Part shown: positions 1-47,810 of the stretch, piece after piece
How positions within the stretch are numbered: position 1 is the stretch's first letter
Layout: each line of letters begins with the position of its first letter
Assembly: GCA_011369445.1 (NCBI GenBank)
Contig: DRQF01000122.1
Coordinates: 1 to 47,810, forward strand
Origin: Planctomycetota bacterium
GTDB taxonomy: Bacteria > Planctomycetota > GCA-002687715 > DRQF01
Direction: 5' to 3'
Length of the DNA stretch: 47,810 nt
Made by a program: the position numbers and the translations under genes
The notes under the pieces: generated by a model
The model's input: the letters and a program-made list of their open reading frames with translations, nothing else
Told to the model about the DNA's origin: nothing
Database searches by the model: none

Positions 1-132
1 ATCTCGAGGAAGGCCAACGATCGGGGCATGATATAGTGCGCTCCCCGCAACCCCCAGACGAGAAAGCAGGGTCAGAGCATGAAGCCTCCACGCGGCCCCC
101 GTGTCCATCATCGACGAAACAGGAGGGTTCCC

Positions 133-885
133 GTGAGGAGAGCCCGCCGGTGCCTCGCATGCTTCGTCCGAACGTTTTGTCGGATGTTGTTGGCCGCGGC
201 GGTGCTCGTCCCGGCCTGCGGTGACGGTGGAAACGCGGCGCCCAAAGATTCCGAACCGCAACAGAATCTGGCGCCCGAGGCCTTCGTACGAAGGGAGGGG
301 TTTCAACCCGGCCGTCCAGGAGACGACTTCATCCTCGCTCGGTGGGCCGGCGAAGGCCACGTGGCGGACAGCCTCCCACCCGCCGTCGTCGGCCCCCTCC
401 CGGGGCAGACGATCGCGGACATCGGGTTCGGAAACGGTCGCCACGCCCTGGCAATGGCCCGCAGCGTCGGTCCCGAAGGGCGGGTGATCTGTCGGGACAT
501 CGACCCGCGAGCCGTCCATGCACTGCGACTGAAGGCCCTCCCGAACATGGACGTTCAAGTCTCCGAGCCGGGCGACCTCCACATCGAGCCGGGTGTCGTC
601 GATACCGCCCTGCTCTGCGACATCTTCCACCTGGTCCAGATGTCCCAGGTCGCGACGAGGGATCTTTTTCTCGACTCCCTCTACCGCTCCATGAAGCCGG
701 GTGGAGTGATCGTGATCTGCTACATCTTCGCGGCCGTGTTCAACAAACCGGAAGCGGGGAGACGCTTCATCGAGGAATCCGACCGGGTGCTCGCCGCGCA
801 CGGCTTCGAGGCCGGAAGACGTTGGCGTTTCGGACGTGCCTGGGCCACTCCCCTCGTCTTCGAGTATCGCAAGCCATTACGGTGA
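133..885 (+). CDS. Putative lipoprotein with a class I SAM-methyltransferase domain
   Basis: I place the start at the GTG at 133 because a strong AGGAGG lies at 121-126, six bases upstream; this gives 250 residues. The N-terminus is arginine-rich, then hydrophobic (MLLAAAVLVPAC), and ends in a lipobox-like LVPAC with the candidate lipid-modified Cys at residue 29. The rest is a Rossmann methyltransferase: motif I IADIGFGNG at about 93-102, an acidic post-I strand (CRDID), DTALLCDIFHLV in the motif IV position and MKPGGVIVIC at motif VI. Similar lipoprotein-like methyltransferases of unknown substrate occur in environmental bacteria. A SAM enzyme outside the cytoplasm would be odd, so either it stays inside or the domain has another role. 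The substrate is unknown. Confidence 0.72.
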   Translation: MRRARRCLACFVRTFCRMLLAAAVLVPACGDGGNAAPKDSEPQQNLAPEAFVRREGFQPGRPGDDFILARWAGEGHVADSLPPAVVGPLPGQTIADIGFGNGRHALAMARSVGPEGRVICRDIDPRAVHALRLKALPNMDVQVSEPGDLHIEPGVVDTALLCDIFHLVQMSQVATRDLFLDSLYRSMKPGGVIVICYIFAAVFNKPEAGRRFIEESDRVLAAHGFEAGRRWRFGRAWATPLVFEYRKPLR

Positions 886-922
886 ACAGCCATGCTCACC
901 TCGCCCATCGACGGGAGCCCGG

Positions 923-1786
923 TCAGCGCTTGATACCGAGCAAGGCCATGCGGGTGTCCGGGAAGCGATCACCGCCGCTCTCGATGCCGAACGCCTCCGC
1001 GCGACGCTCGGTCACGAGGGGCGATGTGCCGATTTCGATCCGAAGCTCGAATCCGAGATCGTGCAACAGGACGCGCCATTCCTCGAGGTCCATGAATGCG
1101 TGGACCATCTCCCTTTCCCCCCGATCCCATTGCGCAAGCAGCGTCGCAAGGTGCTCCGCGGCCAGGGTGATTCCTTCCTCTTCGTCATACACAGCGCCCA
1201 AGTCGACGGAGCGATAGGAGATGCGCATCTCCTTGAGGAATCGCCTCGCCTCGTCGGTCTGGGGACGCAGTGTCCAAGGTTCCTTCCCGTGGACGACAAT
1301 GTCGGTCGCGATCATGATGGCGCCACCGGATGGGATGAGCTCCGCCGCCTGCTCCAATGCGCACTCGACATGCGCGCGCCCCAGCTCGTGGTGAACCCGC
1401 TCGTAGAGCGAACCCGACGGACGGCCATGCAGGGAATAGATCTCATGGGCCACGTCGAGGAAGAGGAACAGATCGGCCTTCTCGACCGAAGAAGCGATGG
1501 AGGACACGGACCCCACCTGCCAGAGGTCGACACCGCCATCGACGTCCCCGTCCTGGAGCGAGTCGAGACGCTCCTCGTCGGGGTGGAACACGATCAACTC
1601 GCCAGCACCGAGCTTCCACTTGATGTCTCTCGAGAAAGAGCCCGAGTCCCCGACATCGAGAATCACGTTGGGCCGGTTGTTGAGATGCCTCTCGGCAAGG
1701 CTCATCAGTGCTTCGTGCGTCCACTCCTCCGTGGCGGTGCGCATGTCGGCGCTCAGACGGGATTCGATGGCGGATTCGTCTCTCAT
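923..1786 (-). CDS. Degenerate class I methyltransferase-like protein
   Basis: This 287-residue protein has a Rossmann-like core. Motif I reads ILDVGDSGSFS at about residues 42-52, where the usual D-x-G-x-G-x-G loop is altered. LFLFLDVAHEIYS sits where a motif IV acidic strand is expected, and PSGGAIMIATDIV resembles the motif VI strand. It lies 20 bases downstream of a nucleotidyltransferase-kinase fusion on the same strand, so the two are probably co-transcribed and may act on the same small molecule, for example by methylating an amino-alcohol or sugar substituent. That link rests only on neighbourhood. Catalytic activity is uncertain because of the altered glycine loop. Confidence 0.6.
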   Translation of the reverse strand: MRDESAIESRLSADMRTATEEWTHEALMSLAERHLNNRPNVILDVGDSGSFSRDIKWKLGAGELIVFHPDEERLDSLQDGDVDGGVDLWQVGSVSSIASSVEKADLFLFLDVAHEIYSLHGRPSGSLYERVHHELGRAHVECALEQAAELIPSGGAIMIATDIVVHGKEPWTLRPQTDEARRFLKEMRISYRSVDLGAVYDEEEGITLAAEHLATLLAQWDRGEREMVHAFMDLEEWRVLLHDLGFELRIEIGTSPLVTERRAEAFGIESGGDRFPDTRMALLGIKR

Positions 1787-1806
1787 TTCTCGAGTCCTTT
1801 CGACGT

Positions 1807-3444
1807 TCAGGGCACAATGACGACGGGGTCGAGTTCCCCGCTACAAACCACGGGCGAGCCCGCTCCGGACGAACTCTGCCGTCCGATGATCTCTTCGAGT
1901 GCACTCCAACCGAGCAAGAAGAAGAAGGCTCCTTCCTCGGGCGCGTGCAGGGATGCCATGTTGAGGAATACGAGGGCCGAAAGCGTCTGCACCTTCTCCC
2001 AGTCGAGGCCGCGACTATTCACGTAGTCTTCCAGTATCCGGCGACCTTCGTCGAGCACCGGTGGGACCTCGTGGTCTATCCACGTGACACTCCCATTCCG
2101 CTCGACCGAGAAACGTCCCTCGTCGACGGCGCGGGTGTGGACTTGGAAGTAGTGCAGGAGCTTCGCCAAGTCGTAGTACAGATCCCCTAGCCGAATCTCA
2201 CCCGCGAAATCCTGCCGCCAATCCAGCAGCACAAATCGTTCCTCGGCGCCCTGATCCACGAGAAGGATGTTGTCCGTATGCAGATCTCCGTGTATTCGCA
2301 CGGGAATGCCATCGCTAAGCCAGTCCCAGTTCAAGCGCCCGAGGAGATCCGCCACCGGCCTAAGCGGGCGGTCGTTGAGAAGAATGCCGCCAGCGAGCCC
2401 CGGATGCTTCGCATAGAAGCTCTGCAGTCGCATCGCCGTCTTGTCGAAGTAGAATTCCCGGCAAAGCCGTCGAAAATCGACGGCGTCCATCACGTCTGTT
2501 CGGTCCTCCCAGAGATCGCGTTCACAGAACTCGAGGAGTCGCCCGACGCGGTCGCCCGTCAGCACGTCACCCAGCAGGTCGCCTTCCACGAACCGATAGG
2601 CGTAGAGTCCCCGATCGTGTCCAAGCATCTCGGGTACGAGTCCGTGAAGGTCGTCGGCTCGCCGGACACGATTCCGGGCTATCGTCGCGTCGGCAAACCA
2701 CCGCACGACGCGATCTCCCTCGAACCAGATGGCCTCCTCGGTCTTATCGAGAACCCTGAAAGGACAAGGCGCGGTTTCTCGAGTCTGCGCCAAGTCGGAC
2801 GGATTGCCTGTGTCGTGCCATGTGAAAGGGATCGCTCTCAGTCCGCCCTCGACGAGGGCCTCGAAGCCACCGATGAGATCCCGCTCGCCCGACGGCCCGA
2901 GACTCGCGCGCCGCAAACCGTCGAAGTACACCCCGACGCGATGGATGCCCGCAAGGCCGATCCAGGCGCGATTGTCCTGCCGGACGACCCTCCGATCCCA
3001 TCGAACGACACGATCGTCCTCGTCGGTCTCGACGGAGTCATAGCGTTCAAGATGGGCGTGGGGAGCCACGGCGATCCAGTCGGTCGTCGGCGAGGGGATG
3101 GCCTCATCCACCAGCGTGTCGCAGGTGACGAGAACGAAGGGGGTATCCAAGGCCTCGCGGCAGGCCAGAAGAGATGTTCCGGGTCCCGATCCCGGCCCAT
3201 CGGGGTTGTCGACGATCACATAGAGCACGTCTCGGCCGGGATGGGCCATTCGCATGTACCCCTGGAGCATCGCCGCATCCCGGCTGACCGCCATGACGAC
3301 CGGAATGTCCTCGGGGAAAGCGCCCAGAATACGGGAGATGACCGCACGCCCTCCGACGGTAAGAAGCGCCTTCGGAACGCCCTCCCCAGCGACCCGTGAC
3401 CCCGAGCCAGCGGCCAAGATGCAGACTTTCCATGGAGCACTCAA
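1807..3444 (-). CDS. Nucleotidyltransferase-aminoglycoside/choline-kinase-like fusion protein
   Basis: The protein has two enzymes in one chain of 545 residues. Residues 1 to about 230 are an NTP-transferase domain with the nucleotide-binding motif ILAAGSGSR near residue 9 and PKALL just after it. Residues from about 240 onward are an APH/choline-kinase fold with the catalytic loop IHGDLHTDNILL and the metal-binding LLDWRQDF. The arrangement resembles LicC-LicA type cytidylyltransferase-choline kinase fusions, which make an activated phospho-alcohol for decorating surface glycans, but the substrate cannot be read from sequence. The start appears to be TTG at 3444 and is uncertain; no ATG precedes the nucleotide-binding motif. 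A methyltransferase-like gene follows after 20 bases. Confidence 0.72.
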   Translation of the reverse strand: MSAPWKVCILAAGSGSRVAGEGVPKALLTVGGRAVISRILGAFPEDIPVVMAVSRDAAMLQGYMRMAHPGRDVLYVIVDNPDGPGSGPGTSLLACREALDTPFVLVTCDTLVDEAIPSPTTDWIAVAPHAHLERYDSVETDEDDRVVRWDRRVVRQDNRAWIGLAGIHRVGVYFDGLRRASLGPSGERDLIGGFEALVEGGLRAIPFTWHDTGNPSDLAQTRETAPCPFRVLDKTEEAIWFEGDRVVRWFADATIARNRVRRADDLHGLVPEMLGHDRGLYAYRFVEGDLLGDVLTGDRVGRLLEFCERDLWEDRTDVMDAVDFRRLCREFYFDKTAMRLQSFYAKHPGLAGGILLNDRPLRPVADLLGRLNWDWLSDGIPVRIHGDLHTDNILLVDQGAEERFVLLDWRQDFAGEIRLGDLYYDLAKLLHYFQVHTRAVDEGRFSVERNGSVTWIDHEVPPVLDEGRRILEDYVNSRGLDWEKVQTLSALVFLNMASLHAPEEGAFFFLLGWSALEEIIGRQSSSGAGSPVVCSGELDPVVIVP

Positions 3445-3656
3445 TGGACTCAGATCTCTCCCGTCCCGCGCGGACCCCTCGAGAAGACAGATCGCTGCAA
3501 AAGGTGCATGGACTCCCTCTTCCCCACCGGGTCCGCGGTGTCGCCGCGCGCACCGAGCCCGACGGAATAAAAACCCTTTTCCGCCCTAGGGATCGGCGTT
3601 ATCTCCCGGGAACTTGAATCCACGGCGCGCCGCTTACATCACAGGAAGACCACGAC

Positions 3657-4730
3657 ATGACTCCCCTCGCCCCCTCTCGCCTGTTCCCTCTCGTCCTGCT
3701 GGCCCTGACGACCGGACTCGGAGCCCAAACCGTTGAGGCCGCACTCGCCGACGGCACGACTCTTCACGGAAAGCCCGTGGGTGCCTACCGGTTCGTCCTG
3801 CGGATAGAGACGGCGAACGGCATCCATCGAGATCTGCCGTGGGAGAACTTGGCGTCCGTGAGCGGAGGCCCCGTCTCCTTGGGTCTTGGGGAGGGCGAAG
3901 CGCTTCAAGTCACCTTGGAAGGCGTCGCCGCTGGCCGACTTCAGGTCCGACATGCCCTGCTGGGCTCACTCACCGTGCCCCTCGCGGCGCTCCCGCAGGC
4001 ACCTCCTCTTCCCGCGCCCACCCAGGCGGCCGGCGACGACGAGCTCGCGAAGGAGGTCCAGGCCGCCCTCGAACCGAAACCCTGGAATGGGCACGTCTCG
4101 CTCGGCGCCAGTCTCTCGGCCGGCAACAGCGACGTGTTCACCGCGACGCTGGACGCACTTTTGCAACGGGACTGGGAGAACGACCACCTCGAGTTTCGCG
4201 CCTTCGCCGTGTACGGCACCGCCGAAGGCGAAGTCAACCAGAACTCTCAGCTTTTCGGGGCTCTCTGGCGCCACTTCTACGATCCGGATTTCTACGCCTA
4301 CATCTCGACGGAGGCGAGCCGTGACGAGATCCAGGATCGCAAATTCCGGGGCCTGGTGAACGTCGGCGCGGGCATCGTGCTTTGGAAGGACAGCGACAAG
4401 GAACTCTTCTCTCTCGAAGGCGGCGTGGGCTACCGACTCGAGACGTTCACCGGCAACACACCTACACGCAACGATGTCACTGGCCGGGCGGCAGCTCTCT
4501 ACAAGGACATTTTCTTCGACGACGTCGAATTCACGCAAACCGCCGAACTCATCGTCCCGTTCACGGACCCGAACAGCTTCATCGGCCGTTCGGAATCCAT
4601 TCTCTCGGTGCCGATCTCCGAGAGCTGGTCGTTCCGCACGAGCCTGAGACTCGAATACAACAACGACCCCGCCGGCGGCCGGGACAACCTCGATATCCTG
4701 ACCACGCTGGGCCTTGAGTACTCCTTCTGA
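3657..4730 (+). CDS. DUF481 family outer-membrane beta-barrel protein (YdiY-like)
   Basis: The 357-residue product starts with a signal peptide (hydrophobic LFPLVLLALTTG, cleavage expected near GLGA-Q at about 23). A segment of about 110 residues follows, then a DUF481-type beta-barrel beginning near WNGHVSLGASLSAGNSDVF. Alternating hydrophobic strands run to the end and the last residue is phenylalanine (LGLEYSF), the usual BAM recognition signal. The family is described as salt-stress-induced or uncharacterised outer-membrane protein, with no settled function. AGGAAG lies upstream of the ATG. The gene stands alone, divergent from the nucleotidyltransferase-kinase gene across a 212-base gap. 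Confidence 0.85.
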   Translation: MTPLAPSRLFPLVLLALTTGLGAQTVEAALADGTTLHGKPVGAYRFVLRIETANGIHRDLPWENLASVSGGPVSLGLGEGEALQVTLEGVAAGRLQVRHALLGSLTVPLAALPQAPPLPAPTQAAGDDELAKEVQAALEPKPWNGHVSLGASLSAGNSDVFTATLDALLQRDWENDHLEFRAFAVYGTAEGEVNQNSQLFGALWRHFYDPDFYAYISTEASRDEIQDRKFRGLVNVGAGIVLWKDSDKELFSLEGGVGYRLETFTGNTPTRNDVTGRAAALYKDIFFDDVEFTQTAELIVPFTDPNSFIGRSESILSVPISESWSFRTSLRLEYNNDPAGGRDNLDILTTLGLEYSF

Positions 4731-4814
4731 GTCAACAAGGGCTCCATCGGACCGACGCCTCCCGACCAGAGCCTTCGATAGAACCTTGTCCCGCGAGCGA
4801 ATCCGGAGCCGGCC

Positions 4815-5708
4815 ATGGAGCAACTCGGAGTCATTGCCGCCTTGGGTTCGTGCATGCTCTGGGCGTGGTCGGCGACCCACTTTCAGCCGGCGGTTCGTCG
4901 TTGGGGGCCCTTCTCGTGCGGCCTTTTCAAAACACTCTTAGCCACAATCCTGTTCGGGGTGACGGCCCTTGCCCTGTCTCTGGACAAATCCCTGCCCCTG
5001 GGATCGCCCGGCGACGGCTGGGCGCTTGCTCTTTCCGGATTCGTTGGGATGGCACTCGGCGACTGGGCGCTTCTCGCAGCCATCGGGCACCTGGGAGTAC
5101 GGCAGGCCATGCTCATCCATGGGACGAGCCCCGTTTTTCTCCTCCTTTGGTCCGTGCTCGGCCCCGGAGCCCCCTTGGGTGGATTCGACATGGCCGGCAT
5201 CGTCCTCGTCGTCACCGGAGTCTCGATGGTCACGGTGGCCCAGGGGCAAGAGCCCACCCGCACGCCCCATGGGCGCGCGTTGGGCATCCTGTTCGGGTTC
5301 CTGGCGGCCATCGGGCAGGCCGCGGGCATTCTCATCGCCAAGGACGCGTTCACCGGTTTCCACGTCATCTCGGCATCCGGGATCCGCTTGGCCGGTGCAC
5401 TCACGGGCCTTCTGGCCATTCAGCTCCTGAGGGGGCGCATCGGCCTCAGCCTCTCACTGATGGTGCGGCGCGAGGTCTGGTCGGTCCTCTTCCGTCCAGC
5501 CTTCGTCGGCACCTACTTGGGCGTCCTGCTCATGATGACGGCCATCGACAACACACCCGCGGCCATTGCGGGCGCACTCCTCTCGACCACCCCGCTCTTC
5601 GTGATCCCGTTCGCCTTCTCGATCCTCGGTGAGCGCACGCGATGGCCGGTCCTGCTCGGCACGGCCGTCGCAGTCGCCGGCGTGGCGACCATCAGCGCAC
5701 TGAGTTGA
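4815..5708 (+). CDS. EamA/DMT family inner-membrane transporter
   Basis: The 297-residue protein is almost wholly hydrophobic, with about ten membrane segments in two five-helix halves, as expected for the drug/metabolite transporter superfamily. The second half begins near FGFLAAIGQAAGILIAKDAF and ends with the typical LLGTAVAVAGVATISAL helix. The length fits the family. GGAG sits six bases before the ATG. The transported solute is unknown; EamA members export amino acids, metabolites or drugs. The stop codon abuts the stop codon of the convergent DUF4340 gene with no spacer, inside a TGATCA palindrome. Confidence 0.85.
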   Translation: MEQLGVIAALGSCMLWAWSATHFQPAVRRWGPFSCGLFKTLLATILFGVTALALSLDKSLPLGSPGDGWALALSGFVGMALGDWALLAAIGHLGVRQAMLIHGTSPVFLLLWSVLGPGAPLGGFDMAGIVLVVTGVSMVTVAQGQEPTRTPHGRALGILFGFLAAIGQAAGILIAKDAFTGFHVISASGIRLAGALTGLLAIQLLRGRIGLSLSLMVRREVWSVLFRPAFVGTYLGVLLMMTAIDNTPAAIAGALLSTTPLFVIPFAFSILGERTRWPVLLGTAVAVAGVATISALS

Positions 5709-6854
5709 TCAACGTTTCTGCCCCGGGAGTTGGGGCTGCATGGGCTTTTGAAACGTTTCCGGGTCTCTCTGCAGGAACCCCACCGTCGCCTGGGGAATGG
5801 TGAAGACGAACGATTCCTTCACTCCACCTCCCGGAAACTTGGCTCTGGCGAAGCGATCCGGAGGACGCTTGACTCCATTGACGGGCTCGACCTCGTGCTC
5901 GCCACCGATCTCGAGGACTCGAATCGTCTCACCGCTTTCCTCTCGAAAGCGAGCTTCGACGCGCACCGCCAACTCATCGCGATCGGAAAGCCCGTATTCC
6001 GGTCGAAGCCCCGACCCCACAATCTCGGTGGCGCGAAGGTTCAACATCGTCGTCACGATGCCCTTCACGAGGAGGTCGTCCAGGCGAAGATCCTCTTTCC
6101 CCTCGGGTTCGACCACTTTCCACCAGGGATCTCCCCCGTCCTCTCCTTCTGGCTCGACACGCTCGTAGACGTAGCGAAGTCGCTCCATCTGTGGGGGACT
6201 GACGGGCTGCCCCTTATCGTCGCGCTTGGGGCGGTTCATCTCCACCTCGATGTGGAAACAGGCATTCCGCAACGTCGTCATGCGCTGAGGGTCCTTGAAC
6301 GAAACGTCCATGATCGCCGGGTCGTACCAGTCCTTGACGACCGTGCTGAAAAGCGTGGCCAATTTCTGGGAAGGACAGACCCAGACCTCATCCGTGCCAT
6401 TGACCCGGATGAAAGCACCTCGGCTCCCCTGGATGTCCTGCTTCCCGATGACAAGGTCGAGAAGAGGGGCACGTTTCGCGGTCAGCAAGGTCACCTTCTG
6501 TCCGCGAAGGTCGTCCACCTGCAGATCCTCGTGCAGAAAGCGTTTGTCGGTTCGGAACTCGCTCTTCGGGAGCAGTTTCAGCTCGTCGAGGACCTCCTCG
6601 ACTTTCTTCTGGATCGCCGGATACCCATGGAGGCTTTCCAGAACCCAGACTCCATCGCGCAAGGAGAGTTCGAGAGTCGCGCCGGTGGGATCGACGATCC
6701 GAATGCCGCCGATCTGACCCAGATCGACGGAAGGAAACGTGTGGGCCTTCACGGCTTCCGACTTGGGCGCGGACGTCTTCCACGGGGGGGCGACCAGAAA
6801 CCACACGGCCAATTGCCCGACGAGCAGGATGGATAGGACGACGTTGCGGATCAT
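5709..6854 (-). CDS. DUF4340 domain-containing membrane-anchored protein
   Basis: The 381-residue protein has one N-terminal membrane anchor (NVVLSILLVGQLAVWFLV, residues 4-21) followed by a long soluble domain expected outside the membrane. The repeated beta-type pattern (GGIRIVDPTGATLELS, WVLESLHGYPAIQKKVEEVL) is typical of DUF4340. Members commonly lie downstream of GldG-like genes, as here. Its start overlaps the GldG-like stop by four bases (ATGA), so translation is probably coupled. The function is unknown; the context suggests an accessory subunit of the ABC system encoded upstream. Confidence 0.82.
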   Translation of the reverse strand: MIRNVVLSILLVGQLAVWFLVAPPWKTSAPKSEAVKAHTFPSVDLGQIGGIRIVDPTGATLELSLRDGVWVLESLHGYPAIQKKVEEVLDELKLLPKSEFRTDKRFLHEDLQVDDLRGQKVTLLTAKRAPLLDLVIGKQDIQGSRGAFIRVNGTDEVWVCPSQKLATLFSTVVKDWYDPAIMDVSFKDPQRMTTLRNACFHIEVEMNRPKRDDKGQPVSPPQMERLRYVYERVEPEGEDGGDPWWKVVEPEGKEDLRLDDLLVKGIVTTMLNLRATEIVGSGLRPEYGLSDRDELAVRVEARFREESGETIRVLEIGGEHEVEPVNGVKRPPDRFARAKFPGGGVKESFVFTIPQATVGFLQRDPETFQKPMQPQLPGQKR

Positions 6855-8827
6855 TGGGCAACCCTCCTGTCATGGGTGGGCGCAACAGCGATCTCTCGAC
6901 GGCAGCGAAGATGGCGGAAAGCCGCCACGAGCAGTCCCAAAAGAATCACGGCACCCGGCAGATACACCATGTTGACCAGCTGGATTCGATCCTTCAGAGG
7001 ATCATCCTTCTCCAGGGCCTTGATGCGACGAGATCTGAACGTGCGGTGCTGCAGTTGGAAGAGGTCTTCGGCCTCCTCCCCGTAGGCGAGAACGTCCACG
7101 CAGTTGCTCACGAAGAAAAGCGGTGTCCGCAAGCGTCCGATGAGAGCCTCCCGGTTCATTCCGCCCGCCGAACCCTTGCGGCGCGCCCGGCCCATCTCGA
7201 TCTGCACGAGGGCCCCACGCATGTTGGGCGTGATGAACTGGTCGGAGCAGAAGTCGGCGTCGCCCACCACGAGGAGAGCGCCTCGCACCGACGCGACGTC
7301 GCGGCGGCTTTTTTCGAGTTCATCCTTCGTCGGAAGCGGTTTTCCCGCCGTTCCGGTGGGCTTAGGCATCTCCTTGCCACGGAAGAAACTCTGAAAACGC
7401 CCACGGACGAGCACCGCCACGGGCTGGGACGCCATCGCTGCCTTCCCGGGCCCGGCCTGTTCCGCCGGGTTCACGGGGAAACGCGTCTCCTTGATGGGCT
7501 TCACCCAGCTGCGAGGACCCGTCCGAAGAATCACGTCGGCGATGGCCTCGTGCCGTGTCAGATTGTCCTCGAGGACCGTGACCGGTGACGCCCAGGTCAA
7601 AACGAGGTCGTCATTGGGAGAGAGGATCGAAAACGAATCTCCCAGTTGATGGGAATCCTCGAGCCCCCCCTCGTCGTCTCGCGCCGGGATGACGGGCCAG
7701 GAGAAATAGGGGGCGTAGTCCTCGTTGGGCTTCACCTGGACCTGCCCGAACATGTTCCGAACAAAGTCTTTTCCGGTGTAGTAGATCATGTCGTAGCAGG
7801 AGAAATCCTGAACGAATGCGTGTTCGACGCGCACGCCGTAGTAGGCGAGCATGTCATCGAGCCCGTGATCGATTCCCTCGACCTTATAGTCGGGAAGATC
7901 GTAGTCCTGAACTCGAGCCCTCCCGTACTGAGTGAACTTGGGTTTGGGAGTGAAACTGACGTCTCCGGAGTCCACCATGCAGAGCAGGTTGCCTCCCCCC
8001 ATCAAGAACTGATCGATGACGTACTTGCCGACCTCCGTCAGGGACTTCGGTCGCCACAGCACAACGATGTCCATGCCGGATGGAATGGGCTCTCCGCGGT
8101 TGACCTGGGCGAGATCGAGGGTCTTGACGTCATGGGTTCGCGCGATCACGGCCTCGAGGTTGGAAAGCCCCTGATACTTCACTCGCTTCGAGCGCGGGTT
8201 CGAGGGATTCGAGGGCACCATCTGGACCTCCGAGAGGAGCCCCACGGTCTTTCGAGGACTGGAGACGTTCCGGATGGCCCGACTCAGCACGAATTCCAGG
8301 TCCGATCCGAAGCGTGCCGGGTCCTTCAATGTCTCGCCCGGCATGTCCGAGAAGAAGTTGTAGACGACCTTGCGATCGCCGTAGCGGAACACCAGCGCGA
8401 ACCACGAGATTTTCGTCTTCATCGTGGTGGAGCCCTCCAGCTCCTGGATGCGCCCGGGACCGATTCCCATGTCCTCGCATTCCTGCTTAGCCTCGGGGTC
8501 GGTATCGGGGTCCGCGAAGGTGTAGACGACAGCCCCTTCGCTCTCCTCGTTGAGACGCCCGTACTCATCCAACTTCTCGATGAGAATCCGCGGGCAGTGA
8601 GAGAGCTGCTTCGGGAAGTTCCCGGAGACATAACACTTGATGTTCACAGTGTCGCGCAACCGCTTGACAATGTTCTCTGTCCCGCTGGCGATCTCGAACC
8701 GCTTATCCTCCGTGAGATCCCACCGGAGCTTCACCTGTGTCATCCACAGGTTGGCGACGATGAGGTTCGCCACGACGAGAAAACTCGTGAGGATGACGGT
8801 GGCGACTCCATTCCTCTTTGCGCTCAT
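6851..8827 (-). CDS. GldG-like ABC transporter auxiliary protein
   Basis: The 658-residue protein has an N-terminal membrane helix (VATVILTSFLVVANLIVANLW), a long periplasmic region and a C-terminal helix near 625-645 (GAVILLGLLVAAFRHLRC). The segment starting LRWDLTEDKRFEIASGT is the hallmark opening of GldG-type ABC auxiliary domains, followed by a region on chain extension and a stretch resembling a GATase-like fold (GMDIVVLWRPKSLTEVGKYVID). In gliding Bacteroidetes GldAFG form a transporter needed for motility; in other phyla the same set is widespread and its substrate is unknown. The gene follows an ATPase and a permease gene, so the complex is likely intact here. Confidence 0.82.
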   Translation of the reverse strand: MSAKRNGVATVILTSFLVVANLIVANLWMTQVKLRWDLTEDKRFEIASGTENIVKRLRDTVNIKCYVSGNFPKQLSHCPRILIEKLDEYGRLNEESEGAVVYTFADPDTDPEAKQECEDMGIGPGRIQELEGSTTMKTKISWFALVFRYGDRKVVYNFFSDMPGETLKDPARFGSDLEFVLSRAIRNVSSPRKTVGLLSEVQMVPSNPSNPRSKRVKYQGLSNLEAVIARTHDVKTLDLAQVNRGEPIPSGMDIVVLWRPKSLTEVGKYVIDQFLMGGGNLLCMVDSGDVSFTPKPKFTQYGRARVQDYDLPDYKVEGIDHGLDDMLAYYGVRVEHAFVQDFSCYDMIYYTGKDFVRNMFGQVQVKPNEDYAPYFSWPVIPARDDEGGLEDSHQLGDSFSILSPNDDLVLTWASPVTVLEDNLTRHEAIADVILRTGPRSWVKPIKETRFPVNPAEQAGPGKAAMASQPVAVLVRGRFQSFFRGKEMPKPTGTAGKPLPTKDELEKSRRDVASVRGALLVVGDADFCSDQFITPNMRGALVQIEMGRARRKGSAGGMNREALIGRLRTPLFFVSNCVDVLAYGEEAEDLFQLQHRTFRSRRIKALEKDDPLKDRIQLVNMVYLPGAVILLGLLVAAFRHLRCRREIAVAPTHDRRVAQ

Positions 8828-8837
8828 TCGATCCCCC

Positions 8838-9596
8838 TCACTTCAGCCGCCGATACTCGAGCACGGAGACATTCAGAAACGCGAACATCGCCGTGAACGA
8901 AAGGAAGAAGAACAGGTCTCGAAAGTCGAGAACCCCCTTCTCGATGCTGGAAAACCGCACGGAGAATCCGATGAATTTCAGTCGTTCCGACAGCCAATCG
9001 GGAGTCACGAGATCGACCGCCGCCGTGCCCGCGAACGTCAGGAAGAAACAGATGACGAGGGCTACGAGGAGTCCCGTGACCTGTTCCTTGGTGAAAGCGG
9101 TCGCGAACATGGCCACGGCGCAATAAGCTCCTCCGAGCAAGAGCGCGCCCACGTAACCGCCGATGATCGGCCCGGAATCGAGCCCATCCACGGCAACCCA
9201 GCCCACGGTCCAGGGCACGACGAGGGAAAGCCCCAGAGCCGTCGCAACGATCGTGACCATTGCCAGGAACTTTCCGATCACGACGTCGGAAGCGCGCACG
9301 GGCAACGTCATGAGGACCTCCACGGTTCCTGTCTTGTACTCCTCGGGCCAGAGCCGAATACACAGGATCGGAACAAAAAGTCCCAGCGCCACCGGGAAAG
9401 TCGCAAAGTAGTCCGTCAGCGTGGCCTCGCCCTGCAAGAAGAAGTTCCCGCGAAACCCGCTCTTCAGGTCCACCGAGGGCAACACGAAGAACAGGAATGA
9501 CGTGAGGAGCAAGAAGAGAAACAGGAAGGCGTAACCCGTCGCTGACGTGAAGTAGCTCACGAGTTCCTTCTTCCAGATGCAAAGGATTCGACTCAT
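8838..9596 (-). CDS. ABC-2 type permease (GldF-like)
   Basis: The 252-residue product has six membrane segments with the usual ABC-2 order: a cytoplasmic start (ILCIWKKELVSYF), a first helix (GYAFLFLFLLLTSFLFFVL) and an extracytoplasmic loop with the glycine-rich SGFRGNFFLQGEA. The sequence LWPEEYKTGTVEVLMTLPV is a strong ABC-2 signature and corresponds to the coupling region. It matches GldF-type permeases in size. The start codon overlaps the stop of the ATPase gene by four bases (ATGA), and the GldG-like gene starts ten bases beyond its stop. The likely role is the membrane channel of the transporter encoded here. Confidence 0.87.
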   Translation of the reverse strand: MSRILCIWKKELVSYFTSATGYAFLFLFLLLTSFLFFVLPSVDLKSGFRGNFFLQGEATLTDYFATFPVALGLFVPILCIRLWPEEYKTGTVEVLMTLPVRASDVVIGKFLAMVTIVATALGLSLVVPWTVGWVAVDGLDSGPIIGGYVGALLLGGAYCAVAMFATAFTKEQVTGLLVALVICFFLTFAGTAAVDLVTPDWLSERLKFIGFSVRFSSIEKGVLDFRDLFFFLSFTAMFAFLNVSVLEYRRLK

Positions 9597-10609
9597 TGGG
9601 CGTCATCCTCCAAAGTTCCGTCCGCCGCGACCGCCGAGACCGCGTCTGGCGCCTCCGACGGGGCGTCTCCCAACCGGACCTTTCCCCCCGTGAGGCGGCG
9701 AAAGACATCCTCCAGGGTCGTCTTCTTCCTCGAGGCTTCGAGAAGTCGGCTCCCGCGCTCGCCGGCCAGACGGGCCAGGGCGCCAACGAGGTCCGCGCCG
9801 TCCCGGCCCTCCACGCGCACTTCGAGCCGCTCTCCGGCACGCACCGTTTCCGAGGCCTGAGCCACCTCTTCGAGCGCGCGAATCTCTTCGATGGTGGGAA
9901 GACCCGCGCCTGTGAAGACCACGTCGTAGGCGGCGTCCTCCGCATATCGCGCCTCGAGTTCCGACGGGGATCCGTTGGCCACGATGCGCCCCTCGTCTAC
10001 GACGATGACGCGGGCGCAGGTCGCCTCCACTTCGGAGAGGATGTGACTCGAGAGGAGAACGGTGTTCTTGGCACCGATCTCCTTCAGTAGCTCGCGGATC
10101 TCGATGATCTGGTTGGGATCCAATCCGATCGTCGGCTCGTCCAGAATGACGAGCTTCGGATCGTGGACGATGGCCTGTCCCAGCCCCACGCGCTGGCGAT
10201 ACCCTTTCGACAGTGTCTTGATGAGCTTGTTCCGTTTCGGTGCCAGGCTGCAGACGGAGATGACGTACTCCAGACGCTCCTTCCGCCGACGACCGTCGAG
10301 GCCCCGCATGCCGGCCATGAAATTCAGGTACTCCTCCACGGTCATGTCCCCGTACAAAGGTGCGTGCTCGGGGAGGTATCCGATCTCCTCTCGAACCGCG
10401 AGGGAATCCGAGACGACGTCGTGTCCGGCCACGGTCACCTCCCCTCCGCTCATCGCCATGTAGCCGGTGATGATCTTCATGGTCGTCGTCTTGCCCGCAC
10501 CATTCGGACCGAGGAACCCCACGATCTCCTCGCGAGCGACGTCGAAACTGATCCCCCTGACCGCGTGGAACGGGCCGTAGAACTTGTGCAGATCACGGAC
10601 GCTCAACAT
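9593..10609 (-). CDS. ABC transporter ATP-binding protein (GldA-like)
   Basis: The 338-residue protein carries a complete nucleotide-binding domain: Walker A GPNGAGKTT at about 34-42, a Q-loop region (IGYLPEHAPLYGDMTV), the signature sequence as LSKGYRQRVGLGQA, Walker B LVILDEPTIGLDP and the switch histidine in LLSSHILSEVE. The signature LSKGYRQ rather than LSGGQ is common in the ABC-2/GldA branch. After about residue 220 there is an extra C-terminal domain with VEGRDGADLVGAL, as in other exporters of this kind. A good GGAGGAG precedes the ATG. It powers the permease and GldG-like partners in the same operon. Confidence 0.92.
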   Translation of the reverse strand: MLSVRDLHKFYGPFHAVRGISFDVAREEIVGFLGPNGAGKTTTMKIITGYMAMSGGEVTVAGHDVVSDSLAVREEIGYLPEHAPLYGDMTVEEYLNFMAGMRGLDGRRRKERLEYVISVCSLAPKRNKLIKTLSKGYRQRVGLGQAIVHDPKLVILDEPTIGLDPNQIIEIRELLKEIGAKNTVLLSSHILSEVEATCARVIVVDEGRIVANGSPSELEARYAEDAAYDVVFTGAGLPTIEEIRALEEVAQASETVRAGERLEVRVEGRDGADLVGALARLAGERGSRLLEASRKKTTLEDVFRRLTGGKVRLGDAPSEAPDAVSAVAADGTLEDDAQ

Positions 10610-10624
10610 GCGTTTTCTCCTCCA

Positions 10625-10912
10625 TCAACTCGTGGGTGCGATCCTGAAGGGGCCGATCGGCCCCGCCGCGTCCTCGGCACACTCCACGTCCACCGCATCG
10701 ACACGGGCGTGGGGAGGGCCCTCCCTGATCCTTTCGAGCAAGCTATCCACGGCCTCGGGCTCACCGACGAGCAAACATTCCACGGTTCCATCTGCGCGGT
10801 TTCGTACCCATCCTTCGACACCGAGGGCCTGTGCATTCTCTCGGACGAACCAACGGAATCCTACGCCCTGAACGCGTCCGGTTGCAACCACTCGAAGACG
10901 CCGACTTCCCAT
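10625..10912 (-). CDS. acyP: Acylphosphatase
   Basis: The 95-residue protein matches the acylphosphatase fold. GRVQGVGFRWFVRENA carries the phosphate-binding loop with catalytic Arg20, and GWVRNRADGTVE carries the catalytic Asn38. The length is that of the family. The enzyme hydrolyses the carboxyl-phosphate bond of acyl phosphates in the cytoplasm. It lies one base after the PQQ-like gene and 15 bases before the ATPase gene, so it is probably co-transcribed with the ABC system, although no functional link is known. Confidence 0.93.
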   Translation of the reverse strand: MGSRRLRVVATGRVQGVGFRWFVRENAQALGVEGWVRNRADGTVECLLVGEPEAVDSLLERIREGPPHARVDAVDVECAEDAAGPIGPFRIAPTS

Positions 10913-10913
10913 C

Positions 10914-12149
10914 TCAGCGGAAGGCGCTCACCCGCCCCTTGCCGTCGCAGATGTAGACCAGACCGTCGATGAGCACGGGGCTACTCCAGGACGCCGCCCC
11001 GTAGTTGGCCTCCCACGCCAGCTCGCCGTTCTCCAATCTGATCGCAAAGATTCGCCCGTCTCCATTGGATGCGTAGACCAATTCCTTGCCCACGCAAGGT
11101 GACGCCACGCCGGGCTTCTCCATGTTGTACCGCCATTTCTCCTCGCCGGTGATCGCATCGAAGCAAAACAGCAGGCGGTTGATGATCACCATCACCTGGC
11201 GCTTCCAAACGCCGATCCCCTGCTGGTGCTGGGCGGTACACGGCTGGTGCCATCGGACATTCCCGCGGAGGAGGTCGACGGACATGAACTTTCGACCCGT
11301 GGCGCAAAAATAGGCGCTGCCGAAGGCGATGGCGGGCGATCCGGTGGAGCGATAGCCGATCTCGAAGGCGGCGATCAGCTTGCCCGTTTCCAGGTCGACT
11401 TTGCGGAGAAACTTGTCGTGGGCCGGGAAGATGACTTGGCCGCCTCGCGTGACGGCGGCCGAGGACCCCACAAAGTCGCCGGTCTCGAACTTCCAGATGG
11501 TCTTGCCGTTGGAGGGATCGAGGCAGTAGAGGTTGCGATCATTGCAGCCGATGAGCAGCTTGCCCTTGGCCAGACGTGGGGACGAGTAGACATCGTTGGG
11601 AAACTCCCTCTCCCACGCCACCGATCCGTCTGCGACGTTGAAGGCCGTGAGGATTCCCTGCTGCGTGGCTATGTACAGGTGCTCGTCGTCGACACAGGGG
11701 TTGCTGAACGAATAGACCTGCTCGGCCTTCACCGCGGTTCCATCGAGAGCAGGCGCCAAATCCGAAGGGGGCTTCGCCTTCTTCTCCTTGGGTTTCGGAT
11801 TCTTGGAAACGCGCTCCTCGGTGCTCCACACGAGCTTCCCCGTACGGTGATCCACGGCATAGGCCGAACCGCCCCAGTCGCCGAAGTACATCACTCCCTT
11901 GCGAAAACAGGGGGTGACGGTCACCCGATTCCCCGCCAGGAAGGACCAAACGCGCTCACCCTTGACCGCGTCCGTCGGGCTGGGAGAGCGCCCCGTGTTC
12001 TTGAGATCACCGCGCCACATGGGCCAGTCGTCGGCCGCCCGCTCGGACTGGGCGGACACGCCGTTCACCTGGACCACGAAGATCAAGACAAAAAGAGGGA
12101 GCCATCGGAGATCATTGCGGATCGGAATGGATCGAGCACACCTGACCAT
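10914..12149 (-). CDS. Exported PQQ-like (BamB-type) beta-propeller protein
   Basis: The 411-residue product has a signal peptide (LRWLPLFVLIFVVQVNGVSAQ, cleavage expected near SAQ-S at about 34). The mature part opens with DDWPMWRGDLKNTGRS, a common start for PQQ-like propeller proteins. Repeats of about 40-50 residues then follow, each with an A-V-D-x-x-T-G-K-x-x-W core (AYAVDHRTGKLVWST, LDPSNGKTIWKFETGDF, FAIRLENGELAWEANYG), enough for a propeller of about seven or eight blades. No quinoprotein catalytic site is obvious, so a structural or binding role is likely. A signal-peptide protein as first gene of an ABC operon suggests a periplasmic partner. AAGGAA lies upstream of the ATG. Confidence 0.85.
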   Translation of the reverse strand: MVRCARSIPIRNDLRWLPLFVLIFVVQVNGVSAQSERAADDWPMWRGDLKNTGRSPSPTDAVKGERVWSFLAGNRVTVTPCFRKGVMYFGDWGGSAYAVDHRTGKLVWSTEERVSKNPKPKEKKAKPPSDLAPALDGTAVKAEQVYSFSNPCVDDEHLYIATQQGILTAFNVADGSVAWEREFPNDVYSSPRLAKGKLLIGCNDRNLYCLDPSNGKTIWKFETGDFVGSSAAVTRGGQVIFPAHDKFLRKVDLETGKLIAAFEIGYRSTGSPAIAFGSAYFCATGRKFMSVDLLRGNVRWHQPCTAQHQQGIGVWKRQVMVIINRLLFCFDAITGEEKWRYNMEKPGVASPCVGKELVYASNGDGRIFAIRLENGELAWEANYGAASWSSPVLIDGLVYICDGKGRVSAFR

Positions 12150-12311
12150 GAATGCGTTCCTTCAATCTCAAGGGACCGTCAACGGACCGAGTGTAACCCG
12201 GCCCTTCCCCGACTTCGAATCCGAGGGGAGCGAAAGCCCGGGCCCTCCAGAGTGACCCTCAGCGGGTGAACTCGTCGCTGGATCTTCATCCGGTCAGGAT
12301 GGGGGAAGGGA

Positions 12312-12326
12312 GCGGTCTGAGACCGC
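12312..12326 (-). terminator. Dyad downstream of the PspC gene, weak terminator candidate
   Basis: GCGGTCT and AGACCGC are perfect inverted arms around a single G. The dyad lies downstream of the minus-strand PspC gene and before the PQQ-like gene. No run of T follows on the minus strand, so an intrinsic terminator is not assured; it could be an operator. Apart from this dyad I see nothing else in the 247-base gap 12150-12396. Confidence 0.35.
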
Positions 12327-12396
12327 CGGCAGGAGGAGAATCGACGGGAGCGGCGTGAGCGCACCGATCCTCCCGATCTCGGTGGGGCCGCCCCCC

Positions 12397-12726
12397 CTAT
12401 CCGTCGTAGACGGGGAGCAGGAACGCGAGAACGAAGTAGGCAATGAGGCCGGGAACGATTCCCGTGAAGATGACCAACAGGACCACGAGGAAGCGAAAGG
12501 TATCCCGCTCCATGTTGGCGGCGTCCGCAAGACCGCCCAGAACACCCGCGATCTCCTTACCTTCATTGATCTTGTAGAAACGAGGCTTGTCGACCTCGGC
12601 TTGCTTGACGGCCTTCTCCACGCACGAGCGGCAGGCAGGATAGCCGGCCAGATCGATGAGTTGGTCCACGTCGAAGGCGTCGTCGCAGAGGGAGCAGTGG
12701 GCTGCTCGAGCTGAATTCACCGGCAT
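12397..12726 (-). CDS. PspC domain protein with an N-terminal zinc knuckle
   Basis: I choose the ATG at 12726 because AAGGA lies seven bases before it; two in-frame ATG codons further upstream have no ribosome-binding site. The 109-residue product begins with a four-cysteine knuckle (C11-x2-C14 and C32-x2-C35), then a PspC domain with INEGKEIAGVLGGLAD, then one or two membrane segments at about 78-104 (FLVVLLVIFTGIVPGLIAYFVLAFLL). PspC proteins are membrane sensors in envelope-stress responses. The zinc head is an unusual addition. No pspA or pspB gene is near, so a standard Psp role is uncertain. Confidence 0.82.
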   Translation of the reverse strand: MPVNSARAAHCSLCDDAFDVDQLIDLAGYPACRSCVEKAVKQAEVDKPRFYKINEGKEIAGVLGGLADAANMERDTFRFLVVLLVIFTGIVPGLIAYFVLAFLLPVYDG

Positions 12727-12825
12727 GGCCAAGTCCTTCTCGGAGAGCAACTGAGTCGACATGGTAACCCATTCGGCCAACCCGGGGAGAGATTTTCGAA
12801 TCCTCCTCGGCTGACGTCGCGGCGC

Positions 12826-14625
12826 TCAGAGCCGTGGCCGCACGAGGACGACTTCGATCTCGCCCGCGCGGATCCCGGAGGGACAGGCGCCCAGAACATT
12901 CCACTTCCCGAGGCGCACAGTGGCGTGACCGCCCAGCTGGCGCAGGGTCGTCTGTGGCAATTCCGTCCCCACTTCCACCAACCCCGCCCCCTCGAAGGTC
13001 GGCGGCAGCCCGGCCGCCCCACCGGACAGTCGGCAGTCGTACTGGAGCATGACGCTCTCGCCTCGAAGCCGCAAAGGTGCCAAACGAATCGCCACGCCGC
13101 GAAAACGCACGCCCGGAATCGGCGCGAGGATGTCCGCACCCTGGGCGATCTCGACGGCGTTGTCGCGAATATAAGAGGATTCCCTGCCGGCGATGAAGTC
13201 GATCACCCCGCCGGGCTCCATGACCGACACGCCGTGAAAGCGCCGAAAAGCGTCCGGGGAGCGGAGGATGGTTCGGGCCGCTCGGTCACCCTCCCGGGCC
13301 GCAGCGGCGTAGACGTCCTGGGGAAGGGAGACGATGAGGACCTCCCAGCCAAGCGCCTTGGCCTTGACGTCCGTCAGCCCCCGAAGGAACCGTCGCACGG
13401 CCCGGTTTTGCTCCGGGCTCGTCAACAGCCAGAGCCAGTCGGACGTGGCTTCGAGGTCATAGAGGTTGGCCCCCCACCACTCGGGCCGGACCGATCTGCG
13501 AATGAAGTCGCCCAACTCCTCTTCGCTTATGAATCGATGACCGCTCTCATAGGGCGCCACCGCAGTGGGAATATCGCCATCCATCGCACGTTTGTCTCCC
13601 CAGGCCGCTCCCAGACTCACGGGAGGCATGACGAGGTAGGGCAGACAAAGATCACTCAACGGAAAAAGATCGACCGAGGGAATCGGCATCGGACCTTGGG
13701 GGGGAGAAGTCGCCCGTCGCGCACGGATCGCAAGGACCCGCGAGGAGTCCTCGCCGCCCAGGACGCATCCGACGACCAGAGCCTCACCGTCATCGAGGCG
13801 CCCGGATCCAGAAAAACGGGAGGTGCGCATCGACGGCAATTGCATCTTGCCCGTGCTGCGTGAGACGAAGTCCCTCGTAGCGAAGTCCTCGTCGATGCCT
13901 CCTTGAACTCTCAAGACGATCTTACCGTCGGCGCTGATGAGGGGGCGCACCGTGAGGTCGAGACCTTCGAACACGGTGAGAGTCGTGGGATCCACCGCCT
14001 CCGCCTCCTGGGCCACTTCCACGTCCACGATGCCGACGAAGGGTTTGCGAACCCCGGATTGGAGCCTCACCCTCAGCCCGGGAATCGTCGAAGCCCTGAG
14101 AACCCCATCCAGCACAGCGCCCTGGTCCTTTCCGGTCAAAAGGGCGTCCACTCGAGCCGCGGGCAACACAGGGCCGTTCGCGAGGAGGCCAACGAGTTCC
14201 GCCGGGCCCAACCGGAGGATCAGCGCCTCGAGGGCGATGGGCTCGCGTACCCGTAGAGTCATGCTCTCCAGCAGACTGCCGATCTTCTTCAGAACATCCG
14301 GCTTCTGGGAGACGACCAGGTGCCTTCCGTCCTCCAGCAGGCGCAGAGTGACCCCTTCCGAGTTCCAACTTTCCTCCGGGATTCCGTCGCGAATGATGGC
14401 GAGTAAGGCCTCAGGGCGTACGAGCATGCGAGGGTCGAGGCTCTCCCCGGACCGATCATTCGAGAAACGTTGGTAGTAGGCCGTCCAGATCGGGAGCCCC
14501 CAGAAACCGATCGGCGCATCCGAAACCGGCGAAATGAGAGGCGAAACGTCGAAGATACGGGTCTGCAGACCTCCTTGTCCGAAGGAGGTCGACGCCAGCA
14601 AGAAAAGCAGGAGGAATCGGTTCAT
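12826..14625 (-). CDS. Secreted protein with two similar secretin-like halves, function unknown
   Basis: The ATG at 14625 has GAGAAG nine bases upstream; a TTG at 14634 overlapping the previous stop is an alternative. The 599-residue product has a signal peptide (FLLLFLLASTSFGQ). Two halves (about 20-300 and 315-599) align with each other: both open with a short beta hairpin, then a FIRR/AIIRD helix region, a -LxLLEDGRHLVVSQKPD / -DWLWLLTSPEQNRAV strand-helix and an ALEALILRL / GWEVLIVSL strand. The pattern resembles the N-domains and fold of secretin-type proteins but lacks a clear secretin barrel, so it may be a periplasmic structural protein. It is the last gene of the sigma/anti-sigma operon. 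Confidence 0.6.
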   Translation of the reverse strand: MNRFLLLFLLASTSFGQGGLQTRIFDVSPLISPVSDAPIGFWGLPIWTAYYQRFSNDRSGESLDPRMLVRPEALLAIIRDGIPEESWNSEGVTLRLLEDGRHLVVSQKPDVLKKIGSLLESMTLRVREPIALEALILRLGPAELVGLLANGPVLPAARVDALLTGKDQGAVLDGVLRASTIPGLRVRLQSGVRKPFVGIVDVEVAQEAEAVDPTTLTVFEGLDLTVRPLISADGKIVLRVQGGIDEDFATRDFVSRSTGKMQLPSMRTSRFSGSGRLDDGEALVVGCVLGGEDSSRVLAIRARRATSPPQGPMPIPSVDLFPLSDLCLPYLVMPPVSLGAAWGDKRAMDGDIPTAVAPYESGHRFISEEELGDFIRRSVRPEWWGANLYDLEATSDWLWLLTSPEQNRAVRRFLRGLTDVKAKALGWEVLIVSLPQDVYAAAAREGDRAARTILRSPDAFRRFHGVSVMEPGGVIDFIAGRESSYIRDNAVEIAQGADILAPIPGVRFRGVAIRLAPLRLRGESVMLQYDCRLSGGAAGLPPTFEGAGLVEVGTELPQTTLRQLGGHATVRLGKWNVLGACPSGIRAGEIEVVLVRPRL

Positions 14626-14630
14626 GGAAT

Positions 14631-16235
14631 TCAACTTCTCGTCAAAGAGTCGGGTTGGGCGGGCATGCCGCTAGGCCGTCGCAGGAAGACAAACCCCTGC
14701 CAAGCGCGCCGCAATCGCTTGGGAGCCAGACGAATCAGACGCGCCCGAGCCCGGTGCCGTACGCGTCCGTCGACATCATCGGCGAGTCGTCCCAAAACGT
14801 CCACGGCCTCGATTCCACCCACGTCGGCGATCACATCCACAAGCAGCCACCGGATGTCGTCGCGGTCGAGCAGCCCGTAGAGCTCGGGCAACAGCTTTTT
14901 GGAAGCGGAATACCGCAGGGCGCACACATACTGCATCTGGTAGGGGTCGTTGCCCGCCTTGATCCGCTTCAGGTAAAGGGCCGCTCCCTCGTCACCGAAT
15001 CGGCGAATCGCCCGACCGAGCATTTTCAACTGACGGCCGGGGCGCGCCCAATCGCTCAGCCGAATCCGGCGTGGCAAAAGCAGAGCGGCCTTCGCGCCCC
15101 CGATGCGGCCGAGCGCCTCCGTGGTCGCCACAAGGAATCTTCCCTCGAGAAAGAACCTCTCGAGCTGCGGCAAGCTCTCCTTGTCGCGGAGAATCCCCAA
15201 CAATTCGATGGCCCGCTCTCTGTCCTTCTGCCGGGTCGCGCCTCCGAAGGCGAGGCTGCGGAGATGGGGAACGACGTCCGAGCGGGAGCTGATCGCGACC
15301 ACAAGACTCTCTTCCTGGCGCCCACCCACCCAGAGGTCGACAAGAACCTTCGCCCCCGCCGTCGAGCGCGCAAGATGCACGACCGCTCGCCGAAAGGCCT
15401 CCCCTTCGAGACGGCTCAATTGCTCCTCGAGCCGAATAAGGTCGCGTCGCTTTCCGAGCTTCATCCAGTGATCGATGGCCGAATCGACGGGATAGCCCGC
15501 GGCGATAGCCGGTCCGAGCAGCCCACGAACGGCGTCCACGTCGAGATCGGCGAGGACGTCCAGAGCGCGAAACCGTTCTTCGGCGGAGCGCGTGGTGTCC
15601 TGAACGAGATCGCGCAAGGCTCCGAGATAGTGCCTTTGATCCCGATTCCGTATCGCGGCCAGCACCGCCGGGAGGGCGGGCGTTCCCCGGCCTCCTCTGA
15701 TCCAACCGATCAGAGTTCTCGAGAGTGAACTGCCACAGGAGCGCAGACGGCGTTCGAAACCGATAAGACGCGGACGGATCTCGTCGTCATCAGGATGACC
15801 CTCCAGCCACTGGGCCAGTTCGCGCTCGACCGACGCCAATTCGGCGCTCGAATCCATGGCCGCGCCCACCGTGATCGAAGACCCCGGCGGATTCGGCGAC
15901 GTCTCGGCACGTCGGAGCCAGAGGGCTCCTCCCAGAGTCAGCAGAAAGCCGGCGACCAAAGCCGCAGCGGGGCGCACGAGCGACCTGGCCCTGCGCATCT
16001 CCTCACCCGTGGACATCCGGGCCAGGAGTCGAGCGTGGAACCTCTCTTCGTAGTTGCTTTCAAGAGGCGGCCCGATGTCCTTCTCGAGACCGTGGGCGAG
16101 GCGGCGATAGGCATGGACCCGGCTGCGGCATTCGAAGCAGGAATGCACGTGCTCCCGAAGGAGCTTCGCGCTCTGTTCGGAGAGTTCGCCGTCCATCCAG
16201 GCGGAGAGTTCGAGAGGTTCCGGGCAAGCCATCAT
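14631..16235 (-). CDS. Zinc-finger anti-sigma factor with a HEAT-like cytoplasmic or periplasmic tail
   Basis: The ATG at 16235 overlaps the sigma factor stop by four bases, so I reject the longer open frame, whose first 58 codons lie inside the sigma gene. The 534-residue product starts with a ZAS-type domain: C4, H29-x3-C33-x2-C36. A membrane segment lies at about 90-107 (AAALVAGFLLTLGGALWL). From there to the end is a long helical region with HEAT-like spacing (RALDVLADLDVDAVRG, AIELLGILRDKESLPQLERFFL). Normal anti-sigma factors are far shorter (about 80-250 residues), so the tail is notable; it may receive the signal outside the membrane. Confidence 0.75.
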   Translation of the reverse strand: MMACPEPLELSAWMDGELSEQSAKLLREHVHSCFECRSRVHAYRRLAHGLEKDIGPPLESNYEERFHARLLARMSTGEEMRRARSLVRPAAALVAGFLLTLGGALWLRRAETSPNPPGSSITVGAAMDSSAELASVERELAQWLEGHPDDDEIRPRLIGFERRLRSCGSSLSRTLIGWIRGGRGTPALPAVLAAIRNRDQRHYLGALRDLVQDTTRSAEERFRALDVLADLDVDAVRGLLGPAIAAGYPVDSAIDHWMKLGKRRDLIRLEEQLSRLEGEAFRRAVVHLARSTAGAKVLVDLWVGGRQEESLVVAISSRSDVVPHLRSLAFGGATRQKDRERAIELLGILRDKESLPQLERFFLEGRFLVATTEALGRIGGAKAALLLPRRIRLSDWARPGRQLKMLGRAIRRFGDEGAALYLKRIKAGNDPYQMQYVCALRYSASKKLLPELYGLLDRDDIRWLLVDVIADVGGIEAVDVLGRLADDVDGRVRHRARARLIRLAPKRLRRAWQGFVFLRRPSGMPAQPDSLTRS

Positions 16236-16828
16236 GATTCCATGAACCGCTCCACCTTGCGGCGGAGCTTCTCCCGAGCATGAAACAAATTGACCTTCAC
16301 CGCCTCGGGCGAGATTCCCAAGGCGTGAGCGATTTCGGCGTAGTCGAAGCCCGCCATGGCATGCATGAGCAAAACGGTGCGCTGTCGCTCGGGGAGTTCC
16401 CGAGTCCATGCCTGAATCCGCTCCTGCAGCTCATCGGCCATGAGCCTCGGCCCGGGCCGGTCCTCGTCGCGAGCCTGGGGCCCGTCGATGGGCAACTCGG
16501 CCATGGAACGGGCGCGACGACGCCCCGCCGGACGCAGCCAGTCGTTGAAATGTCGGGCGGCGATCCGATAGAGCCACCGCCGCGCAGCTTGGGGGTCGCG
16601 GAGGCTGTCCAGGGCCCGGTAGGCCTTCACGAAGACATCTTGGGCCAGCTCTTCGGCGTCATGGTGATTGCCGCACAGCCTCTCCAGAAAACGCCGGATT
16701 TCTCGGGCGTGGAGATTGACGAGCAGATCGAAGCGAACCCGCCGGTCCGTTTCGGGGTCGGCAACCTTTCGCTGCTTCAGTTGTCTTTCGATCCACCGCA
16801 TGGCGGCCCTCGTGACTTCGCTTTGCAC
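16232..16828 (-). CDS. ECF-type RNA polymerase sigma factor
   Basis: The 198-residue protein has sigma region 2 (about 35-98, with AEELAQDVFVKAYRALDSLR and WLYRIAARHFNDWLR) and region 4 (about 138-190, with ELPERQRTVLLMHAMAGFDY and a helix-turn-helix in IAHALGISPEAVKVNLFHAR). No region 3 is present, as expected for ECF factors. The first codon used is GTG at 16828, with no strong ribosome-binding site; the ATG at 16801, with AGGG before it, is a plausible alternative. The cognate anti-sigma factor overlaps its stop codon. Its regulon is unknown; autoregulation is likely but not shown by sequence. Confidence 0.88.
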   Translation of the reverse strand: MQSEVTRAAMRWIERQLKQRKVADPETDRRVRFDLLVNLHAREIRRFLERLCGNHHDAEELAQDVFVKAYRALDSLRDPQAARRWLYRIAARHFNDWLRPAGRRRARSMAELPIDGPQARDEDRPGPRLMADELQERIQAWTRELPERQRTVLLMHAMAGFDYAEIAHALGISPEAVKVNLFHAREKLRRKVERFMES

Positions 16829-16842
16829 CCCCTGGAACCATT

Positions 16843-16861
16843 ATCCACGACGGGCGTGGAT
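16843..16861. promoter_or_regulatory. Perfect 7-bp inverted repeat before the sigma factor gene
   Basis: ATCCACG and CGTGGAT flank the loop ACGGG, and the dyad ends 15 bases before the GTG start of the sigma gene. This lies in the only space available for the operon's control region, which is otherwise occupied by the terminator at 16871-16902. It could be an operator or a leader hairpin affecting translation. Confidence 0.45.
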
Positions 16862-16870
16862 CGGTTCAGT

Positions 16871-16902
16871 AAAGAAAAATGCCGAAATCGCGGTCATTTC
16901 GG
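16871..16902 (-). terminator. Rho-independent terminator after the deacetylase gene
   Basis: On the minus strand CCGAAAT and ATTTCGG form a perfect 7-bp stem around a 7-base loop (16882-16902), followed directly by a T-rich run (CATTTTTCTTT). It begins 14 bases after the deacetylase stop codon. This marks the end of the polysaccharide transcription unit and separates it from the sigma operon. Confidence 0.8.
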
Positions 16903-16916
16903 GCCAAGGGGGGGGC

Positions 16917-17819
16917 TCAGCCCGGCCTTTCCCCTTCGTAGGACACTCGCGGAAGGTCCGTGGCAGCCCCCGCGGCCTGCAGGACTTGGCCCACCGTGCC
17001 AAAACGAAAATCATCGAGAAGCCTGGTGAATCGCCGCTCCGTCCGTCCCAGGTTGACGTAGTGCCGGAAACGGCCCGTGGCTCCCGTGTGTTCCCTCAAC
17101 CGCGGCTGGCCCGGATCCAGCTCCCACGGATGGAGGTAGAAGACGAAACTCTCGCCCCTCCTCTCGTGTCCCTGAAGGGCTTTTCGCGTCAACCGGTAGG
17201 GCATCAGACGAAACCAACCCCCTCCGCAAACCGTCAGGGGCGCGCCCAACAGACGGCTCGGGCGCAGAGGGAGTTCCACCAGCTCGTCGAAGCCGTCGAC
17301 GAGAATTCTATGAGGCCGGCTCGGAGCCCCTGGCCAGCCATATTCGGGATGACGGACCGGAAAGATGCTGGAATCCCTGAGAATTCCCTCCTCTCGGAGA
17401 ACCGCGAACGCCCAGGACGTCGACGGAGTCAGGCTGAAGCAGGGGGCGCGGTAGAGGTCGGGGCGCAACGCGGTCGCTGTCTCCAGGGCGTCCAGAGAGC
17501 GGCGAAGGTCCTCCCGAAACCCGTCAGGCGTGAGCTTCCAGAGGGGTTGATGGTGGAATCCGTGGCTCCCCACTTCGTGGCCTTCGGCGACGAGACGAGC
17601 TACGGCGGCGGGATACTTGTCCGCAACCCAACCCAGCACGAAGAACGTGGCCTTGATGCCCCGAGCGTCCAAGAGTTCCAAGATACGGTCCAGGTTGCGC
17701 TCGACGCGGCATTCGAAGGTGTCCCAATCCTCCACCTTGATGCTGCCCTGGAACACCCCCACCTGGAAGTAGTCCTCCACATCGATCGTCAGGGCATGGA
17801 GGGGTCGGAAGGACGACAT
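16917..17819 (-). CDS. XrtA-type polysaccharide deacetylase family protein
   Basis: I choose the ATG at 17819, giving 300 residues, because GGAAAGAG lies just upstream and the protein then begins MSSFRPLHALTIDVEDYF, as in the family. The NodB motifs are present: TIDVEDYF with the general-base Asp pair, the zinc site SHGFHH, and the RAPCFSL loop. The C-terminal extension including HPWELDP is characteristic of the exosortase-A-associated subgroup (DUF3473). The enzyme would remove N-acetyl groups from the exopolysaccharide. It follows the initiating sugar transferase gene and is followed by a terminator. Confidence 0.88.
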   Translation of the reverse strand: MSSFRPLHALTIDVEDYFQVGVFQGSIKVEDWDTFECRVERNLDRILELLDARGIKATFFVLGWVADKYPAAVARLVAEGHEVGSHGFHHQPLWKLTPDGFREDLRRSLDALETATALRPDLYRAPCFSLTPSTSWAFAVLREEGILRDSSIFPVRHPEYGWPGAPSRPHRILVDGFDELVELPLRPSRLLGAPLTVCGGGWFRLMPYRLTRKALQGHERRGESFVFYLHPWELDPGQPRLREHTGATGRFRHYVNLGRTERRFTRLLDDFRFGTVGQVLQAAGAATDLPRVSYEGERPG

Positions 17820-18002
17820 GAAGAATCTCTTTCCAGTGACTCGACCAGCGGAGACCACACGTGCGTGGTCGTTTCATCGACGGCCCAATCTACCAACTCT
17901 GCGGGTCGACGTTCCCACGGATCCTGCCGGGATGGCGCTGGACGACGACGTCGAGAAAGCCGGGAAGGCTCGAGTTCGGATCTCAAACGGGCGTGAGGAA
18001 GC

Positions 18003-18623
18003 TTACTTCGCGCCTCGGCCGGTGAGGCAGCGCACCGTGAGGAAAAGAATGATGACGTCCGTCATCATGCACATCCGCTTGATGTAGAGCAGGTCGTAGG
18101 CGAGCTTCTTGCGGACGTCGCGGAGGGTGGCGTCGTAGCTGTGGTAGACCTGGGCCAAGCCCGTGATTCCCGGCTTCACGAGGAGGCGATCTTCATAGTT
18201 GGGAATCTGACGCCTGAACTGCGCGACGAAGACCGGACGCTCGGGGCGAGGGCCGACCAAGCTCATGTGCCCCATCAAAACGTTGAAGAGTTGCGGGATC
18301 TCGTCCAGATGGGAGAGGCGGAGGAAACGACCGATCCGCGTGACCCGCGGGTCGTTGTCGACGGCCCAGATGGGCCCCGTCTTGCTCTCGGCATCGAGGA
18401 CCATGGTGCGAAGCTTCAGGATGTAAAACGGACGGCCGTATTGGCCGACACGTTGCTGCCGAAAGAACACGGGACCGCGGGAGGTGAGTTTCACGAGGAG
18501 GGCGAGAATGGCCAGAACTGGCAACAAGACGATCAATGCGACCAACGCGAGAACTCGATCCGAGACCTCTTTGAAGAGCATGAAACGATGTTGTCGTGTT
18601 CCGGGCTGTGCAGCCGCCATCAT
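18003..18623 (-). CDS. Undecaprenyl-phosphate sugar-1-phosphate transferase (initiating glycosyltransferase)
   Basis: The 206-residue protein has a hydrophobic N-terminal helix (LALVALIVLLPVLAILALLV) and the bacterial sugar-transferase catalytic core: KLRTM, then HLDEIPQLFNVLMGHMSLVG, PRPERP and KPGITGLAQV. It lacks the extra N-terminal membrane domain of WbaP/WcaJ and so is the short type that only needs the core. It would transfer sugar-1-phosphate onto undecaprenyl phosphate at the cytoplasmic face of the membrane. A GAGG lies upstream of the two ATG codons at its start. The 183 bases between it and the deacetylase gene hold no gene that I can see. Confidence 0.9.
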   Translation of the reverse strand: MMAAAQPGTRQHRFMLFKEVSDRVLALVALIVLLPVLAILALLVKLTSRGPVFFRQQRVGQYGRPFYILKLRTMVLDAESKTGPIWAVDNDPRVTRIGRFLRLSHLDEIPQLFNVLMGHMSLVGPRPERPVFVAQFRRQIPNYEDRLLVKPGITGLAQVYHSYDATLRDVRKKLAYDLLYIKRMCMMTDVIILFLTVRCLTGRGAK

Positions 18624-19145
18624 CCTACCTCACTCACCTTCCACGTCGGAGGAAGCGTGCTTCCCATCGTCTCCCATGGAGACATTCAGGCACCGGAGTC
18701 GACGGCTCCGGCCGAGTTGGGTTTGAAGACGTGTCTGGCAACGAAAAGAGTCTCCAGGATGCCCTGGAAGTGCTGCACAGTATACACCGCGGCGCATCGG
18801 GATCAATTAGAAACACCTCGAAACGGGTTCGTCAAACACCTTACCCCCTCCCATAGAGGGAGACGCTTGCTAACTTACTGAGGGGACGCGAATTCCCTGG
18901 AACGGGAGCCGTCCTGCGGAAAACGGTCGCGGCACCACCTCAACATTCTTGTCGACCTTCGCCAGCGCAAAGCTGCAAGCCTGGAGAAAACCCGTGCACC
19001 GGCGCAGCATCGTCCGTGGAAGGCTCTGTCGAACAAGTAGTTAGCCGGACCGGATCCGAGAAAGCTCGCTTCGCCCGGGACGTAAGAGCTGCTAGGTTCC
19101 TGTTCAGCCAGTCCCGCAACCTGCGACAAAATGGAGGCATCCCCG
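18624..19145. other. 522-base non-coding region with three perfect dyads
   Basis: The region lies between the divergent starts of the sugar transferase gene (minus) and the VOC gene (plus). I see no credible gene in it; short open frames present there lack ribosome-binding sites and known motifs. It contains three perfect inverted repeats: CCGGAG/CTCCGG at 18693-18711, CCAGG/CCTGG at 18754-18767 and CTCCC/GGGAG at 18848-18862. It must hold at least one promoter for each side, but no clear -10/-35 pair stands out. Confidence 0.6.
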
Positions 19146-19826
19146 ATGGGCCAACACCTCGATCGTTATCCGAACAGTCCCATGCTCACCTCGCGCGACG
19201 TCCGGAAAAGTTTGGATTTCTACACGAAGATACTGGGCTTCTCCCTCGACGAATGTTGGCCCGACGAGGCCCATCCGATGTGGGCGAGCCTCTCCAAGGA
19301 CCGCCAGTGCCTCATGGTGGGCTGCCCCCCTCAGGAGGAAATGTGTGCCGCCAAGGAGCTCGCCGAGGATCGTCGCGCGTGGTGGTCTGACTTGAAGAAG
19401 GCCTTCGAATCCCACCCGGCAGGGGTGGGCGTCGCCCTGTATTTCACCGTCCCCGATGTGGACGCCCTTCACGCGTCGATCATCGAGAAAGGTGGCTCCC
19501 CCGCCACCACCCCCGAAAACCAGTTCTACGGCCTGCGGGAATTCGGGGTCGTCGATCCCGACGGCTACCATCTCGTCTTCTACACGCCCATCGCCATGAG
19601 CACATGCCAATCCTGCGGCATGCCTCTCACCGACGCGAAGCCAGGCCAGATGTATTGCTCCTACTGCACGGACGACAACGGCAACCTGAAGCCGTACGAA
19701 GAGATCCTCGAGGGAACGATTCAAGGCTACTTCATGGGCATGCAGAACATGGAGCGCCCCCAGGCGGAAGTGGCCGCGAAAGAACATCTCTCCAAGATGC
19801 CGGCCTGGTCCGCTCGGAAGGACTGA
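19146..19826 (+). CDS. VOC (glyoxalase-type) protein fused to a C-terminal zinc ribbon
   Basis: I start at the ATG at 19146, with GGAGG at 19133-19137, giving 226 residues. The N-terminal part to about 150 is a VOC domain (SPMLTSRDVRKSLDFYTKILGF at its start, EFGVVDPDGYHLVFYTP at its end). The last 70 residues carry a four-cysteine ribbon (C154-x2-C157 and C171-x2-C174, with YCSYCTDDNGN) as in small zinc-ribbon proteins often found alone. Fusions are uncommon. The function may be metal-dependent binding or modification of a small molecule. The gene lies on the opposite strand to the polysaccharide genes and is probably a passenger. Confidence 0.8.
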   Translation: MGQHLDRYPNSPMLTSRDVRKSLDFYTKILGFSLDECWPDEAHPMWASLSKDRQCLMVGCPPQEEMCAAKELAEDRRAWWSDLKKAFESHPAGVGVALYFTVPDVDALHASIIEKGGSPATTPENQFYGLREFGVVDPDGYHLVFYTPIAMSTCQSCGMPLTDAKPGQMYCSYCTDDNGNLKPYEEILEGTIQGYFMGMQNMERPQAEVAAKEHLSKMPAWSARKD

Positions 19827-19854
19827 GGGTGCGTCCCCCGACGGGCTCGCGCGT

Positions 19855-21960
19855 TCAGTGAAGCCTGCGGACGATCGGTCGGCGATCTTCGATGCGTCGC
19901 CGCAGATCGTAGACCCTCACGTTCCACGCGCCGGTCCACCGCCAGGCGTCCCTCTCGAAATCCGGCGTGTCGGGGCCGCCCCGAAAAGGGATGGGCCATC
20001 CGGTCCAGTGGATGCGTCGATGACCGCCGACAATCTCGATGCAGTCGTAGTGTGATTTCAGGTCGTCGTAGAAGGCGGTCCAATGCGGGAAACGTGTGCG
20101 CTTGTGACGGCTCACGTAGTTGTCATAGGAAACTTCGCTGGTCACGAGCCATTCCGCGGGATGGCCCTCTCGAACAGGATGAGCCCTCTGCTCCCGATGG
20201 AACTGGCGCCGTTCCCAGGCGCGACCCGGTTCCTTGAGAAAGGCGGGAGTTCGTTTGGGAAGAGCAGCCCTCGCGATGCGCAGACGTTCCACGGGCGGCG
20301 CCTTCGGCCCTCCTGGGAATACGGGCGGAAGGATGTCCCAAAGACCGTCGTATCCGGTGTACGCCCCCGGATCGAGACTCGGTCCCTTTTCCGACTGCCA
20401 AGGCTTGAGCATGACAATGACGTCGTACCGACGATGAGCGTAGCGTCGCGCGGCCTCTTTCTCGGCCACGTACCGCACGCGATCGTGTTCGAACTCGGCA
20501 ATCCGGCGCTGGTGATGACGCCAGCCCCCGCTCCCCTCCTCGAGCACGTTCATGCGCCGTTTCGACCGCTCGATCTCGTCATCGATGCGAGCGAGGATCC
20601 AGTCGAAGCGCTCCGTGTTCGGGATCAGGGGAAGGATCTCTCCATCATTGACGACGGTGGAGTCGGCGGGGACATTGTCTTGGAGCCATTCCCAAGCCCG
20701 CCGATAGCTGTGCTCGCGGTAAACGTTTTGGAGGTGGGTCGCGTGAGACCAGACGGGAAACCCAGGCAAGGGAAGCACAAGAACAGCGGACAGACCCCAC
20801 CGCACAAGGCGACGCCGGCTCTCCCAGACGCGATCCAACGCCACGGCCGCGAAGAGCGCCATGAAAGGTAGAAGGATCACGAGATGGTTGGCCCGCGTAT
20901 AGAGGAAATTGGCGGCCGTAAGGAGGAAGAGAAGAACGAGAACGCTGGTCATGGCCAGTACGGCTCCCGGCCTCCTCTTCGGGTCGCGAATCGCCATCAC
21001 AGCTCCCAGGACTGACAGTATGGTCAACGGGAGGGTGGCCACCGACCAGCTCGCAAGTTCTCGAAGCGCTCGTGCGAGCAGCACCCATAAGGGCGAGGTC
21101 GCGGGGTCCACCTCGCCAACGGCGAAACCGATCATCCTGCCCAGATGCTGGAGTTGGGGCTTGAGGATCGTCTCGAAGTAGGTCGGGTCCAAGAAGTTGT
21201 AGGGTGAACCGACGAAGCCAGCGAGCACCATGGCCAGGAAGGCCGACCCCAGGAGAAACGCTCCCTTCGGCGCGCTCTCCGGTCTCTTGCGGACGCTCAT
21301 GAAATGGGCAGCCAGAAGTGTCGCCACGAGAGCGATTGGGCTGTACTTGACGGCCCAACCCAGTCCGATCCAAACGCCCGCGCCGATGTAGTTCCTTGGG
21401 ACGGCCCGGCCCTTGCCGATGGCGAGAATGAACGAAAAAGCGGCCACGGCGCAGAACGTGGCGAGGACGTCGTGCTTGGCGACCTGTGCCCAGAACACAT
21501 GCCCTGGTGTGATGGCCAAGAGCAACGCCGCAAGCAGACCGACCCTCAACGACCCCCATCGTCGACCGATTCCCAGCAGAAGCACGCAGGTCAAGGCGCC
21601 CCAAAAAGCGTTGCTCGCACGGGCGATGAGATAGAACGCACCCCGCTCCCGATTCAGGAAATGGGAGGCGAAATCAGCGGGTGAATCGTACTCGTGGATG
21701 ACGTAACGGCCGATGAGGTAATAGACGCCGAATTCGAAGAAATGCCGGTAGTAGCCGAGAGCAGGCTTGTTGAACCAATGGGGATTGAGGTCGAGTCCGG
21801 TCGAAGGATTCCAGAATGCGACGGAGCGCTCGACGTTGTTGATCTCGTCTGGATAGAAGCTCATCGGGTAGCCGTTCCCGGCAATCCCGGAGAGCCGCAG
21901 GCCGAATGCCACCACGAAGACCAGCAGCAACCATTTCTTCGGCGTCCGCTCAGAATTCAC
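19855..21960 (-). CDS. GT39-like membrane glycosyltransferase
   Basis: The start is a GTG at 21960, with GAGGAGG six bases upstream; longer frames reading through the preceding gene are shadows. The 701-residue product has a hydrophobic region of about nine or ten helices in its first 450 residues and a hydrophilic C-terminal domain of about 250 residues rich in Arg and Trp. The first periplasmic loop has SFYPDEINN, the acidic motif of ArnT/PMT enzymes, and NPHWFNKPALGYYRHFF resembles the second conserved loop. It would transfer a sugar from a polyprenyl-phosphate donor at the outer face of the inner membrane. The start overlaps the GT4 stop region by 11 bases. Confidence 0.82.
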   Translation of the reverse strand: MNSERTPKKWLLLVFVVAFGLRLSGIAGNGYPMSFYPDEINNVERSVAFWNPSTGLDLNPHWFNKPALGYYRHFFEFGVYYLIGRYVIHEYDSPADFASHFLNRERGAFYLIARASNAFWGALTCVLLLGIGRRWGSLRVGLLAALLLAITPGHVFWAQVAKHDVLATFCAVAAFSFILAIGKGRAVPRNYIGAGVWIGLGWAVKYSPIALVATLLAAHFMSVRKRPESAPKGAFLLGSAFLAMVLAGFVGSPYNFLDPTYFETILKPQLQHLGRMIGFAVGEVDPATSPLWVLLARALRELASWSVATLPLTILSVLGAVMAIRDPKRRPGAVLAMTSVLVLLFLLTAANFLYTRANHLVILLPFMALFAAVALDRVWESRRRLVRWGLSAVLVLPLPGFPVWSHATHLQNVYREHSYRRAWEWLQDNVPADSTVVNDGEILPLIPNTERFDWILARIDDEIERSKRRMNVLEEGSGGWRHHQRRIAEFEHDRVRYVAEKEAARRYAHRRYDVIVMLKPWQSEKGPSLDPGAYTGYDGLWDILPPVFPGGPKAPPVERLRIARAALPKRTPAFLKEPGRAWERRQFHREQRAHPVREGHPAEWLVTSEVSYDNYVSRHKRTRFPHWTAFYDDLKSHYDCIEIVGGHRRIHWTGWPIPFRGGPDTPDFERDAWRWTGAWNVRVYDLRRRIEDRRPIVRRLH

Positions 21961-23131
21961 CCAGGGCCTCCTCGAATACGGTCGAGACGTCCTCCGCGAC
22001 ATCGTCCCAGTCCTGGCGGCGCCCCCACTTCGAGATCGCCGTGCGGTTCCAGGACCGATCGAGTGCCTCAAGAATCGCCGCGGCCATTCCATCCTCGTCG
22101 TCGAAGGGGACGACGAGCCCGTGATCCTCGGCTCCCACGACCTCCCGGTTGCCGCCCACATCGGTGGTGACCACCGGCGTGCCGCAGGCCAGGGATTCCT
22201 GAAGCACGTTCGCCCAGCCCTCGTTGCTCGTCGACAAGACGAAAAGATCCGCGGCCCGGTAGAAATCGGCGAGTTCCTCGTGGGGTCGCTCGCCAAGCAT
22301 GAGGACGCGGTCCCCCAGACCGAGATCGCGAATCGAGGCCTCCAAGTCCCTTCGAAAATCGCCCTCGACACTCCCTCCCCCCACGAGCACGTAGAGCAAG
22401 TCCGGGTGCCGTTCCAACAGGCGTGGCAGGATGCGAATCACTCTATGGGCCCCCTTCCTCGGTACGAGCCCCCCCACGGTCAGAAGAAGGGGCCGACAGG
22501 GAGGGAGACCCAGTCGCGCCACCGCCTGGTCCCTCTCCCCAGGCCGAAACAGACCCGTGTCGATGCCGTTGGGGATCACGCGACAGTCGAAGTCGACGTC
22601 GCGGCCGACGAGGCGTCGCGCCTCGTCCGCCAGGGATCGAGACACCGCGACGACGCGCGTTGCGCCCAGCAAGGCCTCGCGAATGCGCCCTCTCCTGCGA
22701 TCGGCCAGATAGCTCGGAAACGTGCCCCTCAAAGTGATCACCGAGGGGATTCCCAAACGTTCCGCGACACGGACGGCCGCGTAGCCGGCCGGGTAAGCGA
22801 AGTGGGCGTCGAGGAGGTCGGGCCGGAACGGTGAATCGCGAAGGGCCCGCTGCACGGACACGGCCAGACTGGGCCCGTCCCAGGTCTTGAAGACGCCCGG
22901 GACATAGGGGAAACGCAGGTCTCGTACGAGGACGCCGTCGACGGATTCCTTCTTTGGAAAGGGACGTCTCGCTTCCTTGCGGAACCAGCGGAACCCCGGG
23001 CACCAAGGACGACACCGCCAGACCTCCAGGGCATGCCGCCCCGCCAAGCCCTTGAGCCGCTCTTTGATGAAGACTCCCTGCGCGGGGGCAACCGCCGAGG
23101 GGAAAATCGTGCTGAGCGAAAGGACGTTCAT
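21950..23131 (-). CDS. GT4 family glycosyltransferase
   Basis: The ATG at 23131 overlaps the amidotransferase stop by four bases (ATGA), giving 393 residues; a 79-codon extension upstream is inside that gene. The N-terminal half begins MNVLSLSTIFPSAVAPAQGVF. The C-terminal half has the GT-B signature of the family: TVGGLVPRKGAHRVI, LVGGGSVEGDFRRDLEASI, MLGERPHEELADFYRAADLFVL and the E-x7-E motif in ESLACGTPVVTTDVGGNREVV. It would add a sugar to the lipid-linked repeat unit in the cytoplasm. Donor and acceptor are unknown. Confidence 0.9.
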   Translation of the reverse strand: MNVLSLSTIFPSAVAPAQGVFIKERLKGLAGRHALEVWRCRPWCPGFRWFRKEARRPFPKKESVDGVLVRDLRFPYVPGVFKTWDGPSLAVSVQRALRDSPFRPDLLDAHFAYPAGYAAVRVAERLGIPSVITLRGTFPSYLADRRRGRIREALLGATRVVAVSRSLADEARRLVGRDVDFDCRVIPNGIDTGLFRPGERDQAVARLGLPPCRPLLLTVGGLVPRKGAHRVIRILPRLLERHPDLLYVLVGGGSVEGDFRRDLEASIRDLGLGDRVLMLGERPHEELADFYRAADLFVLSTSNEGWANVLQESLACGTPVVTTDVGGNREVVGAEDHGLVVPFDDEDGMAAAILEALDRSWNRTAISKWGRRQDWDDVAEDVSTVFEEALGEF

Positions 23132-25017
23132 GATCCTTTTCGTCCGAACCGTTCCAACCAGGTCGCGAAGACGAGAGCCAACCAGAGAACCCGGGCATGA
23201 TCCCGTTGCCCACGTCGGTGGGCCTCGAAACGACTCGCGAGAGCCGAGAGGTTCAAGAAACTGTCGAGGCCTCCTGGTGTGTCCAGCACTCGGTCCCGGA
23301 AGACGTCGGCCAGGTCCCTTCGCATCCAACCAGCGAGGGGCGGCGCAAACCCGCGCTTGGGAGCCCACGCCCAGTCGTCGCCTAGCTTTTCCGCGGCCAG
23401 TCTTCGGAGCAGGTACTTCGACTGTTTTCCCTGCATCTTCAGTTCGGCGGGAATCCGAAACGCCAGATTCACCATCTTTTGATCGAGAAGAGGAGATCGC
23501 ACCTCCAACGAGTTCGCCATGCTCATGCGGTCGACTTTCGTGAGGACCCCGTCCGCCAGATAGCTCTTCAGATCCACATGCAGGAGCCGACGGAGAAGAT
23601 CCCCTTCACCCGCATCGCGGAATCGTTCCTCCATGAGGGCGCGCGCCGACCAATCCCCCAAGGAGGCCCGGAAGTCGCCCCCGTAGAGTTCCTGCTTGTC
23701 CTCCGGGCGAAAGATCGACATGTCGAGAAAGTAGGCCTCTTCCGGGGAAACGGAAAGGTTGCGCAACCCCCACTTCAGACGCAGCGGTTTGGGGAAACCG
23801 TCGAGCTTCGGGTAGGCGCGCGCCACGGCGCCTACCACCCGGCGAAGCGTCGGCGAAAGATGCGCGCGAACCCGATCGATTGCCAGATTCTGGCCGTATC
23901 GCCATGCGTACCCACCGAAGGTCTCATCCCCGCCATCCCCCGAGAGGGCCACCTTCACCTCGCTTCGCGTGGCCCGCGAAACCATGAAACTCGGGAGGGC
24001 GCTGGAGTCGCCGAAGGGCTCGTCGAGATAGGAGGTCACCGCATCGAGTACGCTCAACACGTCGTCGGACATCCGCTTTTTCTCGTGGATGAGCCCCAGC
24101 CGGCTCGCCAGTCGCTCGATGCGCCCCATCTCCGCGTCGTCGTCATCGGAAAAAAGGATCGTCGTGGCCTTCAGCGGTCGCGGAGATAGAGACTGGGCCT
24201 CCTCGACGACCAACCCGGAATCGATCCCTCCCGAGAGGAAGACCCCCAGAGGGACGTCGGACCTCAGCCGAATGCGTGTCGCCTCGTGAAGGGTCTCCTC
24301 GATGCGTTCGAGGGCCACCTTCTCGTCCGTCACGGAATCTTCCGTCGGAGGGCGCCAGTATTCTCGAACGCGAATCCCCTTGGCATCACGCACGAGCAAG
24401 TGGGCCGCCGGAAGTTTTTGGACGTTTCGAAAGACGGTGAGCGGAGCCGGAATGTACTGGAACGTGAAGAACGCATCCACCGCCCGGGGGTCGACGTCGC
24501 GAGGAAGGTCCGGAACGGTGAGAAGGGCCTTCAGCTCGCTCGCGAATAGGAATCGTCCACCCATCTCGGTCCAGTAGACGGGCTTTTTCCCCAGGCGATC
24601 ACGCACGAGTACGAGGCGATCGTTCTTTCGGTCCATGAGCGCGATGGCAAACATGCCGCGCAAGTGATCCACGAAGTCGAGGCCGTGCCGTTCATACAGA
24701 TGCGGGATGACCTCGACGTCGGACCGCGTCCTGAATCGAACCCCCGCACCCTCCAAATCCCTCCGCAGCTCGACGTAGTTGTAGATCTCGCCGTTGACGA
24801 CGGTGACGATCGAGTCATCCGCGTTCCCCTGGGGTTGGTCGCCGGTCTCGAGGTCGATGATCGCCAGCCGCGCATGCCCGAGAACGACACCGCCATAGCT
24901 CTCCTGGGTGGTGCCATCGGGACCACGAAGCTCCAGAGCCCGACACATCTGCTCGACCTCGACGCGGCTTCTCGCCAGACGCCCCACGGGAGCAATGACC
25001 CCAGCGATCCCACACAC
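23128..25017 (-). CDS. Asparagine-synthase-type amidotransferase (XrtA-associated)
   Basis: The 629-residue protein has an N-terminal class II glutaminase domain with the catalytic Cys2 (MCGIAG), RGPDG, and NGEIYNY, followed by a synthetase domain with the ATP-binding SGGIDSG and GDGGDETFGGYAWRY. These are the motifs of AsnB. In exosortase-A-type polysaccharide loci a homologue of this size is standard and is thought to modify a sugar or carboxyl group rather than make asparagine; the genomic setting here favours that. It has a four-base gap to the O-antigen-ligase-like gene before it and overlaps the next gene. Confidence 0.88.
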   Translation of the reverse strand: MCGIAGVIAPVGRLARSRVEVEQMCRALELRGPDGTTQESYGGVVLGHARLAIIDLETGDQPQGNADDSIVTVVNGEIYNYVELRRDLEGAGVRFRTRSDVEVIPHLYERHGLDFVDHLRGMFAIALMDRKNDRLVLVRDRLGKKPVYWTEMGGRFLFASELKALLTVPDLPRDVDPRAVDAFFTFQYIPAPLTVFRNVQKLPAAHLLVRDAKGIRVREYWRPPTEDSVTDEKVALERIEETLHEATRIRLRSDVPLGVFLSGGIDSGLVVEEAQSLSPRPLKATTILFSDDDDAEMGRIERLASRLGLIHEKKRMSDDVLSVLDAVTSYLDEPFGDSSALPSFMVSRATRSEVKVALSGDGGDETFGGYAWRYGQNLAIDRVRAHLSPTLRRVVGAVARAYPKLDGFPKPLRLKWGLRNLSVSPEEAYFLDMSIFRPEDKQELYGGDFRASLGDWSARALMEERFRDAGEGDLLRRLLHVDLKSYLADGVLTKVDRMSMANSLEVRSPLLDQKMVNLAFRIPAELKMQGKQSKYLLRRLAAEKLGDDWAWAPKRGFAPPLAGWMRRDLADVFRDRVLDTPGGLDSFLNLSALASRFEAHRRGQRDHARVLWLALVFATWLERFGRKGS

Positions 25018-25021
25018 TGGA

Positions 25022-26380
25022 TCAGGACTCCAGGGAGGGCGACGTGGACGCCCATGGCCGTGTTCGAACGGCTGAGGGACCGACGGCGGGCCGCTGCCGC
25101 CTGGCCAGGTCCTTCACGACCAAGACGAAGGCCGTGGATGCACCGAAGTACCACCACAAGAAGTCGATCTTGAAGTGGCTCCCGAACACCGATGCGATGA
25201 TGAAGGCCCACATGCTGGCCTCCATGACCTGACTCGTGATCCAGACGCGCAATCGCAGCTCCTCCGGCAAATGAATCCTGCGCACGGAATAGCAATTCAC
25301 GAAGTACATCACGAAAAGGAGGAAGAACGGAATCGCGCCGATCAACCCTCCCTCGGCCAGGGCCTGAATGAACGTGTTGTGACAGACGAACCCGGTGTAG
25401 CCCTTCACACCCTCCAGAGCCGGATCGTAAGGGCGTGGTGTGTCGCCTGCGAAAAATCCCGTGTATCGAGGCGAGAGAATCTGGAAGTTGTCATGCCCGA
25501 CGCCGGTGATGGGTGACTCCTTGAACATCGCCCACCCGGCCTTCCACAGCTCAATCCGGCTTTGCGCCGCGAAACCTCGGTCTTCCTTGCCCGCGAAAAT
25601 CGTCTTGTAGCGCTCCCATTTCGCCTCGGGAGTGATGGCCACGAACATGGCCACGAACAGCAATGCGGTCCCGGCACCTAGCATCACGCGACGCGATCGG
25701 ACCACCAGGAAGAAGAAGATCATGGCAAGCGTCAGCACACCGCCGCGAGAGCCCGTCCCGGTGACGGCTAGAAGCAGGAGCGGAGTGAGCGCGATCGCAA
25801 ATCGTTTTTCCCACTTCTTCCCGTAGAGAAATCGGAAGTAGAGCAAGGGTAGAGCCATCACGAAGGTCATGGCGAGGTAGTTGGAGCCCCCGCCCTGGGC
25901 CGCCGAAACGTTGGCTCGGGCAGCGTCGCCGGAGCCGAGGGTGATGATCACGACGGACTTGAGGGTCCACAGATTGAAGAGGATGTTCGCCCAGAGGAAG
26001 TACTCGATATCCTTCAGATGCCTGAAGAGCTGGATCACCAGAAATTGAACGATGACGAGCTTCAGAATGATGACTGTCGTGTCATAGGAGATGTCGGGGC
26101 TCACACGGGCCGTCGCGCTGGAGACCAGCATGCCAAGCAAAAGGAGGCCCGAAACGACCAAAGAGGGCGTGATTCTCAGATCCTTGGCCCTCATCGCCCA
26201 TCCGGCGATGGTGCAAAGCGTGATCCAGTAGACGGGCTGCCACCAACTCGGCTGCTGCCAGACCCCCGGTCGGAAATAGTAGAGCAGCATCGTGGAGTAG
26301 ACGCCCCAGAGGGGTTTCCTGAGGGCCACGATCATGAGGATCGGCACGATGACGAGCATGACCGCAAAGCGCAGTGACAT
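25022..26380 (-). CDS. O-antigen-ligase-like polysaccharide polymerase/ligase (XrtA-type)
   Basis: The 452-residue integral membrane protein has about eleven or twelve helices. A large loop carries GVGHDNFQ and VCHNTFIQALAEGGLIGAIPFF, the Wzy_C/O-antigen ligase signature with the histidine and the EGG motif. The N-terminal start (RKPLWGVYSTMLLYYFRPG) resembles the exosortase-A-system O-glycosylation ligases. It would join polysaccharide units, or attach the glycan to an acceptor, at the outer face of the inner membrane. The start codon directly follows the stop codon of the GT4 gene, with no spacer. Confidence 0.85.
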   Translation of the reverse strand: MSLRFAVMLVIVPILMIVALRKPLWGVYSTMLLYYFRPGVWQQPSWWQPVYWITLCTIAGWAMRAKDLRITPSLVVSGLLLLGMLVSSATARVSPDISYDTTVIILKLVIVQFLVIQLFRHLKDIEYFLWANILFNLWTLKSVVIITLGSGDAARANVSAAQGGGSNYLAMTFVMALPLLYFRFLYGKKWEKRFAIALTPLLLLAVTGTGSRGGVLTLAMIFFFLVVRSRRVMLGAGTALLFVAMFVAITPEAKWERYKTIFAGKEDRGFAAQSRIELWKAGWAMFKESPITGVGHDNFQILSPRYTGFFAGDTPRPYDPALEGVKGYTGFVCHNTFIQALAEGGLIGAIPFFLLFVMYFVNCYSVRRIHLPEELRLRVWITSQVMEASMWAFIIASVFGSHFKIDFLWWYFGASTAFVLVVKDLARRQRPAVGPSAVRTRPWASTSPSLES

Positions 26381-27505
26381 CTATCGCCCCTCCATGACTG
26401 GGCGCCCGACAGCGCTGCCCGCGACCTCTTCGTAGAGTGAGGTGTACCGCTCCACCATACGCTCCAGAGTAAACCTCTCCGTCACACGATCCCGCCCCGC
26501 CGCCCCGAGACGACGGCGCTCGTCCGCGTCGTCCCGCAACCGCTCGAGCGCACACCGCAGAGCGGTGGTGTCGCCCGAGGGGACGAGTACGGCCTCGTCA
26601 TCGCGACCGACCACATCCGCGTTGCCGCCCACGTCCGTGGCGATCACCGGCACGCCGCAGGCCATCGCCTCCACGAGCGTGTTCGACATGCCCTCGTAGA
26701 TGGAGGGCTGGACGAAGACGTCCGCTGCCTTCAGGACGGCGGGAACGTCCTTGCGGAGGCCCAAGAACACGACGGCGGAGCCGAGACCGAGATCGCGAAC
26801 GAGCGCTTCCAATCGCCCCCGCTCGGGTCCGTCCCCGGCGATCACGAGCCGGTCCGTGGGCGCTCGATTGCGGCACGCGTGAAACGCCCGAATGAGGAGG
26901 GAAAAGTTCTTGACCGGATCGAGACGCCCCACGGCGGAGACCGTATACGAGGACCTCAGCCCCTCGTCGGCCTCGTGCTCGCCCACACGCGCCAAATCGA
27001 TGCCGTTCGGAATCACCTCGACCATTCGCTCGGGGACGCGAAAGTCCCTCACGTATTCCCTTTTCATCGTGGGAGTGAGCGTGACGATCCGGTCCGTTCG
27101 GAACGCAAGAAGCCGCCCCAAGACCCGCCTTCGCAGGATCTCGCCCCGCGCGTTGTGAACATCCCTCCCGTGAAATCCGTGGACGCATGCCTTGACGCCA
27201 GCAGCCCGCGCTGCGCGAATGCCATCCGGATAGGTCCCCCAGTTTCTCGTATGAAGGACTTGGGGTGACAGTTCCTTCAAAGCTTCGGCCACACGCCGCC
27301 ATGCGCGGGGGACGCGGCCCCGCTCGAGCCCGAGCGATTGCACCTTCCCCGCGTTCAGCCTCCAAGAGAGGTCCGTCTCGGGCCACATGGAGAGGACGAC
27401 GTGTTCTACCCGGAGGGCATCGGAGTGATTGATCAGGTTCACGATCCCGTTCTGAAGCCCGCCGGTGTCGAAGGAGGTCACGAGATGGACGACGCGGAGG
27501 CTCAT
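26381..27505 (-). CDS. XrtA-associated GT4 sugar transferase (stp2-like)
   Basis: The ATG at 27505 overlaps the previous stop by four bases, giving 374 residues. The start MSLRVVHLVTSFDTGGLQN followed by GIVNLIN is typical of the second PEP-CTERM/exosortase-associated sugar transferase. GT-B features are AVGRLDPVKNFSLLIRAF, VIAGDGPERGRLEALV, FLGLRKDVPAVLKAADVFV and EAMACGVPVIATDVGGNADVV. The enzyme adds a sugar in assembly of the exopolysaccharide repeat unit. It is followed without gap by the ligase-like gene. Donor sugar unknown. Confidence 0.9.
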   Translation of the reverse strand: MSLRVVHLVTSFDTGGLQNGIVNLINHSDALRVEHVVLSMWPETDLSWRLNAGKVQSLGLERGRVPRAWRRVAEALKELSPQVLHTRNWGTYPDGIRAARAAGVKACVHGFHGRDVHNARGEILRRRVLGRLLAFRTDRIVTLTPTMKREYVRDFRVPERMVEVIPNGIDLARVGEHEADEGLRSSYTVSAVGRLDPVKNFSLLIRAFHACRNRAPTDRLVIAGDGPERGRLEALVRDLGLGSAVVFLGLRKDVPAVLKAADVFVQPSIYEGMSNTLVEAMACGVPVIATDVGGNADVVGRDDEAVLVPSGDTTALRCALERLRDDADERRRLGAAGRDRVTERFTLERMVERYTSLYEEVAGSAVGRPVMEGR

Positions 27506-28698
27506 GAGCAGGCCTCCGCGGCGGCGCATTCCTCGAGGAGCCTCTCCATGGCCGTCTCGCAGGACCGCCATTCGAAACGATCCGCCACGAAGCGTCGCGC
27601 CGCCTCACCCATGGCCCGGGCGGCTCCCCGGTCACCGAGAACCTTGATCGCGGCGCGTGCCAAGGCGTCCGCGCTCTCCCCCACTTCGAGATGCTTTCCG
27701 CTCTCGGCTCCCAGCGAAGAGAGGATCTTGGGCGTCGTCACGACCGGGAGTTCCCAGGACATCGCCTCGAGGACCTTGTTCTGAATCCCCCTGGCGATCC
27801 GCAGCGGAATCAGGGCCGCGGAAGCCTTCGCCAAGTGAGGCTCGAGGCTGTCCACGGCACCGTGGACCTCCACGCCGGGGAGGCCTCCCAGCTCGACGAC
27901 GTCCCGGGTGGGATTACGCCCAACGATGTGAAAGCTCGCTTCCGGAATGACCTCGCGAATTCGCGGAAGGATCTCCTTCGCCCCGAAGACAACGGCGTCG
28001 ACATTCGGAAGGTAGTCCATGGCGCCGATGAAAAGCAATCGGGGTTCCGGCCGATCCTCCGGGATGAGGCTCGACGGTGGCAAGTCGACACCGTTCCCGA
28101 TGACGTCGATGCGCGCCTCGGGCACCCGGGCACGCAGCATGGCGGCCTCAGGTTCCGTGCAGAGAACGGTCGCGTCGAAATCCCGAGCGATATCCTCTTC
28201 GTAAGCGGCGAGCCTCTTCCCTTCCATGGCGTAGAGACGCCGACGGAGGAGACGTTCCCGTTCGGAGTAGCTCGCAAACTTGGAGGAATCCACGTCCACC
28301 ATGTCCATCACCCGGGGAAGCGACGGGTGACGCTTCAGGTACTCGGCCGTCGTCGATGAGAAGCACAGGGCGACGTCGACGTCCTCCTTCGCCAAGATCG
28401 CGTCCACGGCTCTTTGCGACTCGGCCTGATGAAACCATGCCAGAGAGAGAGGATCGCTCCCGAGGAGTCGTCTCGCTGCCGAGAGGCCGGACGCCAGGCG
28501 AGGCATGGCCGCCACATGGACACTTCGACAATACTGGTCCAATGCCGCGACATGGGGCCGATCCCCCTCGTCATCCAGAAGGGTGACCAAGTGGATCTCG
28601 TGGTTCTCCGCAAGATGGGAGAGCCAGCGAAAAGAACGGATCTTGTCCCCCTTGTCCGGCGGGTAGGGGATTCGATGGACAAGGTAGAGAATGCGCAT
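27502..28698 (-). CDS. XrtA-associated GT4 sugar transferase (stp1-like)
   Basis: I use the ATG at 28698, giving 398 residues; it lies four bases after the stop of the BY-kinase-like gene and the protein then opens MRILYLVHRIPYPPDKGDK, the exact style of the first PEP-CTERM-associated sugar transferase. The C-terminal half has LLFIGAMDYLPNVDAVVFG, FHIVGRNPTRDVVEL, VHGAVDSLEPHLAKASAALIPL and KVLEAMSWELPVVTTP, as in GT-B enzymes. The order stp1 then stp2 is conserved in such loci. It acts on the lipid-linked intermediate in the cytoplasm. Confidence 0.9.
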   Translation of the reverse strand: MRILYLVHRIPYPPDKGDKIRSFRWLSHLAENHEIHLVTLLDDEGDRPHVAALDQYCRSVHVAAMPRLASGLSAARRLLGSDPLSLAWFHQAESQRAVDAILAKEDVDVALCFSSTTAEYLKRHPSLPRVMDMVDVDSSKFASYSERERLLRRRLYAMEGKRLAAYEEDIARDFDATVLCTEPEAAMLRARVPEARIDVIGNGVDLPPSSLIPEDRPEPRLLFIGAMDYLPNVDAVVFGAKEILPRIREVIPEASFHIVGRNPTRDVVELGGLPGVEVHGAVDSLEPHLAKASAALIPLRIARGIQNKVLEAMSWELPVVTTPKILSSLGAESGKHLEVGESADALARAAIKVLGDRGAARAMGEAARRFVADRFEWRSCETAMERLLEECAAAEACS

Positions 28699-28702
28699 GG
28701 TG

Positions 28703-29638
28703 TTAGACGCTGTCGAGGGCGTCCGAACGGTCCGCATTCGTCAGGACGCAACCCACCAATCGAACTCCGGTCATCCCCAAGGAATCGATCGCACGCTCGG
28801 TCATCCGGCGCGGCGTGGCGCCCAGCTTGACTACGAAGAGGACTCCGTCCGCTTCGTGACCGACGACCGACGCATCGCTGGCGACCGACACGGGCGGGGT
28901 GACGATGAGAACTCGATCGAACGCGCTCCTCCACGTGCTGAGAGCCCGCGCAACCCGAAGTCCGGTGATCAATCCGCCGGGATTGGCGACGGCCGGGCCC
29001 GCCGAGACGATTGACAACCCGTCGATGCCTGTGGGGCGAACGACCTCCTCCGGAAGAGCACGATCGGCGAGCACTTGGCTGAGGCCGGGATTGTCACGGG
29101 CGAGCCCGAAGATCGACTCGACCTCGGGGGAACGCAAGTTGGCATCCACGATCAGGACGTTTTCGCTGCCCCCTTCGGCGAAGCACACCGCCAGATTCGC
29201 AGTTACGACGGCGACACCTTCGTGGGGGACGGCACTCGTCAACGCGAGGATCTCCGGGGAAGGATCGAGAACGGAAAGATTCGTGCGGATCGAACGGAAC
29301 TGTTCGCTGCGAAAGTCCGCGGGAGAGTGCCAGGACAGCAGGGCATCAGCGAACGGGGTCACGCTCCCCATGGTGGGGACGGATTCGGTCACTCGGTTCA
29401 ACACCCGGGCCACACGACCCGCCGGAGCCGCCTTTTTCTCCTCGGACCGCGGCGGGGAGGTCGCCGCTCGTCGAACCGGCTCGGGGCGCGCAGGGGGCGT
29501 GGAGCTCCTCGGCGCCTTGGGAGTGCGAGCCACATCGCTGGACGAGGCGCCGCCGCTCTCGGGGCCGCCGGAGGCTTCGGAACGCCTCCGAGCTCGCTCC
29601 CGTTCGGCTTTCTTGAGCGCGTCGTGTATCCGTCCCAT
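28703..29638 (-). CDS. BY-kinase/CpsD-like protein with a degenerate Walker A
   Basis: The 311-residue protein begins MGRIHDALKKAERERARR, the typical start of exosortase-associated tyrosine-autokinase-like proteins, then a disordered Pro/Ser-rich stretch to about residue 75. The P-loop fold follows: FRSEQFRSIRTNL, then TSAVPHEGVAVVTANLA where the normal sequence would be TSAVPGEGKSTTAANLA. The Walker A lysine and Ser/Thr are replaced (V142, A143, V144) and Walker A' reads VLIVDANLR. There is no C-terminal tyrosine cluster. It therefore probably cannot bind ATP in the normal way and may be a scaffold for the chain-length protein. GAGGG lies upstream of the start. Confidence 0.85.
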   Translation of the reverse strand: MGRIHDALKKAERERARRRSEASGGPESGGASSSDVARTPKAPRSSTPPARPEPVRRAATSPPRSEEKKAAPAGRVARVLNRVTESVPTMGSVTPFADALLSWHSPADFRSEQFRSIRTNLSVLDPSPEILALTSAVPHEGVAVVTANLAVCFAEGGSENVLIVDANLRSPEVESIFGLARDNPGLSQVLADRALPEEVVRPTGIDGLSIVSAGPAVANPGGLITGLRVARALSTWRSAFDRVLIVTPPVSVASDASVVGHEADGVLFVVKLGATPRRMTERAIDSLGMTGVRLVGCVLTNADRSDALDSV

Positions 29639-29714
29639 GCTCAGTGCCCTCGTTTCGGCGAATGACCTCTGACGATTCCTATCGGCAGTGGCATCGATCT
29701 TTCCTTCGCCCGAT

Positions 29715-30623
29715 TCATCGTGTTCGGTCCGCGAAGAAGGGAAGCCGCAAGAACGACTTCTTCTTTCGCGCCTTTTCTTCCTGGATGGCCGTCTGCTTGA
29801 ACGACCATTCCGGACCCTCGATCTCCTTGATCGCCGTAATGACGACCTGGCTCGTGATCTTGTGGGTCTCTTCGGTAAACGCGACCAGAAAGGCCCGATC
29901 GCAGACCAGATTGATCAACCGAGGAATCCCATGACTGTATCTATAGATGATGTGAATGGCTCGACTCGAGAATCTGGCGGCATGGTGAGATCCGGCGACT
30001 CTCATCCGATGCTGGATGTACTCCAGCATCTCTCGCTCGCCGAGAGCTTCGAGGTGATACCGCATCACGATTCTCTGCCGAAGCTGCACCAGGCTCGGAT
30101 GGGCCAGTTTTTGGCGCAGTTCGGGCTGGCCAAGCAGGAGGATCTGAATGAGTTTATCCCGCTCCGTCTCGAGGTTGCTGATCAGGCGCACTTCCTCCAT
30201 CGTGGCGAGAGGGAGATTCTGCGCCTCATCGATCACGAGGACCACGTTGCGGTCCTGAGACAACATCTCGATGAGAAACTCGTTGATGGCGTCCATGATC
30301 GCGAGTCTGTCCACCCGCTCGTCGGGAAGCTCGAGTCCGAACTCTCGCGCCACGGTGTACAGGAGTTGGACCCCGTTCAACCGCGGGTTCGTCACCAATG
30401 CCGTGGCTGCGCCGTCCTCTTCGAGTTCCCGCAACAGGCTCCGACAAACGGTGGTCTTCCCAGCGCCGATCTCTCCCGTCAGGACAGCGAAACCCTTTCG
30501 CTGTCCCACGGTGTACATCAACTGAGCCAGAGCCTCGTTGTGCCTCTCACTTGGAAAGTAAAAGCTCGTATCCGGCGTGTTGTTGAAGGGCGGCCGCGAA
30601 AACCCGAACCATTCCTCATACAT
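29715..30623 (-). CDS. ExeA-like AAA ATPase of the XrtA/PEP-CTERM system
   Basis: The 302-residue protein starts MYEEWFGFSRPPFNNTPD, the recognised opening of the PEP-CTERM-associated ATPase. Walker A is GEIGAGKTT at about residue 50, Walker B NVVLVIDEAQNL, and sensor 1 LIQILLLGQPEL. YRYSHGIPRLINLVCDRAF is also typical of the ExeA/GspA AAA family. Such ATPases usually have a role in polysaccharide or protein export, but their target is not settled. It sits six bases after the chain-length gene and 76 bases before the BY-kinase-like gene. Confidence 0.9.
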   Translation of the reverse strand: MYEEWFGFSRPPFNNTPDTSFYFPSERHNEALAQLMYTVGQRKGFAVLTGEIGAGKTTVCRSLLRELEEDGAATALVTNPRLNGVQLLYTVAREFGLELPDERVDRLAIMDAINEFLIEMLSQDRNVVLVIDEAQNLPLATMEEVRLISNLETERDKLIQILLLGQPELRQKLAHPSLVQLRQRIVMRYHLEALGEREMLEYIQHRMRVAGSHHAARFSSRAIHIIYRYSHGIPRLINLVCDRAFLVAFTEETHKITSQVVITAIKEIEGPEWSFKQTAIQEEKARKKKSFLRLPFFADRTR

Positions 30624-30629
30624 GCCGCC

Positions 30630-32267
30630 TCATCTCCCCTTGTAGATCGAATCCATGAGATCCGCGAGGAAGGGCGGCAGGAAATGCTGAAGCCCTTTCG
30701 AAAAGTACAAGACGTGGAGCGCACCGACGATCAACGCGACGCAGCCCAGAATGATCCAAAGGCTCCGATTGCGCTTTTTCTGCTCCGCGATCTCTTCGTC
30801 CGTCGGGATGCAGGCCACCTCGCCCAGGATCGGCAGAGGCAGCGTGGCCTGCACCTGACTGGATGACGTGTAGGTCATGCCGGAGAACTCTTTCAGGAAA
30901 GCCAAGCCGAGCCCCAAAAGGAGTCCTGCGGCGGCGCCGAGTCCGAGAAAGAGTGGAACTGACGGGAAGACAGGCGGATCCGAGTCACGCGGATATTCCT
31001 GGACGTCGAAGAGGTCGCCCCCCTCTGACTTGATGCGATTCCACTCACCTTCGATGGTGGCGAATTTCTTCTGGGCCTGGATGACCCGCTCGTTGGCGCG
31101 GCCGATGTCGCGGCGGAACTTGTCATCCTGCGCCTGGAGATCCGGAATCCGCTCCAGATTCTTCCGCACGGTGATGAGCCGTTTCTCCACCTTGTCGAGG
31201 GAACGCTTGACGCCCTCGATCTGGGCCAACACATCGTCGCGACGCTCGACGAGGGTCTGGTAGAGCTTGTTCGGCCCCACCTCCTGACCGCCGGGGATGA
31301 GTTCGTCCATCGCGGCGTAGCGCCGCTCGAGGCTCTCGATCTTCGTCTTTTGCGCCCTGACCGTGGGCGTGAGATCCGTCAAGCCGTTCACGGTGAGCAT
31401 GACGTTCAGCTTGGCCCGTTCCTGATCCAGAAGGAGCTTCAGATCGCTCCTCTCCGGGTTGGGAACGAACTTCACGGTGACGGAGCTGGTCTTCTGGTCG
31501 CGAATCTGGGCCAAGACGCGCTGAAGCTGCCCCTGAAGCCCATTGAGCGTCACCTCCAGTTCGGTGCGCCGCTCCCGAAGCGACCCGGACTCGTTGGCGA
31601 GTTGGCGCCTCACGGAGACGAGTGAATAGTCGGGACTCGAGCGAAAGGCGTTGTACTCGGCCTGAAGGTCGACGAGGGTGCGCTCGTGGGACCTCAAGCT
31701 GGACTCGGCCGCGCGATAGAGACGTTCGGCGAGGCCCCGATAGCGATTCTTGAAATAGTTGCGATACCCGTCCAGCACCTCGCTGACGAACAGTGCCACC
31801 TTCTTCCGGTCACGCCCCTGATAGCTGATCGTCACGAGGTCCGACCCCGACTTCGTGAACGAGGGCTTCACGACGAGGTTCTTGTCGATGTACTTGAAGA
31901 AATCAGAGAGTTCCTCCGGGTCGTTCAGGTTGAATCCTTCCGTCAATCCGACGCGGCGCACGATCTCCATGTAGAACCCAGGACGAATGATGTCCGTACC
32001 GATCGTGGCGAGAAGCGGCTTGTGGGGAACGACGGCCTGCGTTCCTGCGAGCAGCCCGCGGGTCAGGCCCGGGTCGCGAACCTTGAACTGGGTGAACGAC
32101 TCGTACTTGGGCGGGATGACGTAGGCGATGAGCCCCGCCACGACGGTCATGATGAGCAGCGGGAAGATGATCGTTTTGGGTCGCCGCGTGAAGACCCCCA
32201 AGTACTCGACCAGACCTGGCCCCTCGACCTCCGTCGGAAGCGCTTGTTTGACTTCGGTGACAGCCAT
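30630..32267 (-). CDS. Wzz-type chain-length determinant (XrtA-associated)
   Basis: Two ATG codons occur in tandem at 32270 and 32267; AGGAG spacing favours the second, giving 545 residues. The Wzz domain has the first membrane helix at about residue 37-54 (IFPLLIMTVVAGLIAYVI) and the cue PPKYESFTQFKV after it. Long coiled-coil segments fill roughly 170-420 (RRTELEVTLNGLQGQLQRVL, IGRANERVIQAQKKF). A second helix is near 445-465 and a third near 500-520. The protein controls polymer length and spans the periplasm, working with the export protein encoded before it and the BY-kinase-like protein. Confidence 0.9.
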   Translation of the reverse strand: MAVTEVKQALPTEVEGPGLVEYLGVFTRRPKTIIFPLLIMTVVAGLIAYVIPPKYESFTQFKVRDPGLTRGLLAGTQAVVPHKPLLATIGTDIIRPGFYMEIVRRVGLTEGFNLNDPEELSDFFKYIDKNLVVKPSFTKSGSDLVTISYQGRDRKKVALFVSEVLDGYRNYFKNRYRGLAERLYRAAESSLRSHERTLVDLQAEYNAFRSSPDYSLVSVRRQLANESGSLRERRTELEVTLNGLQGQLQRVLAQIRDQKTSSVTVKFVPNPERSDLKLLLDQERAKLNVMLTVNGLTDLTPTVRAQKTKIESLERRYAAMDELIPGGQEVGPNKLYQTLVERRDDVLAQIEGVKRSLDKVEKRLITVRKNLERIPDLQAQDDKFRRDIGRANERVIQAQKKFATIEGEWNRIKSEGGDLFDVQEYPRDSDPPVFPSVPLFLGLGAAAGLLLGLGLAFLKEFSGMTYTSSSQVQATLPLPILGEVACIPTDEEIAEQKKRNRSLWIILGCVALIVGALHVLYFSKGLQHFLPPFLADLMDSIYKGR

Positions 32268-32277
32268 CATTCGCTCC

Positions 32278-33057
32278 TCAGAAACCCGTTCCGCGACGGC
32301 GCCGCGGGAGTCTGCCCGTCTGGATGAAAAGGACCGTGTCCGCCGCCTCGCTCAGGTTGAGTGAGAGGGACTTGAGGGGCAGCGTGGCCTGGTAGAGAGT
32401 CTGGGCGATTCTGGCAAAGAACGAGGGCTGGAAATATACGATATCGTCGGGACGAAGTTGGATATTGCCCGCCGTGTAGCCGTTCACAAACATGTCATAG
32501 ACATTGATGTCCAGAACCTGCGGATGCCGCGGATCTCCTCGAATGACCTTGAGATGGCAATCATCGGCCAAAAAGTCGATCCCCCCCACGTCCGCGACGA
32601 GATCTAGGACCGTATAGTCTCCCTGAAGAGGCAGCGCCCGCGCCCGGATGCCACCGCGAAGCTCGGTCGTGAAGACGTAGATTCTCTTGCTGACGATGCG
32701 CTGAGGCGTCACCACGACAGAGACCCCGCGGATGTAGGGGCTGAGAAGCAGTTGGATCTTGCTTTGGATCTGCTCGGTCGTGAGCCCCGCCACCTTCACG
32801 GGACCGACGTAGGAGACCTGGACGGTGCCGTCGGCGAGAATGGGCTGCAGGGAGTCTAGGTCCGTATTGTTGGCGATCTGAATGCTGATCACGTCGCCGG
32901 GACCGAGGGTCCATTCGTCCTCATATTCGGGCTGCGCGTACTTGTGTCCAAAGGCACGGGTGTTCACCCGGTTTCCGAACTCCTCGTACTTACTGTTCGG
33001 CCCGTTACAGCCCACGGTCAAGATCACCATGAGCAACGCCAGAAGCGGTTTCATCAT
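32278..33057 (-). CDS. Wza-like polysaccharide export lipoprotein
   Basis: The 259-residue product has a lipobox signal peptide (LLALLMVILTVGC, lipid-modified Cys17). Mature domains are a polysaccharide export domain (EWTLGPGDVISIQIANNTD to about 125) and an SLBB-like domain (RIYVFTTELRGGIRARALPL to about 215). The C-terminal RRRRGTGF is basic. Its length fits short exosortase-type export proteins, which lack the large transmembrane helix domain of E. coli Wza, so the outer-membrane pore may need another component. AAGGGACG precedes the tandem ATG. It is the first gene of the assembly operon. Confidence 0.88.
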   Translation of the reverse strand: MMKPLLALLMVILTVGCNGPNSKYEEFGNRVNTRAFGHKYAQPEYEDEWTLGPGDVISIQIANNTDLDSLQPILADGTVQVSYVGPVKVAGLTTEQIQSKIQLLLSPYIRGVSVVVTPQRIVSKRIYVFTTELRGGIRARALPLQGDYTVLDLVADVGGIDFLADDCHLKVIRGDPRHPQVLDINVYDMFVNGYTAGNIQLRPDDIVYFQPSFFARIAQTLYQATLPLKSLSLNLSEAADTVLFIQTGRLPRRRRGTGF

Positions 33058-33237
33058 CGTCCCTTCCGTTCGGACGGCCCCTCCGTCAAGAGAGCTCGCC
33101 CGCCTGTTCCCCGGACACCGAACCAGCCGGGTCCAAGGGGTCTATCGGCCGTTCGGGCGGAGAAAATGCACCCCAGCCGACGGAAGCAGGGGTGAAATCA
33201 GCCGTTCCGGCGTCTCGGTACGTCATCCAGTCACCGA

Positions 33238-33268
33238 AGTATAGACACCGTTGCCTTGGTTCCGACAA
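33238..33268 (-). promoter_or_regulatory. Weak promoter candidate for the polysaccharide assembly operon
   Basis: On the minus strand TATACT (33238-33243) resembles a -10 box and TTGTCG (33263-33268) a -35 box, but the 19-base spacer is long. It would give a leader of roughly 170 bases before the export gene. A CCTTG/CAAGG dyad (33254-33270) overlaps the -35 region and could be an operator. The 297-base gap 33058-33354 otherwise shows no gene, only a short open frame without a ribosome-binding site. Confidence 0.3.
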
Positions 33269-33354
33269 GGAATCGGGGCTCCGAGAGTGGGTTCCCGGGT
33301 GTCATTTTGCCCCCTGATTGCCTACTTTTCCACGCAAAGTTCTTTTTTCGGCAA

Positions 33355-34146
33355 CTAAGGGGTGCCCGGCCCGGACCTCCAGACCTTCCGCTCGAGATGA
33401 AATCCCTTAGGCGGCCTCCAGGCCACCTTGAACCGGAGGATCGCCCAAACCGCTTCCAGAGCGTCCGAGAAACCGATCTTCTTCCCTTCGCTGTAGTCCC
33501 TGCCGTGGTAGGACACGCCCACCTCGTACACCTTCACTCCCATCTTCGCCACCTTTTGGGTGAGTTCCGGTTCCACCGCGAATCGGGAGGATTGAATCTC
33601 GATGGCCTGGAGGATTTCCCTGCGGAAGGCCTTATAGCAGCACTCCATGTCGGTGAGATTCAGGTTCGTGCAGATGTTGGAGAGCAGCGTCAACAGACGG
33701 TTCGCGACGTAGTGGAAGAAAAGGTGCACCCTTTGCTGAGGCCCCTGGAATCGGGACCCGAAGACCACGTCCGCGCGACCATCCAGTATCGGAGCCAGGA
33801 TGCGGGGGTATTCTTCGGGATCGTATTCCAAGTCCGCATCCTGGATGATCACGATGTCCCCTTCGGCGGCCTTGAAGCCGGTCTGAAGCGCACCTGCTTT
33901 CCCCTGATTCTTTTCGTGGAAAACGGTTCGAATCCGTGCGTCCTCGGCGGACAACTCGTCGAGCAGGTCGCGGGAGCCGTCGGTTGAACCGTCATCGACG
34001 CAGATCAGCTCGACACCGACGTCGGAGCCCAGGTCGACCGCCAGCACCCGGTCCACGATGGTCCGCAACGTGGCCATCTCGTTGTAGACGGGCATGACGA
34101 CGCTCAGGAGTGCCGAGGTGGGGTTCTGGTCGGATTCAGAACTCAT
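33355..34146 (-). CDS. GT2 family glycosyltransferase (DPM1-like)
   Basis: The ATG at 34146 overlaps the preceding stop by four bases, giving 263 residues; upstream in-frame codons lie inside the rfbB frame. GT2 motifs are LSVVMPVYNEMATLRTIV, ICVDDGSTDGS, GKAGALQTGF and DIVIIQDADLEYDPEEY with the acidic DAD metal site. FRREILQAIEIQSSRFAVEPEL is as in dolichyl/polyprenyl-phosphate mannose synthases. It lacks membrane segments and most likely charges a polyprenyl phosphate with a sugar, which could feed the GT39-like enzyme in the neighbouring block. It ends the nucleotide-sugar operon. Confidence 0.88.
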   Translation of the reverse strand: MSSESDQNPTSALLSVVMPVYNEMATLRTIVDRVLAVDLGSDVGVELICVDDGSTDGSRDLLDELSAEDARIRTVFHEKNQGKAGALQTGFKAAEGDIVIIQDADLEYDPEEYPRILAPILDGRADVVFGSRFQGPQQRVHLFFHYVANRLLTLLSNICTNLNLTDMECCYKAFRREILQAIEIQSSRFAVEPELTQKVAKMGVKVYEVGVSYHGRDYSEGKKIGFSDALEAVWAILRFKVAWRPPKGFHLERKVWRSGPGTP

Positions 34147-35162
34147 GCGTCTCCCCGATCCCCGTACATGGTCTCGTACCAATTCATGTACTCGCCGGAC
34201 TTGATGCGACGCCACCAAGAATCGTGGTCCCGATACCACTGAACGCAACGTTCGAGGCCACCCTCGAAACTCACCGTGGGGGCGAAACCCAGTTCACGGG
34301 CCGCCTTGGAGAAGTCGATCGCATAGCGGCGATCGTGCCCTTTGCGATCCTCGACGAACTCGATGAGAGAATCCGGCTTCCCAAGCAGGGCCAGAATGCC
34401 TCTCACAACGTCGAGATTCGTCCGCTCGGCATCTCCGCCGAAATTGTAGACCTCCCCGGCCCGCCCCTTATCCAGTGCGAGATCGATCCCGCGGCAGTGG
34501 TCCTCGACCCAGATCCAGTCCCGGACGTTCAACCCGTCACCGTAGACCGGGAGGGCTCTCCCCTCCAGAGCATTGGAGATCATCAGGGGAATCAACTTCT
34601 CGGGAAACTGGTACGGACCGTAGTTGTTCGAGCAGCGGGTGATGACGACGTCCATCCCGTGGGTCTCGTGGGCGGCCCGCACGAGCATGTCTGCCGCGGC
34701 CTTGCTGGCTGAGTACGGACTATTGGGAGCGAGTGATGTCATCTCGGTGAACTTCCCCTCATCACCGAGACTTCCGTAGACCTCGTCGGTGGACACCTGC
34801 ACCATCCGGCGCACGCCGCGGGCACGCGCGAAGTCGAGAAGGGTCTGGGTGCCGATGACGTTCGTGCGGAGAAACGCACTCGCATCCTCGATCGACCGAT
34901 CGACGTGACTCTCAGCCGCGAAGTGGACGACGGCGTCCACGGGCTCGTCGACGGCCTCCTCGAGGGCCTGCCGGTCGGCAACGTCGATCCGAAGAAAACG
35001 ATACCCGGGCCCCTCGTCGATGCCCTCCAGGTTCTCGAGGTTTCCGGCGTAGGTCAGAAGATCGACGTTGAGGATGCGATCGTCGGGATGGGTTTCGCGC
35101 CTCAGACGCACCCAGTTGCTGCCGATGAATCCGGCGCCGCCCGTCACAAGAATCGTACTCAC
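34143..35162 (-). CDS. rfbB: dTDP-glucose 4,6-dehydratase
   Basis: I start at the GTG at 35162, which overlaps the rfbD stop (GTGA) and has AGGAGA seven bases upstream, giving 339 residues. The NAD-binding VTGGAGFIGSNWVR, the catalytic loop STDEVYGS with Thr-Asp-Glu and the YSASKAA motif with Tyr-x3-Lys identify RmlB, as does YGPYQFPEKLIPLMI. It forms dTDP-4-keto-6-deoxyglucose. It lies directly after rfbA and rfbD; an RmlC gene is missing from this cluster. Confidence 0.94.
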   Translation of the reverse strand: MSTILVTGGAGFIGSNWVRLRRETHPDDRILNVDLLTYAGNLENLEGIDEGPGYRFLRIDVADRQALEEAVDEPVDAVVHFAAESHVDRSIEDASAFLRTNVIGTQTLLDFARARGVRRMVQVSTDEVYGSLGDEGKFTEMTSLAPNSPYSASKAAADMLVRAAHETHGMDVVITRCSNNYGPYQFPEKLIPLMISNALEGRALPVYGDGLNVRDWIWVEDHCRGIDLALDKGRAGEVYNFGGDAERTNLDVVRGILALLGKPDSLIEFVEDRKGHDRRYAIDFSKAARELGFAPTVSFEGGLERCVQWYRDHDSWWRRIKSGEYMNWYETMYGDRGDA

Positions 35163-36031
35163 CAATTCATCTCCTGCCGGCGGCGCGTGAACTCCTCGAC
35201 CCCAGCCTCCCAGCTGGGCATGTCGTCACCGATGGTCAGCTCCAGCGCCCGGTTGCGCAACGCCGAATTGCGAGGGCGGGTCGCCGGACGAGGAAAAGCG
35301 TCGGTCGTGACCTTCTCCACGAGATAGTCCTCACGCCCCTCGGCGTCGAGCAGGGCCCGCGTGAAGCCCCACCAGGAGGTCTCGCCTCGCGAACTCATGT
35401 GGTAGAGGCCATATCGACCCGACTCCACGATCCGCTGGACCTGTTCGGCCGCATGCCTCGCATGGGTGGGGCAGCCGATCTGGTCGTCCACGACTCGCAA
35501 CATGGGGTGACGGCGCGACAGATCGAGAATCCGAGTGGCGAAATTCGGCGTCCGATCATCATAGAGCCACTGAACGCGCCCGATCCAAAAGCGCGCGCCG
35601 GATTCCACGACGGCTCGCTCCCCGCCGAGCTTGGAGCGGCCGTACGCGGAGAGCGGTCGGGGAGTGTCCCACTCATCGTACGCCCTCCCCTTTTCCCCAT
35701 CGAACACATAGTCCGTTCCGATGTGGAACAGGGCCGCCTCGACGTCGCGACAGGCCCACGCGAGGTGGCCCGGCGCCAAGGTATTCAAGCGGTAGGCGGC
35801 ATCGCCATCCGACTCCGCGCCATCCACGTCCGTGTAGGCCGCGCAGTTCACGACGACGTCTGGCCGCACGCGGCGCAGAACCGAACCCACCGCTGCATGG
35901 TCGGTCACGTCGAGGGCTTCAACTCCGTCCCCCGAACACCGTGCCGTGGCGATCACTTCATGAGCCGCCGAAAAGGCTTCCACGACCCTGCGGCCCAGCA
36001 TTCCGTTGGCACCAGTGACGAGAACTCTCAC
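35159..36031 (-). CDS. rfbD: dTDP-4-dehydrorhamnose reductase (RmlD)
   Basis: The GTG at 36031 overlaps the rfbA stop (GTGA), giving 290 residues; the open frame extends further upstream but only as a shadow of rfbA. VRVLVTGANGMLGRRVV is the nucleotide-binding site, and VNCAAYTDVDGAE, GTDYVFDGEKGRAYDEWD and SAYGRSKLGGERAV with Tyr-x3-Lys identify RmlD. It would reduce dTDP-4-keto-rhamnose to dTDP-rhamnose. Its length fits the family. Without RmlC nearby its true substrate may differ or the epimerase is elsewhere. Confidence 0.92.
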   Translation of the reverse strand: MRVLVTGANGMLGRRVVEAFSAAHEVIATARCSGDGVEALDVTDHAAVGSVLRRVRPDVVVNCAAYTDVDGAESDGDAAYRLNTLAPGHLAWACRDVEAALFHIGTDYVFDGEKGRAYDEWDTPRPLSAYGRSKLGGERAVVESGARFWIGRVQWLYDDRTPNFATRILDLSRRHPMLRVVDDQIGCPTHARHAAEQVQRIVESGRYGLYHMSSRGETSWWGFTRALLDAEGREDYLVEKVTTDAFPRPATRPRNSALRNRALELTIGDDMPSWEAGVEEFTRRRQEMNW

Positions 36032-36762
36032 AGCGACATCCGGTTCGCCCCGCCCTCCTTGACGAGGACGCTCGCGCGATGGAGGGACTCGAACGTGCCA
36101 GCATCCGTCCACCATCCATCGAGCTCGGACCATTCCATGCGACCGGCTCGAATGTAGTGGTTGTTCACGTCCGTGATCTCCAACTCGCCACGGTCGGAGG
36201 GTTCGCACTGACGAATGAAGTCGAAGACGGTGCCATCGTAGAAGTAGATTCCGATGACGGCGAAGTTGCTGGGTGGATTCGCGGGCTTCTCCACGACCTC
36301 GACAATCCTGTCTCCATCGATCACCGGCACTCCGAATCGCTCCGGGTCCTCGACGGCCTTGAGGAGAATGCGCGCCCCCCCGCCTTGCGCGTCGAACGCC
36401 TTCCTGGCCTCGAGGATGTTGCCCTGGATGATGTTGTCGCCGAGAACGACGCAGATGGAGTCTCCAGCCGCGAAGTGCTCGGCCAGGGAAAGAGCTTCCG
36501 CGATGCCGCCCTCGCCCTCCTGGTAGGTGTAGTTCACGTGTTTGAGTCCGAACTCCTTGCCGTTGCCGAGCAATCTCAGAAAGTCCCCGGCGCTGTTCCC
36601 CCCCGTCACGACCAGGATGTCCTCGATGCCTGCATTCACCAGGCATTGGAGGGGATAGTAAATCATCGGTTTGTCGTAGACGGGCAACAGATGCTTGTTC
36701 GTCACCCGTGTGCAGGGACTCAATCGGGTTCCCAAACCCCCGGCCAAAATCACGCCTTTCAT
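36028..36762 (-). CDS. rfbA: Glucose-1-phosphate thymidylyltransferase-like sugar nucleotidyltransferase
   Basis: The ATG at 36762 overlaps the upstream stop (ATGA), giving 244 residues. KGVILAGGLGTRLSPCTRVTN is the nucleotide-binding motif and KHLLPVYDKPMIYYPL, GDNIIQGN and VEVVEKPANPPSNFAVIGIYF are as in RmlA. The protein is about 45 residues shorter than standard RmlA and belongs to the short form, which may lack the allosteric C-terminal helices. It would make dTDP-glucose for RmlB. The assignment to dTDP rather than another NDP rests on the neighbouring genes. Confidence 0.87.
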   Translation of the reverse strand: MKGVILAGGLGTRLSPCTRVTNKHLLPVYDKPMIYYPLQCLVNAGIEDILVVTGGNSAGDFLRLLGNGKEFGLKHVNYTYQEGEGGIAEALSLAEHFAAGDSICVVLGDNIIQGNILEARKAFDAQGGGARILLKAVEDPERFGVPVIDGDRIVEVVEKPANPPSNFAVIGIYFYDGTVFDFIRQCEPSDRGELEITDVNNHYIRAGRMEWSELDGWWTDAGTFESLHRASVLVKEGGANRMSL

Positions 36763-37718
36763 GACCGCGCCTCCTCGTTGCGATCCGCCGCCTCGCGATA
36801 CCACGCGATCGTCCGCTCGAGGCCGCAGCGAAGATCGACCTTCGGCTCGTAGCCGAGAAGCTCACGGGCCTTCTCGATGGACGCCAAGCTGTGGAGAACG
36901 TCACCCTTGCGGGGTGCGGAATAGTCGATCGTCACCTCGCGTCCAAGAACCTCCGCGATGGTCCGGATCAGCGCATTGATCGTGATTCGCTCGCCGATCC
37001 CCACGTTGAAGACCTCCCCCGGAGCGCCCGGCGACGTCATGGCCGCCACGTTCGCCGCAACGACGTTGTCGATGTGAGTGAAGTCACGCGACTGCTCACC
37101 GTCCCCGTAGACGATGGGCGCCTGCCCGCTCAGGATGCGTGTGATGAATTTCGGGATCGCCGCCGCGTAGTCGGAATCGGGAGCTTGGCGCGGGCCGAAG
37201 ACGTTGAAGTAGCGAAGCGCCACGGTCTCGAGGCCGAACCCCGAGTTGAAGACCTGGCAGAGGTACTCACCGTGCAGCTTGTCGGCGGCATACGGGCTCT
37301 TGGGGGCCGGTAGCATCGTTTCGATCTTCGGCAACGTGGGACTCTCGCCGTACGCCGAACTGCTCGCCGCGTAGATGACACGTTTCACCCCTGCATCGCG
37401 GGAGGCGATCAGAACATTGAGCGTCCCTCGGCTGTTCGCCTCGTGAGACAGTTCCGGGTCCTCCATGGAGCGCGGCACACTGGGAACGGCGGCCTCGTGG
37501 AAGACGTACTCGACGCCTTCGAAGGCGGGACGAATCCCGTCGAGCCTCGTGATGTCTGCCTCGAAGACCTGAATCGACTCCTCGAGTCCCTCCAGATTCT
37601 CCTGGCGGCCCGAGGAAAAATTGTCGAGCACCGAGACATCGTCTCCACTCTCGATGAACGCACGAACCAGGTTCGAACCGATGAAACCGGCTCCGCCCGT
37701 GATGAGAATCTTTGCCAC
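36759..37718 (-). CDS. GalE/WbpP-like NDP-sugar 4-epimerase
   Basis: The 319-residue product starts with [24 protein letters not shown] holds the nucleotide-binding motif; the extended SDR core continues with FHEAAVPSVPRSMEDPELS, AASSSAYGESPTLP and YAADKLHGEYLCQVF (Tyr-x3-Lys). The VPRS motif is as in WbpP/UDP-GlcNAc 4-epimerases. It likely interconverts UDP-GlcNAc and UDP-GalNAc, or UDP-Glc and UDP-Gal. It lies three bases after wecB. Substrate specificity is inferred from resemblance alone. Confidence 0.85.
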   Translation of the reverse strand: MAKILITGGAGFIGSNLVRAFIESGDDVSVLDNFSSGRQENLEGLEESIQVFEADITRLDGIRPAFEGVEYVFHEAAVPSVPRSMEDPELSHEANSRGTLNVLIASRDAGVKRVIYAASSSAYGESPTLPKIETMLPAPKSPYAADKLHGEYLCQVFNSGFGLETVALRYFNVFGPRQAPDSDYAAAIPKFITRILSGQAPIVYGDGEQSRDFTHIDNVVAANVAAMTSPGAPGEVFNVGIGERITINALIRTIAEVLGREVTIDYSAPRKGDVLHSLASIEKARELLGYEPKVDLRCGLERTIAWYREAADRNEEARS

Positions 37719-37721
37719 GAC

Positions 37722-38816
37722 TCAGTCCTTTCCGTATCGCTCGACGAGGATGTCGATGGTGCGTTCCGCGGCCCGCCCGTCCCAATACTTCGGCACCTTC
37801 CGAACGGGGTTTTCGCCCCGAACGATCGCCAGAGCCTCCCGCGTGATGGTCTCCGGGTCGTCCCCGACGAGCTTGTTGCAACCGACTTCGATGGTCACCG
37901 GCCGCTCGGTGTTGCGCCGCAGCGTAAGACAGGGGACGCCGAGAATCGTGGCCTCCTCCTGTATGCCTCCGGAGTCGGTGAGGATCATGCCCGCGTCGGC
38001 CTGCAGCTTCAAGAAATCGACGTATCCGACAGGCTCCAAAAGCCGCATCGAATCCGAGGGTTGGAGCCCTGCATCGCTGAGCCTTCTTCGCGTGCGTGGA
38101 TGGACGGGAAAGACCAGCGGCATCTCTTCGGAAATTCGAGAAAGTGCCCGCCAGATCCCCGCCAAGGTCCGGGGATCGTCAACGTTCGACGGCCGATGCA
38201 GAGTCACCACGCCATAGGCCCTTTTCTCGAGCCCCAGGCGGTCGAGTACATCGGAGGCGTTCGCGAGATCCCTGCACGAAAGCAGCGTGTCGATCATCAC
38301 GTTGCCCACGAAGTGGACGCGGTCCTCCGGCACGCCTTCCCGTCGGAGGTTGTCAGCGCCGCTTTGCTCCGTGACGAACAGCTCATCCGAAATCGAGTCC
38401 GTGAGCACCCGGTTGATCTCCTCGGGCATGTCGCGGTCGAACGACCTCAGCCCCGCCTCCACGTGCGCCACCGGAAACCCGAGTTTCGTAGCGACCATGG
38501 CGCAGGCGATCGTCGAATTGACGTCTCCCACCACGAGAACCAGGTCGGGTTTCTCCTTCAGAAGCACGGGCTCGAATCGAGTCATGATCTCGGCCGTCTG
38601 GACGGCATGCGACCCCGACCCCACGCCCAGGTTGTGCACGGGCTTCGGGATCCGAAGTTGTTCGAAGAAAAGCTCCGACATATTGCGGTCATAGTGCTGA
38701 CCCGTGTGAACGATCTTGACCTCGACGTCCTCCAACTTCGTCGCGGCCCACGCGAGGGGAGCCACCTTCATGAAGTTGGGGCGAGCCCCCACGATCGCGA
38801 GGATGCTAAGAGTCAT
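37722..38816 (-). CDS. wecB: UDP-N-acetylglucosamine 2-epimerase (non-hydrolysing)
   Basis: The ATG at 38816 overlaps the preceding stop (ATGA), giving 364 residues. VGARPNFMKVAPL, HTGQHYDRNMSELFFEQL, VVGDVNSTIACAMVA, HVEAGLRSFDRDMPEEINR and TDSGGIQEEATILGVPCL are all family motifs of WecB/MnaA. It forms UDP-ManNAc from UDP-GlcNAc. Together with the dehydrogenase encoded two genes earlier it could make UDP-ManNAcA. Its length is a little shorter than E. coli WecB. Confidence 0.94.
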   Translation of the reverse strand: MTLSILAIVGARPNFMKVAPLAWAATKLEDVEVKIVHTGQHYDRNMSELFFEQLRIPKPVHNLGVGSGSHAVQTAEIMTRFEPVLLKEKPDLVLVVGDVNSTIACAMVATKLGFPVAHVEAGLRSFDRDMPEEINRVLTDSISDELFVTEQSGADNLRREGVPEDRVHFVGNVMIDTLLSCRDLANASDVLDRLGLEKRAYGVVTLHRPSNVDDPRTLAGIWRALSRISEEMPLVFPVHPRTRRRLSDAGLQPSDSMRLLEPVGYVDFLKLQADAGMILTDSGGIQEEATILGVPCLTLRRNTERPVTIEVGCNKLVGDDPETITREALAIVRGENPVRKVPKYWDGRAAERTIDILVERYGKD

Positions 38817-39763
38817 CCGTCGTCCCCCCGAAGCCAAGCGACGAATCGCCGCACGCCCTCCCGGATGTCGACGGAGGGGGCGTACCCCAGCTCTTCACGG
38901 GCACGGGTCACATCTGCCCAGGTCCGCGGTACATCGCCCGGCTGATCGGGCTGCCAGTCGATGACCGCCTTCTTGCCAAGTGCCTCCTCAAGAACCGACA
39001 CCAGTTCCCGCAACTCGATCGTCTGTGACTCGCCGAGGTTGTAGATCCGGTAGCCGCTGGAGCGCTCCATCGCCCGCACGACCCCGTCCACGATGTCGTC
39101 GATGTAGGTGTAGTCGCGACGGGAGTGCCCGTCACCGAACACGGGCAGGGGCTTCCCCTCGAGAATGAGTCGGGAAAAAAGATGGATGGCCATCTCCGGC
39201 CGCTGCCTCGGCCCATAGACCGTGAAGAACCGCAGGCAGGCGACGTCCATTCCGTGGATGTGATGGTAGGTGTGCGAAAGCAGTTCACCCGCCTTCTTGG
39301 TGGCCGCATAGGGCGAGACGGGAAAATCGACGGGGTCCTCCTCGGAGAACGGCACCTTTTCGTTGGCGCCGTAGACGGAACTAGAGGAGGCGAAAACGAT
39401 GTTCTTGCAACCCGCCTCGAGGGCGGCGTCATAGAGATTCGCCGTCCCTTTCAAGTTGACGTCCACGTAGAGACCGGGGTTTTTCAACGACGGCCGGACT
39501 CCCGCCATCGCAGCCAGGTGAATCACCTGATCGATACCGCCTTCGAACGCCCGATGGCAATCTCGGGCGTCCCTGAGGTCTCCCTCAACCAGTCGATATG
39601 CGCGGTTCTCCAAGTGAGGGGCGCAGTTCCTGCGCTTGAGAGAGGGGTCGTAGAAATCGTTGAAATTGTCGAGGACGACGACTTCGTCTCCGCGCGCCAG
39701 CAGCCGGTCCACGAGATGCGAGCCGATGAAACCGGCTCCTCCCGTCACGAGATAGCGAGCCAT
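38813..39763 (-). CDS. UDP-glucuronate 4-epimerase-like SDR enzyme
   Basis: The 316-residue protein has VTGGAGFIGSHLVDRLLARG, VVLDNFNDFYDPSLKRRN, VIHLAAMAGVRPSLKNP, SSSSVYGANEKVPFSEED and YAATKKAGELLSHTYHHI (Tyr-x3-Lys). The NDFYDPxLK and AGVR(P/Y) segments are typical of UDP-glucuronate 4-epimerases of the CapI/GAE type, so it probably makes UDP-GalA from UDP-GlcA. It lies six bases after the dehydrogenase and overlaps wecB by four bases. Confidence 0.83.
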   Translation of the reverse strand: MARYLVTGGAGFIGSHLVDRLLARGDEVVVLDNFNDFYDPSLKRRNCAPHLENRAYRLVEGDLRDARDCHRAFEGGIDQVIHLAAMAGVRPSLKNPGLYVDVNLKGTANLYDAALEAGCKNIVFASSSSVYGANEKVPFSEEDPVDFPVSPYAATKKAGELLSHTYHHIHGMDVACLRFFTVYGPRQRPEMAIHLFSRLILEGKPLPVFGDGHSRRDYTYIDDIVDGVVRAMERSSGYRIYNLGESQTIELRELVSVLEEALGKKAVIDWQPDQPGDVPRTWADVTRAREELGYAPSVDIREGVRRFVAWLRGDDG

Positions 39764-39769
39764 GGGTCT

Positions 39770-41116
39770 TCAGAGCCTCCAGATCTTGGCGGGCGCGTCG
39801 AAATCCTTTGTGAGATTTCTCGCATCCACGATCAAGTCGGAGGCCTCGACGACGACAGCCGGGTCGAATTGATCGTGGTCCGTGACGACGACGACGCAGT
39901 CGAAACCCCTCAGAGCGTCGGCGGAGAACTCGACGTTCGAGACGTCCGAGAAGCCGGATAGAGCGGGCTCCACGTGGGGATCGCACCACGACATGCGCCC
40001 GCCCAGTTCCGCGAGGTCCCGAAGGATCTCCGTGGCGGGTGATTCTCGGCAATCTCCCACGTTCTTCTTGTAGGCGAGCCCTAGAATCAGGATCGCCGAC
40101 CCCTTGACCGGTTTTCCCCGATCGTTGAGCGCGGCCATGACCTTCTCGACCACATAGGTGGGCATATGGCTGTTGATCTCGTCGGCGAGTTCGATGAATC
40201 GCGCGTGGTAATTGAGCGTCTTCAACTTCCAGGAGAGGTAGTGGGGATCGATGGGTATGCAGTGCCCTCCCAGGCCGGGACCGGGCCAGAAGGGCATGAA
40301 ACCGAAGGGCTTGGTCGCAGCCGCTCCGATGACCTCCCAGACGTTGGCTCCCAAGCGATCGCACATGATGGCGAGTTCGTTCACAAGACCGATGTTGACG
40401 CTGCGGAAGGTGTTCTCCAGCAACTTGACCATCTCCGCACTCTGAGTTCCCGAAACCGGAACGATCGTGTCGATGGCATGGCCGTAGAGCTTTCGAGCGA
40501 GGTCCGTGCAGACGGGAGTCACGCCCCCCACCACCTTGGGGGTGTTGCGGGTGTTGTAGTTCGGGTTGCCGGGGTCGACACGCTCAGGGGAGAAGCACAG
40601 GAAGAAGTCCTCCCCCACCACGAGTCCCTTTTCCTGCAGACGGGGCAGGATCACCTCCTCGGTCGTCCCGGGATACGTCGTGCTCTCCAGCACGACGAGT
40701 TGTCCCTTCCGTAGATGAAGCGCCACGGCATCGGCGGAAGCGACGATGTAGGAGATGTCCGGATCCTTGGATTTCCGCAGTGGGGTGGGCACGCAGATGC
40801 TGATCGCGTCCACTTCCCCGAGTACGGGTCCGGGAAGCGATGCCGTAATCATCCCTTCGTCGACGAGCCGCTTCAATTCGGAGGAATCGACGTCCCCCAC
40901 GTAGGATTCACCCCGCATCACGGCATCGATCTTGTCTTGGGAGACGTCGATCCCTACCACGTGAATGCCTTCCTTGGCGAATTCGACAGCGAGGGGGAGT
41001 CCCACGTAGCCCAGCCCGACAACCGCCAGGCGGACCTCCTTCGAGACGATTCGGCGCTCCAACTCGAGCGCGGATTCGGATCGGTCACTCATGGGTTTCG
41101 ATTCCTGAAGTTTCAT
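39770..41116 (-). CDS. WbpA/WecC-like nucleotide-sugar 6-dehydrogenase
   Basis: The 448-residue protein has a Rossmann start (RLAVVGLGYVGLPLAVEFA), VLESTTYPGTTEE, and the catalytic Cys in GPGLGGHCIPIDPHYLSWK. The TTYPGTT and MPFWPGPGLGG forms match UDP-GlcNAc 6-dehydrogenases of the WbpA type better than UDP-glucose dehydrogenases. Start choice: the ATG at 41116 overlaps glmS (ATGA), but the ATG at 41092 has AGGA eleven bases upstream; I keep the first and note the doubt. The product would be a UDP-N-acetyl uronic acid. Confidence 0.88.
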   Translation of the reverse strand: MKLQESKPMSDRSESALELERRIVSKEVRLAVVGLGYVGLPLAVEFAKEGIHVVGIDVSQDKIDAVMRGESYVGDVDSSELKRLVDEGMITASLPGPVLGEVDAISICVPTPLRKSKDPDISYIVASADAVALHLRKGQLVVLESTTYPGTTEEVILPRLQEKGLVVGEDFFLCFSPERVDPGNPNYNTRNTPKVVGGVTPVCTDLARKLYGHAIDTIVPVSGTQSAEMVKLLENTFRSVNIGLVNELAIMCDRLGANVWEVIGAAATKPFGFMPFWPGPGLGGHCIPIDPHYLSWKLKTLNYHARFIELADEINSHMPTYVVEKVMAALNDRGKPVKGSAILILGLAYKKNVGDCRESPATEILRDLAELGGRMSWCDPHVEPALSGFSDVSNVEFSADALRGFDCVVVVTDHDQFDPAVVVEASDLIVDARNLTKDFDAPAKIWRL

Positions 41117-42945
41117 TCGACGGTCACACTTTTCGCGAGGTTGCGTGGCTGGTCCACATCCGCGCCTCGTTCCCTAGCGATGAAGTAGGAAAGCAGCTGC
41201 AGAGGAACCACATTGATGATGGGCGAGAGCAGATCATCCACGCGGGGCACCCAGAGGATATCGTCCGCGATCGGCTGGACCTCGTCGTCTCCGTCGTTGG
41301 CCACGACGATGACGCGGGCGTCTCTGACCCGGGCCTCCTCCACGTTCGTAATGACTTTCTCGCGAACGTTGCTGTGGGTGCAAAGGGCGACGATCGGCAT
41401 CCGGGAGTCCACGAGCGCAATCGGCCCATGTTTCATCTCTCCCGCCGGATATCCCTCGGCGTGGATGTAGGAGATCTCCTTCAACTTGAGCGCCCCCTCG
41501 AGGGCAATGGGATAGTTGATCCCCCGGCCGATGAAGAGGAAATCCTGGGCGCTCACGTACTTGAGAGCGACCTCGTGAACGTCGTCGGCGCGCTTGAGGC
41601 ACAGTTCGATCTGACCGGGAAGGGCGCGAAGACGATCCGACCACCGGGCGTCTTCTTCCTGTGAGAGACGCCCGTTCATCCGCCCGAGTTCGAGGGCCAG
41701 AAGCACGAGAGCGGTCAGCTGACCGGTGAACGCCTTGGTGGAGGCGACCCCGATCTCCGGCCCCGCATGGGTCATGAGACTCCCGTCGGCTTCGCGGTGA
41801 ATAGTCGATCCGATGACGTTGCAGATGCCCAGCGTGCGACATCCCGCCGCCTTCGCCATGCGAAGAGCGGCGATGGTGTCCGCCGTCTCGCCCGACTGAC
41901 TGACGGCCACGACGAGATCGTGTTCGCCGAGGACCGGTTCGCGGTAGCGGAACTCCGAAGCGTAGTCCACGTCGACGGGGATCCGTGCGATTCTCTCGAC
42001 AAGGAATTTCGCCACGTGTCCGGCGTGCCAGGATGTCCCGCAGGCGATGATATGAACCCGGCCGACGGTCGTCAGTTCATCCGCGCTCATGCCCAGGTCC
42101 GCCAGGACCCCGTGCTCACCGTCGTCCTCCAGACGCCCGAGAAGGGTGTCTGAAACGACGGTGGGCTGCTCGAAGATCTCCTTCAGCATGAAATGAGGGA
42201 ACCCCCCTCGCTCGGCCTGCGAGAGGGACCAACCGATGACGGTGGCCGTCCAATCCACGGGATGGCCTTCCTCGTCCACGATCTCCAACGATGTGCGGGT
42301 CAACTTCGCGGTCTGCCCGTCATCCAGGAAAACGACTTTCTGCGTGCGATCGAGCACGGCCGTCACGTCCGAGGCCAGCAGCATTTCGTCATCGCCAAGG
42401 CCTACGACGAGCGGGCAATCCTTCCTGGCCCCGACGAGGATCTCGGGATGGTCAGCGTGCATGGCTCCGATCGCCCAGGCGCCCCGGAGTCGACGGGTCG
42501 CCAACCGAACCGCCTCGGCGAGATCTCCCTCGTAGAACCGCGCAATGAGGTGGGCGATGATCTCGGAGTCGGTTTCCGACGTGAAGGTCACGCCCTCCTT
42601 CTCGAGTTCATCTCGAAGCTGGCGGAAGTTCTCGATGATGCCGTTGTGGACGACGACGATCTTGCCCGAGGCATCCCTGTGCGGATGTGCATTCACTTCG
42701 GTGGGGCGCCCGTGGGTGGCCCAGCGGGTGTGCCCGAGCCCCACGGCGCTCGGAAGGTCGAGGTCAGCGAGTGCCGTTTCGAGCTGACACAGCTTGCCGA
42801 CCTCGCGAATGGTGCGAATGTCGGCCCCATTGAGGACGGCGATCCCGGCGCTGTCGTAGCCCCGGTACTCCAGCCGCTTCAGTCCCTTCAGGAGAATCTC
42901 CGGGGCCTCCGTCCCGTTGGTGATGCACCCCACGATGCCGCACAT
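41113..42945 (-). CDS. glmS: Glutamine-fructose-6-phosphate aminotransferase (isomerising)
   Basis: The 610-residue protein matches GlmS throughout: Cys2 (MCGIVG), YRGYDSAGIAVL, RWATHGRPTEVNAHPH, NGIIENF, the isomerase segment IACGTSWHAGHVA, AVSQSGETADT and the invariant C-terminus DQPRNLAKSVTVE. Length is normal. It makes glucosamine-6-phosphate, the precursor of UDP-GlcNAc, which feeds the dehydrogenase and epimerases that follow. Being in this cluster suggests a dedicated copy for polysaccharide synthesis; whether another copy exists in the genome is unknown. Confidence 0.97.
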   Translation of the reverse strand: MCGIVGCITNGTEAPEILLKGLKRLEYRGYDSAGIAVLNGADIRTIREVGKLCQLETALADLDLPSAVGLGHTRWATHGRPTEVNAHPHRDASGKIVVVHNGIIENFRQLRDELEKEGVTFTSETDSEIIAHLIARFYEGDLAEAVRLATRRLRGAWAIGAMHADHPEILVGARKDCPLVVGLGDDEMLLASDVTAVLDRTQKVVFLDDGQTAKLTRTSLEIVDEEGHPVDWTATVIGWSLSQAERGGFPHFMLKEIFEQPTVVSDTLLGRLEDDGEHGVLADLGMSADELTTVGRVHIIACGTSWHAGHVAKFLVERIARIPVDVDYASEFRYREPVLGEHDLVVAVSQSGETADTIAALRMAKAAGCRTLGICNVIGSTIHREADGSLMTHAGPEIGVASTKAFTGQLTALVLLALELGRMNGRLSQEEDARWSDRLRALPGQIELCLKRADDVHEVALKYVSAQDFLFIGRGINYPIALEGALKLKEISYIHAEGYPAGEMKHGPIALVDSRMPIVALCTHSNVREKVITNVEEARVRDARVIVVANDGDDEVQPIADDILWVPRVDDLLSPIINVVPLQLLSYFIARERGADVDQPRNLAKSVTVE

Positions 42946-42948
42946 GGG

Positions 42949-43899
42949 TCAGCGCGCCTCGCCCGCAAGGATGCGGGGCTTGAAGTCTTCGAGGGTCGCC
43001 TTGAGTCCTTCCTCGAGCCCCACGGTCGGTTCCCAGGAAAGGATACGCCTCGCCTTCGAGATGTCCGGTTGACGGACTTTCGGATCGTCTTCGGGAAGGG
43101 GCTTGAACGCAATGGTGCTGGGGGAGCCCGTCACCTTGATCACCTCCTTGGCGAACTCGAGAATGGAGATCTCGGACGGATTCCCGATGTTCACGGGCTC
43201 GATCTCGTCGCTCATGAGCAAACGATAGATCCCCTCGCAGAGGTCGCTGACGTAGCAAAAACTGCGGGTCTGCGATCCGTCACCGAAGACCGTGATCGGC
43301 TCGCCCCGTACGGCTTGGCCCATGAAGGCAGGCAGGGCGCGGCCGTCCTTGAGGCGCATGCGCGGACCATAGGTGTTGAAGATCCGCACGATGCGGGTAT
43401 CGACTCCGTGAAACCGGTGGTAGGCCATCGTCATCGCCTCGGCGAAACGCTTGGCCTCGTCGTAGACGCCTCGCGGTCCCACCGGGTTGACATTGCCCCA
43501 GTAGGTCTCCTTTTGGGGGTGCTCTAGGGGATCGCCGTAGACCTCGGAGGTGGAGGCCAGAAGGAACCGGGCGCCTTTTGCCTTCGCCAGACCTAGAACC
43601 TTGTGGGTTCCCAGACTTCCCACCTTGAGGGTCTGGATCGGCAACTCCAAGTAGTCGAGGGGGCTGGCCGGGGATGCGAAGTGGAGGATGTAGTCCAACG
43701 GGCCATCCACGTAGACGAAGCGGGTCACATCATGCTGGATGAAATGGAATCGGGCGTTTCCGAACAGATGCCCGATATTGTCGGGCGAGCCGGTGACCAG
43801 ATTGTCCATGCAGATGACATCGAACCCGCGCTCCAGGAAGAGATCGCAAAAATGGGATCCCAAAAACCCGGCCCCGCCGGTGATCAGGACGCGCTTCAT
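42949..43899 (-). CDS. UDP-glucuronate decarboxylase (UDP-xylose synthase)-like
   Basis: The 316-residue protein opens [19 protein letters not shown] and contains [66 protein letters not shown] split across two segments, YDEAKRFAE (Tyr-x3-Lys) and [19 protein letters not shown]. The ASPASP and GDGSQTRSF motifs are diagnostic of UXS enzymes, which convert UDP-GlcA to UDP-xylose. It is first in the operon and lies three bases before glmS. A canonical UDP-glucose dehydrogenase is not visible in the window. Confidence 0.92.
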
Positions 43900-43946
43900 G
43901 TCCTAAACCTCTTGGATAACAATGGATGGGAATGATTGGGCCGCGC

Positions 43947-43974
43947 ATGATAGCAGCGACCCGGCGGTCCACAA
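43947..43974 (-). promoter_or_regulatory. Sigma-70-like promoter candidate for the nucleotide-sugar operon
   Basis: On the minus strand TATCAT (43947-43952) and TTGTGG (43969-43974) are separated by 16 bases, and this places a start of transcription about 40 bases before the first gene. A CCGTCGG/CCGACGG inverted repeat upstream (43997-44003 and 44029-44035) lies just past the accC stop and may end the preceding transcript. Confidence 0.4.
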
Positions 43975-44045
43975 CCGATCCTTCTCCCTTCTTCGGCCGT
44001 CGGATGCGTCGGGGATGAGCCCATGCGGCCGACGGGTATCGACTC

Positions 44046-45389
44046 TCAGGAGCCGAGAAGCTTCTCCACGAAGCTGGTGTCGATGTCGGCGGCGCGGAAC
44101 GAGGCGTGGCGCAAGATGCGGTGGTAGAGGGGGATGGTCGTTTTGATGCCCTCGACGACAAATTCCGAAAGGGCGCGCTCCATGCTGGCGATGGCCTCCT
44201 CTCGGGTGGCACGGTGCACGATGACCTTGGCCACCATCGAGTCGTAATGTGAGGGAATCATATAGTTGGAGAAAAGGTGGGAATCCACGCGCACGCCGGG
44301 CCCCCCAGGCGGGACATAAAGACCCACCCGCCCCGGAGACGGCCGAAAGTTTCGATCCGGGTCCTCCGCGTTGATGCGGCACTCGATGGCATGCCCCCGG
44401 ATCTCCACGTCTTCCTGGGAAAAACTCAGGGGCTCGCCGGCAGCGATTCGGATCTGTTCCTTCACGAGATCGATCCCGGTGATCATCTCCGTGACCGGAT
44501 GCTCGACCTGCAGCCGGCTGTTCATCTCCATGAAGTAGAAATCGCCGTTGGCGTCCAGGAGGAACTCGACGGTGCCCGCGTTCGTGTACTCCGCCGCGCG
44601 CGTCAGACGAACCGCCGCCTCGCCCATCTTGCGACGGAGTTCGTCGGTGAGGACCGGACAGGGCGCCTCTTCGATGAGTTTCTGGTGACGACGCTGGGTG
44701 GAGCAGTCTCTCTCCCCCAGGTGAACCACGTTTCCGTGATGATCACTGAGAATCTGAACTTCGACATGGCGAGGACGTTCGATGAACTTCTCGAGGTACA
44801 GGCTCCCGTCATTGAAGGCTGCCTGCGATTCGGTTCGGGCGGCCATGAACTCCTTCTTCAGGACCAACTCGGAGTGGGCGATCCGCATGCCGCGTCCCCC
44901 GCCGCCCGCCGCCGCCTTGATCATCACCGGATAACCGATGTCGGCGGCAATCCCGACGGCGTCCTCGTCGTTGTCGACGAGCCCGTCGCTCCCGGGAACC
45001 ACGGGGACCTCGGCGCGCCGGGCGAGGTCCTTCGCACGGGCCTTGTGGCCCACCATGGCGATGGTCTCAGGCGAGGGGCCGATGAACGCGATCTTGCAAC
45101 TGCGACAGATATCCGCGAAATCCGAATTCTCCGAGAGGAATCCGTAGCCCGGATGAATCGCGTCCACGTTCGCCACCTCGGCGGCGCTGATGATGCGTGG
45201 GATGTCCAAATAGGACGAAGCGCTGGGCGGCGGACCGATGCAGATGGTCTCGTCTGCAAAACGCCGGTACAGGGCGTCCTCATCGGCCTCGGAATAGACC
45301 ACCACGGATTCGACTCCGAGTTCCTTGCAAGCTCGGATGATCCTGAGGGCGATTTCCCCTCGATTGGCGACAAGTATGCGTCGGAACAT
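44046..45389 (-). CDS. accC: Acetyl-CoA carboxylase, biotin carboxylase subunit
   Basis: The 447-residue protein matches AccC across its length: [43 protein letters not shown] (ATP-grasp glycine loop), [40 protein letters not shown] and [14 protein letters not shown]. It carboxylates biotin on AccB in the first step of fatty acid synthesis. The start is the ATG at 45389, six bases after the accB stop, so the pair is co-transcribed. Confidence 0.97.
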
Positions 45390-45395
45390 GGCGGA

Positions 45396-45857
45396 TCAGC
45401 GAGGCTTGATGGTGAAAAGGGGCTGGCCGTACTCGACGGCTTCGCCGTTGCCCACGAGGACTTCGAGGATCTCCCCCTCCATCTCCGCCTGGATCTCATT
45501 CATGACTTTCATGGCCTCGATGATGCAGAGCACTGTCGTTTGGCTGACGCGGTCACCCACCTTGACGAAAGGCTCGGCGCCAGGAGACGGAGATGTATAG
45601 AAGGTGCCCACCATGGGAGAATTGAAAGTCACGGAATCGCCCTCGACCGACGAGGCCGCGACGGACTCGGCCGGACCGCCGCCACCGGGCTGGCCCGCTG
45701 GGGACGGCTGGGCCCAGAAGGCCTGGGGAGGCATCACCGGCTGATCGGCGCCCGCCTTCTTCAGGCGGACCTTCTTCTCGCCCTCTTCGATCTCGACCTC
45801 CACCAGGTCGTTCTCGTTCATGAGCTCGATGAGCTTTTGGAGGTCCTCGAGATCCAT
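45396..45857 (-). CDS. accB: Acetyl-CoA carboxylase, biotin carboxyl carrier protein
   Basis: I use the ATG at 45857, with AAGGAAG seven bases upstream, giving 153 residues; the open frame extends 40 codons further but without a ribosome-binding site. The N-terminal part begins [21 protein letters not shown], then a Pro/Gly/Ala-rich linker (about 40-75) and the biotinyl domain with [11 protein letters not shown], in which Lys117 is the biotinylated residue. It carries carboxybiotin between AccC and the transferase, whose genes are not here. Confidence 0.95.
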
Positions 45858-45921
45858 TGTTCTTCCTTGTCTGAGTGACGGTCCCGGTCCGACGTCATCG
45901 AAACACGGGGCGATGAAACAT

Positions 45922-46431
45922 TCAAGCTGTCCCAGGGCCCTCCCGGGAGGGAGCATTCCAGGTCCCCGACTTTCCACCGGACTTGTGCAGAAGCCGGAGT
46001 TCCTCCACCGACATACCCCGATCCTTCGCCTTGCACATGTCGTAGACGGTCAAGGCCGCTACGGCGCAGGCCGTCAGCGCCTCCATCTCCACGCCGGTCC
46101 GGTCGAGCACGCGGGCCGTCGCGACGACCTCGAGGACGTCCTTGGCCGGAAAGGCGAAATCCACGTCGACGTGGGTGAGGGACAGGGGATGACAAAGAGG
46201 AATCAGGTCCGAGGTCTTCTTCGCCCCCATGATGCCGGCCACGCGAGCCACCCCGAGGACGGCTCCCTTGGCGACGTCGCCCTCCCGGATGGCCCGGAGT
46301 GTCTCCGGCGCCATGCGAACACGAGCGGCGGCCCGGGCGGATCGTTGGGTGGGCGATTTCCCGCCCACGTCCACCATCCGCGCCTTGCCCTGCTCATCGA
46401 AGTGAGTGAATCCGTCTCCCGGTCCGGTCAT
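45922..46431 (-). CDS. moaC: Cyclic pyranopterin monophosphate synthase (MoaC)
   Basis: The 169-residue protein has the family pattern [42 protein letters not shown] and [21 protein letters not shown]. Length is typical. It forms cyclic pyranopterin monophosphate in molybdenum cofactor synthesis. No other moa gene is adjacent, so it is separate from the rest of the pathway here. It lies 64 bases before accB on the same strand; a shared transcript is possible but not required. Confidence 0.95.
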
Positions 46432-46548
46432 GGGCCCATGTTAGCCGGGTTCCGCGTCGCGCACGAGGCCCAACTCCCGCCTGCCGAGGAATCCAAGGCG
46501 GAGGCTTCAGGCTTCACCTGACGCCGCATGGCTTGGATCACCGCCCGG

Positions 46549-46578
46549 CCTTCGCGGGACGGGGACGTCCCGGCTCCA
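46549..46578. repeat. 30-bp repeat, copy 1, with a perfect 7-bp hairpin
   Basis: The repeat runs from CCTTCG at 46549 to CTCCA at 46578. A hairpin forms from CGGGACG and CGTCCCG with loop GGGA. It differs from the copy at 47752-47781 at four positions; two are one compensated base pair in the stem and two are in the loop. It lies downstream of the Rpn-like gene, between it and moaC. Confidence 0.8.
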
Positions 46579-46604
46579 AGTCGCCGGTCCAAGAGAGGCG
46601 AAGA

Positions 46605-47609
46605 TTAGGGGGCAGAACCATCCAGCAGATCGGCGGGGGCGTCCACCGCGGGAGCGCGACGGAGCATGGCTTCCAGGGTGTCCGCATCGGACGAAGCGAT
46701 CCGCTCCGCGAGCTCCCGAGGGATCTCCCCGAATCGGGCGACGAGGAGGGTCTCCAGTCCCTTCCGGAGCCCTTCCCGCAGGCCCTTGTCCAGGCCCTCC
46801 TGCAGCCCCCCCTGCCAACCCTTCTCCAGGCCCTCGTGGAGTCCTTCTTCCCTGAGCCGTTCCGCTGTCGTTTTGATCATGGTCTTGGTCTCCTCGGATT
46901 CCTGGGCGAAAGGGAGGGCGTGCACCTCCTCGGGGGCGATGTCGGACACGAAGTAAAGATACCACACCATGGCCCTGAGAAGCGAAAGTCCTCCCTTCTC
47001 CTCAACCGTGGCCCGAAACAGATCATCCCATTCCCGAAGCCGGCTTCGAATCTCTTTTCCCCGGCCGTGATTCAGAAGAAGAACCAGCAGGGCCGCGGCG
47101 CACCTCCCCAGACGCCTGCGGATCTCCCCATCGTCGAAGCGACCCAGGTCGATGACGTGGACGATCACGTTCGTCCTCGATCCCGGATTCCCCTCCTTGC
47201 GGGCGTAGAGTTCCTCGAATTCGCGGGGCGCCGACCACCGACTGGCCCCGTGATACAGGACCACCACGTGAACATTGGGAAAGCGCGCGTTCGGCCCCAG
47301 GGACCGTTCGACGTCCTGATAGAGGGTGGTCTTGTGGGCCAAGGCCCTGAGGGGAACGTTGGGGGTTTGTCGACTCAAGTGCTCGACGACGATGAGGTCA
47401 CGGGGCTCCTCTCCCCCGTCCAAGGCGTAGAGGAAATCCGGCTCGCTCCGACGCAGGTCCGGGTCGATGAGCACGTCTCTCAGACGCACGAGCCGCCCCT
47501 CGGTGGGGCCACACGGGAGGGGCGGTTCCGCCAGACCATCGAGGATCGCCGCCATGCGATCGACATCGTCCAGGAGAGCACGCACCAGTCGATCGTGGGG
47601 TTGAGCCAT
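46605..47609 (-). CDS. Rpn/PD-(D/E)XK-like putative nuclease
   Basis: I start at the ATG at 47609, with AAAGG seven bases upstream, giving 334 residues. The N-terminal half resembles the Rpn family: MAQPHDRLVRALLDDVDRM, EPDFLYALDGGE and DLIVVEHLSRQTPNVPLR, which hold the D, E and Q/K-type catalytic positions of the nuclease fold. FPNVHVVVLYHGASRW is the next family block. Near the C-terminus is a run of five to six EGL/KGL repeats (EGLHEGLEKGWQGG and following), as is common in these proteins. E. coli Rpn proteins promote recombination; the role here may be in mobility or defence. Confidence 0.78.
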   Translation of the reverse strand: MAQPHDRLVRALLDDVDRMAAILDGLAEPPLPCGPTEGRLVRLRDVLIDPDLRRSEPDFLYALDGGEEPRDLIVVEHLSRQTPNVPLRALAHKTTLYQDVERSLGPNARFPNVHVVVLYHGASRWSAPREFEELYARKEGNPGSRTNVIVHVIDLGRFDDGEIRRRLGRCAAALLVLLLNHGRGKEIRSRLREWDDLFRATVEEKGGLSLLRAMVWYLYFVSDIAPEEVHALPFAQESEETKTMIKTTAERLREEGLHEGLEKGWQGGLQEGLDKGLREGLRKGLETLLVARFGEIPRELAERIASSDADTLEAMLRRAPAVDAPADLLDGSAP

Positions 47610-47709
47610 GGAGTCGCCTTTGGGAATCAGGGAGTGCCGCAACAAGCGGGCTTCCACTGCCAAGACGGAGCCGAAGGCGAAGGGGTGACGCTCATTCTAC
47701 AAACCGACC

Positions 47710-47725
47710 GGAGCCCCAAAGCTCC
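47710..47725. other. GGAGC/GCTCC hairpin upstream of the Rpn-like gene
   Basis: GGAGC and GCTCC are perfect arms around the loop CCCAAA, about 100 bases before the Rpn-like start. It could be part of a promoter region or the end of a gene that lies outside the window. I see no open frame across it. Confidence 0.4.
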
Positions 47726-47751
47726 CCAGAACCATGGATCTCATCCAACGA

Positions 47752-47781
47752 CCTTCGCGGGGCGAGGGCGCCCCGGCTCCA
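47752..47781. repeat. 30-bp repeat, copy 2, with a perfect 7-bp hairpin
   Basis: This copy matches that at 46549-46578 in 26 of 30 positions and has the same orientation. Its stem is CGGGGCG/CGCCCCG with loop AGGG; the A-T pair of copy 1 is G-C here. It lies upstream of the Rpn-like gene, so the two copies bracket the gene and its control region. Confidence 0.8.
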
Positions 47782-47810
47782 GCAGAAAGGGCGCAGCGGC
47801 GAAGCTGGGA

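Follow-up and report, generated by a model that had tools for sequence, protein, structure and literature searches.

The window, a 47,810-nucleotide stretch of a Planctomycetota contig, contains a minus-strand operon of three genes, which encode, in order, an ECF sigma factor, an anti-sigma factor and SECR, as the exported third protein is called here. The features of the operon and of the adjoining downstream genes are as follows.

16232 to 16801, minus strand: ECF sigma factor, 189 aa from ATG 16801 (198 aa if the start is GTG 16828)
16232 to 16235, minus strand: overlap of the sigma stop and the anti-sigma start (ATGA, 4 bases; the same overlap in most relatives)
14631 to 16235, minus strand: membrane anti-sigma factor with a HEAT tail, 534 aa
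16128 to 16151, minus strand: Hx3Cx2C zinc motif of the anti-sigma factor (HVHSCFEC, residues 29-36)
15912 to 15980, minus strand: predicted single membrane-spanning helix (residues 86-108 by hydropathy; AlphaFold2 helix at 78-109)
14682 to 15866, minus strand: predicted alpha-solenoid of the HEAT/ARM type (residues 124-518; AlphaFold2, Foldseek and Pfam HEAT_2)
12826 to 14625, minus strand: SECR, 599 aa, exported, with two tandem secretin-like modules
14578 to 14625, minus strand: SECR signal peptide, as read from the sequence (MNRFLLLFLLASTSFG)
13714 to 14424, minus strand: SECR module 1, an N3-like domain plus secretin core strands (Pfam Secretin and BfpB profile match)
13987 to 14043, minus strand: secretin element of module 1 (PFVGIVDVEVAQEAEAVDP), matching SYVKDYDVEVAQTAFIADP in the alignment with the full-length secretin of this genome
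12832 to 13530, minus strand: SECR module 2, homologous to module 1 (hhalign probability 99.9)
13120 to 13176, minus strand: secretin element of module 2 (SYIRDNAVEIAQGADILAP)
12397 to 12762, minus strand: small PspC-domain protein (Pfam PspC, 1.8e-12), 63 bp downstream of SECR
10914 to 12149, minus strand: BamB-like beta-propeller protein (Pfam PQQ_2, 2.2e-39), first of the downstream block

All three frames were recovered as the sequence-only reading had given them, in a coupled operon. Four bases are shared by the sigma and anti-sigma frames, as it had described, and the gap between the anti-sigma stop (14631-14633) and the SECR ATG (14625) is 5 bases, within the ten that it had allowed. 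The first protein contains a sigma2 domain (Pfam Sigma70_r2, 3.1e-15) and a sigma4 domain (Pfam Sigma70_r4_2, 9.2e-16) and matches NCBIfam sigma70-ECF (8.4e-29). Its start was moved from GTG 16828, the codon chosen in that reading, to ATG 16801, 27 bases downstream and the most likely start, because GAGGG lies 5 nt upstream of this ATG and the ATG aligns with the sigma start of a same-family relative. A scan for sigma-70 promoters and terminators returned nothing above chance, and a hairpin at 16882-16902 is not evidence. The genome encodes about 30 ECF sigma factors in 4.5 Mb of incomplete assembly.

The anti-sigma factor is encoded directly with the ECF sigma factor, through an ATGA overlap that is kept in relatives, and its N-terminus is a helical anti-sigma domain (AlphaFold2 helices at residues 7-14, 20-32, 34-52 and 62-74) that contains the Hx3Cx2C motif (Pfam zf-HC2, E = 1.2e-5). 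These are features of class I (ASDI) anti-sigma factors, and the protein is a putative inhibitor of its cognate sigma factor. The tail matches Pfam HEAT_2 (E = 6.4e-6, with a bit score slightly below the Pfam cutoff), and an AlphaFold2 model built with eight sequences predicts a helical repeat solenoid across residues 124-518 (pLDDT mostly 75-93). In the PDB, Foldseek matched this model best to alphaRep, HEAT and ARM proteins, without any hit below E = 0.001, and the model is described here as a HEAT/ARM-like solenoid, with no finer fold assignment from the PDB fold search. The solenoid probably sits outside the cytoplasm, because the zinc domain lies on the sigma side and a single helix crosses the membrane. 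Domain profiles and the model thus agree with the earlier description of a 534-residue zinc anti-sigma factor with a HEAT-like tail after its membrane helix. The protein had also been called giant; the length stands but is not unusual, since 480-635 aa is typical for the group. A FecR-type tail was considered and rejected, the tail being HEAT. Class I anti-sigma factors with extra C-terminal domains are well known from a census of this class, and a text search of its main text found no mention of HEAT tails (PMC7406223).

SECR is exported and two-halved, as the sequence-only reading had said; what that reading missed is its secretin identity, which emerges from profile, fold and alignment with the genome's own secretin. 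Residues 213-295, in module 1, match Pfam Secretin (2.4e-4, under the curated cutoff), and the only protein that the SECR profile matched by sequence in the PDB was the type IV pilus secretin BfpB (3.8e-10). AlphaFold2 modelled SECR with moderate confidence (pLDDT 67); the best 40 PDB matches of this model by Foldseek were all secretins. The same genome encodes a full-length secretin (G000:C239; Pfam Secretin, 2e-27; core element SYVKDYDVEVAQTAFIADPLVDIVQDGLVLDVKP), whose DYDVEVAQ-IADP element is present in both SECR halves. In the alignment, both modules lack the approximately 85-residue insert that follows the first core strand of this secretin, and both lack the secretin signature at the C-terminus (.P.LG.IP.L, located past the GGL strand) that it keeps (TPVLGQIPVLSYFF). 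A loose pattern for the signature matched 0 of 94 SECR-family proteins; control ORFs were also unmatched, some having S for G, and the alignment is the better evidence on this point. Because both halves carry the element and lack the insert and the signature, SECR is, on alignment evidence, a trimmed paralogue of the cell's full-length secretin, present as a tandem pair. With PilQ, GspD, BfpB and G000:C239 it has in common the N3-like domain, the core strands and a DYDVEVAQ..IADP..G..LDVRP element, but it differs from them in having two modules per chain, no large insert and no C-terminal signature.

The gene downstream of SECR encodes the small PspC-domain protein, which has an N-terminal zinc-ribbon-like cysteine cluster and, by position, is a possible secretin-stress partner of SECR. 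In Yersinia, PspB and PspC bind secretin multimers that are mislocalised (PMC5596341), and beside SECR a PspC gene is at most a suggestive neighbour. The gene was not seen at L036 or L038, two trio loci that are likewise followed by the propeller-to-GldG block. In the window, that shared part belongs to a block at 5709-12149, downstream of the PspC gene, which comprises the BamB-like propeller, an acylphosphatase, an ABC transporter pair, a GldG-like gene and a DUF4340 gene. Directly upstream of the sigma gene, 16917-43899 is occupied by an exopolysaccharide-type cluster encoding a deacetylase with DUF3473, a sugar transferase, asparagine synthase-like and glycosyltransferase-like proteins and nucleotide-sugar enzymes.

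The sigma/anti-sigma/SECR order is widespread in the phylum. A comparative search of 59 and then 392 planctomycete genomes, with inspection of the neighbourhoods of the best matches, found it at 24 loci (22 by script, plus L103 by manual inspection and L119) that represent at least 15 families, and most of these loci share the 4-base sigma/anti-sigma overlap. Separation of the three genes in relatives, which the sequence-only reading had said would count against a functional unit, is not what these loci show. A profile search of genome contigs from a 3-row alignment gave 8 loci. Among SECR-family genes of 540-700 aa, 24 of 54 have a sigma gene upstream, a fraction biased upwards by a search profile built partly from trio members, and 9 of the 54 were left unjudged at a contig end. 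A tree of 55 ECF sigma factors (24 from trios, 25 from this genome and 6 others) placed 23 of the 24 trio sigmas in one group with moderate support (81/87), and the trio label required 2 changes on the tree compared with 18.2 in shuffles. The sigma factor of L040, a divergent trio with split SECR genes, falls outside the 23-member group. This clustering argues that the trio is an old unit inherited together over the long term. HEAT_2 was recognized in 20 of 25 anti-sigma proteins, and HEAT repeats were not detected in the SECR-linked anti-sigma factors of L047, L062, L074 and L082. No sigma gene adjoins about half of the SECR-family genes covered here, the own-genome paralogue L044 among them.

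Two further arrangements of SECR genes were seen. The paralogue just named (L044:2125-3792, G000:C92) is a second tandem secretin-like gene with no adjacent sigma/anti-sigma pair. At four loci of genus g104 (L052, L053, L055 and L057), the anti-sigma gene is followed by two complete SECR genes, giving four secretin modules per operon. The same genus has an exact 13-base motif (AACATTACACGAA) upstream of the sigma gene, once per genome in four of five genomes (L122, L120, L123 and L121 in G149, G120, G288 and G210, respectively), which is consistent with self-regulation of the sigma operon. Inspection of the regions upstream of trio sigma genes across families found no common promoter motif, only this one within g104.

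HEAT repeats and secretin elements also occur together away from sigma factors. HEAT and SECR genes are neighbours with no adjacent sigma gene at L048, which encodes a 615-aa anti-sigma factor plus SECR, and at L039, which encodes a HEAT protein with an N-terminal hydrophobic segment plus SECR. Elsewhere, the same genome encodes a HEAT protein of 409 aa (L164:520-1749, G000:C34; HEAT_2, 1.2e-9) that has a putative signal peptide. Close to the C-terminus of this protein lies a secretin element, RAYVKDYDVEIAQGAAIADPVIDIVTEGVVLDV, with 59% identity to the own secretin there. Relatives of this protein are present in many of 99 genomes searched. Of 20 loci fetched, 10 have the element at the corresponding position, and for the remaining 10 a simple script returned neither a matching frame nor the motif. 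Together with relatives at L166, L169, L174, L176-L178, L180-L182 and L185, the L164 protein belongs to a widespread planctomycete HEAT family with a copy of the secretin element (YVKDYDVEIAQGAAIADPVIDIV) near the C-terminus. Pfam searches of long SECR-containing ORFs detected no HEAT-SECR fusion. As judged from these sequences, a HEAT solenoid and a secretin element share one polypeptide elsewhere in the phylum, and such proteins are the best available clue, a hint, that the HEAT tail meets SECR.

Anti-sigma factors can be bound at their periplasmic tail, and guarded against proteolysis, by the secretin-like STN domains that outer-membrane transducers carry (PMC11637429). By analogy with STN domains acting on FecR-type anti-sigma factors, we propose that the trio may form a three-component transmembrane switch in which the HEAT tail binds SECR, and loss of or change in this contact frees the sigma factor, a scheme to which we give an even chance of being correct. 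The class I N-terminal domain would keep the ECF sigma factor at the inner membrane, while the HEAT solenoid would project into the periplasm and bind SECR through the secretin strand element (DYDVEVAQ...IADP). SECR could then be pulled off the tail, for instance depending on how the real secretin or other SECR copies are assembled, or could change shape with the state of the envelope. Either signal would cause the HEAT tail to change state or to become a protease substrate, and the released sigma factor would transcribe a regulon that included at least its own operon. Counted in favour of the switch are the conserved trio order, the clustering of the sigma factors, the class I features, the frequency of HEAT_2 in the anti-sigma proteins, the secretin origin of SECR, the HEAT-SECR pairs at L048 and L039, the HEAT family with the element and the PspC neighbour. 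Counted against it are the HEAT-less anti-sigma factors, the moderate confidence of the SECR model, the failure of the anti-sigma model to reach a fold match below E = 0.001, and the SECR genes with no sigma neighbour, from which it follows that SECR has a role independent of the switch. HEAT repeats also bind many partners, and a co-transcribed SECR may be an output rather than a sensor.

This last point is the chief rival to the switch. SECR may be an envelope structural protein under control of the sigma factor, with the HEAT tail sensing another periplasmic ligand, an explanation that is possible but that we hold to be the less probable one. The ligand might, equally tentatively, be a peptidoglycan fragment, a misfolded protein or a polysaccharide from the neighbouring exopolysaccharide genes. 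The many sigma-less members of the SECR family, the paired SECR genes of g104, as for a bulk product, and the once-per-genome g104 motif, which fits a narrow self-regulating operon, all agree with such an output; the persistence of HEAT plus SECR with no adjacent sigma gene and the fusion of HEAT with the secretin element in other proteins do not. That SECR is a working, divergent secretin, a pore or ring in a regulated secretion or pilus apparatus operon, is unlikely. The Foldseek and HMM similarity to secretins and the downstream BamB-like and PspC genes would fit, but the modules lack the insert and the C-terminal signature kept by the own secretin, none of the scanned family members matched the signature pattern, and no ATPase, pseudopilin or inner-membrane secretion genes were recognized in the operon. 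Chance juxtaposition of unrelated genes, or an annotation artefact, has nothing in its favour except that any one window is small, and is rejected as highly improbable: the trio recurs at 24 loci, spread over at least 15 families and mostly sharing the overlap, and its sigma factors cluster.

The proposed switch resembles known systems in part. Like FecI/FecR/FecA and FoxI/FoxR/FoxA, the trio combines an ECF sigma factor, a single-pass anti-sigma factor and an outer-envelope protein, and the contact of the secretin-like STN domain with the extracytoplasmic anti-sigma tail in the Fec/Fox type (PMC11637429) is similar to the proposed HEAT-SECR contact. However, no TonB-dependent receptor with an STN domain was recognized in or beside the operon, no FecR/STN-like C-terminal domain was found in the anti-sigma factor, whose tail is HEAT instead, and the partner is built from secretin core modules in tandem rather than from an STN signalling domain on a barrel. 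RseA with RseB and CnrY with CnrX are membrane anti-sigma factors with periplasmic partner proteins. In these systems, as in the trio, sigma factor, membrane anti-sigma factor and exported modulator are encoded together, and RseA likewise has a class I anti-sigma domain, but the tail (HEAT) and partner (secretin-derived tandem) of the trio differ in fold. The phage-shock (PspB/PspC) response watches secretins, and a PspC-domain gene adjoins SECR. In enterobacteria, this response uses PspF and sigma54, which have no counterpart in the trio operon. The sequence-only reading knew of no named system with this composition, and our searches of the open-licence literature likewise found no description, although an account may exist elsewhere. 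On this basis, the trio appears to be ECF/class I anti-sigma signalling with a previously undescribed secretin-derived partner.

For a large and unannotated family of exported proteins in Planctomycetota, a phylum whose regulation is mostly unknown, these results offer a function that can be tested. Secretin-derived domains may have been recruited to anti-sigma factors by a second route beside STN domains. The proposed switch suggests that planctomycete cells use a pore look-alike as a reporter of envelope state, and if it is the secretin that is monitored, this would be a non-Psp way of sensing secretin state.
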